DNA from: an uncultured bacterium
GTDB taxonomy: Bacteria > Cyanobacteriota > Vampirovibrionia > Gastranaerophilales > Gastranaerophilaceae
Reading direction: 5' to 3'
Assembly: GCA_902791985.1 (NCBI GenBank)
Contig: CADAYD010000015.1
Coordinates: forward strand, 1-53,338
DNA: 53,338 nucleotides
Both the position numbers and the translations under genes were made by a program. Numbering within the stretch: position 1 is the stretch's first letter; each line of letters begins with the position of its first letter. Below, one piece after another: positions 1 to 53,338 of this stretch. The notes beneath the pieces are model-generated. The model was not told where the DNA came from. It did not search any database and worked only from the letters and a program-made list of their open reading frames with translations.

Positions 1-49
1 TACGAGCCGTCAAACTTAGAAATCTAGCTTGAGATGCACTCATTCCCAT
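1..49 (-). CDS. 5' end of an orphan MGxSASQ-family protein (truncated by window edge)
   Basis: Only the first 16 codons are present. They read MGMSASQARFLSLTAR, nearly identical to the start of the full-length orphan protein at 43401-44864 (MGLSASQGRLLSITAR), so this is a second family member running off the left edge. A ribosome binding site (GAAAGGA) lies about 10 nt upstream on the minus strand, near 60-66, which supports the ATG at 49. No signal peptide is visible in this stretch. Function unknown. The roughly 145 bp between this gene and the response regulator hold no other gene that I can see. Confidence 0.7.
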   Translation of the reverse strand, partial: MGMSASQARFLSLTAR

Positions 50-195
50 TTTGGCGCTGTCCTTTCTTTTGTGTTTCCTATATCTTACATGTCGACAGCC
101 ATGGTTAAAAACTTTAATTTAGGGGTTGTATTTGTTAAGATTTTGTTACAATTAAAACCGAAATTCTTCTTATTATTGACATTAAGCCCAAAAAA

Positions 196-1497
196 TTATT
201 GATTAAATTCATTCAACAGCGAATCTACCCATTTAATGAGTGTAGGTATCTCGTACGGTTTTGGTAAATACAGATCAGCGCCGGTATTGAGTACCAATTC
301 TTTATCGTGAATTATAGATGTAACTATTACTTTGCTCTTGTTGAATTTTTGTTCTTTTTTTATTTTGTAGCAAAGGTTCAATCCGTTTTTCTTTTCTAAA
401 TCTCCGGCATCTATAATTATAATTGCAGGTATATCTGATTTTGGAGGTAATTTATATGAGGTCATAATTTTTGCATTATAACCTTGTAGGTTGAGTATTG
501 TATGCAACAGAGTTGAGAGTGCTTCATCACTCTCATATATATATATATCTTTATTGTACGTTTTTTGTTCTATTGAATTGGGGGAAGAAATTTTGGGGCG
601 ATCTATTATATAGTTGGATTTATTTGGCAGGTTTGCCATAGAATTCAGTTGCTCTAAGGATGTCAATACCTGTGATACATCGTTGTAATAGTTGTTTTCA
701 TTTGATATTCCGCTTATTGTGAAATGAACAAAACCGGCTCTTTTTCCTGCAAATTCATCTCCCTGTAAAATCATGTAGCCTCTTGTTAAATCGTGTTCTG
801 CGTAGAATTTATTTGCTACACTGTCAAATGCAAAAGTCAAAAAACGCGCAACATTTTCGGCTTTCAAGGTATCAGTTATTACAAAAAATACATCTTCTCT
901 TATTTTTCCGACATAGTCATTCTCAGGTACGGATGCTTTTATAATTGCCCCGTATGTTTGTAGTAGCTTATCTGATGCAATTTCAGTGTAAGCCTTTTTA
1001 TAATCCTTGAAATTTTCAATTTTAATATATAGCATTGCCCAATCCGAGTTATTATTTATAGCACGCTTGATAGCACGTTTTGTATAACTATCATTTGGCA
1101 AAAATTCTTTTGTTTCCAAGTTTGACTCGTATTCACGGCGAAGATGTGCTTCAATTCGCACTTTAAACTCATTTTTATCAACCGGTTCTGACAAAAAGTC
1201 ATCCGCCCCGCTATTTAAAACTTTTATCCTATCTTGTATATCTGCGGATTTTGACAATGCGACAATTACCGGTCGCATATTGTAGGTTAACGCTCTTATT
1301 TGCTTGCAAAATCCTGATAATTCATTGTCAAAACTATCTGAAATAATTATTAAATCAGGCTCTTCATCTTGGATAATCTTCATTGATTTTAGGATATATC
1401 GAGAAATCAGAACTTTATTATAATCTGATTCCAATAATTTCTTGTATTTAACAGACATTTCCAGCCTTTTATCAATGATAAGTGTTACTGATTGCAT
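196..1497 (-). CDS. Response regulator: REC - degenerate GGDEF - REC
   Basis: A 433-aa cytoplasmic signalling protein. The N-terminal receiver (about 1-120) has the acidic D9 and the predicted phospho-acceptor D54, but the conserved Lys of the KP motif is replaced (FLSEPV, E104). The central part (about 135-290) has the fold pattern of a diguanylate cyclase, but the signature reads REDVF instead of GGDEF, so cyclase activity is unlikely. A second receiver (about 315-430) keeps its Asp (IIIIDAGD) and the Lys (LPKP). The architecture resembles PleD-like regulators in a different domain order. Its ATG overlaps the end of the histidine kinase gene by 13 nt in another frame, so the two are probably co-translated partners. 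The output is not evident; it may act as a scaffold or phosphate-relay protein. Confidence 0.85.
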   Translation of the reverse strand: MQSVTLIIDKRLEMSVKYKKLLESDYNKVLISRYILKSMKIIQDEEPDLIIISDSFDNELSGFCKQIRALTYNMRPVIVALSKSADIQDRIKVLNSGADDFLSEPVDKNEFKVRIEAHLRREYESNLETKEFLPNDSYTKRAIKRAINNNSDWAMLYIKIENFKDYKKAYTEIASDKLLQTYGAIIKASVPENDYVGKIREDVFFVITDTLKAENVARFLTFAFDSVANKFYAEHDLTRGYMILQGDEFAGKRAGFVHFTISGISNENNYYNDVSQVLTSLEQLNSMANLPNKSNYIIDRPKISSPNSIEQKTYNKDIYIYESDEALSTLLHTILNLQGYNAKIMTSYKLPPKSDIPAIIIIDAGDLEKKNGLNLCYKIKKEQKFNKSKVIVTSIIHDKELVLNTGADLYLPKPYEIPTLIKWVDSLLNEFNQ

Positions 1498-2225
1498 TTT
1501 ATTCTTGCTTGCTCCTCAATATTTTTAACTGGCATCTCTAATGAAAATGTTATCTGTGCGAATTCACAATTATCTAATGGTTGTGAATCTACGCTGATAC
1601 ATCCTCCCATTTGTTCTATAAGCGATTTTGTTATAAAAAGTCCTAATCCGCTCCCTTGAACTTTTCTTGTTAAAGGATTATCAATACGCGAGAACTTGGT
1701 AAAAATTGTTTCATAGTCTTTTTTTTCAATATTTATCCCAAGGTTCGTGATTTTTATAAGAACGCTGTTGCTTTTTTCTTGTGCGCTTATAGTCGTTGTT
1801 GAGTTGTCCGGAGAATATTTTGCGCTGTTTTCTAACAAATTAGTCATTATTTGCTGGAATTTGTCTTTATCAACAAATATGTATGGTATATTTGGGGGAC
1901 AGTTGAATTCAAAATTTTGATTTTTGTATTTACTCTTAACAATCGTAATAGTCTGTTCTATCAGCGGTTTTATGTCTGTTTCATTGTATACATAAATATT
2001 TTTTGAATGTAATTTCGTAACTGAGAGCATGTTTTCTACAAGATTTATAAGTCTTTGGGATTGTTCTTCAATAATTTTAATGAATTTTTTCTTTGTATTG
2101 TCATCCAATTTATCCCAAGATGCGAGCATAGTTTGTGAAAAGCCTCGAATAGATGTAAGTGGAGTACGCAGTTCATGGCTTACTGTTGATATAAAATCTT
2201 CGTAACTTTGTTCATTTTCATTCAT
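1485..2225 (-). CDS. Soluble sensor histidine kinase (HisKA-HATPase)
   Basis: A 246-aa kinase core with no membrane segment and no sensor domain. The H-box STVSHELRTP places the phospho-acceptor at H17. The N-box (NLLENSAKYSP), F-box (FTKFSR) and G2 box (GSGLGLFIT) are present. The G1 box is unusual: DxGxG is replaced by NLGIN, losing the Asp that normally contacts adenine. I chose the ATG at 2225 rather than longer upstream in-frame starts because a good promoter (TTTACA, 17 nt, TATAAT) ends 6 nt before it and the upstream extension would run through a terminator hairpin. No Shine-Dalgarno is seen, so the mRNA is probably leaderless. It overlaps the adjacent response regulator and is presumably its kinase. 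Confidence 0.85.
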   Translation of the reverse strand: MNENEQSYEDFISTVSHELRTPLTSIRGFSQTMLASWDKLDDNTKKKFIKIIEEQSQRLINLVENMLSVTKLHSKNIYVYNETDIKPLIEQTITIVKSKYKNQNFEFNCPPNIPYIFVDKDKFQQIMTNLLENSAKYSPDNSTTTISAQEKSNSVLIKITNLGINIEKKDYETIFTKFSRIDNPLTRKVQGSGLGLFITKSLIEQMGGCISVDSQPLDNCEFAQITFSLEMPVKNIEEQARIKCNQ

Positions 2226-2260
2226 AATGTGATTATAGCAAATAAAGTTTCGCATGTAAA
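2226..2260 (-). promoter_or_regulatory. Promoter of the histidine kinase-response regulator operon (leaderless type)
   Basis: On the minus strand, -35 TTTACA (2255-2260), a 17-nt spacer and -10 TATAAT (2232-2237) are followed by exactly 6 nt and then the ATG. Transcription would start at or within a base of the A of ATG. Confidence 0.7.
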
Positions 2261-2276
2261 ACCGAATTATATATGA

Positions 2277-2303
2277 AAAGAGTGCGGTGAATCCGCACTC
2301 TTT
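2277..2303 (-). terminator. Intrinsic terminator after the 231-aa orphan gene
   Basis: A perfect 11-bp stem (2277-2287 with 2293-2303) with a 5-nt loop, followed on the minus strand by a short T-rich tail. It lies 11 nt beyond the stop codon of the orphan gene and just upstream of the kinase promoter, insulating the two units. Confidence 0.75.
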
Positions 2304-2313
2304 AAGTGACATG

Positions 2314-3009
2314 TTAGAAAGACGAAGTAAGTTTTGATGCTGCAGCACCCCCTGCCGGTCCCCCATAGTAAGTCGCAAGGGCTGTCGAACCTATTTTTGC
2401 CAGATTTGTCCAAGGGCTACTTCCTTGCAAAGACGCCTGATATGCAGCTTGGTTATATTGATTACCTGAATTTGCATTTGAATTAGCAAGCCCTAAATAG
2501 CTTAAAATATTATTATTTAAGGAATTATTGAGGCTATCAAGAAGGCTGAGAACATTAAGTCTTTTTTGCAATTCTTGATTGTACAAATCATTTTGAGCAA
2601 GTAATAAATTATTAGTCAGCTCTGCAACTGCTTTTGATTTATTATTGGTAATTGCACTTAAATTATCCATGAATACAGAATTATCAAGATTGCCGAATCT
2701 TGAAGCAATATCATTTTTAAGATTATTTTGCAGCGGAGTATAAATATCATAAATGTTTTGCAATCCTGTTTCTTGCATAGCATTTAATTGATTTTGCCAT
2801 TCTTTACGCTGAGGATCAGATATTTCAAATAAATTCTTTAATACACTGTTCATGCCGCTTTGAAGGGTATTATAATATTTTTTCTGCGTATCAGTCATTT
2901 TGAAAGTCGAATTAACACTATTTCCGCTTCTTGATGTTGATGCAGTATTAAAGCCGTTAATATTTACTCCGCCTCCGGAATATGACGGATATTTACTTGT
3001 TTTACTCAT
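2314..3009 (-). CDS. Orphan Asn/Gln/Ser-rich protein, phage-structural-like pattern
   Basis: A 231-aa protein that I do not recognise as a named family. It has no signal peptide. A Gly/Ser-rich low-complexity head (about 1-38) precedes a largely helical middle (about 40-170) with heptad-like spacing, then an N/Q-rich stretch and a small-residue C-terminus (TYYGGPAGGAAASK). The motif ASRFGNLDNSVF followed by helices and a Gly/Ala-rich tail resembles internal or tail proteins of some podophage-like viruses, but this is an impression, not a match. It is a single-gene unit with ribosome binding site AAGGAAT upstream and its own terminator. No other phage gene is nearby, so if the resemblance is real this is a lone or co-opted gene. 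Confidence 0.7.
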   Translation of the reverse strand: MSKTSKYPSYSGGGVNINGFNTASTSRSGNSVNSTFKMTDTQKKYYNTLQSGMNSVLKNLFEISDPQRKEWQNQLNAMQETGLQNIYDIYTPLQNNLKNDIASRFGNLDNSVFMDNLSAITNNKSKAVAELTNNLLLAQNDLYNQELQKRLNVLSLLDSLNNSLNNNILSYLGLANSNANSGNQYNQAAYQASLQGSSPWTNLAKIGSTALATYYGGPAGGAAASKLTSSF

Positions 3010-3136
3010 AATTATTCCTTTCTTATGAGCAAAAACAACAATCTATAAATTTATAACGAAACTATTAATATTATATCAGTTTATAATATCTATACAAAGG
3101 ATAAAACTGTGCAAAAAGAATAACTTTACAATTTAA

Positions 3137-3170
3137 TTGAAAAATTTTATTCATAAACGATAATATTTAT
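3137..3170 (+). promoter_or_regulatory. uvrA promoter (leaderless type)
   Basis: TTGAAA (3137-3142), a 16-nt spacer and GATAAT (3159-3164), followed by 6 nt and the uvrA ATG at 3171. No Shine-Dalgarno sequence precedes the ATG. No LexA-like palindrome is evident. Confidence 0.55.
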
Positions 3171-5999
3171 ATGGCAGATAAGATTAAAATATCGGGAGCA
3201 AAAGAACATAACCTCAAGAATATTTCTCTTGAGATTCCTAAAAATGAGTTAGTTGTGTTTACAGGAGTTTCCGGATCCGGTAAAAGTTCTTTAGCGTTTG
3301 ATACAATTTTTGCCGAAGGTCAGAGACGCTATGTTGAAAGTCTTTCGACGTATGCCCGACAGTTTTTAGGACAACTTGATAAGCCGGATGTTGAATGTAT
3401 TGACGGGCTTTCTCCCGCGATATCAATTGACCAGAAATCTACAAGTAATAACCCTCGCTCAACAGTCGGAACAATTACGGAAATATATGACTATTTGCGC
3501 TTGATGTATGCAAGAATCGGTACTCCATATTGCCCGAAGTGCGGAAGAAAAATTAAACCTCAAACACTTGATGAAATTGTTAATAAGATAATGCAGTTGG
3601 GTGAAGGTACTAAAATACAAATTCTATCCCCTATAGTTAGAGGTAAAAAGGGCGAATATTTATCAACATTTAAAGAATTATCCCATGAAGGATTTGTCAG
3701 GGTAAGGGTTGACGGGAAAATATATAACCTCGATGAAGATGAAATAACTTTAGAAAAGACAAAAAAACATGATATAAGTATAGTTGTAGATAGAATTGTG
3801 GTAAAAGAAAGTGCAGTATCAAGAATTGCCGATAGTGTTCAAACAGCGTTAAAGCGTGCTGATGGAATTGTGAATGTGGATGTAATCGGTAGCAAAGAGA
3901 TTGTATTTAGTGAAAAACTTGCTTGTCCAGATTGCAGCTTGAGTTTTGAAGAACTGACTCCGAGAATTTTTTCTTTTAATGCTCCTTATGGGGCATGCGA
4001 TAGGTGTGGTGGGCTAGGAGCAGATTTTATCATAGATCCTGATTTGGTTGTACCTGATAAAACAAAATCTATTAATGAGAATGCAATTTATGCTTGGGAT
4101 AGACCTGCAACAACGTATTATAAGGACATGCTTACCTCGGTTTGCAATGCATATGATATTAATATGGATACCCCATTTGCTTCTTTAAGTGATGAACAAA
4201 AAAATATTTTGCTTTATGGTTCTGATAAACCGATAAAAATGCGTATAAAAGATTTTGGTACCAACAGGTATATGTCTCGTAACTTGCCGTTTGTCGGGGT
4301 AATCCCGTTCCTTGAAAAAAGATATCACGATTCAACAGGGGATTATTGGCGTGACGAAATTGAACCATTTATGGTTGCAAAACCTTGCCCAGCGTGTCAT
4401 GGGGCAAGATTAAAAGAATTCCCGCTTGCTGTAAAAATTAAAGATAAAAATATCTACGAATTTACTCTAATGTCTATTGATGATGAGTTTAAATTTATAA
4501 CTGATTTGTATCTTGATTTAACAGAATATCAGCTAAAAATTGCAAAGCAAATTCTTGATGAAATAAGAGCACGTTTAAAATTTCTCATAGATGTAGGATT
4601 ACATTACCTAAACCTATCTCGTATGGCTGGAACCCTCTCAGGCGGAGAAGCACAGCGTATTCGTCTTGCCTCTCAAATAGGAAGCGGTCTAAGTGGAGTT
4701 TTGTATGTCCTTGATGAACCTTCTATCGGACTTCATCAACGTGATAATGATATGTTAATAAAGACACTGTTTAAACTCCGAAATCTCGGTAATACTCTTA
4801 TTGTGGTTGAACATGACGAGGATACAATAAGAAGCGCGGATTATATTGTCGATATCGGTCCAAAAGCTGGCGAATCAGGCGGAAAAATTATCGCTCAGGG
4901 TTCTGTTGATGATATTATTTCAGCGAAAAATTCTATTACGGGTAAATATTTAAGCGGTGAAAAATTTATTCCGCTTCCTAAAATATTGCGTGAGGGCAAT
5001 GGGAATTTTCTACAGATAAAAAATGCTCACCTGAATAACCTTAAAAATATAGATGTTGATATTCCGCTTGGAAAAATTGTGGTATTAACAGGAGTTTCAG
5101 GTAGTGGTAAATCTTCTTTAATGCAAGATTTACTCTACGAATTTGCTATCCACAAGTTAAGGAAAAATAAACCAAAACCGCAGGGCATTGATGATATTTT
5201 GGGATTTGAGAACATAGATAAAGTAATAAATATTGACCAGTCTCCTATAGGAAAGACTCCTCGTTCTAATCCTGCAACGTATACAGACATATTTACTCAT
5301 ATTCGTGACCTTTATGCAAAAACAAATGAGGCAAAAGTCAGAGGATATAAACCCGGTCGTTTCAGTTTTAACGTAAAAGGCGGACGATGTGAAGCATGCA
5401 AAGGCGACGGACTTGTGAAAATTGAAATGAACTTTTTATCCGACGTTTATGTAAAATGCGACGTATGTAAAGGTAAGCGTTACAACAGAGAAACTTTAGA
5501 AGTTAAATACAAGGGCAAAACAATTTCTGAGGTTCTTGACATGAGTGTAAAAGAGGCTCTTTTATTCTTTGAAAATATCCCTGCAATAAAAAGGAAACTT
5601 CAAACTCTTAATGATGTTGGGCTTGACTATATGAAACTTGGACAGAGTTCTACAACTTTATCAGGCGGAGAAGCTCAGAGAATAAAACTGGCATCTGAAT
5701 TAAATAAACGTTCAACAGGGAAAACGCTATATTTACTGGATGAACCGTCTGTCGGTTTGCATTGGTATGATTTGGATAAGTTGACAAAAATTATTCAGGC
5801 GCTTGCAGATCAAGGAAATACGATTCTTATGATTGAGCACAATCTTGATTTGATAAAAATTGCCGACCATATTATTGACTTGGGACCTGAAGGAGGAGCA
5901 GAAGGCGGAAGCATTGTTGCTCAAGGGACTCCCGATGGAATAATGAAATGTAAAAAATCATATACAGGAAAATATTTAAAAAATTATTTGAGTAAATAG
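3171..5999 (+). CDS. uvrA: Excinuclease ABC subunit A
   Basis: 942 aa, the usual UvrA length. UvrA is the damage-sensing ATPase of nucleotide excision repair and works as a dimer with UvrB. Two ABC ATPase modules are visible, each with Walker A GVSGSGKSS and an LSGGEAQRI signature. Zinc-binding cysteines are in place: CPKC near residue 120, CPDC with CDRC near 250-280, and the C-terminal CEAC/CDVC module. Walker B appears as LYVLDEPSIGLH and LYLLDEPSVGLH. The gene stands alone between an orphan on the opposite strand and a secreted-protein pair. Its ATG is 6 nt after a -10 box with no ribosome binding site. Confidence 0.98.
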   Translation: MADKIKISGAKEHNLKNISLEIPKNELVVFTGVSGSGKSSLAFDTIFAEGQRRYVESLSTYARQFLGQLDKPDVECIDGLSPAISIDQKSTSNNPRSTVGTITEIYDYLRLMYARIGTPYCPKCGRKIKPQTLDEIVNKIMQLGEGTKIQILSPIVRGKKGEYLSTFKELSHEGFVRVRVDGKIYNLDEDEITLEKTKKHDISIVVDRIVVKESAVSRIADSVQTALKRADGIVNVDVIGSKEIVFSEKLACPDCSLSFEELTPRIFSFNAPYGACDRCGGLGADFIIDPDLVVPDKTKSINENAIYAWDRPATTYYKDMLTSVCNAYDINMDTPFASLSDEQKNILLYGSDKPIKMRIKDFGTNRYMSRNLPFVGVIPFLEKRYHDSTGDYWRDEIEPFMVAKPCPACHGARLKEFPLAVKIKDKNIYEFTLMSIDDEFKFITDLYLDLTEYQLKIAKQILDEIRARLKFLIDVGLHYLNLSRMAGTLSGGEAQRIRLASQIGSGLSGVLYVLDEPSIGLHQRDNDMLIKTLFKLRNLGNTLIVVEHDEDTIRSADYIVDIGPKAGESGGKIIAQGSVDDIISAKNSITGKYLSGEKFIPLPKILREGNGNFLQIKNAHLNNLKNIDVDIPLGKIVVLTGVSGSGKSSLMQDLLYEFAIHKLRKNKPKPQGIDDILGFENIDKVINIDQSPIGKTPRSNPATYTDIFTHIRDLYAKTNEAKVRGYKPGRFSFNVKGGRCEACKGDGLVKIEMNFLSDVYVKCDVCKGKRYNRETLEVKYKGKTISEVLDMSVKEALLFFENIPAIKRKLQTLNDVGLDYMKLGQSSTTLSGGEAQRIKLASELNKRSTGKTLYLLDEPSVGLHWYDLDKLTKIIQALADQGNTILMIEHNLDLIKIADHIIDLGPEGGAEGGSIVAQGTPDGIMKCKKSYTGKYLKNYLSK

Positions 6000-6058
6000 T
6001 AGTATCTTGCCATTTTTATTAAAATCTGTTAATATATCCTTGAGGATTGATAATTAAT

Positions 6059-6631
6059 ATGCAAAAAAATTTATTTTTAGGTTTTCTAGTATTATTAATA
6101 TCAGGTATATGTACAGGCGCTTATGCTAAAACCGTTGAAGTAGAAGCATTAGATGCCTTTACAACTGCCAATCCTCCATCAACAATAAAAGTTCGATTAT
6201 TGGATTCTCTTGAATTATCTCAAGACAAGATCGAATCAGGCTCGGAAATGTGCGGTTCTGTTGTTGATGTAATAAGTCCTAAGAGGTTAAAAAGAAATGC
6301 AAAATTTTCTTTTATACCGCAATGGTACATAGATGCACATGGTTCAAAACATATTATTCAGGAAAAAGTTGTTGCATCATACACAACAACGCTGGATAAA
6401 GGACAAATGGCAAAATCAGCTGTACTATCAGTAGGTAATCACTTCGTAAAAGGTTTAAGTATGGGCGTTGCTGCCATCGAAGGTGCGGTTGAAAATGAAG
6501 AAGGTAATGTCCTTAAGTCAGGTGCAAAATCGATGTATAATGCTTCACCTCTTTCTTATTCAAAGAAAGGTGAGGATATTCAAATAACTGAAAATCAGGT
6601 GTTTTATTTAAAATTCCCTGATAATAAATAA
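6059..6631 (+). CDS. Secreted/envelope protein with KTV N-terminus (paralogue of the next gene)
   Basis: A 190-aa protein with a clear Sec signal peptide (hydrophobic core at about 5-18, cleavage after AYA at about residue 23), giving a mature start KTVEVEALDAF. I chose the ATG at 6059; an in-frame TTG at 6047 sits directly on the GAGG and cannot be served by it. TTGCCA-17 nt-TAATAT (6007-6035) is a plausible promoter. The first 110 residues align by eye with the next gene (KTVxVxALxxFxTANPP, then a GxVxxVxP loop and FSFIP/FAFVP). A similar short module occurs near the C-terminus of the SLH protein at 16722-18689. The remaining C-terminal part is specific to this copy. Probably periplasmic or outer-membrane associated; function unknown. 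Confidence 0.8.
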   Translation: MQKNLFLGFLVLLISGICTGAYAKTVEVEALDAFTTANPPSTIKVRLLDSLELSQDKIESGSEMCGSVVDVISPKRLKRNAKFSFIPQWYIDAHGSKHIIQEKVVASYTTTLDKGQMAKSAVLSVGNHFVKGLSMGVAAIEGAVENEEGNVLKSGAKSMYNASPLSYSKKGEDIQITENQVFYLKFPDNK

Positions 6632-6661
6632 GATAATAAAACAGAAAAGGAGTAATATAAA

Positions 6662-7081
6662 ATGAAAAAACTATTAAGTGCAGTTATCGGATTAATTCTG
6701 ACATTCACCTTGACCGGTATCAGTCAGGCAAAAACAGTTCAAGTTTCTGCGTTAGAAGATTTTAATACTGCTAACCCGCCTCAAATTTTACATGTTCAAA
6801 TGAATGCAAACACAAGATTGGATTACGATGTAATGTTATTCCAAGGCTATCAGGTTGCAGGCAGAATTTCTCCTGCACAAAACGGAAGTTTTGCTTTTGT
6901 TCCTGTTGCTTATGTCAATTTCCAAGAAGAACAAATTCCTATTAAAAAAGAATTTGCAGCATACTACAAAGGTGGTAATGGTATTATCAGACAAAACCAG
7001 CCGTTCTTGTTAGTATTCCCTGAAAATGGACCTGATACATTCCAGTATTATGTACCTAGTTCAAGTGATATTAACAGATAG
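6662..7081 (+). CDS. Small secreted/envelope protein, paralogue of the preceding gene
   Basis: A 139-aa protein with a 23-residue signal peptide ending in SQA and a mature start KTVQVSALEDF. It shares the TANPP segment and the GxIxP/FAFVPVAY segment with the upstream paralogue but lacks that gene's C-terminal 60 residues. The ribosome binding site AAGGAG is well placed. It lies 30 nt after the upstream stop and is followed by a strong hairpin, so the two probably form one transcript. Function unknown; the shared core looks like a small beta-rich domain. Confidence 0.8.
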   Translation: MKKLLSAVIGLILTFTLTGISQAKTVQVSALEDFNTANPPQILHVQMNANTRLDYDVMLFQGYQVAGRISPAQNGSFAFVPVAYVNFQEEQIPIKKEFAAYYKGGNGIIRQNQPFLLVFPENGPDTFQYYVPSSSDINR

Positions 7082-7097
7082 TAAATAAATATTATGT

Positions 7098-7120
7098 AGG
7101 GCGGGTTGTATTCCCGCCCT
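7098..7120 (+). terminator. Intrinsic terminator after the secreted-protein pair
   Basis: An 8-bp GC-rich stem (AGGGCGGG with CCCGCCCT) with a 7-nt loop, followed by a short TATTAT tail. It precedes the membrane protein gene at 7144. Confidence 0.7.
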
Positions 7121-7143
7121 TATTATGTCTTATAAGAGGGAGT

Positions 7144-8184
7144 ATGATTAGATATTTTATTGATTCAATAATTGTAACGGTATGCGGAATTGCAATTGCT
7201 TATTTTTGGGGAGAACATGTAAAGCCGGGCGGCGGTTTGCTTGCTGTATTTATTGCTGGTATTTTGGCTATTCTTGAAATTAGTTTGTCTTTTGATAATG
7301 CTGTCGTCAATGCAATGAAGTTAGAGCACATGTCAAAGGTTTGGCAAAAGCGATTTCTAACTTGGGGTATTGCAATTGCCGTATTTGGAATGAGATTTCT
7401 TTTCCCGATACTTGTTGTTTCGATATTTGCGCATTTAGATATGATTACTGTTACAAATATTGCATTAACTGATTCAATGAAGTATGCACATTATCTTGAG
7501 CTCTCTCATGCACCTATAGTTACGTTCGGCGGAATTTTTTTAATAATGCTCTTTCTTAATTATTTCTTTAACCATGAAAAAGATGTTCATTGGATTGAAT
7601 GTATTGAATCTCCTATTTCATATCTTGATCATATTAGGGGAATAGAAATTGTTGTATCATTAATTATATTAGTAGTGTTAAATAATTTTATACCTGAGGA
7701 GCAGAAGGTTGCTGTTTTATTGGCAGGTATAACAGGGATTATAACTTATCTTGCAATAGATGGCATTTCTCATTTTCTTGAAAAACACGATAAGCAAAGG
7801 ATGGCGCAATGTGCCACAAATGCCGTTGCCTGTACAGGGTTTGTAAGTTTTCTTTATTTAGAGTTAATTGATGCGTCATTTTCATTAGATGGTGTTTTGG
7901 GTGCATTTGCACTTAGTGATGATGTTATAATTATTGCTGTCGGTTTGGGGATTGGGGCTATGTTTGTTCGGTCGTTAACATTATTAATCGTAGATACAAA
8001 AACTCTTGCAAAATTCAGATATTTAGAACACGGCGCACATTGGGCTATCGGTGCTTTGGCAATTATTATGCTTGTTACTACCGTAAAGGAGGTGCCTGAA
8101 GTTGTAACAGGTTTAATAGGTCTTGTATTTATTGTCGCATCGCTGATTTCATCTATTATTTATAATAAAAAACACGCAGAGTAA
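7144..8184 (+). CDS. DUF475 / TerC-superfamily integral membrane protein
   Basis: 346 aa with about nine hydrophobic segments. Two acidic membrane motifs typical of the TerC/DUF475 group are present: SFDNAVVNAM near residue 50 and SFDGVLGAFALS near 250, separated by a charged loop (HEKDVHWIE). TerC-like proteins are linked to metal-ion export or resistance to oxyanions, but DUF475 members are mostly uncharacterised, so the substrate is unknown. The ribosome binding site GAGGGAG sits just before the ATG. The 234 bp downstream (8185-8418) are AT-rich and hold no gene I can support. Confidence 0.85.
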   Translation: MIRYFIDSIIVTVCGIAIAYFWGEHVKPGGGLLAVFIAGILAILEISLSFDNAVVNAMKLEHMSKVWQKRFLTWGIAIAVFGMRFLFPILVVSIFAHLDMITVTNIALTDSMKYAHYLELSHAPIVTFGGIFLIMLFLNYFFNHEKDVHWIECIESPISYLDHIRGIEIVVSLIILVVLNNFIPEEQKVAVLLAGITGIITYLAIDGISHFLEKHDKQRMAQCATNAVACTGFVSFLYLELIDASFSLDGVLGAFALSDDVIIIAVGLGIGAMFVRSLTLLIVDTKTLAKFRYLEHGAHWAIGALAIIMLVTTVKEVPEVVTGLIGLVFIVASLISSIIYNKKHAE

Positions 8185-8418
8185 TTGTTATAAGTTTAAT
8201 CAATTTTACATATATATTAATTAATTTTGAATATTATGTTATTTTTATAAAATTCTTGGAAACTCCTATAGATTATTGTTTTCTGCCTATTTGTATAATT
8301 TTTTTTTATTCCAGTTTTGTAATATTTCTTAACAAAAAGTAACCAAAAAGGCAATTATTGGAAAGAAAAATTTTTTATATAAATACGAGGACACTAACAA
8401 CACAAGGATACTAGAAAA

Positions 8419-9063
8419 ATGGGTTTCTTATTAGGCGCATACGGAAAATTGGCTGCGGGATCTAGATACAGATCCTTACAAGCTCGTATGATGCGTATTC
8501 AGTCAAAACTGAGACGCGCAACCCGCGATGTTGCCAATATGGAAAAAATGTTAGACCGCAACATGAAGGCTGAGTTGCAGGCACTTACAACTTCTAGTAA
8601 TGCTACCAAGGCCGGTTTCCAACAAGTAATGCAGGCTACGATGTATTCGACTGGTGTTGGTGCAGCACAAGCAGCACTTGCTGAATATTATAAAAAAGGT
8701 TGTCCGGAGAATTTTGAATATGGCGAAGGTAATTCAAAGATTACAATAAAAGATTCTGCTGCCGCACAGGCGTTGATGCAATCGATATCTCAGCAACAGG
8801 CAAATTTCAATACACAAGTTTCTTCTATGACTTCTTGGATGGATCAAAATGTTGCAACATGCAAACAGCAAATAGAAGAAAAATACGAAATGTTGAGAGA
8901 TCAAATGCTAGAACCTCTCAAAGACGAAGAAGATTCGTTGCAGCTCGAAAAGGACACTTTGGAATCTCAAATCCAAGTTGCAAAAGCAGATTACGAAGCA
9001 TGTCAGAAAATGGAACAACAAGATGCAAAAATGCTCGCTCCAAACTACACCGGCGGACAATAG
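8419..9063 (+). CDS. Orphan coiled-coil protein
   Basis: 214 aa, no signal peptide and no membrane segment. The N-terminus MGFLLGAYGKLAAGSRYRS is followed by a long basic helix (about 15-55, many Arg/Lys with Met and Gln), a small-residue middle, and a long acidic coiled coil (about 125-200). Two Cys occur (CPENF, and ATCKQ) plus a third near the end (YEACQK). I do not recognise a named family. The gene is monocistronic, with AAGGA 10 nt before the ATG, a roughly 230-bp AT-rich leader region and its own terminator. The pattern (short, helical, cytoplasmic start, independently transcribed) resembles the other orphan proteins in this window, which may be structural or export substrates; that is inference. 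Confidence 0.75.
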   Translation: MGFLLGAYGKLAAGSRYRSLQARMMRIQSKLRRATRDVANMEKMLDRNMKAELQALTTSSNATKAGFQQVMQATMYSTGVGAAQAALAEYYKKGCPENFEYGEGNSKITIKDSAAAQALMQSISQQQANFNTQVSSMTSWMDQNVATCKQQIEEKYEMLRDQMLEPLKDEEDSLQLEKDTLESQIQVAKADYEACQKMEQQDAKMLAPNYTGGQ

Positions 9064-9106
9064 AAAGTTTAAAGTCAGGGAAATCAATAAAGGCAAGGGA
9101 TATAAT

Positions 9107-9135
9107 AAAAACGGGACTTACAAAGTCCCGTTTTT
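9107..9135 (+). terminator. Intrinsic terminator after the coiled-coil orphan
   Basis: The stem ACGGGACTT (9111-9119) pairs with AAGTCCCGT (9123-9131) over a 3-nt loop, extended by flanking A/T pairs and followed by a run of eight T. A textbook rho-independent terminator. Confidence 0.85.
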
Positions 9136-9153
9136 TTTATATTAATAAATAAA

Positions 9154-9246
9154 ACGGCTGGATTGCTTCACCCTATCGGGTTCGCAATGACATGGTGCAT
9201 GTCGTTGCGAGGAGGTCAAAGGATTGACCGACGAAGCAACCCAGCC
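9154..9246. repeat. Head-to-head palindromic repeat upstream of the GIY-YIG gene
   Basis: Two copies of the GGCTGGATTGCTTC...CGCAATGACATG repeat in opposite orientation: 9154-9194 forward and 9198-9246 reverse. The outer arms (9156-9169 with 9233-9246) and inner arms (9182-9194 with 9198-9210) pair with one mismatch each, and a further small hairpin (9214-9229) contains TTGACC. This repeat type (GTCATTGCGA...GAAGCAATCC) is widespread in bacterial genomes. The reverse copy supplies the promoter of the following gene. Confidence 0.8.
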
Positions 9247-9252
9247 TATAAT
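9224..9252 (+). promoter_or_regulatory. Promoter of the GIY-YIG gene inside the palindromic repeat
   Basis: TTGACC (9224-9229), 17-nt spacer, TATAAT (9247-9252), then 6 nt to the ATG. The -35 lies in one arm of a small hairpin (GGTCAA/TTGACC) and the spacer is part of the repeat, so each insertion would carry its own promoter. Confidence 0.65.
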
Positions 9253-9258
9253 GCTGTT

Positions 9259-9555
9259 ATGAGCGTATCAAATCAATATTATGTTTATATTTTGTTTAGC
9301 AAAAAGAATGGCACTCTATATGTTGGTGTAACTTCCGACCTTGTCAAAAGAGTTTGGCAACACAAAAATAAATTAGTAAAAGGATTTACCCAAAAATATA
9401 ATGTAGATAAATTGGGGTATTATGAAGTATCTAATGATATTAATTCTGCAATAGTAAGAGAAAAGCAACTAAAAGGCGGTAGCCGACAGACAAAACTTGA
9501 TTTGATAGAAATAAATAATCCGAATTGGAATGATTTATATTATGAAATAATATAA
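9259..9555 (+). CDS. Small GIY-YIG nuclease-domain protein
   Basis: 98 aa, the size of the stand-alone YhbQ/UvrC-N-like GIY-YIG proteins. Recognisable elements are YYVYILFSKKNGTLYVG (the GIY and YIG-equivalent strands), TSDLVKRVWQHKN with the catalytic-type Arg, and AIVREKQLKGG with the conserved Glu. Such proteins are often annotated as excinuclease ABC subunit C-like but lack the rest of UvrC. I chose the ATG at 9259 because a consensus promoter (TTGACC 9224-9229, 17 nt, TATAAT 9247-9252) ends exactly 6 nt before it; the frame upstream runs through the palindromic repeat and is not coding. Translation probably starts on a leaderless mRNA. It is flanked by inverted repeats, which suggests a selfish or domesticated element. 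Confidence 0.85.
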   Translation: MSVSNQYYVYILFSKKNGTLYVGVTSDLVKRVWQHKNKLVKGFTQKYNVDKLGYYEVSNDINSAIVREKQLKGGSRQTKLDLIEINNPNWNDLYYEII

Positions 9556-9567
9556 CGACATGATGTG

Positions 9568-9604
9568 ACGGCTGGATTGCTTCGCTTTGCTCGCAATGAC
9601 ATGG
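9568..9604 (+). repeat. Palindromic repeat copy downstream of the GIY-YIG gene
   Basis: A forward copy of the GGCTGGATTGCTTCG...CTCGCAATGACATG repeat, 12 nt after the GIY-YIG stop codon. Its ends match the upstream copies. The core can fold through ATTGC/GCAAT. A further partial GGATTGCTT occurs at 9612-9620. Confidence 0.75.
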
Positions 9605-9632
9605 TGCTACCGGATTGCTTTTATATTTACCC

Positions 9633-10748
9633 CTAATCAACATGACTTGTAATCCCTATTGAGGCATTATTATCTATATCAATTACGTGTTTAATTATTG
9701 AATGAGCCATCAAAAGTAAATAAGGGTTAATCTCTGTTGTTTGACTCATGTTTACACTTGCTCTTGCCTTTTCTCCTGACGGTTTAAATTCTTTTTTAAC
9801 TTCATATGATGTTAATGTATCGACGCTATAATGAGTTTTATCCTTATCTAATCGAAGGTCAAGTTCTTCTTTAGGGAAATTTTCGGAGCATTGAATTGTT
9901 GCTTGTACTGAATTAGATGTTTCTAAAAATAACGTCGCAACTACTGCTCCAAAATTGATTGTAGTAATTGTTATTGTCAAAATGCTGTCACTTTCCGGAG
10001 CGTTTTCTTTTTGCGTAACTTCGAGGTCAAAATCTACCCCTTCCTTTAGCGGAAGCCATGGCAGATATAGCATCAAAAGAAGCTTTAATGTTTTGGTCGG
10101 ATTGTTTTCCGCAGCCACAGAAATACTTGCATTTATCAGTTTTGCCATTTCTTTTAATTGCGATAGGTCGTTTATTCCCATTTTTGATGCTTGAGTCATT
10201 GTCATAATGAGTTTTGTTAGAGCTTCTTTGCCGTTTGTTTGTATCATTTGGGCAATTTGGCTAAGATTTATCATTCCGTTTGATAAAATCTCAAGATTTT
10301 TTAATGATGCTTGAAGCTGGGTAGACATTTGTTTATTGACTATTTCAGACATATTTGTAAAATCTAATCCCTGCAGTTGGGCAAGAATTTGTGCTTGCAG
10401 TTGAGAAATTGAATTTCTCTGTGCTGCAAGCTGAGATGAGAACATTGCATTGAATTGACCTGTGTTAAGCCCTCTTTGTAGCATATAAATAAATTCATTA
10501 ATGTTTTTGGGTACTCCCATCAGGTCTTTTGCATAAATAGCTCTATCAAGACTTTTTAGGGTATTCATCTGTAAGTTTTGAGTCTGTTGCATTTGCGGCT
10601 CAGGTATTACAGGTTTTGGCATTGCAGTGGTTTGAGATGTAGACGGTGCAGATTGAGCCTGTGCATGACGCTGATTTACAACGGTATTGCGTATTTGCTG
10701 CTGTCTAAGTGCATTATTTAAAAATTGATTAATATTAAAATCTGCCAT
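9633..10748 (-). CDS. Orphan Gln-rich protein, possibly FliK-like C-terminus
   Basis: 371 aa with no signal peptide. Residues 1-60 are Gln/Pro/Ser-rich and probably disordered; 65-225 are helical and Gln/Asn-rich; 225-330 look like a compact alpha/beta domain (LPWLPLKEGVDFDLEV, then alternating strands around TTINFGAVVATLFLE and VQATIQC). A disordered Gln/Pro-rich head plus a small beta domain with an LG/FG-V strand resembles flagellar hook-length or needle-length regulators (FliK/HrpP type), but no motif is decisive. No Shine-Dalgarno is visible; TAAAAT lies 6 nt before the ATG, so it may be leaderless. No flagellar gene is seen nearby. Confidence 0.7.
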   Translation of the reverse strand: MADFNINQFLNNALRQQQIRNTVVNQRHAQAQSAPSTSQTTAMPKPVIPEPQMQQTQNLQMNTLKSLDRAIYAKDLMGVPKNINEFIYMLQRGLNTGQFNAMFSSQLAAQRNSISQLQAQILAQLQGLDFTNMSEIVNKQMSTQLQASLKNLEILSNGMINLSQIAQMIQTNGKEALTKLIMTMTQASKMGINDLSQLKEMAKLINASISVAAENNPTKTLKLLLMLYLPWLPLKEGVDFDLEVTQKENAPESDSILTITITTINFGAVVATLFLETSNSVQATIQCSENFPKEELDLRLDKDKTHYSVDTLTSYEVKKEFKPSGEKARASVNMSQTTEINPYLLLMAHSIIKHVIDIDNNASIGITSHVD

Positions 10749-10835
10749 AGAACAATTTTAACAATTTTTAGCAAAAAGTCCAGTGATTATATTGATTTTC
10801 TTTCCCCTTGCCCCCTTATTTTGCACGAAAATATA

Positions 10836-11813
10836 TTATTTTAAATTTGACATGGGCAAGTATGCTTGAGGATAACTGTAATCTTCTAAAAATCCAAGGT
10901 TTTTATAAAGTCTTAAGGCCTGAAGGTTGTTTGTTTCTGTTGTTGTATTGATTTCTGTTACGTTTGACATTACTCTATTATTCAAAATTTCATCCATTGA
11001 ACGCTTTAGCATTAGTGTAGACAGACCTTTACCTTGATGCTCCAATATAACTCCTACGAGCGGGATATTTACAATTGCATCGTTTGTTATATTCATAAAT
11101 GAGAATCCTACAGGTTGCTCATTGTATAGTAAAACGCTTGTCGCTTCAGGCAAAAATTTTGCATATACATCATTGACGACTTTTGTAACTATATCTCTAC
11201 AACCAGGAATAGTTTTGAATCTAGGATCAAACAAAGCATCGGAAGAATCCTTAAAAGATTCCTGTATAACGTTTATAGCATCTTCCAAATATTTATTATC
11301 CCATTTAACAATGCGATATTCTTTTGGTAGTACAACCATTCTTGCTCTTGAAAATAATTCTTTAGATTCTGTTCCGCTTGTTCTGAATCGTAAAACTTCT
11401 ATTCCGACAAATTGAAATCCTTCTCTTACAACGGTTCCTATAAGGGATTTTTGATTCCCGAGCATAGGATAGCATACAATCTTATGTTTTCTTAAATCTC
11501 TTGTTAGTTCAAGAAACTTTGTAAGTAGTTCTCTTGCATGATTAAGATAATTTTCTTGTTCTGTGCAATGAATTATATTTAACTCTATAGCCTCAGATAT
11601 TGCGGTTGTATAAACCAAAAAGCCCACCAATCGGTGATTGTCGTATAATACTATACATTCAATAATACCTTTTTCAACTGAATCCAAAAATCCGTCATAG
11701 TCAATAGGATCGAGTTCAAAATTATACTCTGATTTTGCTTTTGAACAAAAATCATCATAGATTATTTCAAAATTTTCGTAGTCTTCGATTGTTAAAAGTT
11801 TCGTATTATACAT
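10836..11813 (-). CDS. Tandem GNAT-family N-acetyltransferase
   Basis: 325 aa with two GNAT-like halves. The C-terminal half is the better preserved: VGVILEHQGKGLSTLMLKR (acetyl-CoA binding motif A, about 255-275) and ALRLYKNLGFLEDYSY (motif B). The N-terminal half is divergent (LVGFLVYTTAI, ARELLTKFL). The substrate is unknown. I chose the ATG at 11813 because AAGGAG lies 6 nt upstream; the preceding TTG is less likely. The ribosome binding site overlaps the ribBA stop codon, so this gene is the third member of a ribE-ribBA-GNAT operon, but nothing in the sequence ties it to riboflavin chemistry. Confidence 0.85.
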   Translation of the reverse strand: MYNTKLLTIEDYENFEIIYDDFCSKAKSEYNFELDPIDYDGFLDSVEKGIIECIVLYDNHRLVGFLVYTTAISEAIELNIIHCTEQENYLNHARELLTKFLELTRDLRKHKIVCYPMLGNQKSLIGTVVREGFQFVGIEVLRFRTSGTESKELFSRARMVVLPKEYRIVKWDNKYLEDAINVIQESFKDSSDALFDPRFKTIPGCRDIVTKVVNDVYAKFLPEATSVLLYNEQPVGFSFMNITNDAIVNIPLVGVILEHQGKGLSTLMLKRSMDEILNNRVMSNVTEINTTTETNNLQALRLYKNLGFLEDYSYPQAYLPMSNLK

Positions 11814-11823
11814 CAATTTCTCC

Positions 11824-13032
11824 TTACAGCGAATGGTGCATTTTTTCTTTTTTTGTTTCTAAATATCTTCTATTATAAGGTGTTATTTCCGATTCTACTT
11901 TTATTATATCGTTTATTTTTAATCCGTAACCCTCTAAACCGATGACTTTTTTAGGATTATTTGTAATTAAATTAAATTTGCTATAGCCTAAATCTAGGAT
12001 TATCTGTGCTCCGGTTCCGTAATCTCTCAAATCAGATTTAAAACCGAGTGAGATATTTGCTTCAATTGTATCTTGCCCTTGTTCTTGTAATTTGTATGCT
12101 TTAATTTTGTTGCATAAACCTATTCCCCGTCCCTCATGGTCTGTTAAATAAATAACTGCGCCCTTGCCATAGTTTTCAATGTATCTAAGCGCATTGTGCA
12201 GCTGTGAATTGCAATCACATTTCAAACTATGGAAAATATCTCCTGTTAAACACATACTATGGACTCTTACGGCAGGTATTTTATCTGAACCGTCATCTTT
12301 AACAAGTGCTACGTGTTCGTGACCGTTTATATGATTTTTATACCCGATGAGTTGAAAATCCCCGAATTTAGTCGGCAAATCTGCTTGAGCCTCTCTTGTA
12401 ATAAGTTTTTCTGATTTCAGTCTGTATGCTATAAGTTCGGATACCGTAATAAATTTTAATCCGTGTTTATCAGCAAATGTTCTTAAATAATCACGTCTTG
12501 CCATGTGACCGTCAGGAGCCATAACTTCGCACATTAGTCCTGCTTCTCTGTGACCGCATATTCTTGCCAAATCAACTACCGCTTCAGTGTGTCCGGTTCT
12601 TTCAAGAACCCCGCCGTTACGTGCTACACAAGGGAACAAGTGCCCCGGTCGTCTTAAATCTGAGGGCAGTGCATCCGGAGCAATTGCGACTTCAACTGTT
12701 TTTGCTCTGTCGAATGCAGAAATTCCGGTTGTGACACCGTATTTCTCATCCGCATCAATACTCACTGTGAATGCTGTTTTCATACCTTCTGTATTTTGAT
12801 TAACCATTTGCGGAAGGTCAAGCTTGCTTGCTATATCGCTCGATATTGCAAGGCAAATCAAACCTTTTACTTCACTGGCAAGAAAATTTACTATTTCAGG
12901 TGTAACCATTTGTGCGGATATGATAACATCCCCTTCGTTTTCTCTGTCTTCATCATCTGCAACAACAATAGGTTTGCCGGCCTTAAAATCTTCTATTGCT
13001 TCTTCTATACTGTCAAATCTGAATTTTTCCAT
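11824..13032 (-). CDS. ribBA: Bifunctional DHBP synthase / GTP cyclohydrolase II
   Basis: 402 aa. RibBA supplies both precursors of riboflavin: 3,4-dihydroxy-2-butanone 4-phosphate from ribulose 5-phosphate (N-terminal half) and the pyrimidine from GTP (C-terminal half). The N-terminal domain shows [12 protein letters not shown] and [12 protein letters not shown]; the C-terminal domain has the zinc cysteines in [14 protein letters not shown] and the catalytic region DHEGRGIGL, where QEGRGIGL is usual. The ATG follows the ribE stop codon directly, so translation is probably coupled. ribD and ribH are not in this window. Confidence 0.97.
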
Positions 13033-13680
13033 TTATACAAATCCGTTTTCTTTTAAAAATTCCATACTAACAGAACTCTTGGCATTATTATCTCCGAAAT
13101 TAACCAATTTTTCAATATATTTTGCCAAAATATCTGTTTCAATATTAACACTATCGCCAATTTTTAGCTCTTTTAATATCGTATTTTGGTATGTGTGTGG
13201 AATTAGGGCAACCGTGAATTTATTGTTTTGCGCTTTGGCAATGGTTAAACTAATTCCGCTTATGGCTATTGAACCTTTATACACTACATATTTTGAAAAG
13301 TTTTCCGGAATTTCAAAAATTAAGTTATAAAAGTCATTAAACTTTTGGATATCTAATAATTTCCCGACGCAGTCTATGTGTCCTGATACTATGTGTCCTC
13401 CAAGTCTGGTATTTGGTGTCAGTGCCCTTTCTAAATTTACGAAGTCTCCCTCTTTTGCAGAAGAAAAATTCGTTACTTCTAATGTTTCATCGCTTAGCAT
13501 TACCTTAAATGAGTTATTGTCAAATTCGGTTACTGTCTGGCATACCCCATTAACGCATATGCTATCTCCAATTTTAATATCGGACAGAATTTTATTGCAT
13601 CTGATACGTATTTCAGCGCCGTTAGCTAACTTTGATATGCTTTTTATAGTCCCTAATTCTTCTACAATTCCTGTAAACAT
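13033..13680 (-). CDS. ribE: Riboflavin synthase alpha subunit
   Basis: 215 aa with the duplicated lumazine-binding barrels. It converts two 6,7-dimethyl-8-ribityllumazine molecules into riboflavin and the pyrimidine. The diagnostic N-terminus MFTGIVEELG and the second-domain motif GGHIVSGHIDCVG are present. The ATG at 13680 gives the canonical MFTGIVE start; an in-frame upstream ATG at 13698 would add six unusual residues. No Shine-Dalgarno is visible; TATTCT lies 6 nt before the ATG with TTTAAA 17 nt further up, and a second TATAAT lies at 13698-13703. No FMN riboswitch fits into the 35-bp gap. It is the first gene of the ribE-ribBA-GNAT operon. Confidence 0.96.
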   Translation of the reverse strand: MFTGIVEELGTIKSISKLANGAEIRIRCNKILSDIKIGDSICVNGVCQTVTEFDNNSFKVMLSDETLEVTNFSSAKEGDFVNLERALTPNTRLGGHIVSGHIDCVGKLLDIQKFNDFYNLIFEIPENFSKYVVYKGSIAISGISLTIAKAQNNKFTVALIPHTYQNTILKELKIGDSVNIETDILAKYIEKLVNFGDNNAKSSVSMEFLKENGFV

Positions 13681-13715
13681 AATTAAAGAATAGCACAATT
13701 ATATTTTTTTTTAAA

Positions 13716-15857
13716 CTATCTCAAACTTTCCGGAACAGCAATTGGGATTTGTTCAGTCTTAGGTACTGGTGCTTGATTTTTCTTGAAATTATTATTAATG
13801 TCTGTTGGTGTAATGGGGTTGGATGTATTTGAATTATTTTTAACAGCTTCAAGTGCTCTTTCCTTAATTTCATTTGCTTCTTTTAGCAAGGCTTCTTCGT
13901 CTTCGGATTTAGCTTCGCTTTCGGCATTTTCGTCTCCTTCCGCAATAGGTTTGCCTTTATCACTAAGCACTATTTGAGGGTAATCAAAATCTTTGTTCCC
14001 GTATTTTTGAGTTGCAACAGTCATAATTTCTTTCCAAATTTTTGCCGGTATTGTTCCTCCTGTGAGACCGTGCATTTGTTTGTTATTGTCGTCTCCAACC
14101 CAAACTCCTGTAACAATATCCGGAGTATAGCCTACAAAATATGCATCTCTATAGTCATCTGTGGTTCCGGTTTTTCCGGCTGCAGGTTTGCCAATATTTG
14201 CGCCCATACCTGTTCCGTTGGTAATAACGGTTTTCATCATTGCCGTCATTTCTGCTGCGGTATTAGAACTTAGTTGATGAGAAGATTTTGTGCCTGTTGC
14301 TTTGTAAAGTATTCTGCCTCTTGAATCTTCTACTCTTTCTATCGCATAAGGCTCAACAACATAACCGCCATTAGCAAATGCGCCGTATGCTCTTACGAAT
14401 TCAAACAGTTTAACTCCGTTTGAACCCAATGAGATTGTGTAATCTTTTTCAAGAGGGGTTGTTATTCCCAAAACTCTTGCTAATTGTATTACAGAATGAA
14501 CACCTACTTCCCGTATTACTCTTGCCGCACATACATTTGATGAAACCATAAGTGCTTTATAAAGAGGAATTTTTCCTCTGTATTTGTTCCCGTAATTTCT
14601 TGGGGACCATTTTGAAATAGTTACCGGACTGTCATCTACAATGTCATTAGGCGAAAATCCTTTTTCCATTGCTGCGGCGTACACTATTGGTTTAAATGCT
14701 GATCCGGGAGGTCTTATAGCCTGTGTTACTCTATCGTATTGCGATTCCCCGTAATTTTTTCCCCCTGCATATACTAAAATTCTTCCGTCAATAGGACTGA
14801 ATGAAAATACTGCAGCCTGTTGTGTTTTATTTGTTAACCCATATGCTTTCATATTTGCTAGTATTGCTTCATTGGCTTTTTCTTGTGCTTTTGCATCAAG
14901 GGTTGTGATGACTTTATATCCGCCGTGTATAACTTCAGTTTCTTCAAATCCGAGTTTTTCTAACTCTTTCATAACATAGTCGCTGAAATATGGTGCTTTA
15001 TTTGTTGTGTATAATTGCGGAACGTTACTTAATTTAATCTCTGCTTCAATTGCTTTTTGGTATTCGTCCTTGGTAATATATTTCATTGTTAACATTCTTT
15101 TGAGAACCTGATTGCGACGCTTTTTTGCCAAATCAATGTTATTATAAGGGTTATAAACGGAAGGTGCTTGCGGAAGACCTGCTATTAAAGCAAGTTCCGG
15201 AAGGGTTAATTGATTTAATTTTTTATTGAAATATGTTTTTGCTGCGCCTGAGACCCCGTATGAACCCGCTCCCAGATACACGTTGTTAAGATACATTTCT
15301 AATATTTTATCCTTAGAAATGGTTTTTTCTATTCTTGTAGCAACTTCAAGTTCTTTAACTTTTCTTATTATTGTTCTTTCATTCGACAAAAAGAGTATTC
15401 TTGCAAGTTGTTGAGTGATTGTACTTGCTCCTTGTACAGTATGCATTGCAAGAACGTTTTGTATTGAGGAACGAACAATACCAAACAAATCATATCCTTT
15501 ATGTTTGTAAAAGTTTTTATCTTCTGTTGCAATAATCGCTTTTTTTAAATTGTCAGGAACATCTTTTAATTCGATTTTGTCATAGGTGTAAGTTGTAAAA
15601 GTTTTTATAATTTCTCCGTCAGCCGAATAGAATTTTGTTACGATATTCGGTCTGAAATCTTTTAAATTCTCTATTGGAGGGAGTGATGACAGGTAAAGAT
15701 TCAATGCGACAACTCCTGCAATAGCAAGTGCTGAAAAAACTATTACAAACATCTTTAAATATGTGAAAAATTTGTTTGTTTGGTTTATTGTCTTTTTTTC
15801 TCTTTTTGTACTTTGCTCTGCTCGTTGTTTTTTATAAGATTCGTATGACCTTGACAT
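13716..15857 (-). CDS. Class A penicillin-binding protein 1A
   Basis: 713 aa. A bifunctional peptidoglycan glycosyltransferase/transpeptidase anchored in the inner membrane by one helix (about 33-56). The GT51 domain (about 75-250) has catalytic E112 in ATEDKNFYKHKG and the ASTITQQLARILFL motif. The transpeptidase domain has SxxK at S386 (GSAFKP), SSN at 439-441 and KTG at 562-564. The C-terminal 75 residues are acidic then Asn/Pro-rich and probably disordered. An AGGGAGAG ribosome binding site precedes the ATG and lies partly in an inverted repeat (15859-15887). A TATAAT on the minus strand sits about 30 nt upstream. The gene ends just before the ribE promoter. Confidence 0.96.
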   Translation of the reverse strand: MSRSYESYKKQRAEQSTKREKKTINQTNKFFTYLKMFVIVFSALAIAGVVALNLYLSSLPPIENLKDFRPNIVTKFYSADGEIIKTFTTYTYDKIELKDVPDNLKKAIIATEDKNFYKHKGYDLFGIVRSSIQNVLAMHTVQGASTITQQLARILFLSNERTIIRKVKELEVATRIEKTISKDKILEMYLNNVYLGAGSYGVSGAAKTYFNKKLNQLTLPELALIAGLPQAPSVYNPYNNIDLAKKRRNQVLKRMLTMKYITKDEYQKAIEAEIKLSNVPQLYTTNKAPYFSDYVMKELEKLGFEETEVIHGGYKVITTLDAKAQEKANEAILANMKAYGLTNKTQQAAVFSFSPIDGRILVYAGGKNYGESQYDRVTQAIRPPGSAFKPIVYAAAMEKGFSPNDIVDDSPVTISKWSPRNYGNKYRGKIPLYKALMVSSNVCAARVIREVGVHSVIQLARVLGITTPLEKDYTISLGSNGVKLFEFVRAYGAFANGGYVVEPYAIERVEDSRGRILYKATGTKSSHQLSSNTAAEMTAMMKTVITNGTGMGANIGKPAAGKTGTTDDYRDAYFVGYTPDIVTGVWVGDDNNKQMHGLTGGTIPAKIWKEIMTVATQKYGNKDFDYPQIVLSDKGKPIAEGDENAESEAKSEDEEALLKEANEIKERALEAVKNNSNTSNPITPTDINNNFKKNQAPVPKTEQIPIAVPESLR

Positions 15858-15929
15858 GATATTCTCTCCCTAATCAAGTGAGAATATTATAACATGAAAA
15901 TTTAAAATCAATAGATTTATTAGATTATT

Positions 15930-16604
15930 CTAATGCTCTAAAATTGGTTGTTTTCTTATGAGTTGTTTCCACTGAATGAGTGATTCCTCAGATAGTTGCA
16001 TTGGGCGTTCTTCTGCTTTTTTGAAAACTTTTTCTTTCGCGATAAAACCGCATTTGCTATGAAAAGGAAATGCTTTTGGGGTTGAACAAATTTGTATATT
16101 TTCAAATCCTTCCTGCATCATTCGTTCAATTCCTAACTGATGTAATCTTACTCCTATACCGCTGTAGTGTTTATTTGCAGAATTTGAACTCATTATGCCG
16201 GAAGTGATTGTATTATTATCCCAGTCTATTCCAAATTCTCTTACTCCAACCTTTCGATAATTTCCTTTGGAGTCTTTTATGCACATATACCATTCTTCAT
16301 ATTTTGTATCAAGACTTTTGGGTCTTATGTATGCTTTTACAGGTTTTCCGGTCTTTTTACTTATAATACTGGTTACATAATATCCGTCTTCATTCATTCC
16401 TTGGGGCAATTTAAATTCAGAAGAAAAAAGTTTTTTTATCGTTTCTGATTTCTCGGTAAGACTTTTTGATATTTCGACTATATCTTTTTTTAATGTGGCA
16501 CTATGCCTTAAAGCTGTTATATTGTTTTTGGGGCAAAGCAGGCTTTGTACAAATCTTCCGTTTCGTTCTACTGTTAAGTTTAATACAATTTTTGCTATTC
16601 CCAT
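15930..16604 (-). CDS. GNAT-like acetyltransferase-fold protein
   Basis: 224 aa. The N-terminal 70 residues are helical and not recognised. The middle and C-terminus look like a GNAT fold: strands around YYVTSIISKKTGK and ITSGIMSSNSA, a pyrophosphate-loop-like YSGIGVRLHQLGIERMM, and PFHSKCGFIAKEK resembling motif B. The substrate is unknown. The ribosome binding site AAAGGAAT precedes the ATG. It is monocistronic, between PBP1A and the SLH protein. Confidence 0.7.
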   Translation of the reverse strand: MGIAKIVLNLTVERNGRFVQSLLCPKNNITALRHSATLKKDIVEISKSLTEKSETIKKLFSSEFKLPQGMNEDGYYVTSIISKKTGKPVKAYIRPKSLDTKYEEWYMCIKDSKGNYRKVGVREFGIDWDNNTITSGIMSSNSANKHYSGIGVRLHQLGIERMMQEGFENIQICSTPKAFPFHSKCGFIAKEKVFKKAEERPMQLSEESLIQWKQLIRKQPILEH

Positions 16605-16680
16605 ATAAAATTCCTTTGTATTATTAATATAAAGTATTTTTATTTCTAATAATTGCGTTTTATTGCAAATTGTAATAAAA

Positions 16681-16708
16681 AATAAGGCACGGTTTCCCGT
16701 ACCTTATT
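16681..16708 (-). terminator. Intrinsic terminator of the SLH-protein gene
   Basis: A 12-bp stem (16681-16692 with 16697-16708, one G-U wobble) closed on the minus strand by a GAAA tetraloop and followed by a T-rich tail. It lies 13 nt after the SLH gene stop. Confidence 0.8.
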
Positions 16709-16721
16709 CATAAAATTGTAC

Positions 16722-18689
16722 TTATTCGTTGCATCCAAATGCGATTGTAATGTGTTCTCTAGGATTAACTGCAGAGATTTTATAGCCTCTGGGATCAACC
16801 AGGTATGCAAATTCATCGCCGGTTGTTTGGAATAAGCCCATAGTACCTGATACTGCTGTTCTTGTTACATCAACAGGAGCTTTAACAGTTTCATACAAAC
16901 CGTCGCCTATGCTTCTTGCGGCTGCCCCAAATTGACCGGAGAATGAGTGTCCGAGTACATAACCTGCATCATTTGTTACATTTTCAGCAGCGTTGCCAAC
17001 GTTTGTTAAAATTCCGCCTGCGGTTCTGCCGACAATACCGATAAGCGAACCTGTCCATGTAAACGGCATCTGAACTAGCCTTGCTACAGGATTTAAGTTC
17101 TTTTGCTTATTAACCTGAGCCTGCAATATTTGTTTTGGTAATTTTGTATGGCATTTGCCGTTAGTAATGCTTGTGAATGCAAGTTTAAGAGCGCCTTTGT
17201 TGCATCCTGAAGGTCTGATGACTTCAACAACCTGACCTGTTACGGTTGAACCGCATGGGTATTTAACTCCATTAATTGTCACATCTTCAAGAGTATTTGC
17301 TCTGAAGTACTGACCCACGTGTGATGATTTTGCATTAACTTGGTCTATCATTGATAGTTTAAGTGTCGGAATTTTAACTATTTCTTCCTGTTCAAGTAAT
17401 GCTTTTTTCTCGATAGGACAAGCAGGGCAGATGTTGTTTGCTGTTGTCGGATTTTTATCATAACCGAGTGCAACTCTTGTGTTTTGCATCATTGAAGCAA
17501 TTTCTGCTCTTGTTGCATCACGATTTGGCATAATTAAGTTTGGATTTGGGCTGTCGCTTAATGCCCCGTTTTGCAGTGATTTTGCAACAGGTATTCTTGC
17601 CCAGTTTGGAACTTTGTTACCGTCTGCGTACTGACTCAAAATTTGGTCTGCTTTACAAGCATCAATATCACATGTCATACCTTTTGAAATTGATGTCAAT
17701 GCTTCAACTCTTGTTACTGGATTGTGAGGTTTAAATGTGTGGTTTGGATACCCTCTTAACAAGTCTTCGTCAACTGCCTTTGCAATTGCCGGATTTGCCC
17801 AGTTGCTGGTTGATACATCGCTGAATTTTGATGTCGTATGACCGTCAGGACACATGTTAAAGCCTTTTACCAGCATTGTTGCGAATTCTGCGCGCGAAAT
17901 GTTTTTGTTTGGTTTGAACATTCCGTCTGGATAGCCCACAACTACGTTATTAATTGCTAATTTATCAATGTCGCATGATGCCCAGTAGCCGTTTGGAACA
18001 TCCGGAAACATTCCGCCTGTAAATGCAGGAGCGGCTGCGCCGGTAATGTTTTCCTTAATTGTATACGGAACTAACGACTTTTTTACCGCATTAATTGAAT
18101 TTGATGTTTTAATATCAATAGGACACCCTTTTACCCCGTCCATATTTACACTCACACCGTTGTTACATCTAGGACATTCGTTCAAACAAGGCATTGATGC
18201 TGCTGCACCTGTGATTTGACTTTCTGTTTGTGTAGAAATGGTTGTACCTGAAATATCAGAGCTTAAACGTGATGCAGGACAACCTTTCATTGCTGTTTCA
18301 GTAGAGAAGATTGAATTAGCAGGTTCTCCGACATAGTTGTTTGTCCCGTAAATTGCTTGGGGATAACCGTAGACCTGTTTCATTTGGGAACTGTCAGGTT
18401 TACCTGATTGGGGACAAAGAGCAGTTGATGGTACAGCAGGTTTATCGCAGCTTATATCATCGTTACATGGTGTTTTTACAGGACATGCTTTTTTCTTCTT
18501 ACATCCGCAATCTGCTTTTTTTGCACGTTTACATTTGTTACATTCAGGTTTTGCACAATCTGACGGCCCTGTTACTACAGGCAAAGCCTCGTTTTGTGTA
18601 CATGGGCAGGCAGCCATTGCACTATTCAAGGAACACGTTGCTATTCCAACAGCAATCGCCGCTGCCGCAGTTAGTTTTTTAATTGACAT
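16722..18689 (-). CDS. Cys-rich SLH-domain envelope protein
   Basis: 655 aa with a signal peptide (cleavage near AMA, residues 25-27). A Cys-rich low-complexity head (about 28-190, with repeated CxxC pairs such as CNKC and CGCKKK) precedes three S-layer homology repeats (about 227-275, 288-337, 352-403; GMFPDV...GYPDGMFKP...ISRAEFATML). A C-terminal region (about 450-655) holds a GSTVTGQVVEVIRP module similar to the small secreted proteins at 6059 and 6662, then a glycine-rich helical stretch. In Cyanobacteria and relatives, SLH domains tether outer-membrane proteins to peptidoglycan; there is no obvious porin barrel here. The start at 18689 is fixed by a strong AAGGAGG. The 5' leader contains a perfect 9-bp A/T stem (18713-18735), probably stabilising the mRNA. 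Confidence 0.9.
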   Translation of the reverse strand: MSIKKLTAAAAIAVGIATCSLNSAMAACPCTQNEALPVVTGPSDCAKPECNKCKRAKKADCGCKKKKACPVKTPCNDDISCDKPAVPSTALCPQSGKPDSSQMKQVYGYPQAIYGTNNYVGEPANSIFSTETAMKGCPASRLSSDISGTTISTQTESQITGAAASMPCLNECPRCNNGVSVNMDGVKGCPIDIKTSNSINAVKKSLVPYTIKENITGAAAPAFTGGMFPDVPNGYWASCDIDKLAINNVVVGYPDGMFKPNKNISRAEFATMLVKGFNMCPDGHTTSKFSDVSTSNWANPAIAKAVDEDLLRGYPNHTFKPHNPVTRVEALTSISKGMTCDIDACKADQILSQYADGNKVPNWARIPVAKSLQNGALSDSPNPNLIMPNRDATRAEIASMMQNTRVALGYDKNPTTANNICPACPIEKKALLEQEEIVKIPTLKLSMIDQVNAKSSHVGQYFRANTLEDVTINGVKYPCGSTVTGQVVEVIRPSGCNKGALKLAFTSITNGKCHTKLPKQILQAQVNKQKNLNPVARLVQMPFTWTGSLIGIVGRTAGGILTNVGNAAENVTNDAGYVLGHSFSGQFGAAARSIGDGLYETVKAPVDVTRTAVSGTMGLFQTTGDEFAYLVDPRGYKISAVNPREHITIAFGCNE

Positions 18690-18830
18690 TTTTACCTCCT
18701 TGTGTTGTTCAAGTTTTTGTTTTTTTAACAAAAACCCTTAAAAAACAAACTCATAGAAGATTATTTATATTTGATAGCATTAAAACATTAGCAATTTTTC
18801 TAGTCTGACTGTACAGTTTATAAAATGTCC

Positions 18831-19724
18831 TTAATATTTAATATCTAAAACCCCATTAATTAAATGTGCATTACTGCCTATCGGAACAGTTATTTTTGTT
18901 TTTGCGTGGGTAATTTGATAACCTCCATAAATTGGGATATTTAATTCTTTTACAAATTCATTAAACAATGTATCAAGTTGATCGATGTATTCTTCTGTTC
19001 CAAGAAAATCACCTAAGATTATTGCAGAAATATTGTTTTTAAATTGTGCAATATTTAATAATTGCCTAAAAGAACGATCTATTTTATAAACCGGTTCATT
19101 CAAATCTTCTGCAAAGAATATAAATTTCTCATCAGGGATAAAATCAATTCCGCATAAAGAACATACCGTTGATAAATTCCCGCCCCAAATAATTCCTTTA
19201 GCATCACCTTTTTTATATGTTTTTAAATTTTTTGCATTTATGTTCAAATTGTTACTTGTAATTGCTTGCCAAAAATTATTTGCCGTAAATACGTCAATAT
19301 CTTCATGTTGAAAATCTCCTTTCGGCATAGGAGATGAAAACGTAATAAGTCCTGTTTTCTTTAGAAACATTAGCGATAAAGCGGTAATGTCAGAGTAACC
19401 GCAAAATATTTTTGGATTATTTTTTATCAGGTTGTAGTCAATTTTATCAATTAATCTTAAACACCCATAGCCGCCGCGAGCACACAATATCGCGTTTACA
19501 TTTTTATCTTCAAAAGCATCATGCAAATCTTTTAGTCGTTCGTAATCGTTTCCTGCTAAATATCTGTCAGTTTTAAAAATATTTTTCCCAAGTTTTACTT
19601 TATACCCTAAATTTTCAAAATATTTTACAGCTTTGAGAATTTTATCTTCTTCGACATTCCCAGCCGGTGCTATAATCGCAATTGTATCGCCTTTTTGAAG
19701 TCTATTAGGTTTAATTATGTTCAT
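18831..19724 (-). CDS. LD-carboxypeptidase (peptidase S66)
   Basis: 297 aa. S66 enzymes remove the terminal D-Ala from murein tetrapeptides during cell-wall recycling, usually in the cytoplasm. The N-terminus IAIIAPAG, the nucleophile region CGYSDITAL (S111), WGGNL and the C-terminal YQITHAKTK with the catalytic His fit the family, and no signal peptide is present. An AAAGGA lies upstream of the ATG. It is divergent from dnaX, with 43 bp between the starts. Confidence 0.93.
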   Translation of the reverse strand: MNIIKPNRLQKGDTIAIIAPAGNVEEDKILKAVKYFENLGYKVKLGKNIFKTDRYLAGNDYERLKDLHDAFEDKNVNAILCARGGYGCLRLIDKIDYNLIKNNPKIFCGYSDITALSLMFLKKTGLITFSSPMPKGDFQHEDIDVFTANNFWQAITSNNLNINAKNLKTYKKGDAKGIIWGGNLSTVCSLCGIDFIPDEKFIFFAEDLNEPVYKIDRSFRQLLNIAQFKNNISAIILGDFLGTEEYIDQLDTLFNEFVKELNIPIYGGYQITHAKTKITVPIGSNAHLINGVLDIKY

Positions 19725-19767
19725 AATCTGTCCTTTTTGAAAATTTATTTGTTATAATAACTTTATC

Positions 19768-21606
19768 ATGAATAAAAGTTATGTACCTTTATATAGAAAA
19801 TACAGACCGCAGAGGTTAGAAGAAATTGTAGGTCAAGAGCATGTAAAAAAGGCTCTTACTAATGCGATTGAGTCAAACAGAATTTCTCACGCATATCTTT
19901 TCACAGGTCCTCGTGGTACTGGTAAAACTTCCAGTGCCCGTATTTTTGCAAAATCTTTAAATTGTGAGAAAGGCCCGACAATTTCACCGTGTAATGAATG
20001 TGAAAACTGTATTAATATAACAAAATCTGTTCCCATTGATGTAATTGAAATCGACGCAGCAAGCAATCGTTCGGTAAGCGATGCAGAAGAAATTATCCGA
20101 AATGTTGCAATGGCGCCTATACGCAGCCGATATAAAATATATATTATAGATGAAGTTCATATGTTGACTCCGACAGCATTTAATGCTTTACTCAAAACGC
20201 TTGAAGAACCGCCGGAAAACGTAATTTTTATTTTGGCAACAACAGAGGTTCATAAAGTTCTGGATACCATAAAAAGCCGTTGTCAGAGGTTTGATTTCAA
20301 ACGTATTACAACAAATGATATAGCAAAACATCTGCGCTTTATTTCTGATGCTGAAAAAATTAACATAACAGATGATGCACTTAATTATATAGCTTCAAAT
20401 TCTGCAGGCGGAATGAGAGATTCTATTGCGCTATTAGACCAGCTCAGTGTATTAAATTCAACAAAAGACGCTATTAATGTCGATGATATTAACCGTTTAC
20501 TTGGTCGTTTGTCATTCGGCTCTTTGAGCCTACTCTTTGAAAATATTATTAAGTCTGATGCTAATTCTGCGCTTGAAGTTTTAAATGATATTTATAATCA
20601 AGGTAATGAGCCAAGCCAGATATTATCAAATTTCTTAGAATATTTGCGTAATGCGTTAATTTTAAAATCAACAGATGCGAAATCTGCTTTTAATGTTCTT
20701 CAATTAAATGATGAACAAGTTAAGCAACTTACTACATATCTTAATAACATAGAAACTCATCAAATTGTTTCACTGATAGATAAGTGCAGTGCATATATTA
20801 AAGAGCTTAAACTGACAACCAATCCAAAATTATGGCTTGATGTTGCGGTTTTGGATATGTCAAATTTGGCTCAAAATACTAAACTTGATGATTTACAAAA
20901 CAGATTGCAGCAACTTGAAGCCGGTCACATTGTAAAATCGGCTCCTGCGTATAATACTCCGCCTATGCCTGTTAACAAAATGAGTGTAAACGAAGTTAAA
21001 AAAGAGGATATCAAGGCTGCATCCGAGCCTAAGCAAATTAAAACGTCTCCCTCCGTAACAAAATCCGCTGATACGGGTGTAAGTTCAGAAATAAAAGATT
21101 TATGGGGAAAATTTTTAGATAATATTTCAAGTTTTGCATCTCGTGCTATACTAAAGAAGCATGCTTTGCCTGTAAAATTTGCTCCTGACGAGGTTATTAT
21201 TGCGATAAAAACTGACAGTTGGCTTACAAAATTCCGAGAAGAAGCAGATAGAATGGCTTTGATCGAATCTGCAGCAAATGCTGTAACTGGCGGCAATCCT
21301 AAAATAGTACTTCGTGCTCCGCAAGCGGATGATGATAAATTGCGTGCTGATTCTTCAGTTCCAACTCCTGCTGTGCAAAATGAGCCTAAAAAAACATTAA
21401 TCCCTGAAAATAGTAAAATTGAAGAAGAAATTCTTGATACTGTTGAAAAAAATGACGAACAAGAAGAAATAATTGCTAATGATAACGATTCGGATGAAAA
21501 AAAAACTTCGCAAATAACCGGCTCTTCAAATAGAGAAGATGCTGCCTTTCATTCTGATAATGTGAATATGGTGATTGACTTATTTGAGGGTAAAATTATT
21601 GAATAA
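19768..21606 (+). CDS. dnaX: DNA polymerase III gamma/tau subunit
   Basis: 612 aa. The clamp-loader ATPase of the replicase. Walker A GPRGTGKTS (47-55), zinc-binding cysteines C66, C75, C78 and C81, Walker B with DEVHMLTPTAFNALLKTLEEPP, and the sensor SRCQRFDF are all present. The C-terminal 200 residues are variable, with an acidic low-complexity segment and a folded tau-like part near 440-510. TATAAT lies 9 nt before the ATG and no Shine-Dalgarno is visible, so the leader is at most a few nt. It converges with typA with a single base between the stop codons. Confidence 0.96.
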   Translation: MNKSYVPLYRKYRPQRLEEIVGQEHVKKALTNAIESNRISHAYLFTGPRGTGKTSSARIFAKSLNCEKGPTISPCNECENCINITKSVPIDVIEIDAASNRSVSDAEEIIRNVAMAPIRSRYKIYIIDEVHMLTPTAFNALLKTLEEPPENVIFILATTEVHKVLDTIKSRCQRFDFKRITTNDIAKHLRFISDAEKINITDDALNYIASNSAGGMRDSIALLDQLSVLNSTKDAINVDDINRLLGRLSFGSLSLLFENIIKSDANSALEVLNDIYNQGNEPSQILSNFLEYLRNALILKSTDAKSAFNVLQLNDEQVKQLTTYLNNIETHQIVSLIDKCSAYIKELKLTTNPKLWLDVAVLDMSNLAQNTKLDDLQNRLQQLEAGHIVKSAPAYNTPPMPVNKMSVNEVKKEDIKAASEPKQIKTSPSVTKSADTGVSSEIKDLWGKFLDNISSFASRAILKKHALPVKFAPDEVIIAIKTDSWLTKFREEADRMALIESAANAVTGGNPKIVLRAPQADDDKLRADSSVPTPAVQNEPKKTLIPENSKIEEEILDTVEKNDEQEEIIANDNDSDEKKTSQITGSSNREDAAFHSDNVNMVIDLFEGKIIE

Positions 21607-21607
21607 A

Positions 21608-23413
21608 TTAATTATAAATTTTCCTGTTTAAGTCTGCTTTGCGTAGTCTTATATTCTCAGGAGTAATTTCAACAAGTTCATCATCTGTTATGTATTCTAA
21701 TGCTTCTTCAAGTGATAAAATTCTTGGCGCTTGCAATGTTACCATAACATCAGCCGTTGAGCTTCTCATATTTGTTAATTTTTTAGTTTTGCATATGTTT
21801 ACTACAATATCTTGCGGCCTATTGCCTTCTCCGATAATCATACCTCTGTAAACTTTTGTTTTTGGGGTTACAAAGAATACCCCCCTGTCTTCAAACTGTG
21901 CTAAAGCGTAAGGTATAGCTTCTCCTTGTTCATGAGCGATAATCGAACCGCATCTTTGACGGTTTATATCGCCTGCATAAGGTCTGTAGTGCAGGAATGT
22001 ATGGTACATAATCCCTTCGCCTCTTGTCATTCGAATAAATTCGTTTCTGAATCCGATTAAGCCTCGCGCAGGGATGTGGAAAGTCAAATGAGTTCTGCCT
22101 TTTGCAGATTTCATATCTTTCATTTCTCCTTTGCGGTTCGAAAGACGCTCAATAGCAGAACCCGCATATTCATCAGGGACATCAACAATCAAGTTTTCAT
22201 AAGGTTCACACTGTTCTCCATTAATGTTTTTGAATATAACTTCTGGTTTTGATACTGCAAATTCATATCCTTCGCGACGCATTGTTTCAATAAGAATACT
22301 CAAATGCAATTCGCCTCTGCCTGAAACCTTGAAACAATCAGTTGAATCAGTATCCTCAACTCTTAAACTAACGTTCTTTTCAAGTTCGGTGTAAAGTCTT
22401 TTTCTTAACTGACGTGAGGTTACAAACTTTCCTTCTTGACCTGCAAATGGACTGTCATTTACAGAAAAATTCATTTGAAGTGTTGGTTCATCAACCTTTA
22501 TTAATGGCAAAGCCTGTGGATTTTCGCTGTCGCAAAGTGTTTCACCGATTTGAATATCGCTGAACCCTGCAATCCCGATAATATCACCTGCTTTTGCTTC
22601 ATTAATTTCAATTCTGCCTAAATCATGAAAACCAAAAAGTTTTGTTATTTTACCTTTTGACTGAGTCCCGTCTGCTTGAATCCAGCATACTGTATCTTGA
22701 CTATGCACAACTCCTTGGGCAATCCTTCCGATTACAATTCTTCCGACATATTCGTTGTAATCAAGTGTTGTTGCTCTGAATTGAAAAGGTTTGTTTTGAT
22801 CCCCTGAAGGTGCTGAAATATTTTCTAAAATACAATCTAATAACGGTATCATGTCTTTTGGCTCGTCTTCAAGTTCTTTTATTGCAAAACCATTTAAACT
22901 GCTTGCAAATATGAATGGAAAGTCAATTAAATCCTCACGATCTGTTAATTCAGTGAACAAGTCAAAAACTTTATCTAAGGCTGTCAAAGGTTCTGCTGCT
23001 GGCTTATCAATTTTATTTATTACAACAATTATTTTTAATCCCAATTCAAGTGCTTTGGATAGTACAAATCTTGTTTGCGGCATTGGACCTTCTGCGGCAT
23101 CTACGATTAGTAGTGCTCCGTCAACCATTCCCAGAACACGTTCAACTTCGCCACCAAAATCTGCGTGACCTGGAGTGTCTACAACGTTAATTTTTGTACC
23201 TTTATAATCTATTGCAATATTTTTTGAAAGTATTGTTATACCTCGTTCACGCTCTAAATCGTTGCTGTCCAGAACACGTTCTTCAACGTGTTGATTTTCT
23301 CTGAATACACCTGCTTGTTTTAAAAGACAATCAACGAGTGTTGTTTTGCCGTGATCAACGTGTGCTATAATTGCTATATTTCTTATATTATTTTCAGCCA
23401 TATATTCCGCCAT
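21608..23413 (-). CDS. typA: Translational GTPase TypA/BipA
   Basis: 601 aa. A ribosome-associated GTPase of the EF-G family involved in ribosome assembly and stress adaptation. The G1 motif AHVDHGKTT, switch II DTPGHADFGGEV, NKIDKP and the C-terminal BipA-specific domain (YGHTF-equivalent region MYHTFLHYRPYAG) are visible. Two in-frame ATGs are possible (23413 and 23401); the second gives the usual MAENNIRNIAIIAHVDHGK start, the first adds four residues. Neither has a convincing ribosome binding site. Confidence 0.96.
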   Translation of the reverse strand: MAEYMAENNIRNIAIIAHVDHGKTTLVDCLLKQAGVFRENQHVEERVLDSNDLERERGITILSKNIAIDYKGTKINVVDTPGHADFGGEVERVLGMVDGALLIVDAAEGPMPQTRFVLSKALELGLKIIVVINKIDKPAAEPLTALDKVFDLFTELTDREDLIDFPFIFASSLNGFAIKELEDEPKDMIPLLDCILENISAPSGDQNKPFQFRATTLDYNEYVGRIVIGRIAQGVVHSQDTVCWIQADGTQSKGKITKLFGFHDLGRIEINEAKAGDIIGIAGFSDIQIGETLCDSENPQALPLIKVDEPTLQMNFSVNDSPFAGQEGKFVTSRQLRKRLYTELEKNVSLRVEDTDSTDCFKVSGRGELHLSILIETMRREGYEFAVSKPEVIFKNINGEQCEPYENLIVDVPDEYAGSAIERLSNRKGEMKDMKSAKGRTHLTFHIPARGLIGFRNEFIRMTRGEGIMYHTFLHYRPYAGDINRQRCGSIIAHEQGEAIPYALAQFEDRGVFFVTPKTKVYRGMIIGEGNRPQDIVVNICKTKKLTNMRSSTADVMVTLQAPRILSLEEALEYITDDELVEITPENIRLRKADLNRKIYN

Positions 23414-23482
23414 TCATAAATTACTAGGGTAAATATTGTATTTTCATGATAATACAAACATTGGAATTTTCAATGATATTAA

Positions 23483-24877
23483 TTATGTCTGTTTTTTATC
23501 ATCATGATACGCAATTACAGAACAAGTAAGGCAGATTACACCAAACAAAACGCCAAATAACATTGTAGAGTGATAAGATTTAAGAAATGCATTCTGCAAT
23601 CCGTTTGACGCAAAATAATGACGAAAACTTTCAAACAGCGAGATTGTAATTGCAACTCCTAATATATTCCCCAAATTCCTTGCAAGTGATAAAATCCCGC
23701 TTGCTACCCCAAGTTCGTTTGTTTTTACGCTTGTGATGATTGCATTATTTGAAGGCGACTGAAACAGACCGTTACCTATTCCCATAATTACTGAGGCTAA
23801 AACAATTTGCCACATTTGAGTATTTAGTCCGAAGGTTGTAAAAATCAATAGTGCGGTAATATATACACTGGGACCAATTCTTGTCAATATTTTGCTCCCA
23901 TGTTTGCCTGAATATGCTCCTGCAAAAGGAGCAACAGTTGCAGATGCAACAGAATACGGTAATATTAAAAGACCTGTTGTAAAGGCATCATATTTTAATA
24001 TCCCTTGTAAAAATAGCGGTAGTAATATCGCATTAGTAAACATAGTCATATATGAAGTCATAACTGCAATATTTCCAAAGGTAAACGGTTTAATTTTAAA
24101 CATTTTAAAATTTATCATAGGGTATGAAATTTTTTTGTCTCGAAAATAGAAAAGACCTCCAAATAATAGTGTTAATATCCCAAGCAGGGCAATTTGAACT
24201 GATTTCCAGCCCCAGTTGTGACCTTGTGAGATTGCCAGCAACAATGATAATAAAGAAATACCGAAGTATAAAAATCCTTTATAATCGAACTTGAATTCTT
24301 TTCTGCGAATAAAAGAAGGAACCATTTTGAGAGCAAAATATCCGCAGATTAGTGCGACAGGAATTGAGGGGACAAAGATAGTGCGCCAGCCAAAATTATT
24401 TATCATCAATCCTCCGATTGCAGGCCCAAGCATTCCTCCGATTGCAACGAGTGAGCCATTTATTCCGAGTGCTTTCCCTCGATTTTTACCGTGAAAAAGT
24501 GTTGCTATTACCGCAGGACCGTTTGCCATCATAATTGATGCTCCCAATGCTTCTATGCATCTTGAAAAAATCAATAAGCCGAAATTTGGTGATATTGTGC
24601 ATATTATTGCGCCGAGTGCAAATGTAAAAAATCCTGTAGCGTAAACTTTATTTTTAGGGTAAAGGTCTCCGATTTTACCAAAAAATGGTAAAAATACAGT
24701 CATAACAAGCATATATGCAATAATTATCCATTGAACATGTGATAATGAAATATTCAATCCTTGCGAAATAGGGTATAGAGCAAGTTGAACGGTTGTAGAA
24801 TCCAACATTCCCAGAAAGTTTCCGAGAATTATTATTATGCATATTACCCATTTAACAGAAATATTTTTCATGATCAT
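23483..24877 (-). CDS. MFS drug/proton antiporter, DHA2 (EmrB/QacA) type
   Basis: 464 aa with about 14 hydrophobic segments, the DHA2 topology. Family motifs include FLGMLDSTTVQLALYPI in the first helix, the motif A loop GKIGDLYPKNKVYATG, and motif C-like GGMLGPAIGGLMINNFGWRTIF. A multidrug or metabolite exporter is likely, with no clue to the substrate. Two close ATGs (24877 and 24871) are possible; a TATTAT lies 4 and 10 nt before them and no Shine-Dalgarno is seen. It stands alone, divergent from the first pilin-like gene. Confidence 0.9.
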   Translation of the reverse strand: MIMKNISVKWVICIIIILGNFLGMLDSTTVQLALYPISQGLNISLSHVQWIIIAYMLVMTVFLPFFGKIGDLYPKNKVYATGFFTFALGAIICTISPNFGLLIFSRCIEALGASIMMANGPAVIATLFHGKNRGKALGINGSLVAIGGMLGPAIGGLMINNFGWRTIFVPSIPVALICGYFALKMVPSFIRRKEFKFDYKGFLYFGISLLSLLLAISQGHNWGWKSVQIALLGILTLLFGGLFYFRDKKISYPMINFKMFKIKPFTFGNIAVMTSYMTMFTNAILLPLFLQGILKYDAFTTGLLILPYSVASATVAPFAGAYSGKHGSKILTRIGPSVYITALLIFTTFGLNTQMWQIVLASVIMGIGNGLFQSPSNNAIITSVKTNELGVASGILSLARNLGNILGVAITISLFESFRHYFASNGLQNAFLKSYHSTMLFGVLFGVICLTCSVIAYHDDKKQT

Positions 24878-24975
24878 TAAAATAATATCACAAATTGTTA
24901 ATAATATTGAATGTTACCTTATAATATGTTATAATAAAATGTATAGGCTATAAGTCATTTGGAGTTATTTTGAGG

Positions 24976-26781
24976 ATGGAATCAGGGCACAAAGCATTTT
25001 CTTTAACTGAATTGTTAATAGTATTGGTTGTTGTTGCGTTATTGTTTGCTGCTCTTGCTCCTATTCTTACCAAAAGACATGTATCCGAAAATGCTGCAAC
25101 CGAGTCTATTTGGAATTTTGTCCCGGGTGATGGAGAAAGGAACGTATACTTTGATCCCGGTAACGAAAGCTGGACTTCAAGTATTTATATGGGAATGGTA
25201 CCTTCACGTACGATAAACGATTCAAATTCAGGAAAGTTAGTCATTGATTCCGGTGATATAACGTATAATTCGGTTACATATAAACAGCCGCAAATTCAAT
25301 TTAGGTTTTCTCCCGATATTCAGCAGCAAGGCAGGGGTTTAAATTCGGCTAATCTTTTTGTTGATGAAACAAATTTGATTTTCGGACCTTCACTTGTTAA
25401 TACAAATCTTTCACAAACAACTATTTATGGTTTATCAAATCTAAAAAATCCATCAAGTGCGAATGCCTTAACTATTATGGGTAAGGACGCAATGGGTAAT
25501 GCAAATGTATCCGAAAACGGATTATATAATTATATCATTGCAATCGGTAACAGAGCTGCATATAACTTGGGTACGGATACTTCTTCAATTAACGGTATAT
25601 ATATAGGCGCTAATTCAGGTGCAGGCTCAGCCGAAACTGATACTATTCCTACAGATAACGTAGCAATTGGTTATAATACATCCAATAAAGCCGGATTTGC
25701 CGGCTCAGGGAACGTATTTTTAGGCGCATTTACAGGAAATGGTTTTAATAATGCTGCTTCAAATTATAATACAATTGTCGGGTCTGTATTTTACGGTGAA
25801 AATGCGGCTTACAATACATTAATTGGTTATGGAACATATCAAGTCGGAGATTCTAATATTAAAAATATTACAGCAATAGGATATGGCGCTTGTAATTCTG
25901 TCGAAAATGTTTCTGACGGTTCAAGAATTTGTATCGGTTACAACTCCGGTTATTCAACAAACTATACTCCGTCCTCTTTTAATACTGATTCGGGTGAGCA
26001 TATATTTTTAGGCGGAAAGCCTGAGATTCCTTCTCTTGGCGGCAATGGTTTTTCCGGAAGGTCTGTTTTAGAGGTGCATAATATTCCGGTAAATGATATA
26101 AATTATGGTTATGTTGTTCTAAATTCGAATCTTGTGGTTAGAGGTAATTTTTATCCGTCTAATTTATCAAAGCAAGTTGTATACAATCAATTTGCATCAA
26201 CAAGAGATATTGGTGCAGAAAAAGAATATTTCCGTTGCAATACAGATGATGTTATTTCGGGTAGTTCTTTTGTCGGGATTAATGATAAATATGTTTGTAA
26301 AGGTTTAGTGTCTGCTCGCCCAAAATCTATAAATGCGCTAAAATATAATGGCGCGTGTTCTAATAATTCAGGATATACAAGCGGCTCAAATTGTCCAAAT
26401 ATTACTTCTGATATAAGATTAAAAAATATTATTTCCGAAAATACAGATGGTATTGATAAGCTTGAAAAATTAATTTTGTATAATTATACTTATAAAAATA
26501 ACCCAAAAACTCCTCAGGTCGGGGTTATTGCGCAAGATTTGCAAAAAGTTTTCCCGAATTCTGTTTCAAAAGATTCTCAGGGATTTTTAAAAATTCGCTG
26601 GGATGAGATGTTTTATTCTCTTATAAATTCAATCAAGGCTCTTGCTGCGAAAGTAGAGGATTTATTCTCAAAAGTCGCCAAATTGGAGGCTGATGTAACT
26701 ACGGTAAAAAATGATCAATCAGATATTAAGTCACAGATATCAGTTATAAACAAAAGAATTAAAAGGCTGGAAAAGGAGTAG
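24976..26781 (+). CDS. Prepilin-like protein with YadA-head-like repeats and S74 chaperone domain (copy 1)
   Basis: About 601 aa. Residues 1-35 are a type IV prepilin-like signal/helix (HKA-FSLTELLIVLVVV), with the conserved Glu at +5 but Ala instead of Gly before the cleavage site. A conserved segment with a Trp (SIWNF) and IYMGMVPS follows. The middle (about 170-350) has short beta-repeats with NxxIG/NVAIGYN motifs, as in YadA-like heads and tail fibres. The C-terminus (about 478-601) is a peptidase S74 intramolecular chaperone: SDIRLKN with the Ser/Lys pair for self-cleavage, VGVIAQDLQKVFPNSV, IRWDEMFY, then a coiled coil. GGAG lies 11 nt before the ATG at 24976; a TTG at 24970 is an alternative start. 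It is six bases from the next homologous gene, so an operon. Confidence 0.85.
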   Translation: MESGHKAFSLTELLIVLVVVALLFAALAPILTKRHVSENAATESIWNFVPGDGERNVYFDPGNESWTSSIYMGMVPSRTINDSNSGKLVIDSGDITYNSVTYKQPQIQFRFSPDIQQQGRGLNSANLFVDETNLIFGPSLVNTNLSQTTIYGLSNLKNPSSANALTIMGKDAMGNANVSENGLYNYIIAIGNRAAYNLGTDTSSINGIYIGANSGAGSAETDTIPTDNVAIGYNTSNKAGFAGSGNVFLGAFTGNGFNNAASNYNTIVGSVFYGENAAYNTLIGYGTYQVGDSNIKNITAIGYGACNSVENVSDGSRICIGYNSGYSTNYTPSSFNTDSGEHIFLGGKPEIPSLGGNGFSGRSVLEVHNIPVNDINYGYVVLNSNLVVRGNFYPSNLSKQVVYNQFASTRDIGAEKEYFRCNTDDVISGSSFVGINDKYVCKGLVSARPKSINALKYNGACSNNSGYTSGSNCPNITSDIRLKNIISENTDGIDKLEKLILYNYTYKNNPKTPQVGVIAQDLQKVFPNSVSKDSQGFLKIRWDEMFYSLINSIKALAAKVEDLFSKVAKLEADVTTVKNDQSDIKSQISVINKRIKRLEKE

Positions 26782-26787
26782 AGGTAA

Positions 26788-28977
26788 ATGTTTATATATA
26801 GGATAAAAAAATATTTAGCATTTACGCTTGCGGAATTAATGGTTATAATGGCTGTTATGACTGTTATTTTGGCTGCTCTTGCTCCTATATTTACGTCAAG
26901 ATACACCAATGTAGCATTCGACAGTGTTTGGAGTTATATTGGTGCTAATGATGAAATGAACGATATATATACAGATGCTCCTATGCGTTCTATGATCCAG
27001 CAGGTATTTATAGGAATTACTCCTACGGATTTAGAAGATGTAAGGGCAACATTTAAGCCGTATTCAAAAGTTATTATTCGCTCAAGTCATCAAATTGATG
27101 GCTCAAAAAAACAGAAGCAAATACAATTTAAATATAATGAAACAGATTATGGTTATTTATATGCTGCAAATAGAAATATACTGTTAGGCGGGGATTATAA
27201 TGATTTAGCATTTACCTATAATGCCCCATTTAGTCCTGCTACGGAAAAATTACCTTTGCAGGTTGTAGTTCTGGATAGTACCGACGATGCACATGAGAAT
27301 ACAGCACTAGGGCGAGGTGCTTTAAATGCTCTTACAACTGGTTCATATAATGCTGCATTTGGTTATAAAGCATTAAATCACCTAACAACAGGAAATTATA
27401 ACACTGCGGTTGGAGTTTCTGCAGGTGAAGAATTAAGGTCCGGAGACGGTAATGTTCTTGTTGGTTATAATTCGTATAATTCTGAATCTGGAGAATACAA
27501 TACAATAATCGGGAATAATAATTCTTCTTCCGGAACGTCAGACTATTCTACTGCAATCGGTAATGGTATAAAAATTAATGGGAATTACAATGTCGCAATA
27601 GGTTATGGTTCAAGCGCTATGGGTTCTTTTAATACGGCTGTTGGATACAAGGCTCTTAGTAATGATGATGTAAATTCTTCGGATTCGATTAATAATTTTC
27701 AATATAATACTGCTATAGGCTATAATTCTTGTCGTGGTATAGGTCTTGGATCAAAAAATTTAACTTGTATCGGAGGTGTTGGCTCCGATTCAAATATGTC
27801 AGATATTGCAAAAAGTTTTTATAATGATGGAAATTCAAGAGTTCTTATTGGTAGAGGAGTTGATATAAATAACAGTAGGACTGCGGCTACTCTTGAAGTC
27901 CACAATTTAACCTCAAACAATTCGAAGTTCCCATATCCTGGGAGTACGACTAGTGCAGGAATTGGAGACTCGTCGGTTATTGTTAACGGGAATTTAATTG
28001 TCAGAGGTCAGACATATATGACAGGGAGATCGATTTTCCCGATTGCACCATACAGTAATGAATCTACTGTTTATACAAATTATAAAATGTCTCTAATGGG
28101 TTATAGACTTTACAGAGAGGCTACAGCTACAGAACATAAACCGCTAATTGGTTATGATGGCAGTGAATATACTATGAGGTTGCAGGATGAAGGTAAGACT
28201 GGCAAACCTTTCAGAGAAGCTTATACCGGTATGGAGCATTGTATTTGTTCATATTCTTGTTCGGAGAATTCTTTGAATTCTGCATATGATTGGTCAAAAT
28301 TAAATTTTGATAGTTATTCTTATGTTACAAATAGTTTTTATGCAGGGAATAATGATTATTTATGGGGTGCTAGTAATCATAGCTGCGGCAATACTTATAA
28401 CATTTCGAGTACAAATAATCTGGTGAATGTTGAATTAAGCAGGGCAAGAAATATTATTGAGTTGGATAAGTTATTAGGTGGTTCAACTCGTGAGGATATT
28501 ATTAAGGCTATGTCAGGTTCAGGTTCTTGCTGCCCGATTTTAAATAGTGGTGGGGTTCGTAAGGTTTTTGGCGACGTAGATGACGATGAAGAATTCTCAA
28601 GTGATTTACGTTTGAAAAATATTATATCTCCGTTCAAAAATTCTGTTGATCTTTTATCTCGTTTAAAAATTTACAACTATAATTTCAAATCCGATAAAAA
28701 TAAATCACCTTTTGTTGGGGTTATAGCGCAGGATTTAAAAGCGATATTCCCGAATTCCGTATCAAAAGATGAAAAAGGTTATTATAGGATTCGTTGGGAT
28801 GAAATGTTTTATACTGCAATAAATTCTGTAAAAGAGTTAAATTCAAAAATTCTTGCTTTGGCTGACAGAATACAAACTGACATTTCTCGTATTATTACTC
28901 TTAAAAAAGAAAATAATATGTTGAGAAAGAAATTATTTGAATTATCAAACGAGTTAGATTTATTGGAAAACAAATAA
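26788..28977 (+). CDS. Prepilin-like protein with YadA-head-like repeats and S74 chaperone domain (copy 2)
   Basis: 729 aa, the longest copy. The prepilin-like N-terminus is KKYLA-FTLAELMVIMAVM, again Ala at -1. Then follow DSVWSY and VFIGITP, and a long block of repeats from about 171 to 330 (NTALGRGALNALTTG, NTAVGVSAG, NVAIGYG, NTAVGYKAL), a Cys-containing insert of about 200 residues absent in copy 1 (HCICSYSC, SGSCCPI), and the S74 domain from SDLRLKN at residue 605 to the end with a leucine-rich terminal coiled coil. GGAG/GAGG precede the ATG and overlap the upstream stop region. S74 domains normally trimerise and then cleave themselves off tail spikes, so this would be a trimeric fibre anchored by a pilin helix; that assembly model is inference. 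Confidence 0.85.
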   Translation: MFIYRIKKYLAFTLAELMVIMAVMTVILAALAPIFTSRYTNVAFDSVWSYIGANDEMNDIYTDAPMRSMIQQVFIGITPTDLEDVRATFKPYSKVIIRSSHQIDGSKKQKQIQFKYNETDYGYLYAANRNILLGGDYNDLAFTYNAPFSPATEKLPLQVVVLDSTDDAHENTALGRGALNALTTGSYNAAFGYKALNHLTTGNYNTAVGVSAGEELRSGDGNVLVGYNSYNSESGEYNTIIGNNNSSSGTSDYSTAIGNGIKINGNYNVAIGYGSSAMGSFNTAVGYKALSNDDVNSSDSINNFQYNTAIGYNSCRGIGLGSKNLTCIGGVGSDSNMSDIAKSFYNDGNSRVLIGRGVDINNSRTAATLEVHNLTSNNSKFPYPGSTTSAGIGDSSVIVNGNLIVRGQTYMTGRSIFPIAPYSNESTVYTNYKMSLMGYRLYREATATEHKPLIGYDGSEYTMRLQDEGKTGKPFREAYTGMEHCICSYSCSENSLNSAYDWSKLNFDSYSYVTNSFYAGNNDYLWGASNHSCGNTYNISSTNNLVNVELSRARNIIELDKLLGGSTREDIIKAMSGSGSCCPILNSGGVRKVFGDVDDDEEFSSDLRLKNIISPFKNSVDLLSRLKIYNYNFKSDKNKSPFVGVIAQDLKAIFPNSVSKDEKGYYRIRWDEMFYTAINSVKELNSKILALADRIQTDISRIITLKKENNMLRKKLFELSNELDLLENK

Positions 28978-28989
28978 TTTTTATTGTGC

Positions 28990-29025
28990 AAAAAAGCGGA
29001 ATGATTATAGTCATTCCGCTTTTTT
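28990..29025. terminator. Bidirectional terminator between the S74 operon and metK
   Basis: A perfect 15-bp stem (28990-29004 with 29011-29025) with a 6-nt loop. A-runs on the left and T-runs on the right arm let it serve the convergent genes on both strands. Confidence 0.85.
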
Positions 29026-29042
29026 TGTCTGTTATTATATTA

Positions 29043-30317
29043 TTATACACAGCCGCAGCCGCACATTGTTGCTTTTTCTTTCAATTCGCTTGCTTTGTCT
29101 GTCATTTCCCAAGGAACATTTATATCTGTTCTTCCCATGTGTCCGTACGCTGCAAGTAACTGATAGAATTTTCCACCGTTTTTAGAAGGTAAATTCCTTA
29201 AATCAAATTTGTTGATAATTCCTGCAGGAGTCAGATCAAATGTTTTTTCTACGATTTTGGATAATTCCTCATCAGATATTTTGCCTGTTCCAAAGGTGTC
29301 AACCATTATTGACAAAGGTTCTGCAACGCCGATTGCGTATGCAAGTTCAATTTCACATTTTTCAGCAAGACCTGATGCTACAATATTTTTAGCAACATAT
29401 CTTGATGCATATGCAGCAGAACGGTCTACTTTTGTCGGGTCTTTGCCAGAGAATGCTCCGCCGCCATGTCTTGAGTAGCCGCCGTAGGTATCAACAATAA
29501 TTTTTCTGCCAGTCAATCCTGAATCCCCTTGAGGTCCGCCAATAACAAAGCGTCCTGATGGGTTGATTAAAATAATTGTTTCTTCATCAGGCTTTATAGC
29601 ACAAGATTCAAAAACGTAATCTATTACATACTTTTTCAAGTCATTTTTGATTATTTCTTGGATTTTTTCATTTTCACTAACACCATTAATTACTGGATTG
29701 TGCTGAGTTGATAACAAAATAGTATGAATTCTTTGCGGCTTACCGTCGACATACTCAACAGTAACCTGTGATTTACCGTCTGGCCTTAGATAATTTACAA
29801 TCCCCTGTTTTCTAATCTGAGCAAGTCTATATGATAATTTATGAGCGAGACTGATAGGCAATGGCATAAGTTCTGGAGTTTCGTTACAAGCGTACCCAAA
29901 CATTATACCTTGATCCCCGGCACCTAATTCTTCAGTTTCTGTAACAGAAGTGTCAGAATTATTTGAGCGAGATTCTAATGCTTTATTCACTCCGTTGCCT
30001 ATATCTGTTGATTGTTCGTCTATACTTGTTAAGACTGAACACGTATCAGCGTCAAAACCGCCTGAACAAGAACCGGTATAACCAATGTTACGTATGGTGT
30101 TTCTTACAACTTGAGGTATATCGACATAACAATCCGCAGTAATTTCTCCGCATATTAGTGCCATCCCTGTTGTTACAGTCGTCTCTGCTGCAACTCTTGA
30201 ACGGTTATCTTTTGATAAAAATTCATCTAAAATTGCATCTGAAATTTGGTCGCAAACTTTGTCTGGATGACCTTCTGTAACTGATTCTGAGGTAAATAAA
30301 AAATTTTTCTTCGTCAT
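29043..30317 (-). CDS. metK: S-adenosylmethionine synthetase
   Basis: 424 aa. Makes SAM from methionine and ATP. Motifs: [20 protein letters not shown] at the N-terminus, the ATP-binding [12 protein letters not shown], and the phosphate loop [20 protein letters not shown]. It is slightly longer than typical (380-400 aa), partly because of an unusual C-terminus (ATMCGCGCV) with three cysteines. AAGGAG lies upstream of the ATG and is the 3' strand of a candidate pseudoknot in the leader. It lies between homologous S74 genes and converges with copy 2. Confidence 0.97.
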
Positions 30318-30327
30318 TTTCTTTTCT

Positions 30328-30373
30328 CCTTAATTTTTATTTTGCCGGTAAGGTTTTTAATTCCGACCCGGCA
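30328..30373 (-). promoter_or_regulatory. Candidate H-type pseudoknot in the metK leader (possible SAM-responsive element)
   Basis: Read on the minus strand: P1 is TGCCGG (30373-30368) paired with CCGGCA (30348-30343), 6 bp; the 14-nt loop 1 ends in CCTTA (30353-30349), directly abutting P1; loop 3 is A-rich (AAATAAAAAT, 10 nt); TAAGG (30332-30328), the core of the Shine-Dalgarno, pairs with CCTTA. The layout (short P1, no L2, A-rich L3, sequestered SD) is that of small pseudoknot riboswitches such as SAM-II or preQ1-II, and the gene is metK. It does not match the SAM-II consensus as I remember it. A possible promoter lies upstream (TTGAAT-17 nt-TACACT), with an inverted repeat CACTAT/ATAGTG around 30373-30392. 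Confidence 0.45.
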
Positions 30374-30473
30374 CTATACTAAAAAATAGTGTAAACTAAA
30401 CGCTTTATTTATTCAAATAAATAACGAATTTTACGAAGTTTTATTACAATAAAAAGAAAAAGATGGAATATAT

Positions 30474-32261
30474 CTATTTATTTTTAAGTTTATTGACTCT
30501 TCTGGCTAATGAATTAATCTGCTCTTTCAATTTTTTATTTTCATTTTCTAATTCTGTAATTTTAGTTTCGATTTTATCAGTTCTGTTTATAAGAGATGTA
30601 ATTTTTGAATTTAATTCTTTTATTGCATTTATTGCTGCATAAAACATTTCATCCCAGCGTATTTTTAAATATCCGTTTTCGTCTTTTGATACAGAATTAG
30701 GGAATATTTTTTGTAATTCTTGCGCTATAACACCTACATGTGGCTTTTTATCTTTGTCATTTTTAAACGTATAGTTATAGACTTTAATTTGTTTTATTTT
30801 ATCTAGCCCATCTGTATTTTTTGATAAAATATTTTTCAAGCGCCTATCGCTTGTAATAAGACTCAATTCAGCGCATTTATTTGTATTGTTAAAAATATAT
30901 GTTTTTTGGTTGTTCGCACATTTATCTGCTAATTTTGTCCCAAATATATTATTTTCATAATAAAACGGATACAGTGCATTACCCATAGTGAGATATGTTT
31001 TCCCTCTAACAATCAAATTCCCGTTTATTACTGTTGTTACATTTGATTTTATTTGGGGATTATTTAGAAGTCCTGCATTTGGAATCCCTTTAATGTTATG
31101 GATTTCCAGAGTTGCATCACCAGGGTATTGATTAGTAGCCCAGCTGTTTTGCTCTTTATCATAGTGCGGGTTTGTCCCGATATATGTCCTTTGATTATTA
31201 TCTGCAGATTTTAACCCAAGTTCTTTTTTTACGGGGGAATTTAATGGTGGAGTTCCATCTGATGTGAGTACCGGGCCTGAATTTGCACCAATACATGTGA
31301 TATAAGATTCTCCGGTTATACCAAAACAAGAGTTATATCCTATTGCTACATTATATTTACCGGTTGTTAAGTTTGGTAACGCATTGGCGCCAATTGCAAC
31401 GTTATAATTCCCGTTATTGATACTATTCATGGCATTATAACCAAGAGCAACGTTATAAGAATATGAGCCATTAGTAGCACTATATCCAGTTTTTGCTCCT
31501 ACAAAAGTATTGAATGCTCCGGTTGCGGGAGTAGGAGATGAATATGCTCCGATGTAAGTATTAGAAGATGCACTACTGTTCTGTCCTGCCATGTAGCCTA
31601 TATATGTATTTAAAATTCCGCTGGCAGTATTTTCTCCTGCATTTGCTCCAATTGCTGTGTTTTCTCTTGTTGAACCGCCTATATTTTTTAGTGTTGAAGA
31701 ACCAAATGCAACATTATTACGTATTTGAAAAGATTTATTCTCATCTGTAATGGTGTTAAATGTATGGTATCCAAAACCAATATTATTTGCTGGATAAGAT
31801 GAAATGTTGTGTTTTTTGTCAAGCATGTAAAAATAAGAACCGAAGAGCAGATTGGTATTATCGGCTAAAAATGTTGCTGCAAGTTGTCCTGGATCTTCAA
31901 GACTGTTACGCCCATATCTTAGTTGTAACTGGTTTTGTATTGTATTATCCGATACATATCCTGAACGTATAACAAGTTTTGATAAAGGAGTATAAGATTC
32001 TTTTATATCAGATTCCGAATCAGGAGTTGTTCCTATATATATACCTCCCAAATAACTATTGCTTATAGGTTTAAAATAAGCATTCATAGGCCCTGCCATA
32101 TAGTTACGGCTAGACCAGTTCCACATATCTTGTGCTATGCTGTGATTTTTTTTTCTTTTTGTTATAAATGGGGCAAAAGCAGCAAACAAAATAGTCAATA
32201 CAAGAAGCACTACCATAACTTCCGCAAGCGTAAATGCAGGTTTCTTTTTTGTGTTTATCAT
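30474..32261 (-). CDS. Prepilin-like protein with YadA-head-like repeats and S74 chaperone domain (copy 3)
   Basis: 595 aa from the ATG at 32261, chosen because GGGAG lies 5 nt upstream. The prepilin-like start is KKKPA-FTLAEVMVVLLVL, Ala at -1 as in the other two copies. QDMWNW and IYIGTTP follow, then repeats (NIGFGYHTF, NVAFGSSTL, NTAIGANAG, NTYIGYMAG, NVALGYNAM, NVAIGANAL) over about 170-330, a short linker, and the S74 domain from SDRRLKN at about 471, ending in a Lys/Glu-rich coiled coil. It is on the opposite strand from copies 1 and 2, on the other side of metK, and appears to be its own transcription unit. Confidence 0.85.
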   Translation of the reverse strand: MINTKKKPAFTLAEVMVVLLVLTILFAAFAPFITKRKKNHSIAQDMWNWSSRNYMAGPMNAYFKPISNSYLGGIYIGTTPDSESDIKESYTPLSKLVIRSGYVSDNTIQNQLQLRYGRNSLEDPGQLAATFLADNTNLLFGSYFYMLDKKHNISSYPANNIGFGYHTFNTITDENKSFQIRNNVAFGSSTLKNIGGSTRENTAIGANAGENTASGILNTYIGYMAGQNSSASSNTYIGAYSSPTPATGAFNTFVGAKTGYSATNGSYSYNVALGYNAMNSINNGNYNVAIGANALPNLTTGKYNVAIGYNSCFGITGESYITCIGANSGPVLTSDGTPPLNSPVKKELGLKSADNNQRTYIGTNPHYDKEQNSWATNQYPGDATLEIHNIKGIPNAGLLNNPQIKSNVTTVINGNLIVRGKTYLTMGNALYPFYYENNIFGTKLADKCANNQKTYIFNNTNKCAELSLITSDRRLKNILSKNTDGLDKIKQIKVYNYTFKNDKDKKPHVGVIAQELQKIFPNSVSKDENGYLKIRWDEMFYAAINAIKELNSKITSLINRTDKIETKITELENENKKLKEQINSLARRVNKLKNK

Positions 32262-32398
32262 TTGTACTCCCATATCAACGTATTATACTCATTATAACAT
32301 GTTTTATATGTTATTTCAATTATTGCAACACAGTTTAACATGTTTTTTGTATATTTTTGTGATATGTTTTATTTGTGAAATATAAATGAGGATTTTTT

Positions 32399-35041
32399 AT
32401 GACTATGATGATTGAAGATTTACCTACCGTATATGATGCAAAAGAAACAGAAGAAAGTATTTATAAATTTTGGGAAGAAAATGAATTTTTTAAGGCTGAT
32501 GCTCATAGTAATAAAAAACCTTATTCTATAGTTATCCCTCCTCCAAATGTTACAGGTGTTTTACATATGGGGCATGCACTTGATGAAACATTGCAGGATA
32601 TTCTTGTTCGTTATCACAGAATGAGCGGATATGAAACTCTATGGGTTCCCGGTACTGACCATGCCGGTATTGCAACCCAAAATGTTGTTGAAAAACAGTT
32701 AAGAGAGCAGGGGCTTTCTCGTTATGATTTAGGTCGTGAAAAATTTTTGGAAAAAACTTGGGAATGGGCTAATGCGCATAAGTCAAGGATTCTTGATCAA
32801 TGTAAACGCTTAGGTGCTTCATTCGACAGAACAAGAGAAAGGTTTACTTTTGATAAAGGTTGTTCTGATGCTGTAAAAGAAGTATTTGTCAGACTTTACG
32901 AAAAGGGTCTGATATATAAAGGTAAATATATTGTCAACTGGTGCCCGCGCTGCCGCAGTGCGATTTCAGATGTCGAAACCGAATACGCAACTGAACAAGG
33001 GCATTTATGGGAAATTTCTTATCCTTTGAAAAATGAACCCGGAGCAATAATAGTTGCGACAACCAGACCTGAAACTATTTTCGGAGATGTTGCTATTGCT
33101 GTTCATCCTGATGATAAAAAGTATTCGGAATTAGTTGGTAAAACAGTTGTCGTTCCGCTCTCAGGGCGTGAAATACCTATTATTGCGGATGAATACGTAG
33201 ACAGAAACTTCGGTACCGGTGCAGTCAAAATAACACCGGCACATGATCCGAACGATTATGAAGTCGGGAAACGTCACGGGCTGAGTCCGATCTGGGTTAT
33301 CGATGAAGAAGCAAAAATGATTGCTTGTGGGGAAGTTCCTCAAAAATATCATGGGATGGAAAGATATGAAGCAAGAAAAGCAATTGTTGATGATTTGTCA
33401 TATCAAAATTTCTTGTTAAGAACAAGAGAGCATGAACATAATGTCGGCAAATGTCAACGCTGTGGTACAACAATTGAGCCGTTACTTTCAGAACAATGGT
33501 TTGTAAAAATGAAGCCTTTGGCTCAGGAGGCAATAAAAGCGGTTCAAGATGGGAGAATTAAATTTATCCCTGAGCGTTGGGAAAAGAACTACTTAGGTTG
33601 GATGGAAAATATCAGAGATTGGTGTATTTCTCGTCAACTTTGGTGGGGACACCAAATTCCTGCTTATCATAACAAACAGACAGGAGAAATGATTGTTGCA
33701 AAACAAAATCCTGATCCGTCACTTTGGGAACAAGAAACGGATGTTCTTGATACTTGGTTTTCATCAGGCTTGTGGCCGTTTAGTACAATGGGTTGGCCTA
33801 ATACTGACAGTGATGATTTTAAGAAATTCTACCCGACTACAACTCTTGTAACTGGTTTCGATATAATATTTTTCTGGGTTGCAAGAATGATTACAATGGG
33901 TCTTGAATTTACAGGAAAAGCCCCATTCTCCACGGTTTATATTCATGGCCTTATTCGTGATGAAAAAGGTCAAAAAATGTCCAAGTCGAAGGGAAATACG
34001 ATTGATCCTGTTGTTATTATTGATAAATATGGATGTGATGCTCTTAGATTTACAATGACCTCTCTTTGCACATATGGTGGACAGGATATTAAAATCAGTG
34101 ATGAACGTTTTGAATATGGCAGGAACTTTGCCAATAAAATTTGGAATGCATCAAGATTTGTATTGATGAATCTTGAAGGTGTTGATAATAAAAGCATTGA
34201 TTTAGATTTATTAACTATTGCCGATAAGTGGATTTTAGATAAATTAAACAATGTTGCAAAAGAAGTTAATGAAGATATTAAAAATTATAGAATAGGTGAA
34301 ACGGCCCATGTTCTTTATGATTTCTTCTGGAATTCGTATTGCGATTGGTATGTCGAAATAGCAAAGATACAGCTTCAAAATCCTGAATTAAGGCTAAATA
34401 CGCAAAGAGTTTTGAGATATGTTCTTGATATGGCATTGAGGCTTTTACACCCAATTATGCCGCATATAACGGAAAAAGTATGGCAACTGATACCGAAATC
34501 AACAGATATTAAGGCTATTATGCTTGCTCCATATCCTGTATATGATGATTCACTTTCGTATTCAAAGGAAGCAAAAGAGATGGAGCTTGTATTTGAAACA
34601 ATTTCATCGCTGAGAAATGTTCGTCAAAGTTTTAATATCCCGCTTTCATTGAATTTTGATATCAAAATTTACGCATCTGCAGATGAAAAACCAATATTTA
34701 AAGAAATCGAAAGCTATGTAAAACGGTTGGCTAAAGTTGAAAATATTACTTATGCCGATGGTGAAGTTGACTCTAAAAAATCTGCAAGTGCGGTTGTTTC
34801 TGCTTCAAAAATTATCATTCCGCTTGAGAATTTGATTGATTTTGAACAGGAAATTGCACGACAAAATAAAAAGTTGGACAAATTAGTCGGGGAAAGAAAA
34901 TCTTTAGAAGGAAGAATAAATAATCCAAAATTTGTTTCAAATGCTCCTGCTGATTTAATTAAGCAGACAAAGGACAGAATTGACGAAATTTTAATACAAG
35001 AAAAATCTATTAATGATTTAATTGATTCATTATCAAAGTAA
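32399..35041 (+). CDS. valS: Valyl-tRNA synthetase
   Basis: 880 aa, class Ia. It charges tRNA-Val and edits threonine. HIGH motif PPNVTGVLHMGHA near residue 46, editing domain with TTRPETIFGDVAIAVHP, two CxxC-type zinc sites (CPRC and CQRC), KMSKS motif GQKMSKSKGN near residue 525, and a C-terminal coiled coil (about 810-880). The ATG at 32399 has GAGG 7 nt upstream. No T-box-like leader is evident. Confidence 0.98.
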   Translation: MTMMIEDLPTVYDAKETEESIYKFWEENEFFKADAHSNKKPYSIVIPPPNVTGVLHMGHALDETLQDILVRYHRMSGYETLWVPGTDHAGIATQNVVEKQLREQGLSRYDLGREKFLEKTWEWANAHKSRILDQCKRLGASFDRTRERFTFDKGCSDAVKEVFVRLYEKGLIYKGKYIVNWCPRCRSAISDVETEYATEQGHLWEISYPLKNEPGAIIVATTRPETIFGDVAIAVHPDDKKYSELVGKTVVVPLSGREIPIIADEYVDRNFGTGAVKITPAHDPNDYEVGKRHGLSPIWVIDEEAKMIACGEVPQKYHGMERYEARKAIVDDLSYQNFLLRTREHEHNVGKCQRCGTTIEPLLSEQWFVKMKPLAQEAIKAVQDGRIKFIPERWEKNYLGWMENIRDWCISRQLWWGHQIPAYHNKQTGEMIVAKQNPDPSLWEQETDVLDTWFSSGLWPFSTMGWPNTDSDDFKKFYPTTTLVTGFDIIFFWVARMITMGLEFTGKAPFSTVYIHGLIRDEKGQKMSKSKGNTIDPVVIIDKYGCDALRFTMTSLCTYGGQDIKISDERFEYGRNFANKIWNASRFVLMNLEGVDNKSIDLDLLTIADKWILDKLNNVAKEVNEDIKNYRIGETAHVLYDFFWNSYCDWYVEIAKIQLQNPELRLNTQRVLRYVLDMALRLLHPIMPHITEKVWQLIPKSTDIKAIMLAPYPVYDDSLSYSKEAKEMELVFETISSLRNVRQSFNIPLSLNFDIKIYASADEKPIFKEIESYVKRLAKVENITYADGEVDSKKSASAVVSASKIIIPLENLIDFEQEIARQNKKLDKLVGERKSLEGRINNPKFVSNAPADLIKQTKDRIDEILIQEKSINDLIDSLSK

Positions 35042-35080
35042 TTTTATAAAATATTTACTGATTCTCAAAACGAAGATGTA

Positions 35081-35596
35081 GTGCATGTAAATCATTCTTG
35101 TTATGATGAACGCATTAGTAAATTTTTAAATGACAATTTTATAACCTTTGAATATTTCCCGCGTATCAAGTTAAGTGATAAGTTGACAAATGATGTAGTT
35201 AATTATCTTATAAAGCGTGATATTGAGCAAAATAATGTAATAAAAAATTCTTTTGTCCTAAAATCGGAAATCCTGAAAGGTAATATTTCAAGAAGTAAAA
35301 TATTATTAAAACATCTTGATTCTATATTTAAAACGTTGAGATTAAATGTTGAAAAACCTAAAATGGAGATAATGAAGAACGGCTTACCAAAGATTAGAGA
35401 TGATGCAAAAGAAAGAACGATTTATTTCAGTACTAACTATACTTCAAAATATTATGTATTTGTGAAGCCTGATTCAAAAAATCAGCCGGCATCAAGATAT
35501 CTTTTATATAATAACGGTAGTGTTCTTGTTAAGGAATATAATACTCCTGAAGAAATAAAGAATTTTAACCATTTATCAGGTTTAGTTTCCGATTAA
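35081..35596 (+). CDS. Hypothetical protein downstream of valS
   Basis: 171 aa, not recognised. It must start at GTG (35081), because no in-frame ATG occurs before the middle of the protein. It is basic, with no signal peptide or membrane segment. The N-terminal 90 residues are helical and Lys/Asn-rich; the C-terminal 70 are probably beta-rich (TIYFSTNYTSKYYVFVKP, YLLYNNGSVLVKEY). It begins 40 nt after valS and is probably co-transcribed. Function unknown. Confidence 0.65.
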   Translation: MHVNHSCYDERISKFLNDNFITFEYFPRIKLSDKLTNDVVNYLIKRDIEQNNVIKNSFVLKSEILKGNISRSKILLKHLDSIFKTLRLNVEKPKMEIMKNGLPKIRDDAKERTIYFSTNYTSKYYVFVKPDSKNQPASRYLLYNNGSVLVKEYNTPEEIKNFNHLSGLVSD

Positions 35597-35642
35597 ATGT
35601 CTGCTTATCTTTAAAAAACTTTACACGATAATGTTACAAACC

Positions 35643-35671
35643 TTTACATATTTCTGGATGTTTGATACTAT
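35643..35671 (+). promoter_or_regulatory. rpsA promoter
   Basis: TTTACA (35643-35648), 17-nt spacer, TACTAT (35666-35671). The -10 overlaps a perfect 10-bp palindrome (TACTATAGTA, 35666-35675). The leader to the ATG is about 45 nt and has a Shine-Dalgarno, unlike the leaderless genes. Confidence 0.6.
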
Positions 35672-35724
35672 AGTACTGTGAATTTTAGTGGTAGTGTCAA
35701 TTTATAGTTGACGTGGAGTTAAAA

Positions 35725-36825
35725 ATGGCAGTGAAAAAGAATGCATCCGAAGAAGATTTCGAAAAATTATTGGAAAAATACGATTATAAGTTTCAAAAGG
35801 GTGATTTAGTAAAAGGGGTAGTTAGTGGTTTTGACAGTCAAGGGGTTCTTGTTGATATCGGAGCAAAGACTACAGCTGTTATTCCAACTTATGAAGCCGT
35901 TGAAAAAGGCGAAAATGTTGAAGAAAAATTTGAAAAAGGTCAAGAGGGCGAATTCCTTATAATAAGAGAAGAAGATGAAGACGGTAAGTTCTTGCTGTCC
36001 AAGAAAAAGGTTGATTTTGCTTATGCTTGGAAAGATTTAGAAAAAGCAAAAGAAACTGATGAAACTATTCTCGGCACGGTTATAAATACTGTGAAAGGTG
36101 GTGTTCTTGTTGATGTTGCGGGTGTTAGAGGGTTTATTCCTTCAAGTCAATTAAGGGTAAAAGAATCAGAATTAGCTGCCGGTGCAAAGATTGAAGTTAA
36201 AATATTAACGCTTGATGTACAGCAAAATAATTTTATTTTATCAAATAAAAAAGTATACGATGATACTGTTCAGGAAGCTAAGGACAATATATTCTCTCAA
36301 ATAGAAGTAGGACAAATTGTTAAGGGTGAAGTTGTAAGGATAACTGATTTTGGCGCTTTTGTTGATATCGGCGGCGTAGATGGTCTATTACCTCTGTCTC
36401 AGCTTTCTTGGCGCTGGATTGAACATCCGACAGATATTTTGCATGTCGGAGATAAGATAGATGTTGAAGTTATTGATGTTAATCATGCTAAACAAAGAAT
36501 TTCTTTAAGTCTTAAAATGCTTGAGCCGGATCCTTGGGTTGAGGCAGAAAAAAATATTAAAGAGGGTGACAAGATAGAGGGTACTATTACAAGATTGAAA
36601 TATTTTGGTGCTTTCGTAGAGGTTTACCCCGGTGTAGAGGCATTGCTTCCTCATGATGAAGTTATTGAATATCAAAACGAAAATAAGAATATTTTGCAAG
36701 TTGGTGACAAAATAAGCACATTTATTATTAAATTTAACACCGCTGACAGACGTATTGCCTTATCAATTCATGCGCAGGATAAAGAGATTTCAAGTGATGA
36801 TAATTCAGAGGAAAAAGATTCCTAA
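35725..36825 (+). CDS. rpsA: 30S ribosomal protein S1
   Basis: 366 aa with four S1 RNA-binding motifs, starting near residues 30 (DLVKGVVSGFD), 115 (TILGTVINTVK), 198 (IVKGEVVRITDFGAFVDIGG) and 285 (KIEGTITRLKYFGAFVEV). It binds mRNA on the 30S subunit. Length and motif count are closer to the short cyanobacterial type than to the six-motif E. coli protein. I chose the ATG at 35725 (MAVKKNASEED) with GTGGAG upstream; an in-frame codon 12 nt earlier is not needed. The 3' end overlaps the start of the next gene. Confidence 0.93.
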   Translation: MAVKKNASEEDFEKLLEKYDYKFQKGDLVKGVVSGFDSQGVLVDIGAKTTAVIPTYEAVEKGENVEEKFEKGQEGEFLIIREEDEDGKFLLSKKKVDFAYAWKDLEKAKETDETILGTVINTVKGGVLVDVAGVRGFIPSSQLRVKESELAAGAKIEVKILTLDVQQNNFILSNKKVYDDTVQEAKDNIFSQIEVGQIVKGEVVRITDFGAFVDIGGVDGLLPLSQLSWRWIEHPTDILHVGDKIDVEVIDVNHAKQRISLSLKMLEPDPWVEAEKNIKEGDKIEGTITRLKYFGAFVEVYPGVEALLPHDEVIEYQNENKNILQVGDKISTFIIKFNTADRRIALSIHAQDKEISSDDNSEEKDS

Positions 36826-37222
36826 AATTTTTTCTTATTTAATTATATTTTGTTTACTATTTTTATCCCTGCCTGCGAACGCTGTAAAATGGGAAAATTT
36901 CGGGTTTGGTGTGGGTATATATCTTGATATGGACAGTATATCCGAGCAAAATAACAAAGTATCGGTTGTGTACAAATTTACAAATGAATCAATGTTAAAA
37001 ATATTTAGTTTGTTGGATCAAAAACAGCGTCCTTTGTCTGTTTGTTTAATGCAAACAACGGTTGATTGCAGCACGGGGAAACCTGTATCCGGAGCAATGC
37101 TTTGTTATGATAAAGCAAGTAACGTTGCTATTGACGAACCTAATATGGATTTTAGTAAGAGTAACAGATACAATCCGGCAACTTGCTCCGAGTTACGCGA
37201 ACTTAAAAAAATGATGAAGTAG
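36797..37222 (+). CDS. Small secreted Cys-containing protein overlapping rpsA
   Basis: 141 aa. A basic N-terminus and hydrophobic core (about 11-25) end in PANA, a signal peptide of about 29 residues. The mature part starts VKWENFGFGVGIYLDMDSI and has four Cys (SVCLMQ, VDCSTG, MLCYDK, ATCSEL) that could form two disulfides. The ATG at 36797 lies inside the last 29 nt of rpsA in another frame, after AAAGAG. This pattern (WxxFGxGxxxYxDxxSI) recalls small surface-adhesin-like E-type proteins that are common but uncharacterised. Function unknown. Confidence 0.75.
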   Translation: MIIQRKKIPKIFSYLIIFCLLFLSLPANAVKWENFGFGVGIYLDMDSISEQNNKVSVVYKFTNESMLKIFSLLDQKQRPLSVCLMQTTVDCSTGKPVSGAMLCYDKASNVAIDEPNMDFSKSNRYNPATCSELRELKKMMK

Positions 37223-37260
37223 TATACAATATTTAAAGTTTTGTTCGGTTAAGATTAAAT

Positions 37261-38589
37261 TTATTTTTTCTCTTTTCGTTCTCTTGCACTCAGGCGTATC
37301 GGGTTGCCGAAAAAGCCGAAGGCTTCGCGAAGCTTGTTCTCAAGATAGCGTTTGTAGTTATCTTTTAAAAGTTCTTCATTATTTACAAAGAACACAAATG
37401 TTGGCGGTTGTGCCGTAACTTGTGTAGTGTAATATATTTTCAGCCTTTTGCCCTTGAAATTTGTCGGAGGGTTGAGTGCATAGGATTCATTTATAATTTT
37501 ATTCAATAACCCTGTTGAAATACGCTTGCAGGCCTCATTATAAACTTTTATGCCTTCATCAAAAATCTGGGTTAATCTTTGTTTTGTTGTTGCACTTATA
37601 AAAATTTTGGGAGCATAGCTTAAAAATGGGATATCTTGTTCAAGTTTTTGTGTAAATTTATTAATTGTGTTAGCCTTTTTATCTTCAATCAAATCCCATT
37701 TATTAATCGCTACAATAATTCCTTTGCCGGCTTCAGTTATAATTGATGAAATCCGTTTATCTTGTTCTGATATTCCTTCTTTTGCGTCAATTACCAAGAG
37801 TGCAACATCACAATCGCGAATTGAACGTATTGCTCTGTCAACTGCAAATTTCTCCACACCATAGTCAACTTTTGATTTTTTTCTTATTCCTGCAGTATCT
37901 ACAATCGTAAATTCAGTGTCATTATATTTTATATGACTGTCTATACTGTCCCTTGTTGTTCCGGATATATCTGATACGATTACTCTTTTGGTATTTAATA
38001 AAGAATTTACTATAGATGACTTACCTGCATTAGGTCTGCCTACAATAGCAATCCTTATTCTATTTTCTCGTTCTTCTTTCTCTGTAATCTCAAAGTCTTG
38101 AGTTATTATATCAAGCAGATCTCCTACTCCTCCGGATCCATGTAGCGCAGATATTGCAGTGGGTTCTCCCATAGAAAGAGCATAAAAATCGCTTGTCATT
38201 GCCAATAAATCAGGATTATCACACTTATTTACTGCTAAAAATACAGGTTTGGATGCTCTTCGCAAAATATTTGCTATGTCGTAATCTATAGGATTAATTC
38301 CTTCTTTCCCGTCTACAAGAAAAATAATTTTATCTGCTTCTTCGCAAGCCAGCTGTGCTTGTGAAAATATTGAATTCATAATATCATCATCATCTCCGGG
38401 AATAATTCCTCCTGTGTCTATGACAGTAAATCCTTTACCTTGCCACTCTACATCAAAATAAATCCTGTCACGCGTAACTCCTGGAGCATCATCAACTATT
38501 GAGTTTCTGCTTCCGATAAGTCGATTAACAAATGTTGATTTCCCGACATTTGGACGACCTACTATTGCAACTATAGGTTTTCTTATCAT
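37261..38589 (-). CDS. der: Ribosome assembly GTPase Der (EngA)
   Basis: 442 aa with two tandem GTPase domains and a KH-like C-terminal domain, acting in 50S maturation. G1 motifs GRPNVGKST (residue 10) and GRPNAGKSS (about 185), G3 DTGG and DTAG, G4 NKCD and NKWD are all present. The lysine-rich C-terminus is normal. No Shine-Dalgarno is seen; a promoter (TTTACA-17 nt-TATTTT) ends 6 nt before the ATG, so the mRNA is probably leaderless. Confidence 0.97.
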   Translation of the reverse strand: MIRKPIVAIVGRPNVGKSTFVNRLIGSRNSIVDDAPGVTRDRIYFDVEWQGKGFTVIDTGGIIPGDDDDIMNSIFSQAQLACEEADKIIFLVDGKEGINPIDYDIANILRRASKPVFLAVNKCDNPDLLAMTSDFYALSMGEPTAISALHGSGGVGDLLDIITQDFEITEKEERENRIRIAIVGRPNAGKSSIVNSLLNTKRVIVSDISGTTRDSIDSHIKYNDTEFTIVDTAGIRKKSKVDYGVEKFAVDRAIRSIRDCDVALLVIDAKEGISEQDKRISSIITEAGKGIIVAINKWDLIEDKKANTINKFTQKLEQDIPFLSYAPKIFISATTKQRLTQIFDEGIKVYNEACKRISTGLLNKIINESYALNPPTNFKGKRLKIYYTTQVTAQPPTFVFFVNNEELLKDNYKRYLENKLREAFGFFGNPIRLSARERKEKK

Positions 38590-38624
38590 ATATGTAAAAT
38601 AACATGAATAATACTGTTTGTAAA
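38590..38624 (-). promoter_or_regulatory. der promoter (leaderless type)
   Basis: On the minus strand, TTTACA (38619-38624), 17-nt spacer, TATTTT (38596-38601), then 6 nt to the ATG at 38589. The same geometry as the kinase promoter at 2226-2260. Confidence 0.6.
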
Positions 38625-38699
38625 ATCCTCTGCTGTTTGATGCCTTGATTTTACTCAGATTTTTTAGTAAAATTGCAATAACACGAGAAGGAGAAGATT

Positions 38700-38957
38700 A
38701 TGGCACAACAATACAATAATCCAAATGCGCAGAATATTAAAAAACGCTATTCAGTTCTTGTTTTTATTAAAGGCTCTACTGCACCTTTGGTTCTTTATGT
38801 TAAAGACCCTCAGCAATTGTATGATGACCTTCTTAATTTAATGCAATCTCAGAAAAATGTGCTTTTTGAACGTGAAACAGAAGGACCTATAAAAAAAGCA
38901 TGTTTCTTATCTAACCAAATTGCTGCAGTAGCGATACAAGAAGAACAGTATATGTAA
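38700..38957 (+). CDS. Small conserved-looking hypothetical protein
   Basis: 85 aa, not recognised. A polar Gln/Asn head (about 1-13) precedes a compact alpha/beta core (RYSVLVFIKGSTAPLVLYV, a helix at DPQQLYDDLLNLM, then FERETEGPIKKACFLSNQIAAVAIQEE). GAAGGAGAAG lies just upstream. It is 41 nt before the DUF177 gene and may be the first gene of that operon. No signal peptide. Function unknown. Confidence 0.75.
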   Translation: MAQQYNNPNAQNIKKRYSVLVFIKGSTAPLVLYVKDPQQLYDDLLNLMQSQKNVLFERETEGPIKKACFLSNQIAAVAIQEEQYM

Positions 38958-38997
38958 TTTAAGGCATAGGGTAATAATAGCGTATTAGGAATAAAAT

Positions 38998-39507
38998 ATG
39001 CATAAAGTTATTTTGATTGAGGATATTGAAAATTCACCAAACAAAATTTTACGGTGTGATTTTAATGAAAAAATTGAAGAATTTGATTGCATTGAACCGG
39101 TAAAAGCAGAGTTAATGCTTAAATCTTTAGGCGATTTTATACAAATAACCGGTCATGTAACAACATCAGTATTACTTGTTTGTGATTTATGTCTTGATAA
39201 ATTCGCTTATAAAATGGATTTTGATATTGATGAAATTTATTCAAAAAGAAATTTAGTTGAAGATTATACTAATTCTGATAAAGAATTCGAAATCAAGGAA
39301 GGACAATTCATTACAGACCTTAATGGCGAAAAAGAAATTGATATTTATGACTTATTGTATCAATCTGTAATATTAAATTTCCCAAATAAAAAGGTTTGTG
39401 GTATAAATTGTAAAGGGAAGGATTATTTATCTCAAAATGATAATTATGACCCAAGACTGGAAGTCTTTAATATCCAAATTAACCCAAATGTAGATAGTAA
39501 AAAATAA
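38998..39507 (+). CDS. DUF177 (YceD) family protein
   Basis: 169 aa. YceD/DUF177 proteins sit almost universally before rpmF and are thought to act in 23S rRNA or large-subunit maturation. The CxxC pair (LVCDLCLDKF) near residue 55 and the C-terminal CGINCKGK motif near 140 are typical. Genome context (DUF177-rpmF-plsX-fabH) is diagnostic. The ribosome binding site is weak. Confidence 0.9.
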   Translation: MHKVILIEDIENSPNKILRCDFNEKIEEFDCIEPVKAELMLKSLGDFIQITGHVTTSVLLVCDLCLDKFAYKMDFDIDEIYSKRNLVEDYTNSDKEFEIKEGQFITDLNGEKEIDIYDLLYQSVILNFPNKKVCGINCKGKDYLSQNDNYDPRLEVFNIQINPNVDSKK

Positions 39508-39520
39508 AAAGGAAAGAAAA

Positions 39521-39889
39521 ATGGCAGTACCAAAGAAAAGAACAGGTCATAGTGCTCAAGGTTCAAGAAGAGCAAACTGGAAAGCAACAAAACCTGAAAC
39601 AACTAAATGCCCTAATTGTGGCGCAACAGTTTTAGCACACACCGTATGTACAGAATGCGGTACTTATAAGGGACAACCGGTTAAATTAGCAGATAAGGCT
39701 GCTGCAGTTGCGGCAAAGAAACCTGCTAAAAAAACCGCAACCAAAAAGACTGCTACTAAAAAAGCAGCAACCAAGTCTGAAGAAAAAGTAAAAGAAACTA
39801 AGGTTGAAGAAACCAAATCTGAAGCGGTTGAAGAAGTAAAAGAAGAAGCAAAAGTTGAAGAAACTGTTGAAGAAGAAAAAGCAGAATAA
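39521..39889 (+). CDS. rpmF: 50S ribosomal protein L32 with long charged C-terminal extension
   Basis: 122 aa, about twice the normal 55-60. Residues 1-57 are standard L32: MAVPKKRTGHSAQGSRRA and a zinc ribbon (CPNCG, CTECG). The rest is low complexity: an Ala/Lys/Thr-rich stretch (about 60-87, KKPAKKTATKK-like repeats resembling histone H1 tails) followed by an acidic Glu/Val/Lys tail. GGAAAG precedes the ATG. The reading frame is intact, so the extension is translated; its role is unknown. Confidence 0.95.
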   Translation: MAVPKKRTGHSAQGSRRANWKATKPETTKCPNCGATVLAHTVCTECGTYKGQPVKLADKAAAVAAKKPAKKTATKKTATKKAATKSEEKVKETKVEETKSEAVEEVKEEAKVEETVEEEKAE

Positions 39890-39896
39890 CAATCTA

Positions 39897-39994
39897 ATAG
39901 TAGATAAGTAGATAAGTAGATAAGTTCGTTATGACAATATAAATTTTGATAACAACTTAACTACTTCCCTACTTAAATACTTATCTACTTCTAT
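39897..39994. repeat. Inverted arms built from an 8-bp repeat, rpmF-plsX intergenic
   Basis: The left arm (39897-39926) holds three perfect tandem copies of TAGATAAG. The right arm (39954-39994) read in reverse holds four copies, one perfect and three with two changes each. The arms can fold into a long imperfect hairpin around an AT-rich loop. It sits between a ribosomal-protein gene and plsX and may attenuate or separate them. Confidence 0.7.
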
Positions 39995-40008
39995 AAAAGA
40001 GAGGGAGT

Positions 40009-41073
40009 ATGGCAAGAATAGCAATCGATGCAATGGGTGGTGATTATGCACCAAGAAAAATCGTAGAAGGTTCTCTATGGGCTGCGATGGAATATGGTGT
40101 AAGTTTGGAGCTTGTTGGTAGAGAAGACGAAATTCAAAAAGAGTTAGATCATATCAAAAAAGTTGGTTATATCTTATCAGATATAGGAACAAAAGGTCAT
40201 AAAAGACGTATAAAGATTGATTTAGGTAAAATTGATTACACAATTACGCATGCATCGGAAGTTATCGGTATGGGTGAAGCTGTAGGGCAGTCTATTCGTC
40301 GTAAAAAAGATTCATCAATCGTTGCATCAGTAAATGCAGTTGCTCAAGGCAGATGTGAGGCTGTTGTTAGTGCAGGTTCAACCGGTGCTGCTATGGCTGC
40401 GAGTTTATTTGGACTAGGAAGAATTTCCGGTATAACAAGGCCTGCAATTGCTGTTACGCTTCCTAGAATGGACAAACCTGTTGTTATTATAGATGGAGGT
40501 GCTAATAGCGATTGTAATGCCGGTATGTTAGCACAGTTCGCACAAATGGGCGTTGCTTATGCGAAGCTTAGCTTGGGCATTGAAAATCCGAAAGTCGGAA
40601 TTTTGAGTATCGGAGAAGAAGAAGGCAAGGGAAATGAACTGGTTAAAGAAACTTACCCGTTACTTAAAGAAATGCACGAAAACGGCAGATTTGAATTCGT
40701 AGGGAATGTAGAAGGTAAAGAAGTTTTCAAGGATAAGGCCGACGTTATTGTAACTGATGGTTTTTCAGGTAATATTGTATTAAAAGTGACAGAAGGTTCT
40801 TCTTCTATGCTTCTAAATATGATTAAGGCTGAATTTAAATCTGACATAATTGGCGCTATAATAGGACTACTTGCGAAACCATTTTTGCGCAGAATTTTAA
40901 AGAGGGTTAACTGGGAAGTGTTCGGAGGGATGCTTTTACTTGGAGTTAACGGTATTTCAGTTATTGCGCATGGCAGAAGTTCTGCTTTTGCGATGAAAAA
41001 TGCTGTAGGTGCAGCAGTAAAAGTATTAAATAAAGACATAAATTCAAAAATTTCAGAAAGTATAAACAAATAA
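40009..41073 (+). CDS. plsX: Phosphate acyltransferase PlsX
   Basis: 354 aa. PlsX converts acyl-ACP to acyl-phosphate, the donor for PlsY in phospholipid synthesis. N-terminal IAIDAMGGDYAPRKIVEG, the middle AGSTGAAMAAS, and the C-terminal LLGVNGISVIAHGRS are family hallmarks. The ribosome binding site GAGGGAG is strong. Its TAA overlaps the fabH ATG (TAATG), so translation is coupled. Confidence 0.97.
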   Translation: MARIAIDAMGGDYAPRKIVEGSLWAAMEYGVSLELVGREDEIQKELDHIKKVGYILSDIGTKGHKRRIKIDLGKIDYTITHASEVIGMGEAVGQSIRRKKDSSIVASVNAVAQGRCEAVVSAGSTGAAMAASLFGLGRISGITRPAIAVTLPRMDKPVVIIDGGANSDCNAGMLAQFAQMGVAYAKLSLGIENPKVGILSIGEEEGKGNELVKETYPLLKEMHENGRFEFVGNVEGKEVFKDKADVIVTDGFSGNIVLKVTEGSSSMLLNMIKAEFKSDIIGAIIGLLAKPFLRRILKRVNWEVFGGMLLLGVNGISVIAHGRSSAFAMKNAVGAAVKVLNKDINSKISESINK

Positions 41074-42083
41074 TGACAAATTTAAGACCAATGAAAATAG
41101 CAGGAATCGGATATTGTGTACCGAAAACGGTTATCACAAATGATGATTTGAAAAAATTATATGAAACTTCAGATGAGTGGATTTATACTCGTACTGGTAT
41201 AAAAGAACGTCGTGTTGTTTCAGGCAATGAAACGGCTATTGATTTAGGTTTGGAAGCAGCACAAAAGGCACTTAATAAGTCAGGATTTGAGCCTAAAGAT
41301 ATCGATTGTATAATTTCTGCTGCATCGGTGCCTCCTCAGCTTTATCCTACTCTTTCTTGTACATTGCAAGATAAGCTTGGAATTCCGGGACAGGTTCCTG
41401 CGTTTGATTTAACTGCCGCGTGTACTGGACTTATTTATGCTTTGCAAGTAGCAAGAGGGTTTATCGGTGCTGGAATATATAAAACTATTTTAATTGTTGC
41501 TTCTGATAATAATTCAAAAATAACTGATTGGACTGATAGAGGTACATCAATTCTTTTTGGTGACGGAGCTGGGGCTATGATAGTAACGGAGTCAGATGAT
41601 GGGATTGACGATGTATTATCAATAAACATCAGTGCTGATGGTTCTATTGGACAAATGATACAAACCAATATGCCGGGACAATGTTGTCCATTGGTTGAAC
41701 CCGCAGATGAAATCGGAACAGGAAAAATTATTATGAACGGTAAAGATGTTTATAAATTTGCGGTAACTACTGTTCCTGCATATGTGGAAGAATGTATTTC
41801 AAAATCCGGTATGACATCAGAAGAAATTGATTATCTTATACCACATCAGGCTAACCAAAGAATAATTGAAGCTATCCAAAACAGACTTAAATATTCTGAC
41901 GATAAAGTCATTTCAAATATAAAATATTACGGCAATACATCTGCTGCCTCAATACCTATTGCACTGGTCGAGGGAGTCGAACAGGGCAAAATCAAGCTTG
42001 GTTCTACTGCTGTTCTTTGCGGATTTGGTGCGGGTATGACTTGGGGTGCTGCTGTTGTAAGACTTCGTGAAGGCATATGTTAG
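41073..42083 (+). CDS. fabH: 3-oxoacyl-ACP synthase III (KAS III)
   Basis: 336 aa. Condenses acetyl-CoA with malonyl-ACP to start fatty-acid synthesis. The catalytic triad is visible: Cys117 in DLTAACTGLIYAL, His in LIPHQANQRII, and Asn in YYGNTSAASIP. The overlapping TAATG with plsX supports the start at 41073; an internal ATG at 41091 (MKIAGIGYCVP) would also give a complete enzyme. The 3' end overlaps a small gene on the other strand by 4 nt. Confidence 0.97.
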   Translation: MTNLRPMKIAGIGYCVPKTVITNDDLKKLYETSDEWIYTRTGIKERRVVSGNETAIDLGLEAAQKALNKSGFEPKDIDCIISAASVPPQLYPTLSCTLQDKLGIPGQVPAFDLTAACTGLIYALQVARGFIGAGIYKTILIVASDNNSKITDWTDRGTSILFGDGAGAMIVTESDDGIDDVLSINISADGSIGQMIQTNMPGQCCPLVEPADEIGTGKIIMNGKDVYKFAVTTVPAYVEECISKSGMTSEEIDYLIPHQANQRIIEAIQNRLKYSDDKVISNIKYYGNTSAASIPIALVEGVEQGKIKLGSTAVLCGFGAGMTWGAAVVRLREGIC

Positions 42084-42244
42084 ATATCTTCAGGCAAGTA
42101 CATTAAATTCTTTTGCAAAATTTCCCTTGTATGCTCATAACAACAACTTTCGCGAGTTAGTTTTTGGTATTCGCGGACTATATTTATGACGTCGTCTACC
42201 GATAATCTTATAAGCCGCCTTTCGTTTTCAATAATTTCAGCCAT
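42080..42244 (-). CDS. 54-aa hypothetical protein, convergent with fabH
   Basis: A short reading frame starting MAEIIENERRLIRLSVDD and ending YLPEDI, with a well-placed AAAGGAAT upstream. It is charged and helical, with one CC pair. The stop overlaps the fabH stop region. The codon choice and ribosome binding site suggest a real gene. No family recognised. Confidence 0.6.
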   Translation of the reverse strand: MAEIIENERRLIRLSVDDVINIVREYQKLTRESCCYEHTREILQKNLMYLPEDI

Positions 42245-42332
42245 ACTAAATTCCTTTCTTTTATCAATATGTCGGAATTTAGTTTTATAACTTTAAAATG
42301 TCATTTATATGCTTTAAAAACAGAAATTCAAA

Positions 42333-43328
42333 TTATAATAAATTTTTTATAATTTGTTGGGTAAACTCTGTTGTAGAAAGAGTCCCGCCTAAATCTGCAG
42401 TTTTATATCCGTCAGATAATGTTTTAAATAGTGCTTTTTCAATTTTCTTTGCGTGTTCAAATTCATTTATATATTTAAGCATTTCAATTGCTGATAACAG
42501 AAGTGCCGTAGGGTTTGCTTTGTTTTGACCTTTTATATCCGGAGCTGAACCGTGTACAGGCTCAAATACAGCGCAATCTTTCCCGATATTTGCTCCTTGT
42601 GCAACGCCGAGCCCACCAATTAATCCTGCCGTTAAATCGGAAACTATGTCCCCGTATAAATTCGGCAAAACTAAGACATCGAATCTAGTCGGGTCTTGTA
42701 CTAGCTGCATACATAAATTATCAACTAATATTTCTCGCTGCTTAATTTGCGGGTATTCTTGTGCAACATTTCTGTAAGAATCTAAAAACAAGCCGTCAGA
42801 AAGTTTCATTATATTTGCTTTTGTTACTACACAAACTTCTTTCCTTTCGTTTTTAACGGCATATTCAAATGCAAAGCGACAGATGCGTTCAGATGCTTCT
42901 CTTGTTATAATTTTTATACTGTGTGCTGTATTTTGGTCAATTTGTTCTTCTATGCCGGCATATAAATCCTCGGTGTTCTCTCGTACAACAACCAAATCTA
43001 CATTATCAAATCTCGTTTTTACATTGGGGAGGTTCTTGCAAGGCCGTATGTTAGCATATAAATCCAAATCCTTTCTAAGTTGAACATTAACAGAACGAAA
43101 ACCTTTACCGATGGGGGTTGTAACCGGTGCTTTTAATGCTACTTTATTTTTTTTAATAGAATCTAAGACTCTTTTTGGCAGTGGAGTTCCTTCTTGTTCT
43201 ATAACATCTGAACCTGCACTTTGAATATCCCAATTTATACTTAATCCTGCTGATGCTATAATTTCAATCACACTTCTTGATATTTCAGGACCAATGCCGT
43301 CACCGTTTATTAATGTTATATTATGCAT
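42333..43328 (-). CDS. NAD-dependent isocitrate dehydrogenase-type enzyme (IDH/IPMDH family)
   Basis: 331 aa. Beta-decarboxylating dehydrogenase with NGDGIGPEI at the start, the substrate-binding SVNVQLRKDLDLYANIRP (Ser and the Arg cluster at about 79-95), VVRENTEDLYAG, LYGDIVSDL with catalytic Asp, and EPVHGSAPDIKG. The ENTEDLYAG and NIRP patterns favour NAD-type isocitrate (or homoisocitrate) dehydrogenase over 3-isopropylmalate dehydrogenase, but the exact substrate cannot be fixed from motifs alone. The strong ribosome binding site GGAGG lies 8 nt upstream. No leu or TCA genes are adjacent. Confidence 0.88.
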   Translation of the reverse strand: MHNITLINGDGIGPEISRSVIEIIASAGLSINWDIQSAGSDVIEQEGTPLPKRVLDSIKKNKVALKAPVTTPIGKGFRSVNVQLRKDLDLYANIRPCKNLPNVKTRFDNVDLVVVRENTEDLYAGIEEQIDQNTAHSIKIITREASERICRFAFEYAVKNERKEVCVVTKANIMKLSDGLFLDSYRNVAQEYPQIKQREILVDNLCMQLVQDPTRFDVLVLPNLYGDIVSDLTAGLIGGLGVAQGANIGKDCAVFEPVHGSAPDIKGQNKANPTALLLSAIEMLKYINEFEHAKKIEKALFKTLSDGYKTADLGGTLSTTEFTQQIIKNLL

Positions 43329-43400
43329 AATAAAAACCTCCGCAATATAAATTATACTACAGAGGGAAAAAATAGGGGAAAATAAGTCTTCTTAATAAAA

Positions 43401-44864
43401 TTATCCTTGGAATGCTTTAAACGAACGTTCCATATTTTTATTTAATGCACTTTTTACTGATTCATATTCTGTTTGAATGGCGTTGTGTTCTGTATCAAGT
43501 AGACTTAATTGTCTTTGATATTTTTCGTCTTTTGCATTAATTTCGGCTGTTTTTCTTTGGTATTCTGCTTCTGCCTTTGCTGTTGCTTTATCATTTCTAG
43601 TTTCGATTATATCTTCGACTGAAGAATATATTTTACCGTTCCATGATATTCCGTTTAAATTGAACGAAAGAGGATTATCTATAGATTTAAGTGTCATTTC
43701 GGAATTTGTATATGTGGCTTTTTCTATGTTTGCATATCCTTTTGCAAGTGCATTACTAATCCAAGTCGGACTGTTAAATAAAGAGGAGTCATTCGATGAA
43801 ATTGCATTTTGTGCACTAATGCCGCCTTTAAATTCTCTCATTCCGTCTTTTGCATTTAAATATGCATAATTATTTAAACCTGAATTATCTGTTGATGGAC
43901 CGTTCAGTTTGTACCACAAATTTGTATACCACTGTGCTTTTTCTTGATCTTCAAAATGATATGCATTATTAGCACTGATATTTAATTTATCCAATTCATC
44001 TTTATATAAAGCCATCTGTTCTTTATATGATATGCCTAATTCTGATGTATTTGAGTTATTGATGTAATATCTGTATAAATCTTCGTACGCAATTTCTACT
44101 TCTTCATCATTTTTATCAAGTAGTGTTATTGTTCCATGTGTTTGGTTTTTAATGTCGTCTGCAATATCTTTCAGCAATTCTGTTTCTTGAGCAGTTTCAT
44201 AGGAAATTACTTGTGTGAATTTTTCTCTTGCATTTTCCATTGGAATCTGAACGAGGTTCATATCAGAGTTAGAAACATCTCCTCCATTTTCTTTTTCTCT
44301 TACCATTTCGTTGTATTCTTTTAAGGCTTCAAAATATTTATCCAAAGCTGTTTGTTTATTACTGCTCCATGCTTCAAGAGTCGGACCTGATTTATCTTTT
44401 GCTTGTTCCCATAAATCTGCCCATTCTACTAATGTATAACCGCCAAACGTATTTTTATAGAGATTTTCGTATGTTTCTTGTAATGTAGTTGTTTTGAATG
44501 TCGGTTTCATACCGTGTTTTTTCAAATATTCCATCAAATTTTTTGATGTTTTATATAAGTTAATTTCGCTTGAGTTTAAAAGTACTTTCCCTGTATTATT
44601 TGTTAAAATGTATTGGTTTTTGTTTTCGGCATATTCATAAAGTGCCGCAACTGTTAATGGAGTATTTACAGTATTACCCATTGAATCATAGGTTAAAAAT
44701 GTATATTGAGTATCATTTAATGCTGCAATGTATGCTTCACTGGCTTCTTGTGTTTGAGTTGCCAGACGCATTTTCGCATTAGAAATTTGCTGAGACTCGT
44801 ATTCATTTGATGTTAGTCTTGCTGTTATCGATAATAATCTGCCTTGTGAAGCTGATAATCCCAT
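43401..44864 (-). CDS. Orphan MGxSASQ-family coiled-coil protein
   Basis: 487 aa, no signal peptide. The N-terminus MGLSASQGRLLSITARLTSNEYESQQISNAK (shared with the partial gene at 1-49) predicts an amphipathic helix; the C-terminal 65 residues are a coiled coil with a KDEKYQRQLSLLD/TEHNAIQTEYESVK pattern. The middle is Asn/Ser/Tyr-rich and probably mixed. Helical ends that could pair across a variable middle recall flagellar axial proteins, but no true match is seen. GAAAGGAATT precedes the ATG. Monocistronic. Similar N-termini seem common in Vampirovibrionia, from memory. Function unknown. Confidence 0.75.
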   Translation of the reverse strand: MGLSASQGRLLSITARLTSNEYESQQISNAKMRLATQTQEASEAYIAALNDTQYTFLTYDSMGNTVNTPLTVAALYEYAENKNQYILTNNTGKVLLNSSEINLYKTSKNLMEYLKKHGMKPTFKTTTLQETYENLYKNTFGGYTLVEWADLWEQAKDKSGPTLEAWSSNKQTALDKYFEALKEYNEMVREKENGGDVSNSDMNLVQIPMENAREKFTQVISYETAQETELLKDIADDIKNQTHGTITLLDKNDEEVEIAYEDLYRYYINNSNTSELGISYKEQMALYKDELDKLNISANNAYHFEDQEKAQWYTNLWYKLNGPSTDNSGLNNYAYLNAKDGMREFKGGISAQNAISSNDSSLFNSPTWISNALAKGYANIEKATYTNSEMTLKSIDNPLSFNLNGISWNGKIYSSVEDIIETRNDKATAKAEAEYQRKTAEINAKDEKYQRQLSLLDTEHNAIQTEYESVKSALNKNMERSFKAFQG

Positions 44865-45083
44865 TTATAAAATTCCTTTCAGAGTTACTCTTATTTTTTT
44901 TGTCGGCATAAATGGGCTTATACTTTAATGTTTTGGAGTAATTGTAAAGTTATGTAACAAAAAGTATATAAATTGCATATAAAAAGTCAATATTTTTTTA
45001 TAAAAATTTTTTATATATATGTAAGAGATAAATAAAAAAATAATCGTTTAATTAAGAGTTTTAAGAAAAGAGAGGATGAAACT

Positions 45084-45260
45084 ATGGCAACATTGTTGTT
45101 ATTTTCTGATGCAATTACAAATACATACAAGGATACATCTGAAAGTTTAAAAGAGATTAAGCTTAATGACAAACGTAAAGTCAGAAAGACTTTAACTCAA
45201 ATGATGAAGCAATCATTTTTCCAAGGTGCAAACAGATTTGGAACTAATTTTATTGCTTAA
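45084..45260 (+). CDS. 58-aa hypothetical protein
   Basis: Starts MATLLLFSDAITNTYKD and ends FFQGANRFGTNFIA; a basic helical middle (KLNDKRKVRKTL). GAGAGG lies 7 nt before the ATG and a terminator follows 60 nt after the stop, so it has its own transcript after a 219-bp AT-rich upstream region. No family recognised. Confidence 0.6.
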   Translation: MATLLLFSDAITNTYKDTSESLKEIKLNDKRKVRKTLTQMMKQSFFQGANRFGTNFIA

Positions 45261-45322
45261 GCAAGTTTGTTGGATAATCGAAATTAGGAAAAGGAAACAT
45301 AAGAGAAATTAGGAATATATAG

Positions 45323-45343
45323 AGCCCTCAATATTTGAGGGCT
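45323..45343. terminator. Terminator between the 58-aa gene and the convergent 376-aa gene
   Basis: Stem AGCCCTCAA (45323-45331) with TTGAGGGCT (45335-45343), 3-nt loop, followed by TTTT on the plus strand. The convergent gene on the minus strand ends only 6 nt beyond it. Confidence 0.8.
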
Positions 45344-45348
45344 TTTTA

Positions 45349-46479
45349 TTATATATTATCTGCTTTCTTACCAATCATTGCTCTTAATTTTTTTTGTCCT
45401 TTATCAAGTCTTTCTTCTATTGCATTAAGTAATTGGGGGATATTATTTTCTTCTGTTTCTGCCGGACTATAGTATTTAATAATCTTGCCAAGTTTAAAAA
45501 GATTTTCTTCGACAGGAGGATTAGTTTCTTCGACAGGATGTCCGTCAAGAATTACAAACATTTTCGTTTGATGATTATTTTCATATAGGCGAATTCTAAT
45601 TGCGGGTTTCTCACTTTTTTCAATTATATTAATTAATACGTTTTGTCCTTTATTTTTTAAATTATCAATTTCCATGATTGGTCTTGTCTTATCCAGTTTT
45701 ATTCCGCATATATCGGCAAATGTTTTTTTTCTTCCATATGTTGTGGAGTTTACATCAATTCCATAATACAATTTATTAAATTTTTGATATACATCATTAC
45801 ATTTTTTAATTTGTATCTCCCAAAAATATTGAGATATTTCCGGTTGCTTTTTGACTATTTTCGGCTCTTCATTCTGCATATATTTGTGTAATTTTTCAAT
45901 TTCCGCATCATATAAGTCCAGATATCTTCTCATTCCTAAGTTATTAATTTCATGCTGAGTATAGTAAACAGAATCAGCATCATAAGCGTGTATTTTTGCA
46001 TCTCTTAAGAAATCAATTGTTGGGATTTTTATTATTTCACCTTCTCTATTTATCAAGTAGCGTTCTTTGCTTTTTGAATAGCCGTGAATAATCAAATCAA
46101 GGTATTCTTCGCTAGAGTTTGATTTTACAGATGCGGAAATTGCTCTTATTCTCGGGTTATTAACATAAAAAGTTAAATGGTTATTGTGTTTTGGGTCGAT
46201 TAAAAGATTTTTATACCACTCGAGCTTTTGAGTCTCTTTTGAATGTTTTTTATTATTTAGTGTATCCAGTATTTTAATAACTTCGGTTTTAATTTTTGTT
46301 ACAAGTTGGTTGTCTCTATCATTTATGGTGCCTCTTTCAATATTAAAGATATTTTTGTTGCTGTATAATGATTCGACATTACCTCTTCCTACAGTTTTAT
46401 CTGCTTCGGATGTAAATTTGTTCATTTTAAATAATTTTTGGCTGTTTAATCCCGAATTAATAATCTTTAAGACCTTCAT
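45349..46479 (-). CDS. Hypothetical protein
   Basis: 376 aa, not recognised. No signal peptide or clear membrane segment; highly charged, rich in Lys, Asn, Ile and Glu. A segment around 100-175 (TFYVNNPRIRAISASVKS, LDLIIHGYSKSKERYLINREGEI) and one around 295-325 (AIRIRLYENNHQTKMFVILDGHP) look like beta-rich modules separated by helices. AGGGGA precedes the ATG. It lies 18 nt downstream of the deaminase gene on the same strand and may be co-transcribed. Confidence 0.7.
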   Translation of the reverse strand: MKVLKIINSGLNSQKLFKMNKFTSEADKTVGRGNVESLYSNKNIFNIERGTINDRDNQLVTKIKTEVIKILDTLNNKKHSKETQKLEWYKNLLIDPKHNNHLTFYVNNPRIRAISASVKSNSSEEYLDLIIHGYSKSKERYLINREGEIIKIPTIDFLRDAKIHAYDADSVYYTQHEINNLGMRRYLDLYDAEIEKLHKYMQNEEPKIVKKQPEISQYFWEIQIKKCNDVYQKFNKLYYGIDVNSTTYGRKKTFADICGIKLDKTRPIMEIDNLKNKGQNVLINIIEKSEKPAIRIRLYENNHQTKMFVILDGHPVEETNPPVEENLFKLGKIIKYYSPAETEENNIPQLLNAIEERLDKGQKKLRAMIGKKADNI

Positions 46480-46497
46480 TTTGTATCCCCTGTAATA

Positions 46498-47052
46498 TTA
46501 TCTTTTTGGTTTGTATATTTTTTTACCATCATTAATATATTTTTTTAATACTGATTTACCCAATTCCGGTTCAATATTTCCATAAACTCTAATTCCGCGT
46601 TTTGAAAATTCTTTTATCCAGTTTTGTTTAAAGCCTTCATCATATCCCGTAATTTCTTCGACATATTCAGAGGGGACTCCATAGTATACATTTTTTATTC
46701 CTGACCATAATATTGCTCCAAGACACATCATGCAAGGTTCGGCAGTAATATAAATGCTTAAATTATACGCAGACAAATCATATGTGTTGAGTTTTTGTTC
46801 TGCGGCTTTAATAACGTTGATTTCGGCATGAGAATTTGAACAATTATCGTTCACAACTGTGTTTGCGCATTTTGCAATGATATTTCTATTTTCATCATAT
46901 ATTGCGGCTAAAAATGACCCTGAACCTTTTTCTGTATAACTTTCAAGTTCATTCTGAAGTGATTTAATTACTGATATTGCAAAATCAAAATCGTTTTTAT
47001 CTATTTGTGAGTTTTTTATTACACTATTATATTCAGAAATTTTTGTATACAT
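46498..47052 (-). CDS. Nucleoside/guanine deaminase-like CDA-fold protein
   Basis: 184 aa. Zinc-dependent cytidine-deaminase fold with the HAE motif (SNSHAEINVIKAAE) and PCMMC (ITAEPCMMCLGAILWSGI). The following YYGVPSEYVEEITGYDEGF favours guanine deaminase or a related purine deaminase over tRNA adenosine deaminase TadA, and the protein has an extended C-terminus. It is divergent from a tRNA-Arg(ACG) gene, the substrate of TadA, which keeps that alternative open. No strong ribosome binding site. Confidence 0.85.
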   Translation of the reverse strand: MYTKISEYNSVIKNSQIDKNDFDFAISVIKSLQNELESYTEKGSGSFLAAIYDENRNIIAKCANTVVNDNCSNSHAEINVIKAAEQKLNTYDLSAYNLSIYITAEPCMMCLGAILWSGIKNVYYGVPSEYVEEITGYDEGFKQNWIKEFSKRGIRVYGNIEPELGKSVLKKYINDGKKIYKPKR

Positions 47053-47207
47053 ATCTTATCCGATTTTACTCCTAACAAGATATTACAATTAAAAAAAATA
47101 GATTAAAAGCATATATGTAGAAATATATACTTGTATATATTAAATTTTTTACAAATTTACTTGAAAATAGGATATTTTTTTTGTAGTATATGCATGTATA
47201 TAAATAA

Positions 47208-47280
<73 letters not shown>

Positions 47281-47281
<1 letters not shown>

Positions 47282-47315
47282 ATAAAAGAGATAGGGTTAT
47301 CCTATCTCTTTTATT
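47281..47315 (+). terminator. Intrinsic terminator after tRNA-Arg
   Basis: A perfect 15-bp stem (47281-47295 with 47301-47315) with a 5-nt loop and a T-rich 3' side, starting at the tRNA discriminator base. Confidence 0.85.
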
Positions 47316-47353
47316 TATGCAATAAATTGCATATTTTCGTGTTAGAGTAATTT

Positions 47354-47503
47354 TTATATTTCAAAAATATTACAGCCTGTGCCAAAAGCATATGGACGCA
47401 CCATTTTGATTTTTAGATCTGTACTCAATTCATCGGCTAGTACAAGCTGTGCACAGAGTTGTTTATCATCTTTATCTAATACTGCTCTTAAATATGTATT
47501 TTT
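47354..47503 (-). pseudogene. Gene remnant (C-terminal fragment)
   Basis: A 49-codon open frame bounded upstream by TAG, without an ATG/GTG/TTG start at its 5' end, reading coding-like sequence (RAVLDKDDKQLCAQLVLADE, then MVRPYAFGTGCNIFEI) to a TAA. Composition looks protein-like, so it is probably the 3' end of a decayed or rearranged gene beside the tRNA. The parent family is not recognised. The rest of 47316-47595 holds no intact gene. Confidence 0.35.
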
Positions 47504-47595
47504 CTAATTACATTGATTTAGTTTTTATATTATTCCCTGTAACAAATTTGCCTATACATGTGAATATTCTATAATTGTAATAGGGATATTAGCGC

Positions 47596-49464
47596 ATGAA
47601 AAATATTTTTATAAAGATTCTTTTAATATTCACATTTATCCTGAGTTTGTGCTGGGTTCCGGTTTCGGCGGGATCTTTAGGTATATCTTCTGTTAATTTT
47701 GATAATTCTGGTGCTTTTATGACTCTTAATAGTTCTGATAATCTTGATTACACTCTTGAAAAAACTCAGATTGTTCGGACAGAAGATGATAATTGTGTAT
47801 ATTTTGATTTGCAGCCTGTTAGGTTGGATTTTAGCAGTAAAAGTTATTTAATTAATACTGATGAAATAGAGGAAATTTCTGTAAGTCAGATTTCAAGCAC
47901 TCCTGATATTGCCAGAGTTACTATTAAATGTAATCATGGGTATGATCCGAATAATATTGTTATTAAACGATTAAATAACACTATTTTTGTAAAATTCAAG
48001 TCCCCGGTTATAACTAATTATTATTTCCAAGAGGTTTATAAAGAGACTGGAACAACTCCTGTCTATGAAAAAATCAATATACAGCAGAAAATTTCTACGC
48101 AAAAAAATGTTTTTGGGGAGATAAATTCTTCTTTTACTCCGGGAAATGGTGATTTGGCTGAAAATAATTTTGTCTTATCGACAAAAAATTCTATTTTAAA
48201 ATCAAAATATTATTTAAACGGTATGACTCTTATTGGGGATTCCGCAATATTAAACGGCAATGGTTCCTATACTCTGTTGAAAAAAATTCAATTGTCAGGA
48301 CCAAATCGTGCAGTATTTGACATAAAAAATACTGTCGTTAACCCAATGCTGCGTAATAAGGATGTAATTTTAGGCAATGATTCAATTAAGATTGGACAGT
48401 TTGATAATAATACTGCAAGAGTTGTCGTAACGACGTCTAATCCTGAAAATTATTTACCTGTTATAATTGGCGATTCTCAGAATATAGGGATTTTTAATCT
48501 TAAAACAACCAGTCCTTTGAATTTATATTCCGTGACTGCCAATATGACTGCTGTCACATCAGAAAAAGCCGATATGAATAATTTTTCTGCAAAGTTTGCA
48601 TTTTCAAAGCCTTTGGTATTTGGATTAAAAAGAACCGATAGTATGCTCGATTTGTTTTTGTTCAACGTTAATAATTATTATAGCGGTGCAATGATATCAG
48701 AATTTAGAGGTAGTGCATTTGAAAAAATTACGACTTCGGATATAAAATCCGGAGGGGTCAAATTATCTCTTCCTGTTGGAAGTAAGGATAGTGTTGATGT
48801 TTATCTTGGCGCAGATGGAAAAACTTTGCGTATAAAGCTCCATACGTTCGATAAGTATACCCCGTCAGGTGATAGTGAAGAATTCAATCCTGAGATTGTT
48901 ATCCCTGCTATAATAAAAAAACATACTGACGGTAAAAAATATGTGGTTATTGATGCCGGACACGGAGGCTCTGATTGCGGTGCTTTACGTAACAATATCA
49001 ATGAAAAAGACATAACACTCGATATTTCAAAACGAGTTCAAACATTATTGGAGAAAAAAGGTTATGTTGTTGCAATGACAAGAACTGATGACAGTTATGT
49101 TTCGCTCCAAGATCGTGTTGAATTTAGTGAAATATTTAATCCTGATATTTTTGTTAGTATTCACGTTAATTCCAGCAACAGCGATACTCCAAACGGACTT
49201 GAAACACATTATTATAAAGAGAATAGCCTAATGCTTGCCAAATATGTACATGCTGCAATGTTGAATAATATTAGTGCGAAAGACAGAGGCTTGTTTAAAT
49301 CAAAATTTTATGTTATTAATCATACGACTGCGCCTGCAATTCTAGTCGAAACAGGGTTTATATCAAATCCGTCTGAGCGTGCGCAGCTTATTACTGAAAG
49401 CAGAAAAAATGCTACGGCAAAGGCAATAGTTGAGGGTATTGATGAGTATTTTAAACATGAATAA
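47596..49464 (+). CDS. N-acetylmuramoyl-L-alanine amidase with AMIN-type N-terminus
   Basis: 622 aa. Cleaves the amide bond between MurNAc and the stem peptide in the periplasm. Signal peptide of about 25 residues (VPVSAG). The long N-terminal part (about 28-420) is beta-rich and likely contains AMIN-like domains (VNFDNSGAFMTLNSSD, LYSVTANMT) that target septal peptidoglycan. The C-terminal Amidase_3 domain (about 450-620) has the zinc ligands: VVIDAGHGGSDCGA, NEKDITLDIS, DIFVSIHVNSS, and the catalytic Glu in ILVETGFISNP. TATAAT upstream, with an AGGGA 10 nt before the ATG. The last codons overlap the murI start. Confidence 0.95.
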   Translation: MKNIFIKILLIFTFILSLCWVPVSAGSLGISSVNFDNSGAFMTLNSSDNLDYTLEKTQIVRTEDDNCVYFDLQPVRLDFSSKSYLINTDEIEEISVSQISSTPDIARVTIKCNHGYDPNNIVIKRLNNTIFVKFKSPVITNYYFQEVYKETGTTPVYEKINIQQKISTQKNVFGEINSSFTPGNGDLAENNFVLSTKNSILKSKYYLNGMTLIGDSAILNGNGSYTLLKKIQLSGPNRAVFDIKNTVVNPMLRNKDVILGNDSIKIGQFDNNTARVVVTTSNPENYLPVIIGDSQNIGIFNLKTTSPLNLYSVTANMTAVTSEKADMNNFSAKFAFSKPLVFGLKRTDSMLDLFLFNVNNYYSGAMISEFRGSAFEKITTSDIKSGGVKLSLPVGSKDSVDVYLGADGKTLRIKLHTFDKYTPSGDSEEFNPEIVIPAIIKKHTDGKKYVVIDAGHGGSDCGALRNNINEKDITLDISKRVQTLLEKKGYVVAMTRTDDSYVSLQDRVEFSEIFNPDIFVSIHVNSSNSDTPNGLETHYYKENSLMLAKYVHAAMLNNISAKDRGLFKSKFYVINHTTAPAILVETGFISNPSERAQLITESRKNATAKAIVEGIDEYFKHE

Positions 49465-50239
49465 TCCTATAGGTTTTTTCGATTCCGGTGTCGGTGGACT
49501 TACAGTTTTAAAAGAAGTAAAAAAAACTTTGCCAAATGAAGATTTTATTTATTTTGGTGATACTTTACATGTCCCATACGGTGATAAGACTAAAGAAGAG
49601 CTTATTGATTATTCCAAAAATATATTAAAATTTTTAGAAAAAAAAGGATGCAAAGCTGTTGTTATGGCATGTAATACTACGTCCTCAACAATTTATGAAG
49701 ATATAAAAGACAAATATAATTTCAAACTTTATCCTGTTGTGCAATCAGTTGCAAAAATCCTTGCAGGACTGGATATTGAGAGAATGGGGATTTTTGCGAC
49801 AAAAGCAACTATCGCTTCAGGAGCATATTCAAAAGAAATTTTAAAATTTAATAGTAAAATGCAGGTTTTTGGGCAGTATTGTCCTAATTGGGTTAGGATT
49901 GTCGAGAATAATCTTTCCAATAATATTGAAAGTGTATCTATAATCAAATCTGATTTAGAACGTATGCTTTCTAATGCTCCGCAAAAAATTGTTCTTGGGT
50001 GTACTCATTATCCTTATTTATTGCCTGTTTTAACTAAATTTGTATCAAAAGATTTGTTTATTGATCCTGCTGAATATTTAGCGCAATTTGTAAAAGATGA
50101 TTTGGTAAAATCCGGATTGACTAAAAATAGTAACACTCCTCATTTTGAGGAATTTTATGTCAGTGCGAATCCCGATAAATTCAAAACCGGAGCAAAAGTG
50201 TTTTATGAAGTAGATAATGTTTCAGAAATTATATTTTAG
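49442..50239 (+). CDS. murI: Glutamate racemase
   Basis: 265 aa. Supplies D-glutamate for peptidoglycan. Catalytic residues: D14 in GFFDSGVGG, C77 in ACNTTSS, and the second Cys in GCTHYPYL. I chose the ATG at 49442 because GAGG lies about 5 nt upstream; an ATG at 49457 (MNNPIGFFDSG) is an alternative. The gene begins inside the amidase gene in another frame, so the two peptidoglycan genes are translationally coupled. It converges with dedA with a 4-nt overlap. Confidence 0.96.
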   Translation: MSILNMNNPIGFFDSGVGGLTVLKEVKKTLPNEDFIYFGDTLHVPYGDKTKEELIDYSKNILKFLEKKGCKAVVMACNTTSSTIYEDIKDKYNFKLYPVVQSVAKILAGLDIERMGIFATKATIASGAYSKEILKFNSKMQVFGQYCPNWVRIVENNLSNNIESVSIIKSDLERMLSNAPQKIVLGCTHYPYLLPVLTKFVSKDLFIDPAEYLAQFVKDDLVKSGLTKNSNTPHFEEFYVSANPDKFKTGAKVFYEVDNVSEIIF

Positions 50240-50856
50240 CTCTCTTTGAGATTTTTAAAGTGATGATATATATACCAGATAGCAAGGGCGAGGCAGGCTA
50301 AGATTATTACAATATCAAATTTATGCCAGAGCGGTTTGATTTTATCCATGTGTTGACCGAATTTTACTCCGACATAAACAAGTATATAGCACCAAATAAG
50401 TGACCCTAATAGAGTCATAGAGAAGAAAAATCTTTTCTTTGCTTTTAATATTCCCGCAGGCAGCGATATAAAAGTCCTTACAACCGGTAACATTCTGCAT
50501 ATAAAAAATGCCCAATCTCCGTATTTGTCAACCCATTTATCTGTTTCTTCAAGATCTTTTTTTGATATTAAAAAGTATTTTCCGTATTTTTCAATAAACG
50601 GTCTTCCGCCGAAATATCCTAAATAATAAGATGGTATAGAACCGAGCAGACATCCGATAGCACCTGCCCATGCAGCAATGTGAAAGTTCATTTCACCTTT
50701 AGACACAAGATATCCGGCAAACGGTAATGTCGCTTCACTCGGGATAGGAATATTACAGGATTCTAATGCCATGATCCCCATAATGCCCCAAGCACCCCAG
50801 CCCGAAATTACGTGTTCCAACCATGATATAAAACCTGCCAAAAAATTATCTAACAT
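50236..50856 (-). CDS. DedA-family membrane protein
   Basis: 206 aa with about five hydrophobic segments. DedA proteins are membrane transporters, some of which recycle undecaprenyl phosphate or move phospholipids. Conserved residues: MALESCNIPIPSEATLPFAGYL near 29-50 and FICRMLPVVRTFISLPAG near 118-135 with the essential Arg pair. GAGGGA precedes the ATG. Monocistronic. Confidence 0.93.
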   Translation of the reverse strand: MLDNFLAGFISWLEHVISGWGAWGIMGIMALESCNIPIPSEATLPFAGYLVSKGEMNFHIAAWAGAIGCLLGSIPSYYLGYFGGRPFIEKYGKYFLISKKDLEETDKWVDKYGDWAFFICRMLPVVRTFISLPAGILKAKKRFFFSMTLLGSLIWCYILVYVGVKFGQHMDKIKPLWHKFDIVIILACLALAIWYIYHHFKNLKES

Positions 50857-50907
50857 ATGCTATCCCTCTTATTCTTATTACATAATATCAAAAAAAAGAA
50901 TAAAAAA

Positions 50908-50937
50908 AAGACACTCATTATTAAAAATGAGTGTCTT
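50908..50937 (-). terminator. Intrinsic terminator of hup
   Basis: Stem AAGACACTCAT (50908-50918) with ATGAGTGTCTT (50927-50937), 8-nt loop, followed by a long T-run on the minus strand; 22 nt after the HU stop. Confidence 0.85.
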
Positions 50938-50959
50938 AATCTTGTATAAAATTCAATAA

Positions 50960-51238
50960 TTATTTGCCGTTAACAGCAACTTTGAATTTTTTACCAGCAG
51001 AGAATGCAGGAACTGTTTTTGCAGGAATTTTTAATTCTTTGCCTGTTTGTGGGTTTCTGCCGATTCTTGCTTTTCTCTTACGAGATTCAAAAGTACCGAA
51101 ACCAACTAATGTTACTTTACCACCTTTTTTAACTGTTTTTTGAATTGTATCAATCCAAGATGCTAAAACTTCAGCTGCTTCTCTTTGAGTAACACCAGCT
51201 TTTTTTGAAATTTCTTGTACTAATTCTTCTTTGTTCAT
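50960..51238 (-). CDS. hup: DNA-binding protein HU
   Basis: 92 aa. Nucleoid-associated homodimer that bends DNA. Begins MNKEELVQEISKKAGVTQREA, with the beta-arm segment GFGTFESRKRKARIGRNPQTG containing the conserved RNPQTG tip, then IPAKTVPAFSAGKKFK. AAGGAG lies 8 nt before the ATG. Single-gene unit with a strong terminator. Confidence 0.98.
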   Translation of the reverse strand: MNKEELVQEISKKAGVTQREAAEVLASWIDTIQKTVKKGGKVTLVGFGTFESRKRKARIGRNPQTGKELKIPAKTVPAFSAGKKFKVAVNGK

Positions 51239-51367
51239 AATAAAACTCCTTCTTTTGTGTACTTTTAAACTATACCAAATTTTTTAAGAAATGCAAGTAT
51301 ATTAACGTTTTTTAACATTTTTTAACTAAAAAAACATACAAACAGAGGAATTTCGTGGAATTTGTTA

Positions 51368-51379
51368 TATAATTTTTTT
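51368..51379 (+). promoter_or_regulatory. mnmE -10 box (leaderless type)
   Basis: TATAAT (51368-51373) followed by six T and then the ATG at 51380. No good -35 was found at 16-18 nt; an upstream TG may help. No Shine-Dalgarno. Confidence 0.45.
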
Positions 51380-52723
51380 ATGAATATAAAAGATGAATTT
51401 GATACTATAACAGCAATAGCAACCCCTTTAGGAACCGGAGGAGTCGGAGTTATTCGTATTTCGGGAGATAAAAGTTTTGATATTATTTCAAGTATTTCTG
51501 ACAAAAATTTTTTTCCGGCAGGTCACATTTGTCATTGTTGGATAAAAGATGACACAAAATTTATCGATGAAGTAATTGTTTTGCCGTTTAAAGCCCCGCA
51601 TAGTTATACCGGTGAAGACGTTATAGAAATTCAATGTCATGGTGGAATTAATGTTGTAAAAAATATTCTTGATTTGGTTCTTAATAACGGAGCAAGAATG
51701 GCACAGCGCGGTGAATTTACCAAACGTGCATTTTTAAATAAACGAATTGATCTTTCTCAGGCTGAGGCTGTTGACGACTTAATTCATTCAAAAACATCTG
51801 AATTTGCAATACAATCCGCAAAAAATTTGTCCGGAGTATTAGCACAAAAAATTACAGAGATTAAAAAAGATATTTTTGAAGTAGCTTCAAAAATCGTTGC
51901 TGGTATCGATTTCCCAGAGGATGTTGTTGAACCAGATTATTCATACTTAATTGATAACTTTGAAAAATCTTTAGTATTAATTGATAAGATTCTTGTCAGT
52001 GCTAAATCTTCAAATATTTTAAGACAAGGTATTAAAGTGGCAATTGTTGGTCGCCCTAATGTCGGAAAATCTTCGATATTCAATTCGCTTTTAAATATTA
52101 ATCGTGCAATTGTTACTGATATTGCCGGAACTACAAGAGATACTATTACTGAAACAATTGATTTAGGTATCCCTGTAACATTAGTAGACACTGCAGGAAT
52201 TAGAACGGATGATAATATTGATAAGGTAGAAGAAATAGGGATAGAATTTTCTAAACAATCTGTCAAAGAGGCTGATCTTATTCTTTTTGTATACGATTCT
52301 TCTGTCGGTTTTACTGGTGATGATAAGACAATTTTTGACATAATAAAGGACAAAAATTATATTACAATTGCAAATAAAATTGATATTGTTGATAAGTCGT
52401 CTTATCAATTCGCTTCGGATTTAAAAATTTCGGCAATTACCAGTGAAGGTCTTGATGTGTTGAAAGACCGTATTAAAAATGCTGTACTTGATTTTTCAAC
52501 TGATGATATTGAGTTTGTTACAAATCAACGTCAGCAAACCTGCCTTATAAGGTGTAAAGAAGCACTTGAACGAGCATTGGATGCTGCTAAAAATAATCAG
52601 CTACAGGATATGATTTATATAGATTTAAAATCTGCACTCCTCAGTCTTGACGAAATAACAGGAGAAGTAATTACTGATGAGATTTTAAATAATATATTTG
52701 ACCATTTTTGTATTGGGAAATAG
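51380..52723 (+). CDS. mnmE: tRNA modification GTPase MnmE (TrmE)
   Basis: 447 aa. With MnmG it installs cmnm5U34 in tRNAs. The N-terminal folate-binding domain (TITAIATPLGTGGVGVIRISG), GTPase domain near 218 (GRPNVGKSS, DIAGTTRD, DTAGIR, NKID) and the C-terminal CIGK with the catalytic-type Cys are intact. I chose the ATG at 51380 over an in-frame ATG at 51362, because the latter lies upstream of the -10 box and adds a non-family MLYNFF. Confidence 0.97.
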   Translation: MNIKDEFDTITAIATPLGTGGVGVIRISGDKSFDIISSISDKNFFPAGHICHCWIKDDTKFIDEVIVLPFKAPHSYTGEDVIEIQCHGGINVVKNILDLVLNNGARMAQRGEFTKRAFLNKRIDLSQAEAVDDLIHSKTSEFAIQSAKNLSGVLAQKITEIKKDIFEVASKIVAGIDFPEDVVEPDYSYLIDNFEKSLVLIDKILVSAKSSNILRQGIKVAIVGRPNVGKSSIFNSLLNINRAIVTDIAGTTRDTITETIDLGIPVTLVDTAGIRTDDNIDKVEEIGIEFSKQSVKEADLILFVYDSSVGFTGDDKTIFDIIKDKNYITIANKIDIVDKSSYQFASDLKISAITSEGLDVLKDRIKNAVLDFSTDDIEFVTNQRQQTCLIRCKEALERALDAAKNNQLQDMIYIDLKSALLSLDEITGEVITDEILNNIFDHFCIGK

Positions 52724-52745
52724 CATTACTGCCTCTGCTTAGGCT

Positions 52746-52990
52746 AAAAAACGACTGTTTTTCATTTATTGGGTTGATTTGTAGCAGCATTTACCCCCCA
52801 AAAAACGACTGTTTTTCATTTATTGGGTTGATTTGTAGCAGCATTTACCCCCAAAAAAACGACTGTTTTTCATTTATTGGGTTGATTGGTAGCAGCATTT
52901 ACCCCAAAAAACGACTGTTTTTCATTTATTGGGTTGATTTGTAGCAACATTTACCCCCCAAAAAAAAACGACTGTGTTTCAAGTCGTTGG
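52746..52990. repeat. Tandem array of a 52-57 bp unit downstream of mnmE
   Basis: Four near-identical full units and a fifth divergent partial one. The unit runs from a short A-run through CGACTGTTTTTCATT, TTGGGTTGATTTGTAGC and CATTTACCCC; CGACTG starts at 52752, 52806, 52860, 52912 and 52969. Variation is mainly in the length of the C-run and A-run. The last copy ends in an AACGACT/AGTCGTT hairpin (to about 52988). There are no spacers, so it is not a CRISPR. The frame across it is not a convincing gene. Confidence 0.85.
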
Positions 52991-53142
52991 AAAATCAATA
53001 GGAAAAAAGGGAAAGGAAAGTCTTTTTTCAAAGTCAATAAAGCAAATGGTGGATAAGTCATCAGGTTTTTGCAAACCCCATACCTAAAACACGCAATATG
53101 CATTATTGCTTGTATATTTTTTAATTTTAGAGTTTTTGGTTT
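52991..53142. other. Intergenic region, no gene seen
   Basis: Together with the tandem repeat, the stretch 52724-53142 (about 420 bp) lacks a supportable gene. The part after the repeat is AT-rich, with a small inverted repeat (GCAATA...TATTGC near 53093-53109). No terminator or clear promoter was identified. Confidence 0.5.
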
Positions 53143-53338
53143 GTGTTAGTTTCTTCTTTCTTTTTATTTAGTATTTGTATTTTGGCAAATTTAACTAAGC
53201 CTAAAACAATCAAAGGTCATATATACCTAAGTGCTTTAGTATTTAGCGTCATATTGCTTTTTTATTATGCGTTGAATGTTTTGAATGAACCTTCAACGTT
53301 TTTAGATATAACTTTTTTAACTGCATCCATTTCAGTTT
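53143..53338 (+). CDS. Partial membrane protein, possibly MrpF/MnhF-like (truncated by window edge)
   Basis: 65 codons are present from a GTG start (a TAG stop lies a few codons upstream). Two hydrophobic segments (VLVSSFFLFSICILA, and ALVFSVILLFYYAL) are separated by a polar turn (TKPKTIKGH), and the fragment runs into FLDITFLTASISV. That spacing is reminiscent of the MrpF/MnhF subunit of multisubunit cation/proton antiporters, whose family has a helix-turn-helix followed by a conserved D in the third helix. This is tentative; the rest of the gene is outside the window. Confidence 0.4.
   Translation, partial: MLVSSFFLFSICILANLTKPKTIKGHIYLSALVFSVILLFYYALNVLNEPSTFLDITFLTASISV

Follow-up and report, generated by a model that had tools for sequence, protein, structure and literature searches.

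How a bacterial protein can begin like a type IV prepilin and end like a phage tail fibre is the question raised by a locus of the window, that is, of the whole stretch of 53,338 nucleotides analysed here, which belongs to a 1.9 Mb genome of Gastranaerophilales (Melainabacteria). Gastranaerophilales are a cyanobacterial group devoid of photosynthesis, and the source is a gut bacterium. Three genes of the window, designated A, B and C, share a common layout, in which a prepilin start is followed by a variable middle akin to phage tail fibres, then by Peptidase_S74 and lastly by a C-terminal helix, and they are the only S74 genes of the whole genome. Their most probable nature, which we hold with moderate confidence, is that of modular minor type IV pilins having a phage-type trimeric fibre as effector and displayed by a type 4 filament. 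The same domain layout has been catalogued among modular pilins (IPR012902 with IPR030392) by Raynaud et al. 2021 (PMC8179133), where S74 was taken as a peptidase module; in the portion of that source available, the layout is counted, and neither a trimer or chaperone reading nor a genomic analysis of Gastranaerophilales was found. The prepilin-S74 layout is thus already known and frequent, and no dedicated study of it was found as far as the literature was covered.

Three genes in a conserved neighbourhood

The first-pass annotation had described a locus of two genes. Both are real and lie where they had been placed, but a third member on the opposite strand had been overlooked. The features of the three genes are as follows.

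24907..24935, + strand: promoter-like site for A and B, TTGAAT-17-TATAAT with TG before the second hexamer (consensus match alone)
24970..26781, + strand: gene A, prepilin-S74 protein of 603 aa, TTG start at 24970 (ORF, Pfam, NCBIfam); the alternative ATG start at 24976 gives 601 aa
24997..25080, + strand: pilin alpha1-N segment of A after the cleavage point KA^FSLTELLIVLVVVALLFAALAP, with E5 and P22
26407..26565, + strand: Peptidase_S74 domain of A (Pfam); predicted self-cleavage just ahead of the SDIRLK Ser, codon 26407-26409
26788..28977, + strand: gene B, prepilin-S74 protein of 729 aa (ORF, Pfam)
26821..26904, + strand: pilin alpha1-N segment of B, LA^FTLAELMVIMAVMTVILAALAP (prepilin rule, orthologues; N_methyl sub-threshold)
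28600..28761, + strand: Peptidase_S74 domain of B (Pfam); predicted cleavage ahead of the SDLRLK Ser, codon 28600-28602
28990..29025, + strand: terminator-like hairpin after B, 16 pairs and a T run
30474..32273, - strand: gene C, 599 aa, the third protein of prepilin-S74 type (ORF, Pfam, NCBIfam)
30690..30851, - strand: Peptidase_S74 domain of C (Pfam); predicted cleavage ahead of the SDRRLK Ser, codon 30851-30849
32151..32234, - strand: pilin alpha1-N segment of C, PA^FTLAEVMVVLLVLTILFAAFAP (NCBIfam, prepilin rule)
32291..32319, - strand: promoter-like site of C, TTGAAA-17-TATAAT with TG before the second hexamer, 11/12 (consensus match alone)

The TTG start of A is favoured because several relatives carry M-R-M at the same place. 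The start codon of B lies 6 bases downstream of the stop codon of A, and the two genes look like one operon. Promoter-like sites in the window show no excess over shuffled sequence. The surrounding genes resemble dnaX, typA, an MFS transporter, metK and valS, in an order kept in many relatives.

The prepilin N-terminus

A prepilin-like N-terminus, already recognized in A and B by the earlier annotation, is borne out for both, although by different routes. The cleavage sites (KA^FSLTE in A, LA^FTLAE in B and PA^FTLAE in C) all combine a small residue with F at +1 and Glu5. TIGR02532 matches A with 20.6 bits against a cut-off of 16.3, and C exceeds the cut-offs of both N_methyl and TIGR02532. 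B is unreported in the TIGR02532 search of NCBIfam and its Pfam N_methyl match stays below threshold (17.0 versus 21.2 bits); its N-terminus, KKYLA^FTLAELMVIMAVMTVILAALAP, nevertheless obeys the prepilin rule, as do those of its orthologues. Nearly all S74 copies of relatives with a readable N-terminus are prepilins; outside the order, most loci end too early for the N-terminus to be read. Among the 80 members passing a prepilin motif filter that did not include positions -1 and 22 as criteria, the -1 residue is always small (57 Ala, 22 Gly and 1 Ser) and Pro at +22 is found in all 80. The predicted helix spans residues 12-34 in C and 10-32 in A in AlphaFold monomer models. Beyond alpha1, where a pilin globular module would be expected, Pfam gives no family match in A, B or C, and the model pLDDT is <50 (approximately residues 34-155).

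The Peptidase_S74 domain and its likely role

The S74 domain announced for A and B is found by Pfam with E-values of 1.8e-12 and 5.4e-12, respectively, and of 2.6e-16 for C, all far above the cut-off, and it is conserved across the lineage. The SDxRLK motif is likewise present in both (SDIRLK and SDLRLK), with Ser and Lys five residues apart. This dyad (Lys at Ser+5) is invariant in 86 of 86 family members and is also kept in members collected by a profile without motif filter. Arg at +3 occurs in 83/86 members, YxY in 55/86 and the Gln of GVIAQ in all 84 that could be scored. These conserved residues agree with the cleavage centre of MyRF defined by mutation (S587, R590, K592, Y615, Y617 and Q639), a protein in which a coiled coil after the ICA domain drives trimerization (PMC8326128). 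MyRF is also the sole PDB sequence match of C (E 0.0074), while the search with A gave no match. It resembles the present proteins in being membrane-tethered, with an S74-type ICA followed by a coiled coil, but it is an animal transcription factor whose freed part enters the nucleus. In A and C, a long helix follows S74 in the models (residues 543-600 and 537-594, respectively), and it may form a trimeric coiled coil, as in MyRF.

Could S74 instead act as a peptidase on other proteins, an effector that the pilus displays, as suggested by the 2021 catalogue? In the part of PMC8179133 available, IPR012902-IPR030392 pilins are listed with S74 as a predicted peptidase module. Such a role is very improbable, since the characterized S74/ICA domains consulted cut their own chain after trimerizing (PMC8326128, PMC10769870), and a repeat shaft with a coiled coil suits a chaperone.

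The shaft and its relation to phage fibres

The first-pass annotation had likened the middle part to YadA-head beta repeats, a claim that stands only in part. N-x-A-I/V-G repeats number 12 in B (mean 2.9 and maximum 10 in 2000 shuffles) and 11 in C (mean 1.9, maximum 8), whereas the excess in A is not clear (7 versus a mean of 2.8 and a maximum of 10). No Pfam match to YadA_head (Hep_Hag) was obtained in A, B or C at E up to 1, nor any match to a C-terminal outer-membrane anchor family, the C-terminus consisting of S74 and a helix. A YadA-type trimeric autotransporter was consequently rejected, with neither head nor anchor domain and with repeats just loosely alike. The nearest families to the shafts are PHROG tail-fibre and tail-spike families, and in their repeats they follow the phage tail-fibre type associated with S74. 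AlphaFold monomers reach mean pLDDT values of 52.7 for C and 48.9 for A. The best Foldseek matches of C are S74 structures, kept out as proof because of their E-values of 0.06-0.6.

That the genes are prophage tail-fibre genes or a phage remnant is nonetheless extremely improbable. The repeat and S74 part does resemble PHROG tail-fibre families and viral contigs (26-42% identity), and phage fibres and spikes such as endosialidase endoNF and the T5 L-shaped fibre likewise combine a shaft with a C-terminal S74 carrying the Ser-Lys dyad (weak Foldseek matches to 3gw6 and 4uw8). Their N-terminus, however, attaches to the virion; a prepilin start is found in 0/91 viral S74 ORFs, and viral matches begin mostly near residues 160-200 of C. 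No phage genes adjoin A, B or C, and prophage origin is contradicted by the conserved housekeeping-type neighbourhood. Finally, it is the shaft that has diverged most among close relatives (46-54% identity in this middle part), conservation being highest in the pilin helix (75-96%), with flanking housekeeping genes mostly >85% identical.

Pilus machinery and a possible path to the surface

Pilus assembly and prepilin peptidase genes, which the first-pass annotation had named as worth seeking, are present in the genome: one PilB/GspE-type ATPase, one PilC/GspF-type platform protein (T2SSF family), one secretin, a PilT-type ATPase (T2SSE family) and a prepilin peptidase (PilD) candidate with a weak Peptidase_A24 match (E 7.4e-5), together with 12 other prepilin-motif places. 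An apparent prepilin ORF of 26,118 residues was discarded as an artefact of sequence read as N. For A, B and C as displayed minor pilins, the following path is proposed. The class III signal would place them in the inner membrane, with the N-terminus inside and the C-terminus periplasmic, and PilD would cut their leaders at A^F. Three chains would come together through the C-terminal coiled coil and S74, the repeat shaft folding into a triple beta fibre. Correct trimerization would switch on the Ser-Lys dyad, and a cut just before SDxRLK would free a chaperone piece of ~125 residues. The pilin helices would then feed the mature fibre into the single type 4 filament machine for display on the cell surface. 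The filament tip would be its most likely position, and there the fast-evolving shaft may bind surfaces, glycans or other cells and act as an adhesin.

Against this path, a trimer of ~470-600 residues per chain would have to fit through the secretin, and the pilin globular module is unrecognized in a region where the models are unreliable. The latter also favours a different reading, namely membrane-anchored surface or periplasmic fibres that are no pilus subunits, in which the prepilin-like segment (maybe PilD-cleaved) merely anchors a self-trimerized fibre. In line with this, A, B and C lie amid housekeeping genes, apart from the pilus cluster on contig C1. Two relatives, G003 and G006, have the gene order of the window without A, B and C, and G006 retains the pilus machine; the three genes are therefore not core pilus components, which tells against the proposed path as well. 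Against a plain anchor, the invariant P22 is a pilin hallmark that would be needless, and a 600-residue fibre would need an outer-membrane route without a filament. Moreover, ordinary prepilin genes are neighbours of S74 pilins both in further families of the order and in L036/L054, a separate operon (L027, L029, L036 and L054). Such adjacency to ordinary prepilin genes is the arrangement of minor-pilin operons. Taken together, the anchor reading is rather unlikely.

Comparison with known pilins and fibres

The closest functional models are the trimeric pilus tips formed by CofB and TcpB and the mosaic adhesive trimer (MAT) fibres of Bdellovibrio bacteriovorus. CofB (CFA/III of ETEC) and TcpB (TCP of Vibrio cholerae) occupy pilus tips as trimers (PMC9565799); both are large minor pilins with extra beta-rich domains. 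According to the part of this source available, they differ in retaining the pilin domain, unrecognized in A, B and C, and in that no S74 is described for them; neither A nor C gives a sequence match to CofB or TcpB among PDB chains. MAT fibres belong to a bacterium and not to a phage; they are trimeric, adhesive and equipped with a self-cleaving S74 (SDxxxK), and self-cleavage of the surface fibre Bd3182 at Ser782 has been demonstrated (PMC10769870). They differ in that a signal peptide is described at their start, with a conserved beta-rich domain behind it, and the word pilin is absent from that paper. If the minor-pilin reading is true, S74 in prepilins serves folding and quality control and is not a protease on a pilus, the pilus carrying a phage-type trimeric fibre trimmed after assembly. 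This would be a clean case of pilus and phage parts joined, and would give a testable account of attachment by an uncultured gut lineage.

Copy number and the relation between A, B and C

Exactly three copies are found in 23 of the 29 same-genus genomes with matches, and the number recurs in all four genomes listed for two other families. These counts favour a variant of the minor-pilin reading in which A, B and C build one complex, either as a heterotrimer or as a tip complex of three pilins in a set order, comparable to GspI-J-K, rather than three homotrimers. We regard this variant as a tentative option, on the unlikely side. In other genera of this family the copy number is 1, 2, 4 or as high as 12, many having one, which weakens the heterotrimer idea since lone copies must work alone; the L036/L054 gene type is also single in its own operon. 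A broader and more doubtful proposal is that the phage fibre-folding module is a general way of loading pili in this gut lineage, with self-trimerizing, self-cleaving fibres placed directly on pilin helices without a classical pilin head, A, B and C being three subunits of one tip complex and the dispersed repertoires of up to 12 genes in related genera serving as interchangeable adhesins.

In the S74 tree, copies from the family to which the window belongs cluster together (SH-aLRT 99). This grouping rejects a one-to-one pairing of A, B and C with the three copies of other families, and no old orthology is thus seen. Gene conversion among paralogues could mimic it, the 94 columns of the tree being few. 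By this tree the three-copy sets look separately formed, which hints at a need for three.

Architecture and organization of the prepilin–S74 genes

The window lies in a genome (1.9 Mb, 34 contigs, completeness 97.8%) with MAGs of Candidatus Gastranaerophilales / Melainabacteria as its named relatives, and Peptidase_S74 (S74) genes in this genome are limited to three:

24970–26781, forward strand, prepilin–S74 gene A
26788–28977, forward strand, prepilin–S74 gene B
30474–32273, reverse strand, prepilin–S74 gene C

All three products begin like type IV prepilins, carry repeats in their middle part and continue into an S74 domain and a C-terminal helix (~58 residues in the predicted models of A and C). 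In profile searches, S74 scores lie far above the cut-off in A, B and C, TIGR02532 exceeds its cut-off in A and C, and B has only a sub-threshold N_methyl match; the modest prepilin scores reflect the shortness of this part, and the N-termini of B and its orthologues fit the same prepilin rule. B and C show clear enrichment of the N-x-A-I/V-G motif (enrichment in A is not clear), and the last repeat of each protein contains a Cys pair (306/319 in A, 315/327 in B and 312/323 in C). The first-pass annotation described YadA-head-like repeats; YadA_head has no match in A, B or C, and PHROG tail-fibre families match instead.

The gene order is typA (reverse), MFS transporter (reverse), A, B, metK (reverse), C and valS (forward), the neighbours being putatively named from their sequences. 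Both ORFs annotated initially, A and B, are genuine, but the set of two was incomplete, C having been left out on the opposite strand past metK. With a gap of 6 bases between them and a strong hairpin terminator 3′ of B, A and B look like a single transcription unit. C is preceded by a promoter-like site of its own, whose second hexamer and spacing are identical to those of the site before A; both are consensus matches only, promoter-like sites in general showing no enrichment over shuffles.

Raynaud et al. 2021 counts the combination of prepilin and S74 as one of the 15 most frequent modular pilin architectures, interpreting its S74 part as a peptidase. A full-text literature search for this combination, mostly outside subscription papers, returned this study alone and no functional study. 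New here are the three-gene locus and the pattern it forms across the lineage, the finding that the cleavage centre is conserved in the family and the interpretation of S74 in these proteins as a putative trimerizing chaperone.

Conservation and divergence

The Ser and Lys of the cleavage dyad are invariant among the 86 members collected. Since the first set was chosen by motif, a profile search was added as a motif-free counterpart, and the extra members retain both residues. A recognizable prepilin start occurs in 80 of the 86, all 80 with P22, a residue that played no part in member selection; the remaining six comprise four members truncated at the edge of a contig, a fragment and the complete ORF L032_3 (family f4), which lacks a recognizable prepilin start. 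Additional genomes carry one to twelve copies each, and there too the copies with a readable start have prepilin beginnings, one ORF (locus L100) being unclear. No prepilin start was found in a separate phage-like S74 ORF (locus L040).

In an order-wide search, the same-genus genomes listed with matches (n = 29) have three S74 copies in 23 cases, four in five and two in one; the number is 1–12 in the rest of the family. Genomes of families f6 and f7 have three tandem prepilin–S74 copies, adjoining one ordinary prepilin at the two loci inspected. Three genomes (G060, G156 and G186; loci L089–L100) have 11–12 dispersed copies each, possibly a switching or recombining repertoire; several G060 contigs terminate within such genes, which suggests near-identical repeats. 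A different single-copy prepilin–S74 gene, with two prepilin-like genes and a gene for a TPR protein after it, occurs in some same-genus genomes (L036:4631-9447 and L054:9902-14790) and is absent from the window's genome; it looks like a separate minor-pilin operon.

Compared with six close relatives, identity is 75–96% in the pilin helix, 58–86% in the S74 core and 46–54% in the middle part, neighbouring genes being mostly >85% identical. This pattern of percent identities would fit a conserved carrier that bears an exposed part for binding. The same neighbours occur in two genomes of the genus, G003 and G006, with neither A–B nor C. Filament genes are retained in G006; in G003 no secretin match and only partial PilB fragments were found, which may reflect assembly gaps. 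In both genomes (L071 in G006 and L072 in G003), flagellar-type genes sit between dnaX-like and valS-like genes.

Phage relatives and proposed mechanism

Matches to viral S74 proteins span mainly C residue ~160–200 through the S74 domain, and 0 of 91 S74 ORFs in the fetched viral loci have a prepilin start. Thus, the shaft plus S74 is common to phages, and the prepilin fusion was not found in these viruses.

In MyRF, S74/ICA cleavage requires trimers, uses a Ser–Lys dyad five residues apart and follows trimerization driven by a C-terminal coiled coil (PMC8326128). The same S74 chemistry operates in Bdellovibrio Bd3182, a bacterial protein that forms a surface fibre (PMC10769870), and CofB/TcpB is a trimeric minor pilin able to occupy the pilus tip (PMC9565799). 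Combining these precedents, A, B and C would be minor pilins carrying trimeric, self-cleaved fibres; we infer every step of this route beyond the sequence features.

Filament machinery

Pilus assembly genes and a prepilin peptidase are present elsewhere in the genome. A cluster on contig C1 encodes a secretin, a PilB/GspE-type ATPase and a PilC/GspF-type protein, one of each. The best model is type IV-A PilB for the ATPase and GspD for the secretin, yet both fall below cut-off, so that scores cannot separate a type IV pilus from type II secretion. A retractile type IV pilus is favoured by a PilT-type ATPase (C16) and by the prepilin peptidase (C13), which gave a weak profile match and shows GxGD and Cys motifs. 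Published Gastranaerophilales genomes also have pil genes (PMC5877343). Immediately upstream of the secretin gene, a lipoprotein-like gene (G000:C1, locus L066, ~13791–14639, reverse strand) is possibly a PilP/GspC-type partner.

Prepilin motifs occur at fourteen places genome-wide, A and C among them. Four tandem, very similar prepilin starts (KxGFTLAEVLITMGVIGVVAALTIPS; G000:C7:36272-38078, loci L079–L081 and L087) are candidate major pilins. From G000:C5:41785 onward (loci L077 and L191), the 26,118-aa length of a prepilin ORF was rejected as an artefact of N; its readable part, ahead of the N, has ~2000 residues including 207 Cys, and this ORF may encode a genuine prepilin of very large size and high Cys content.
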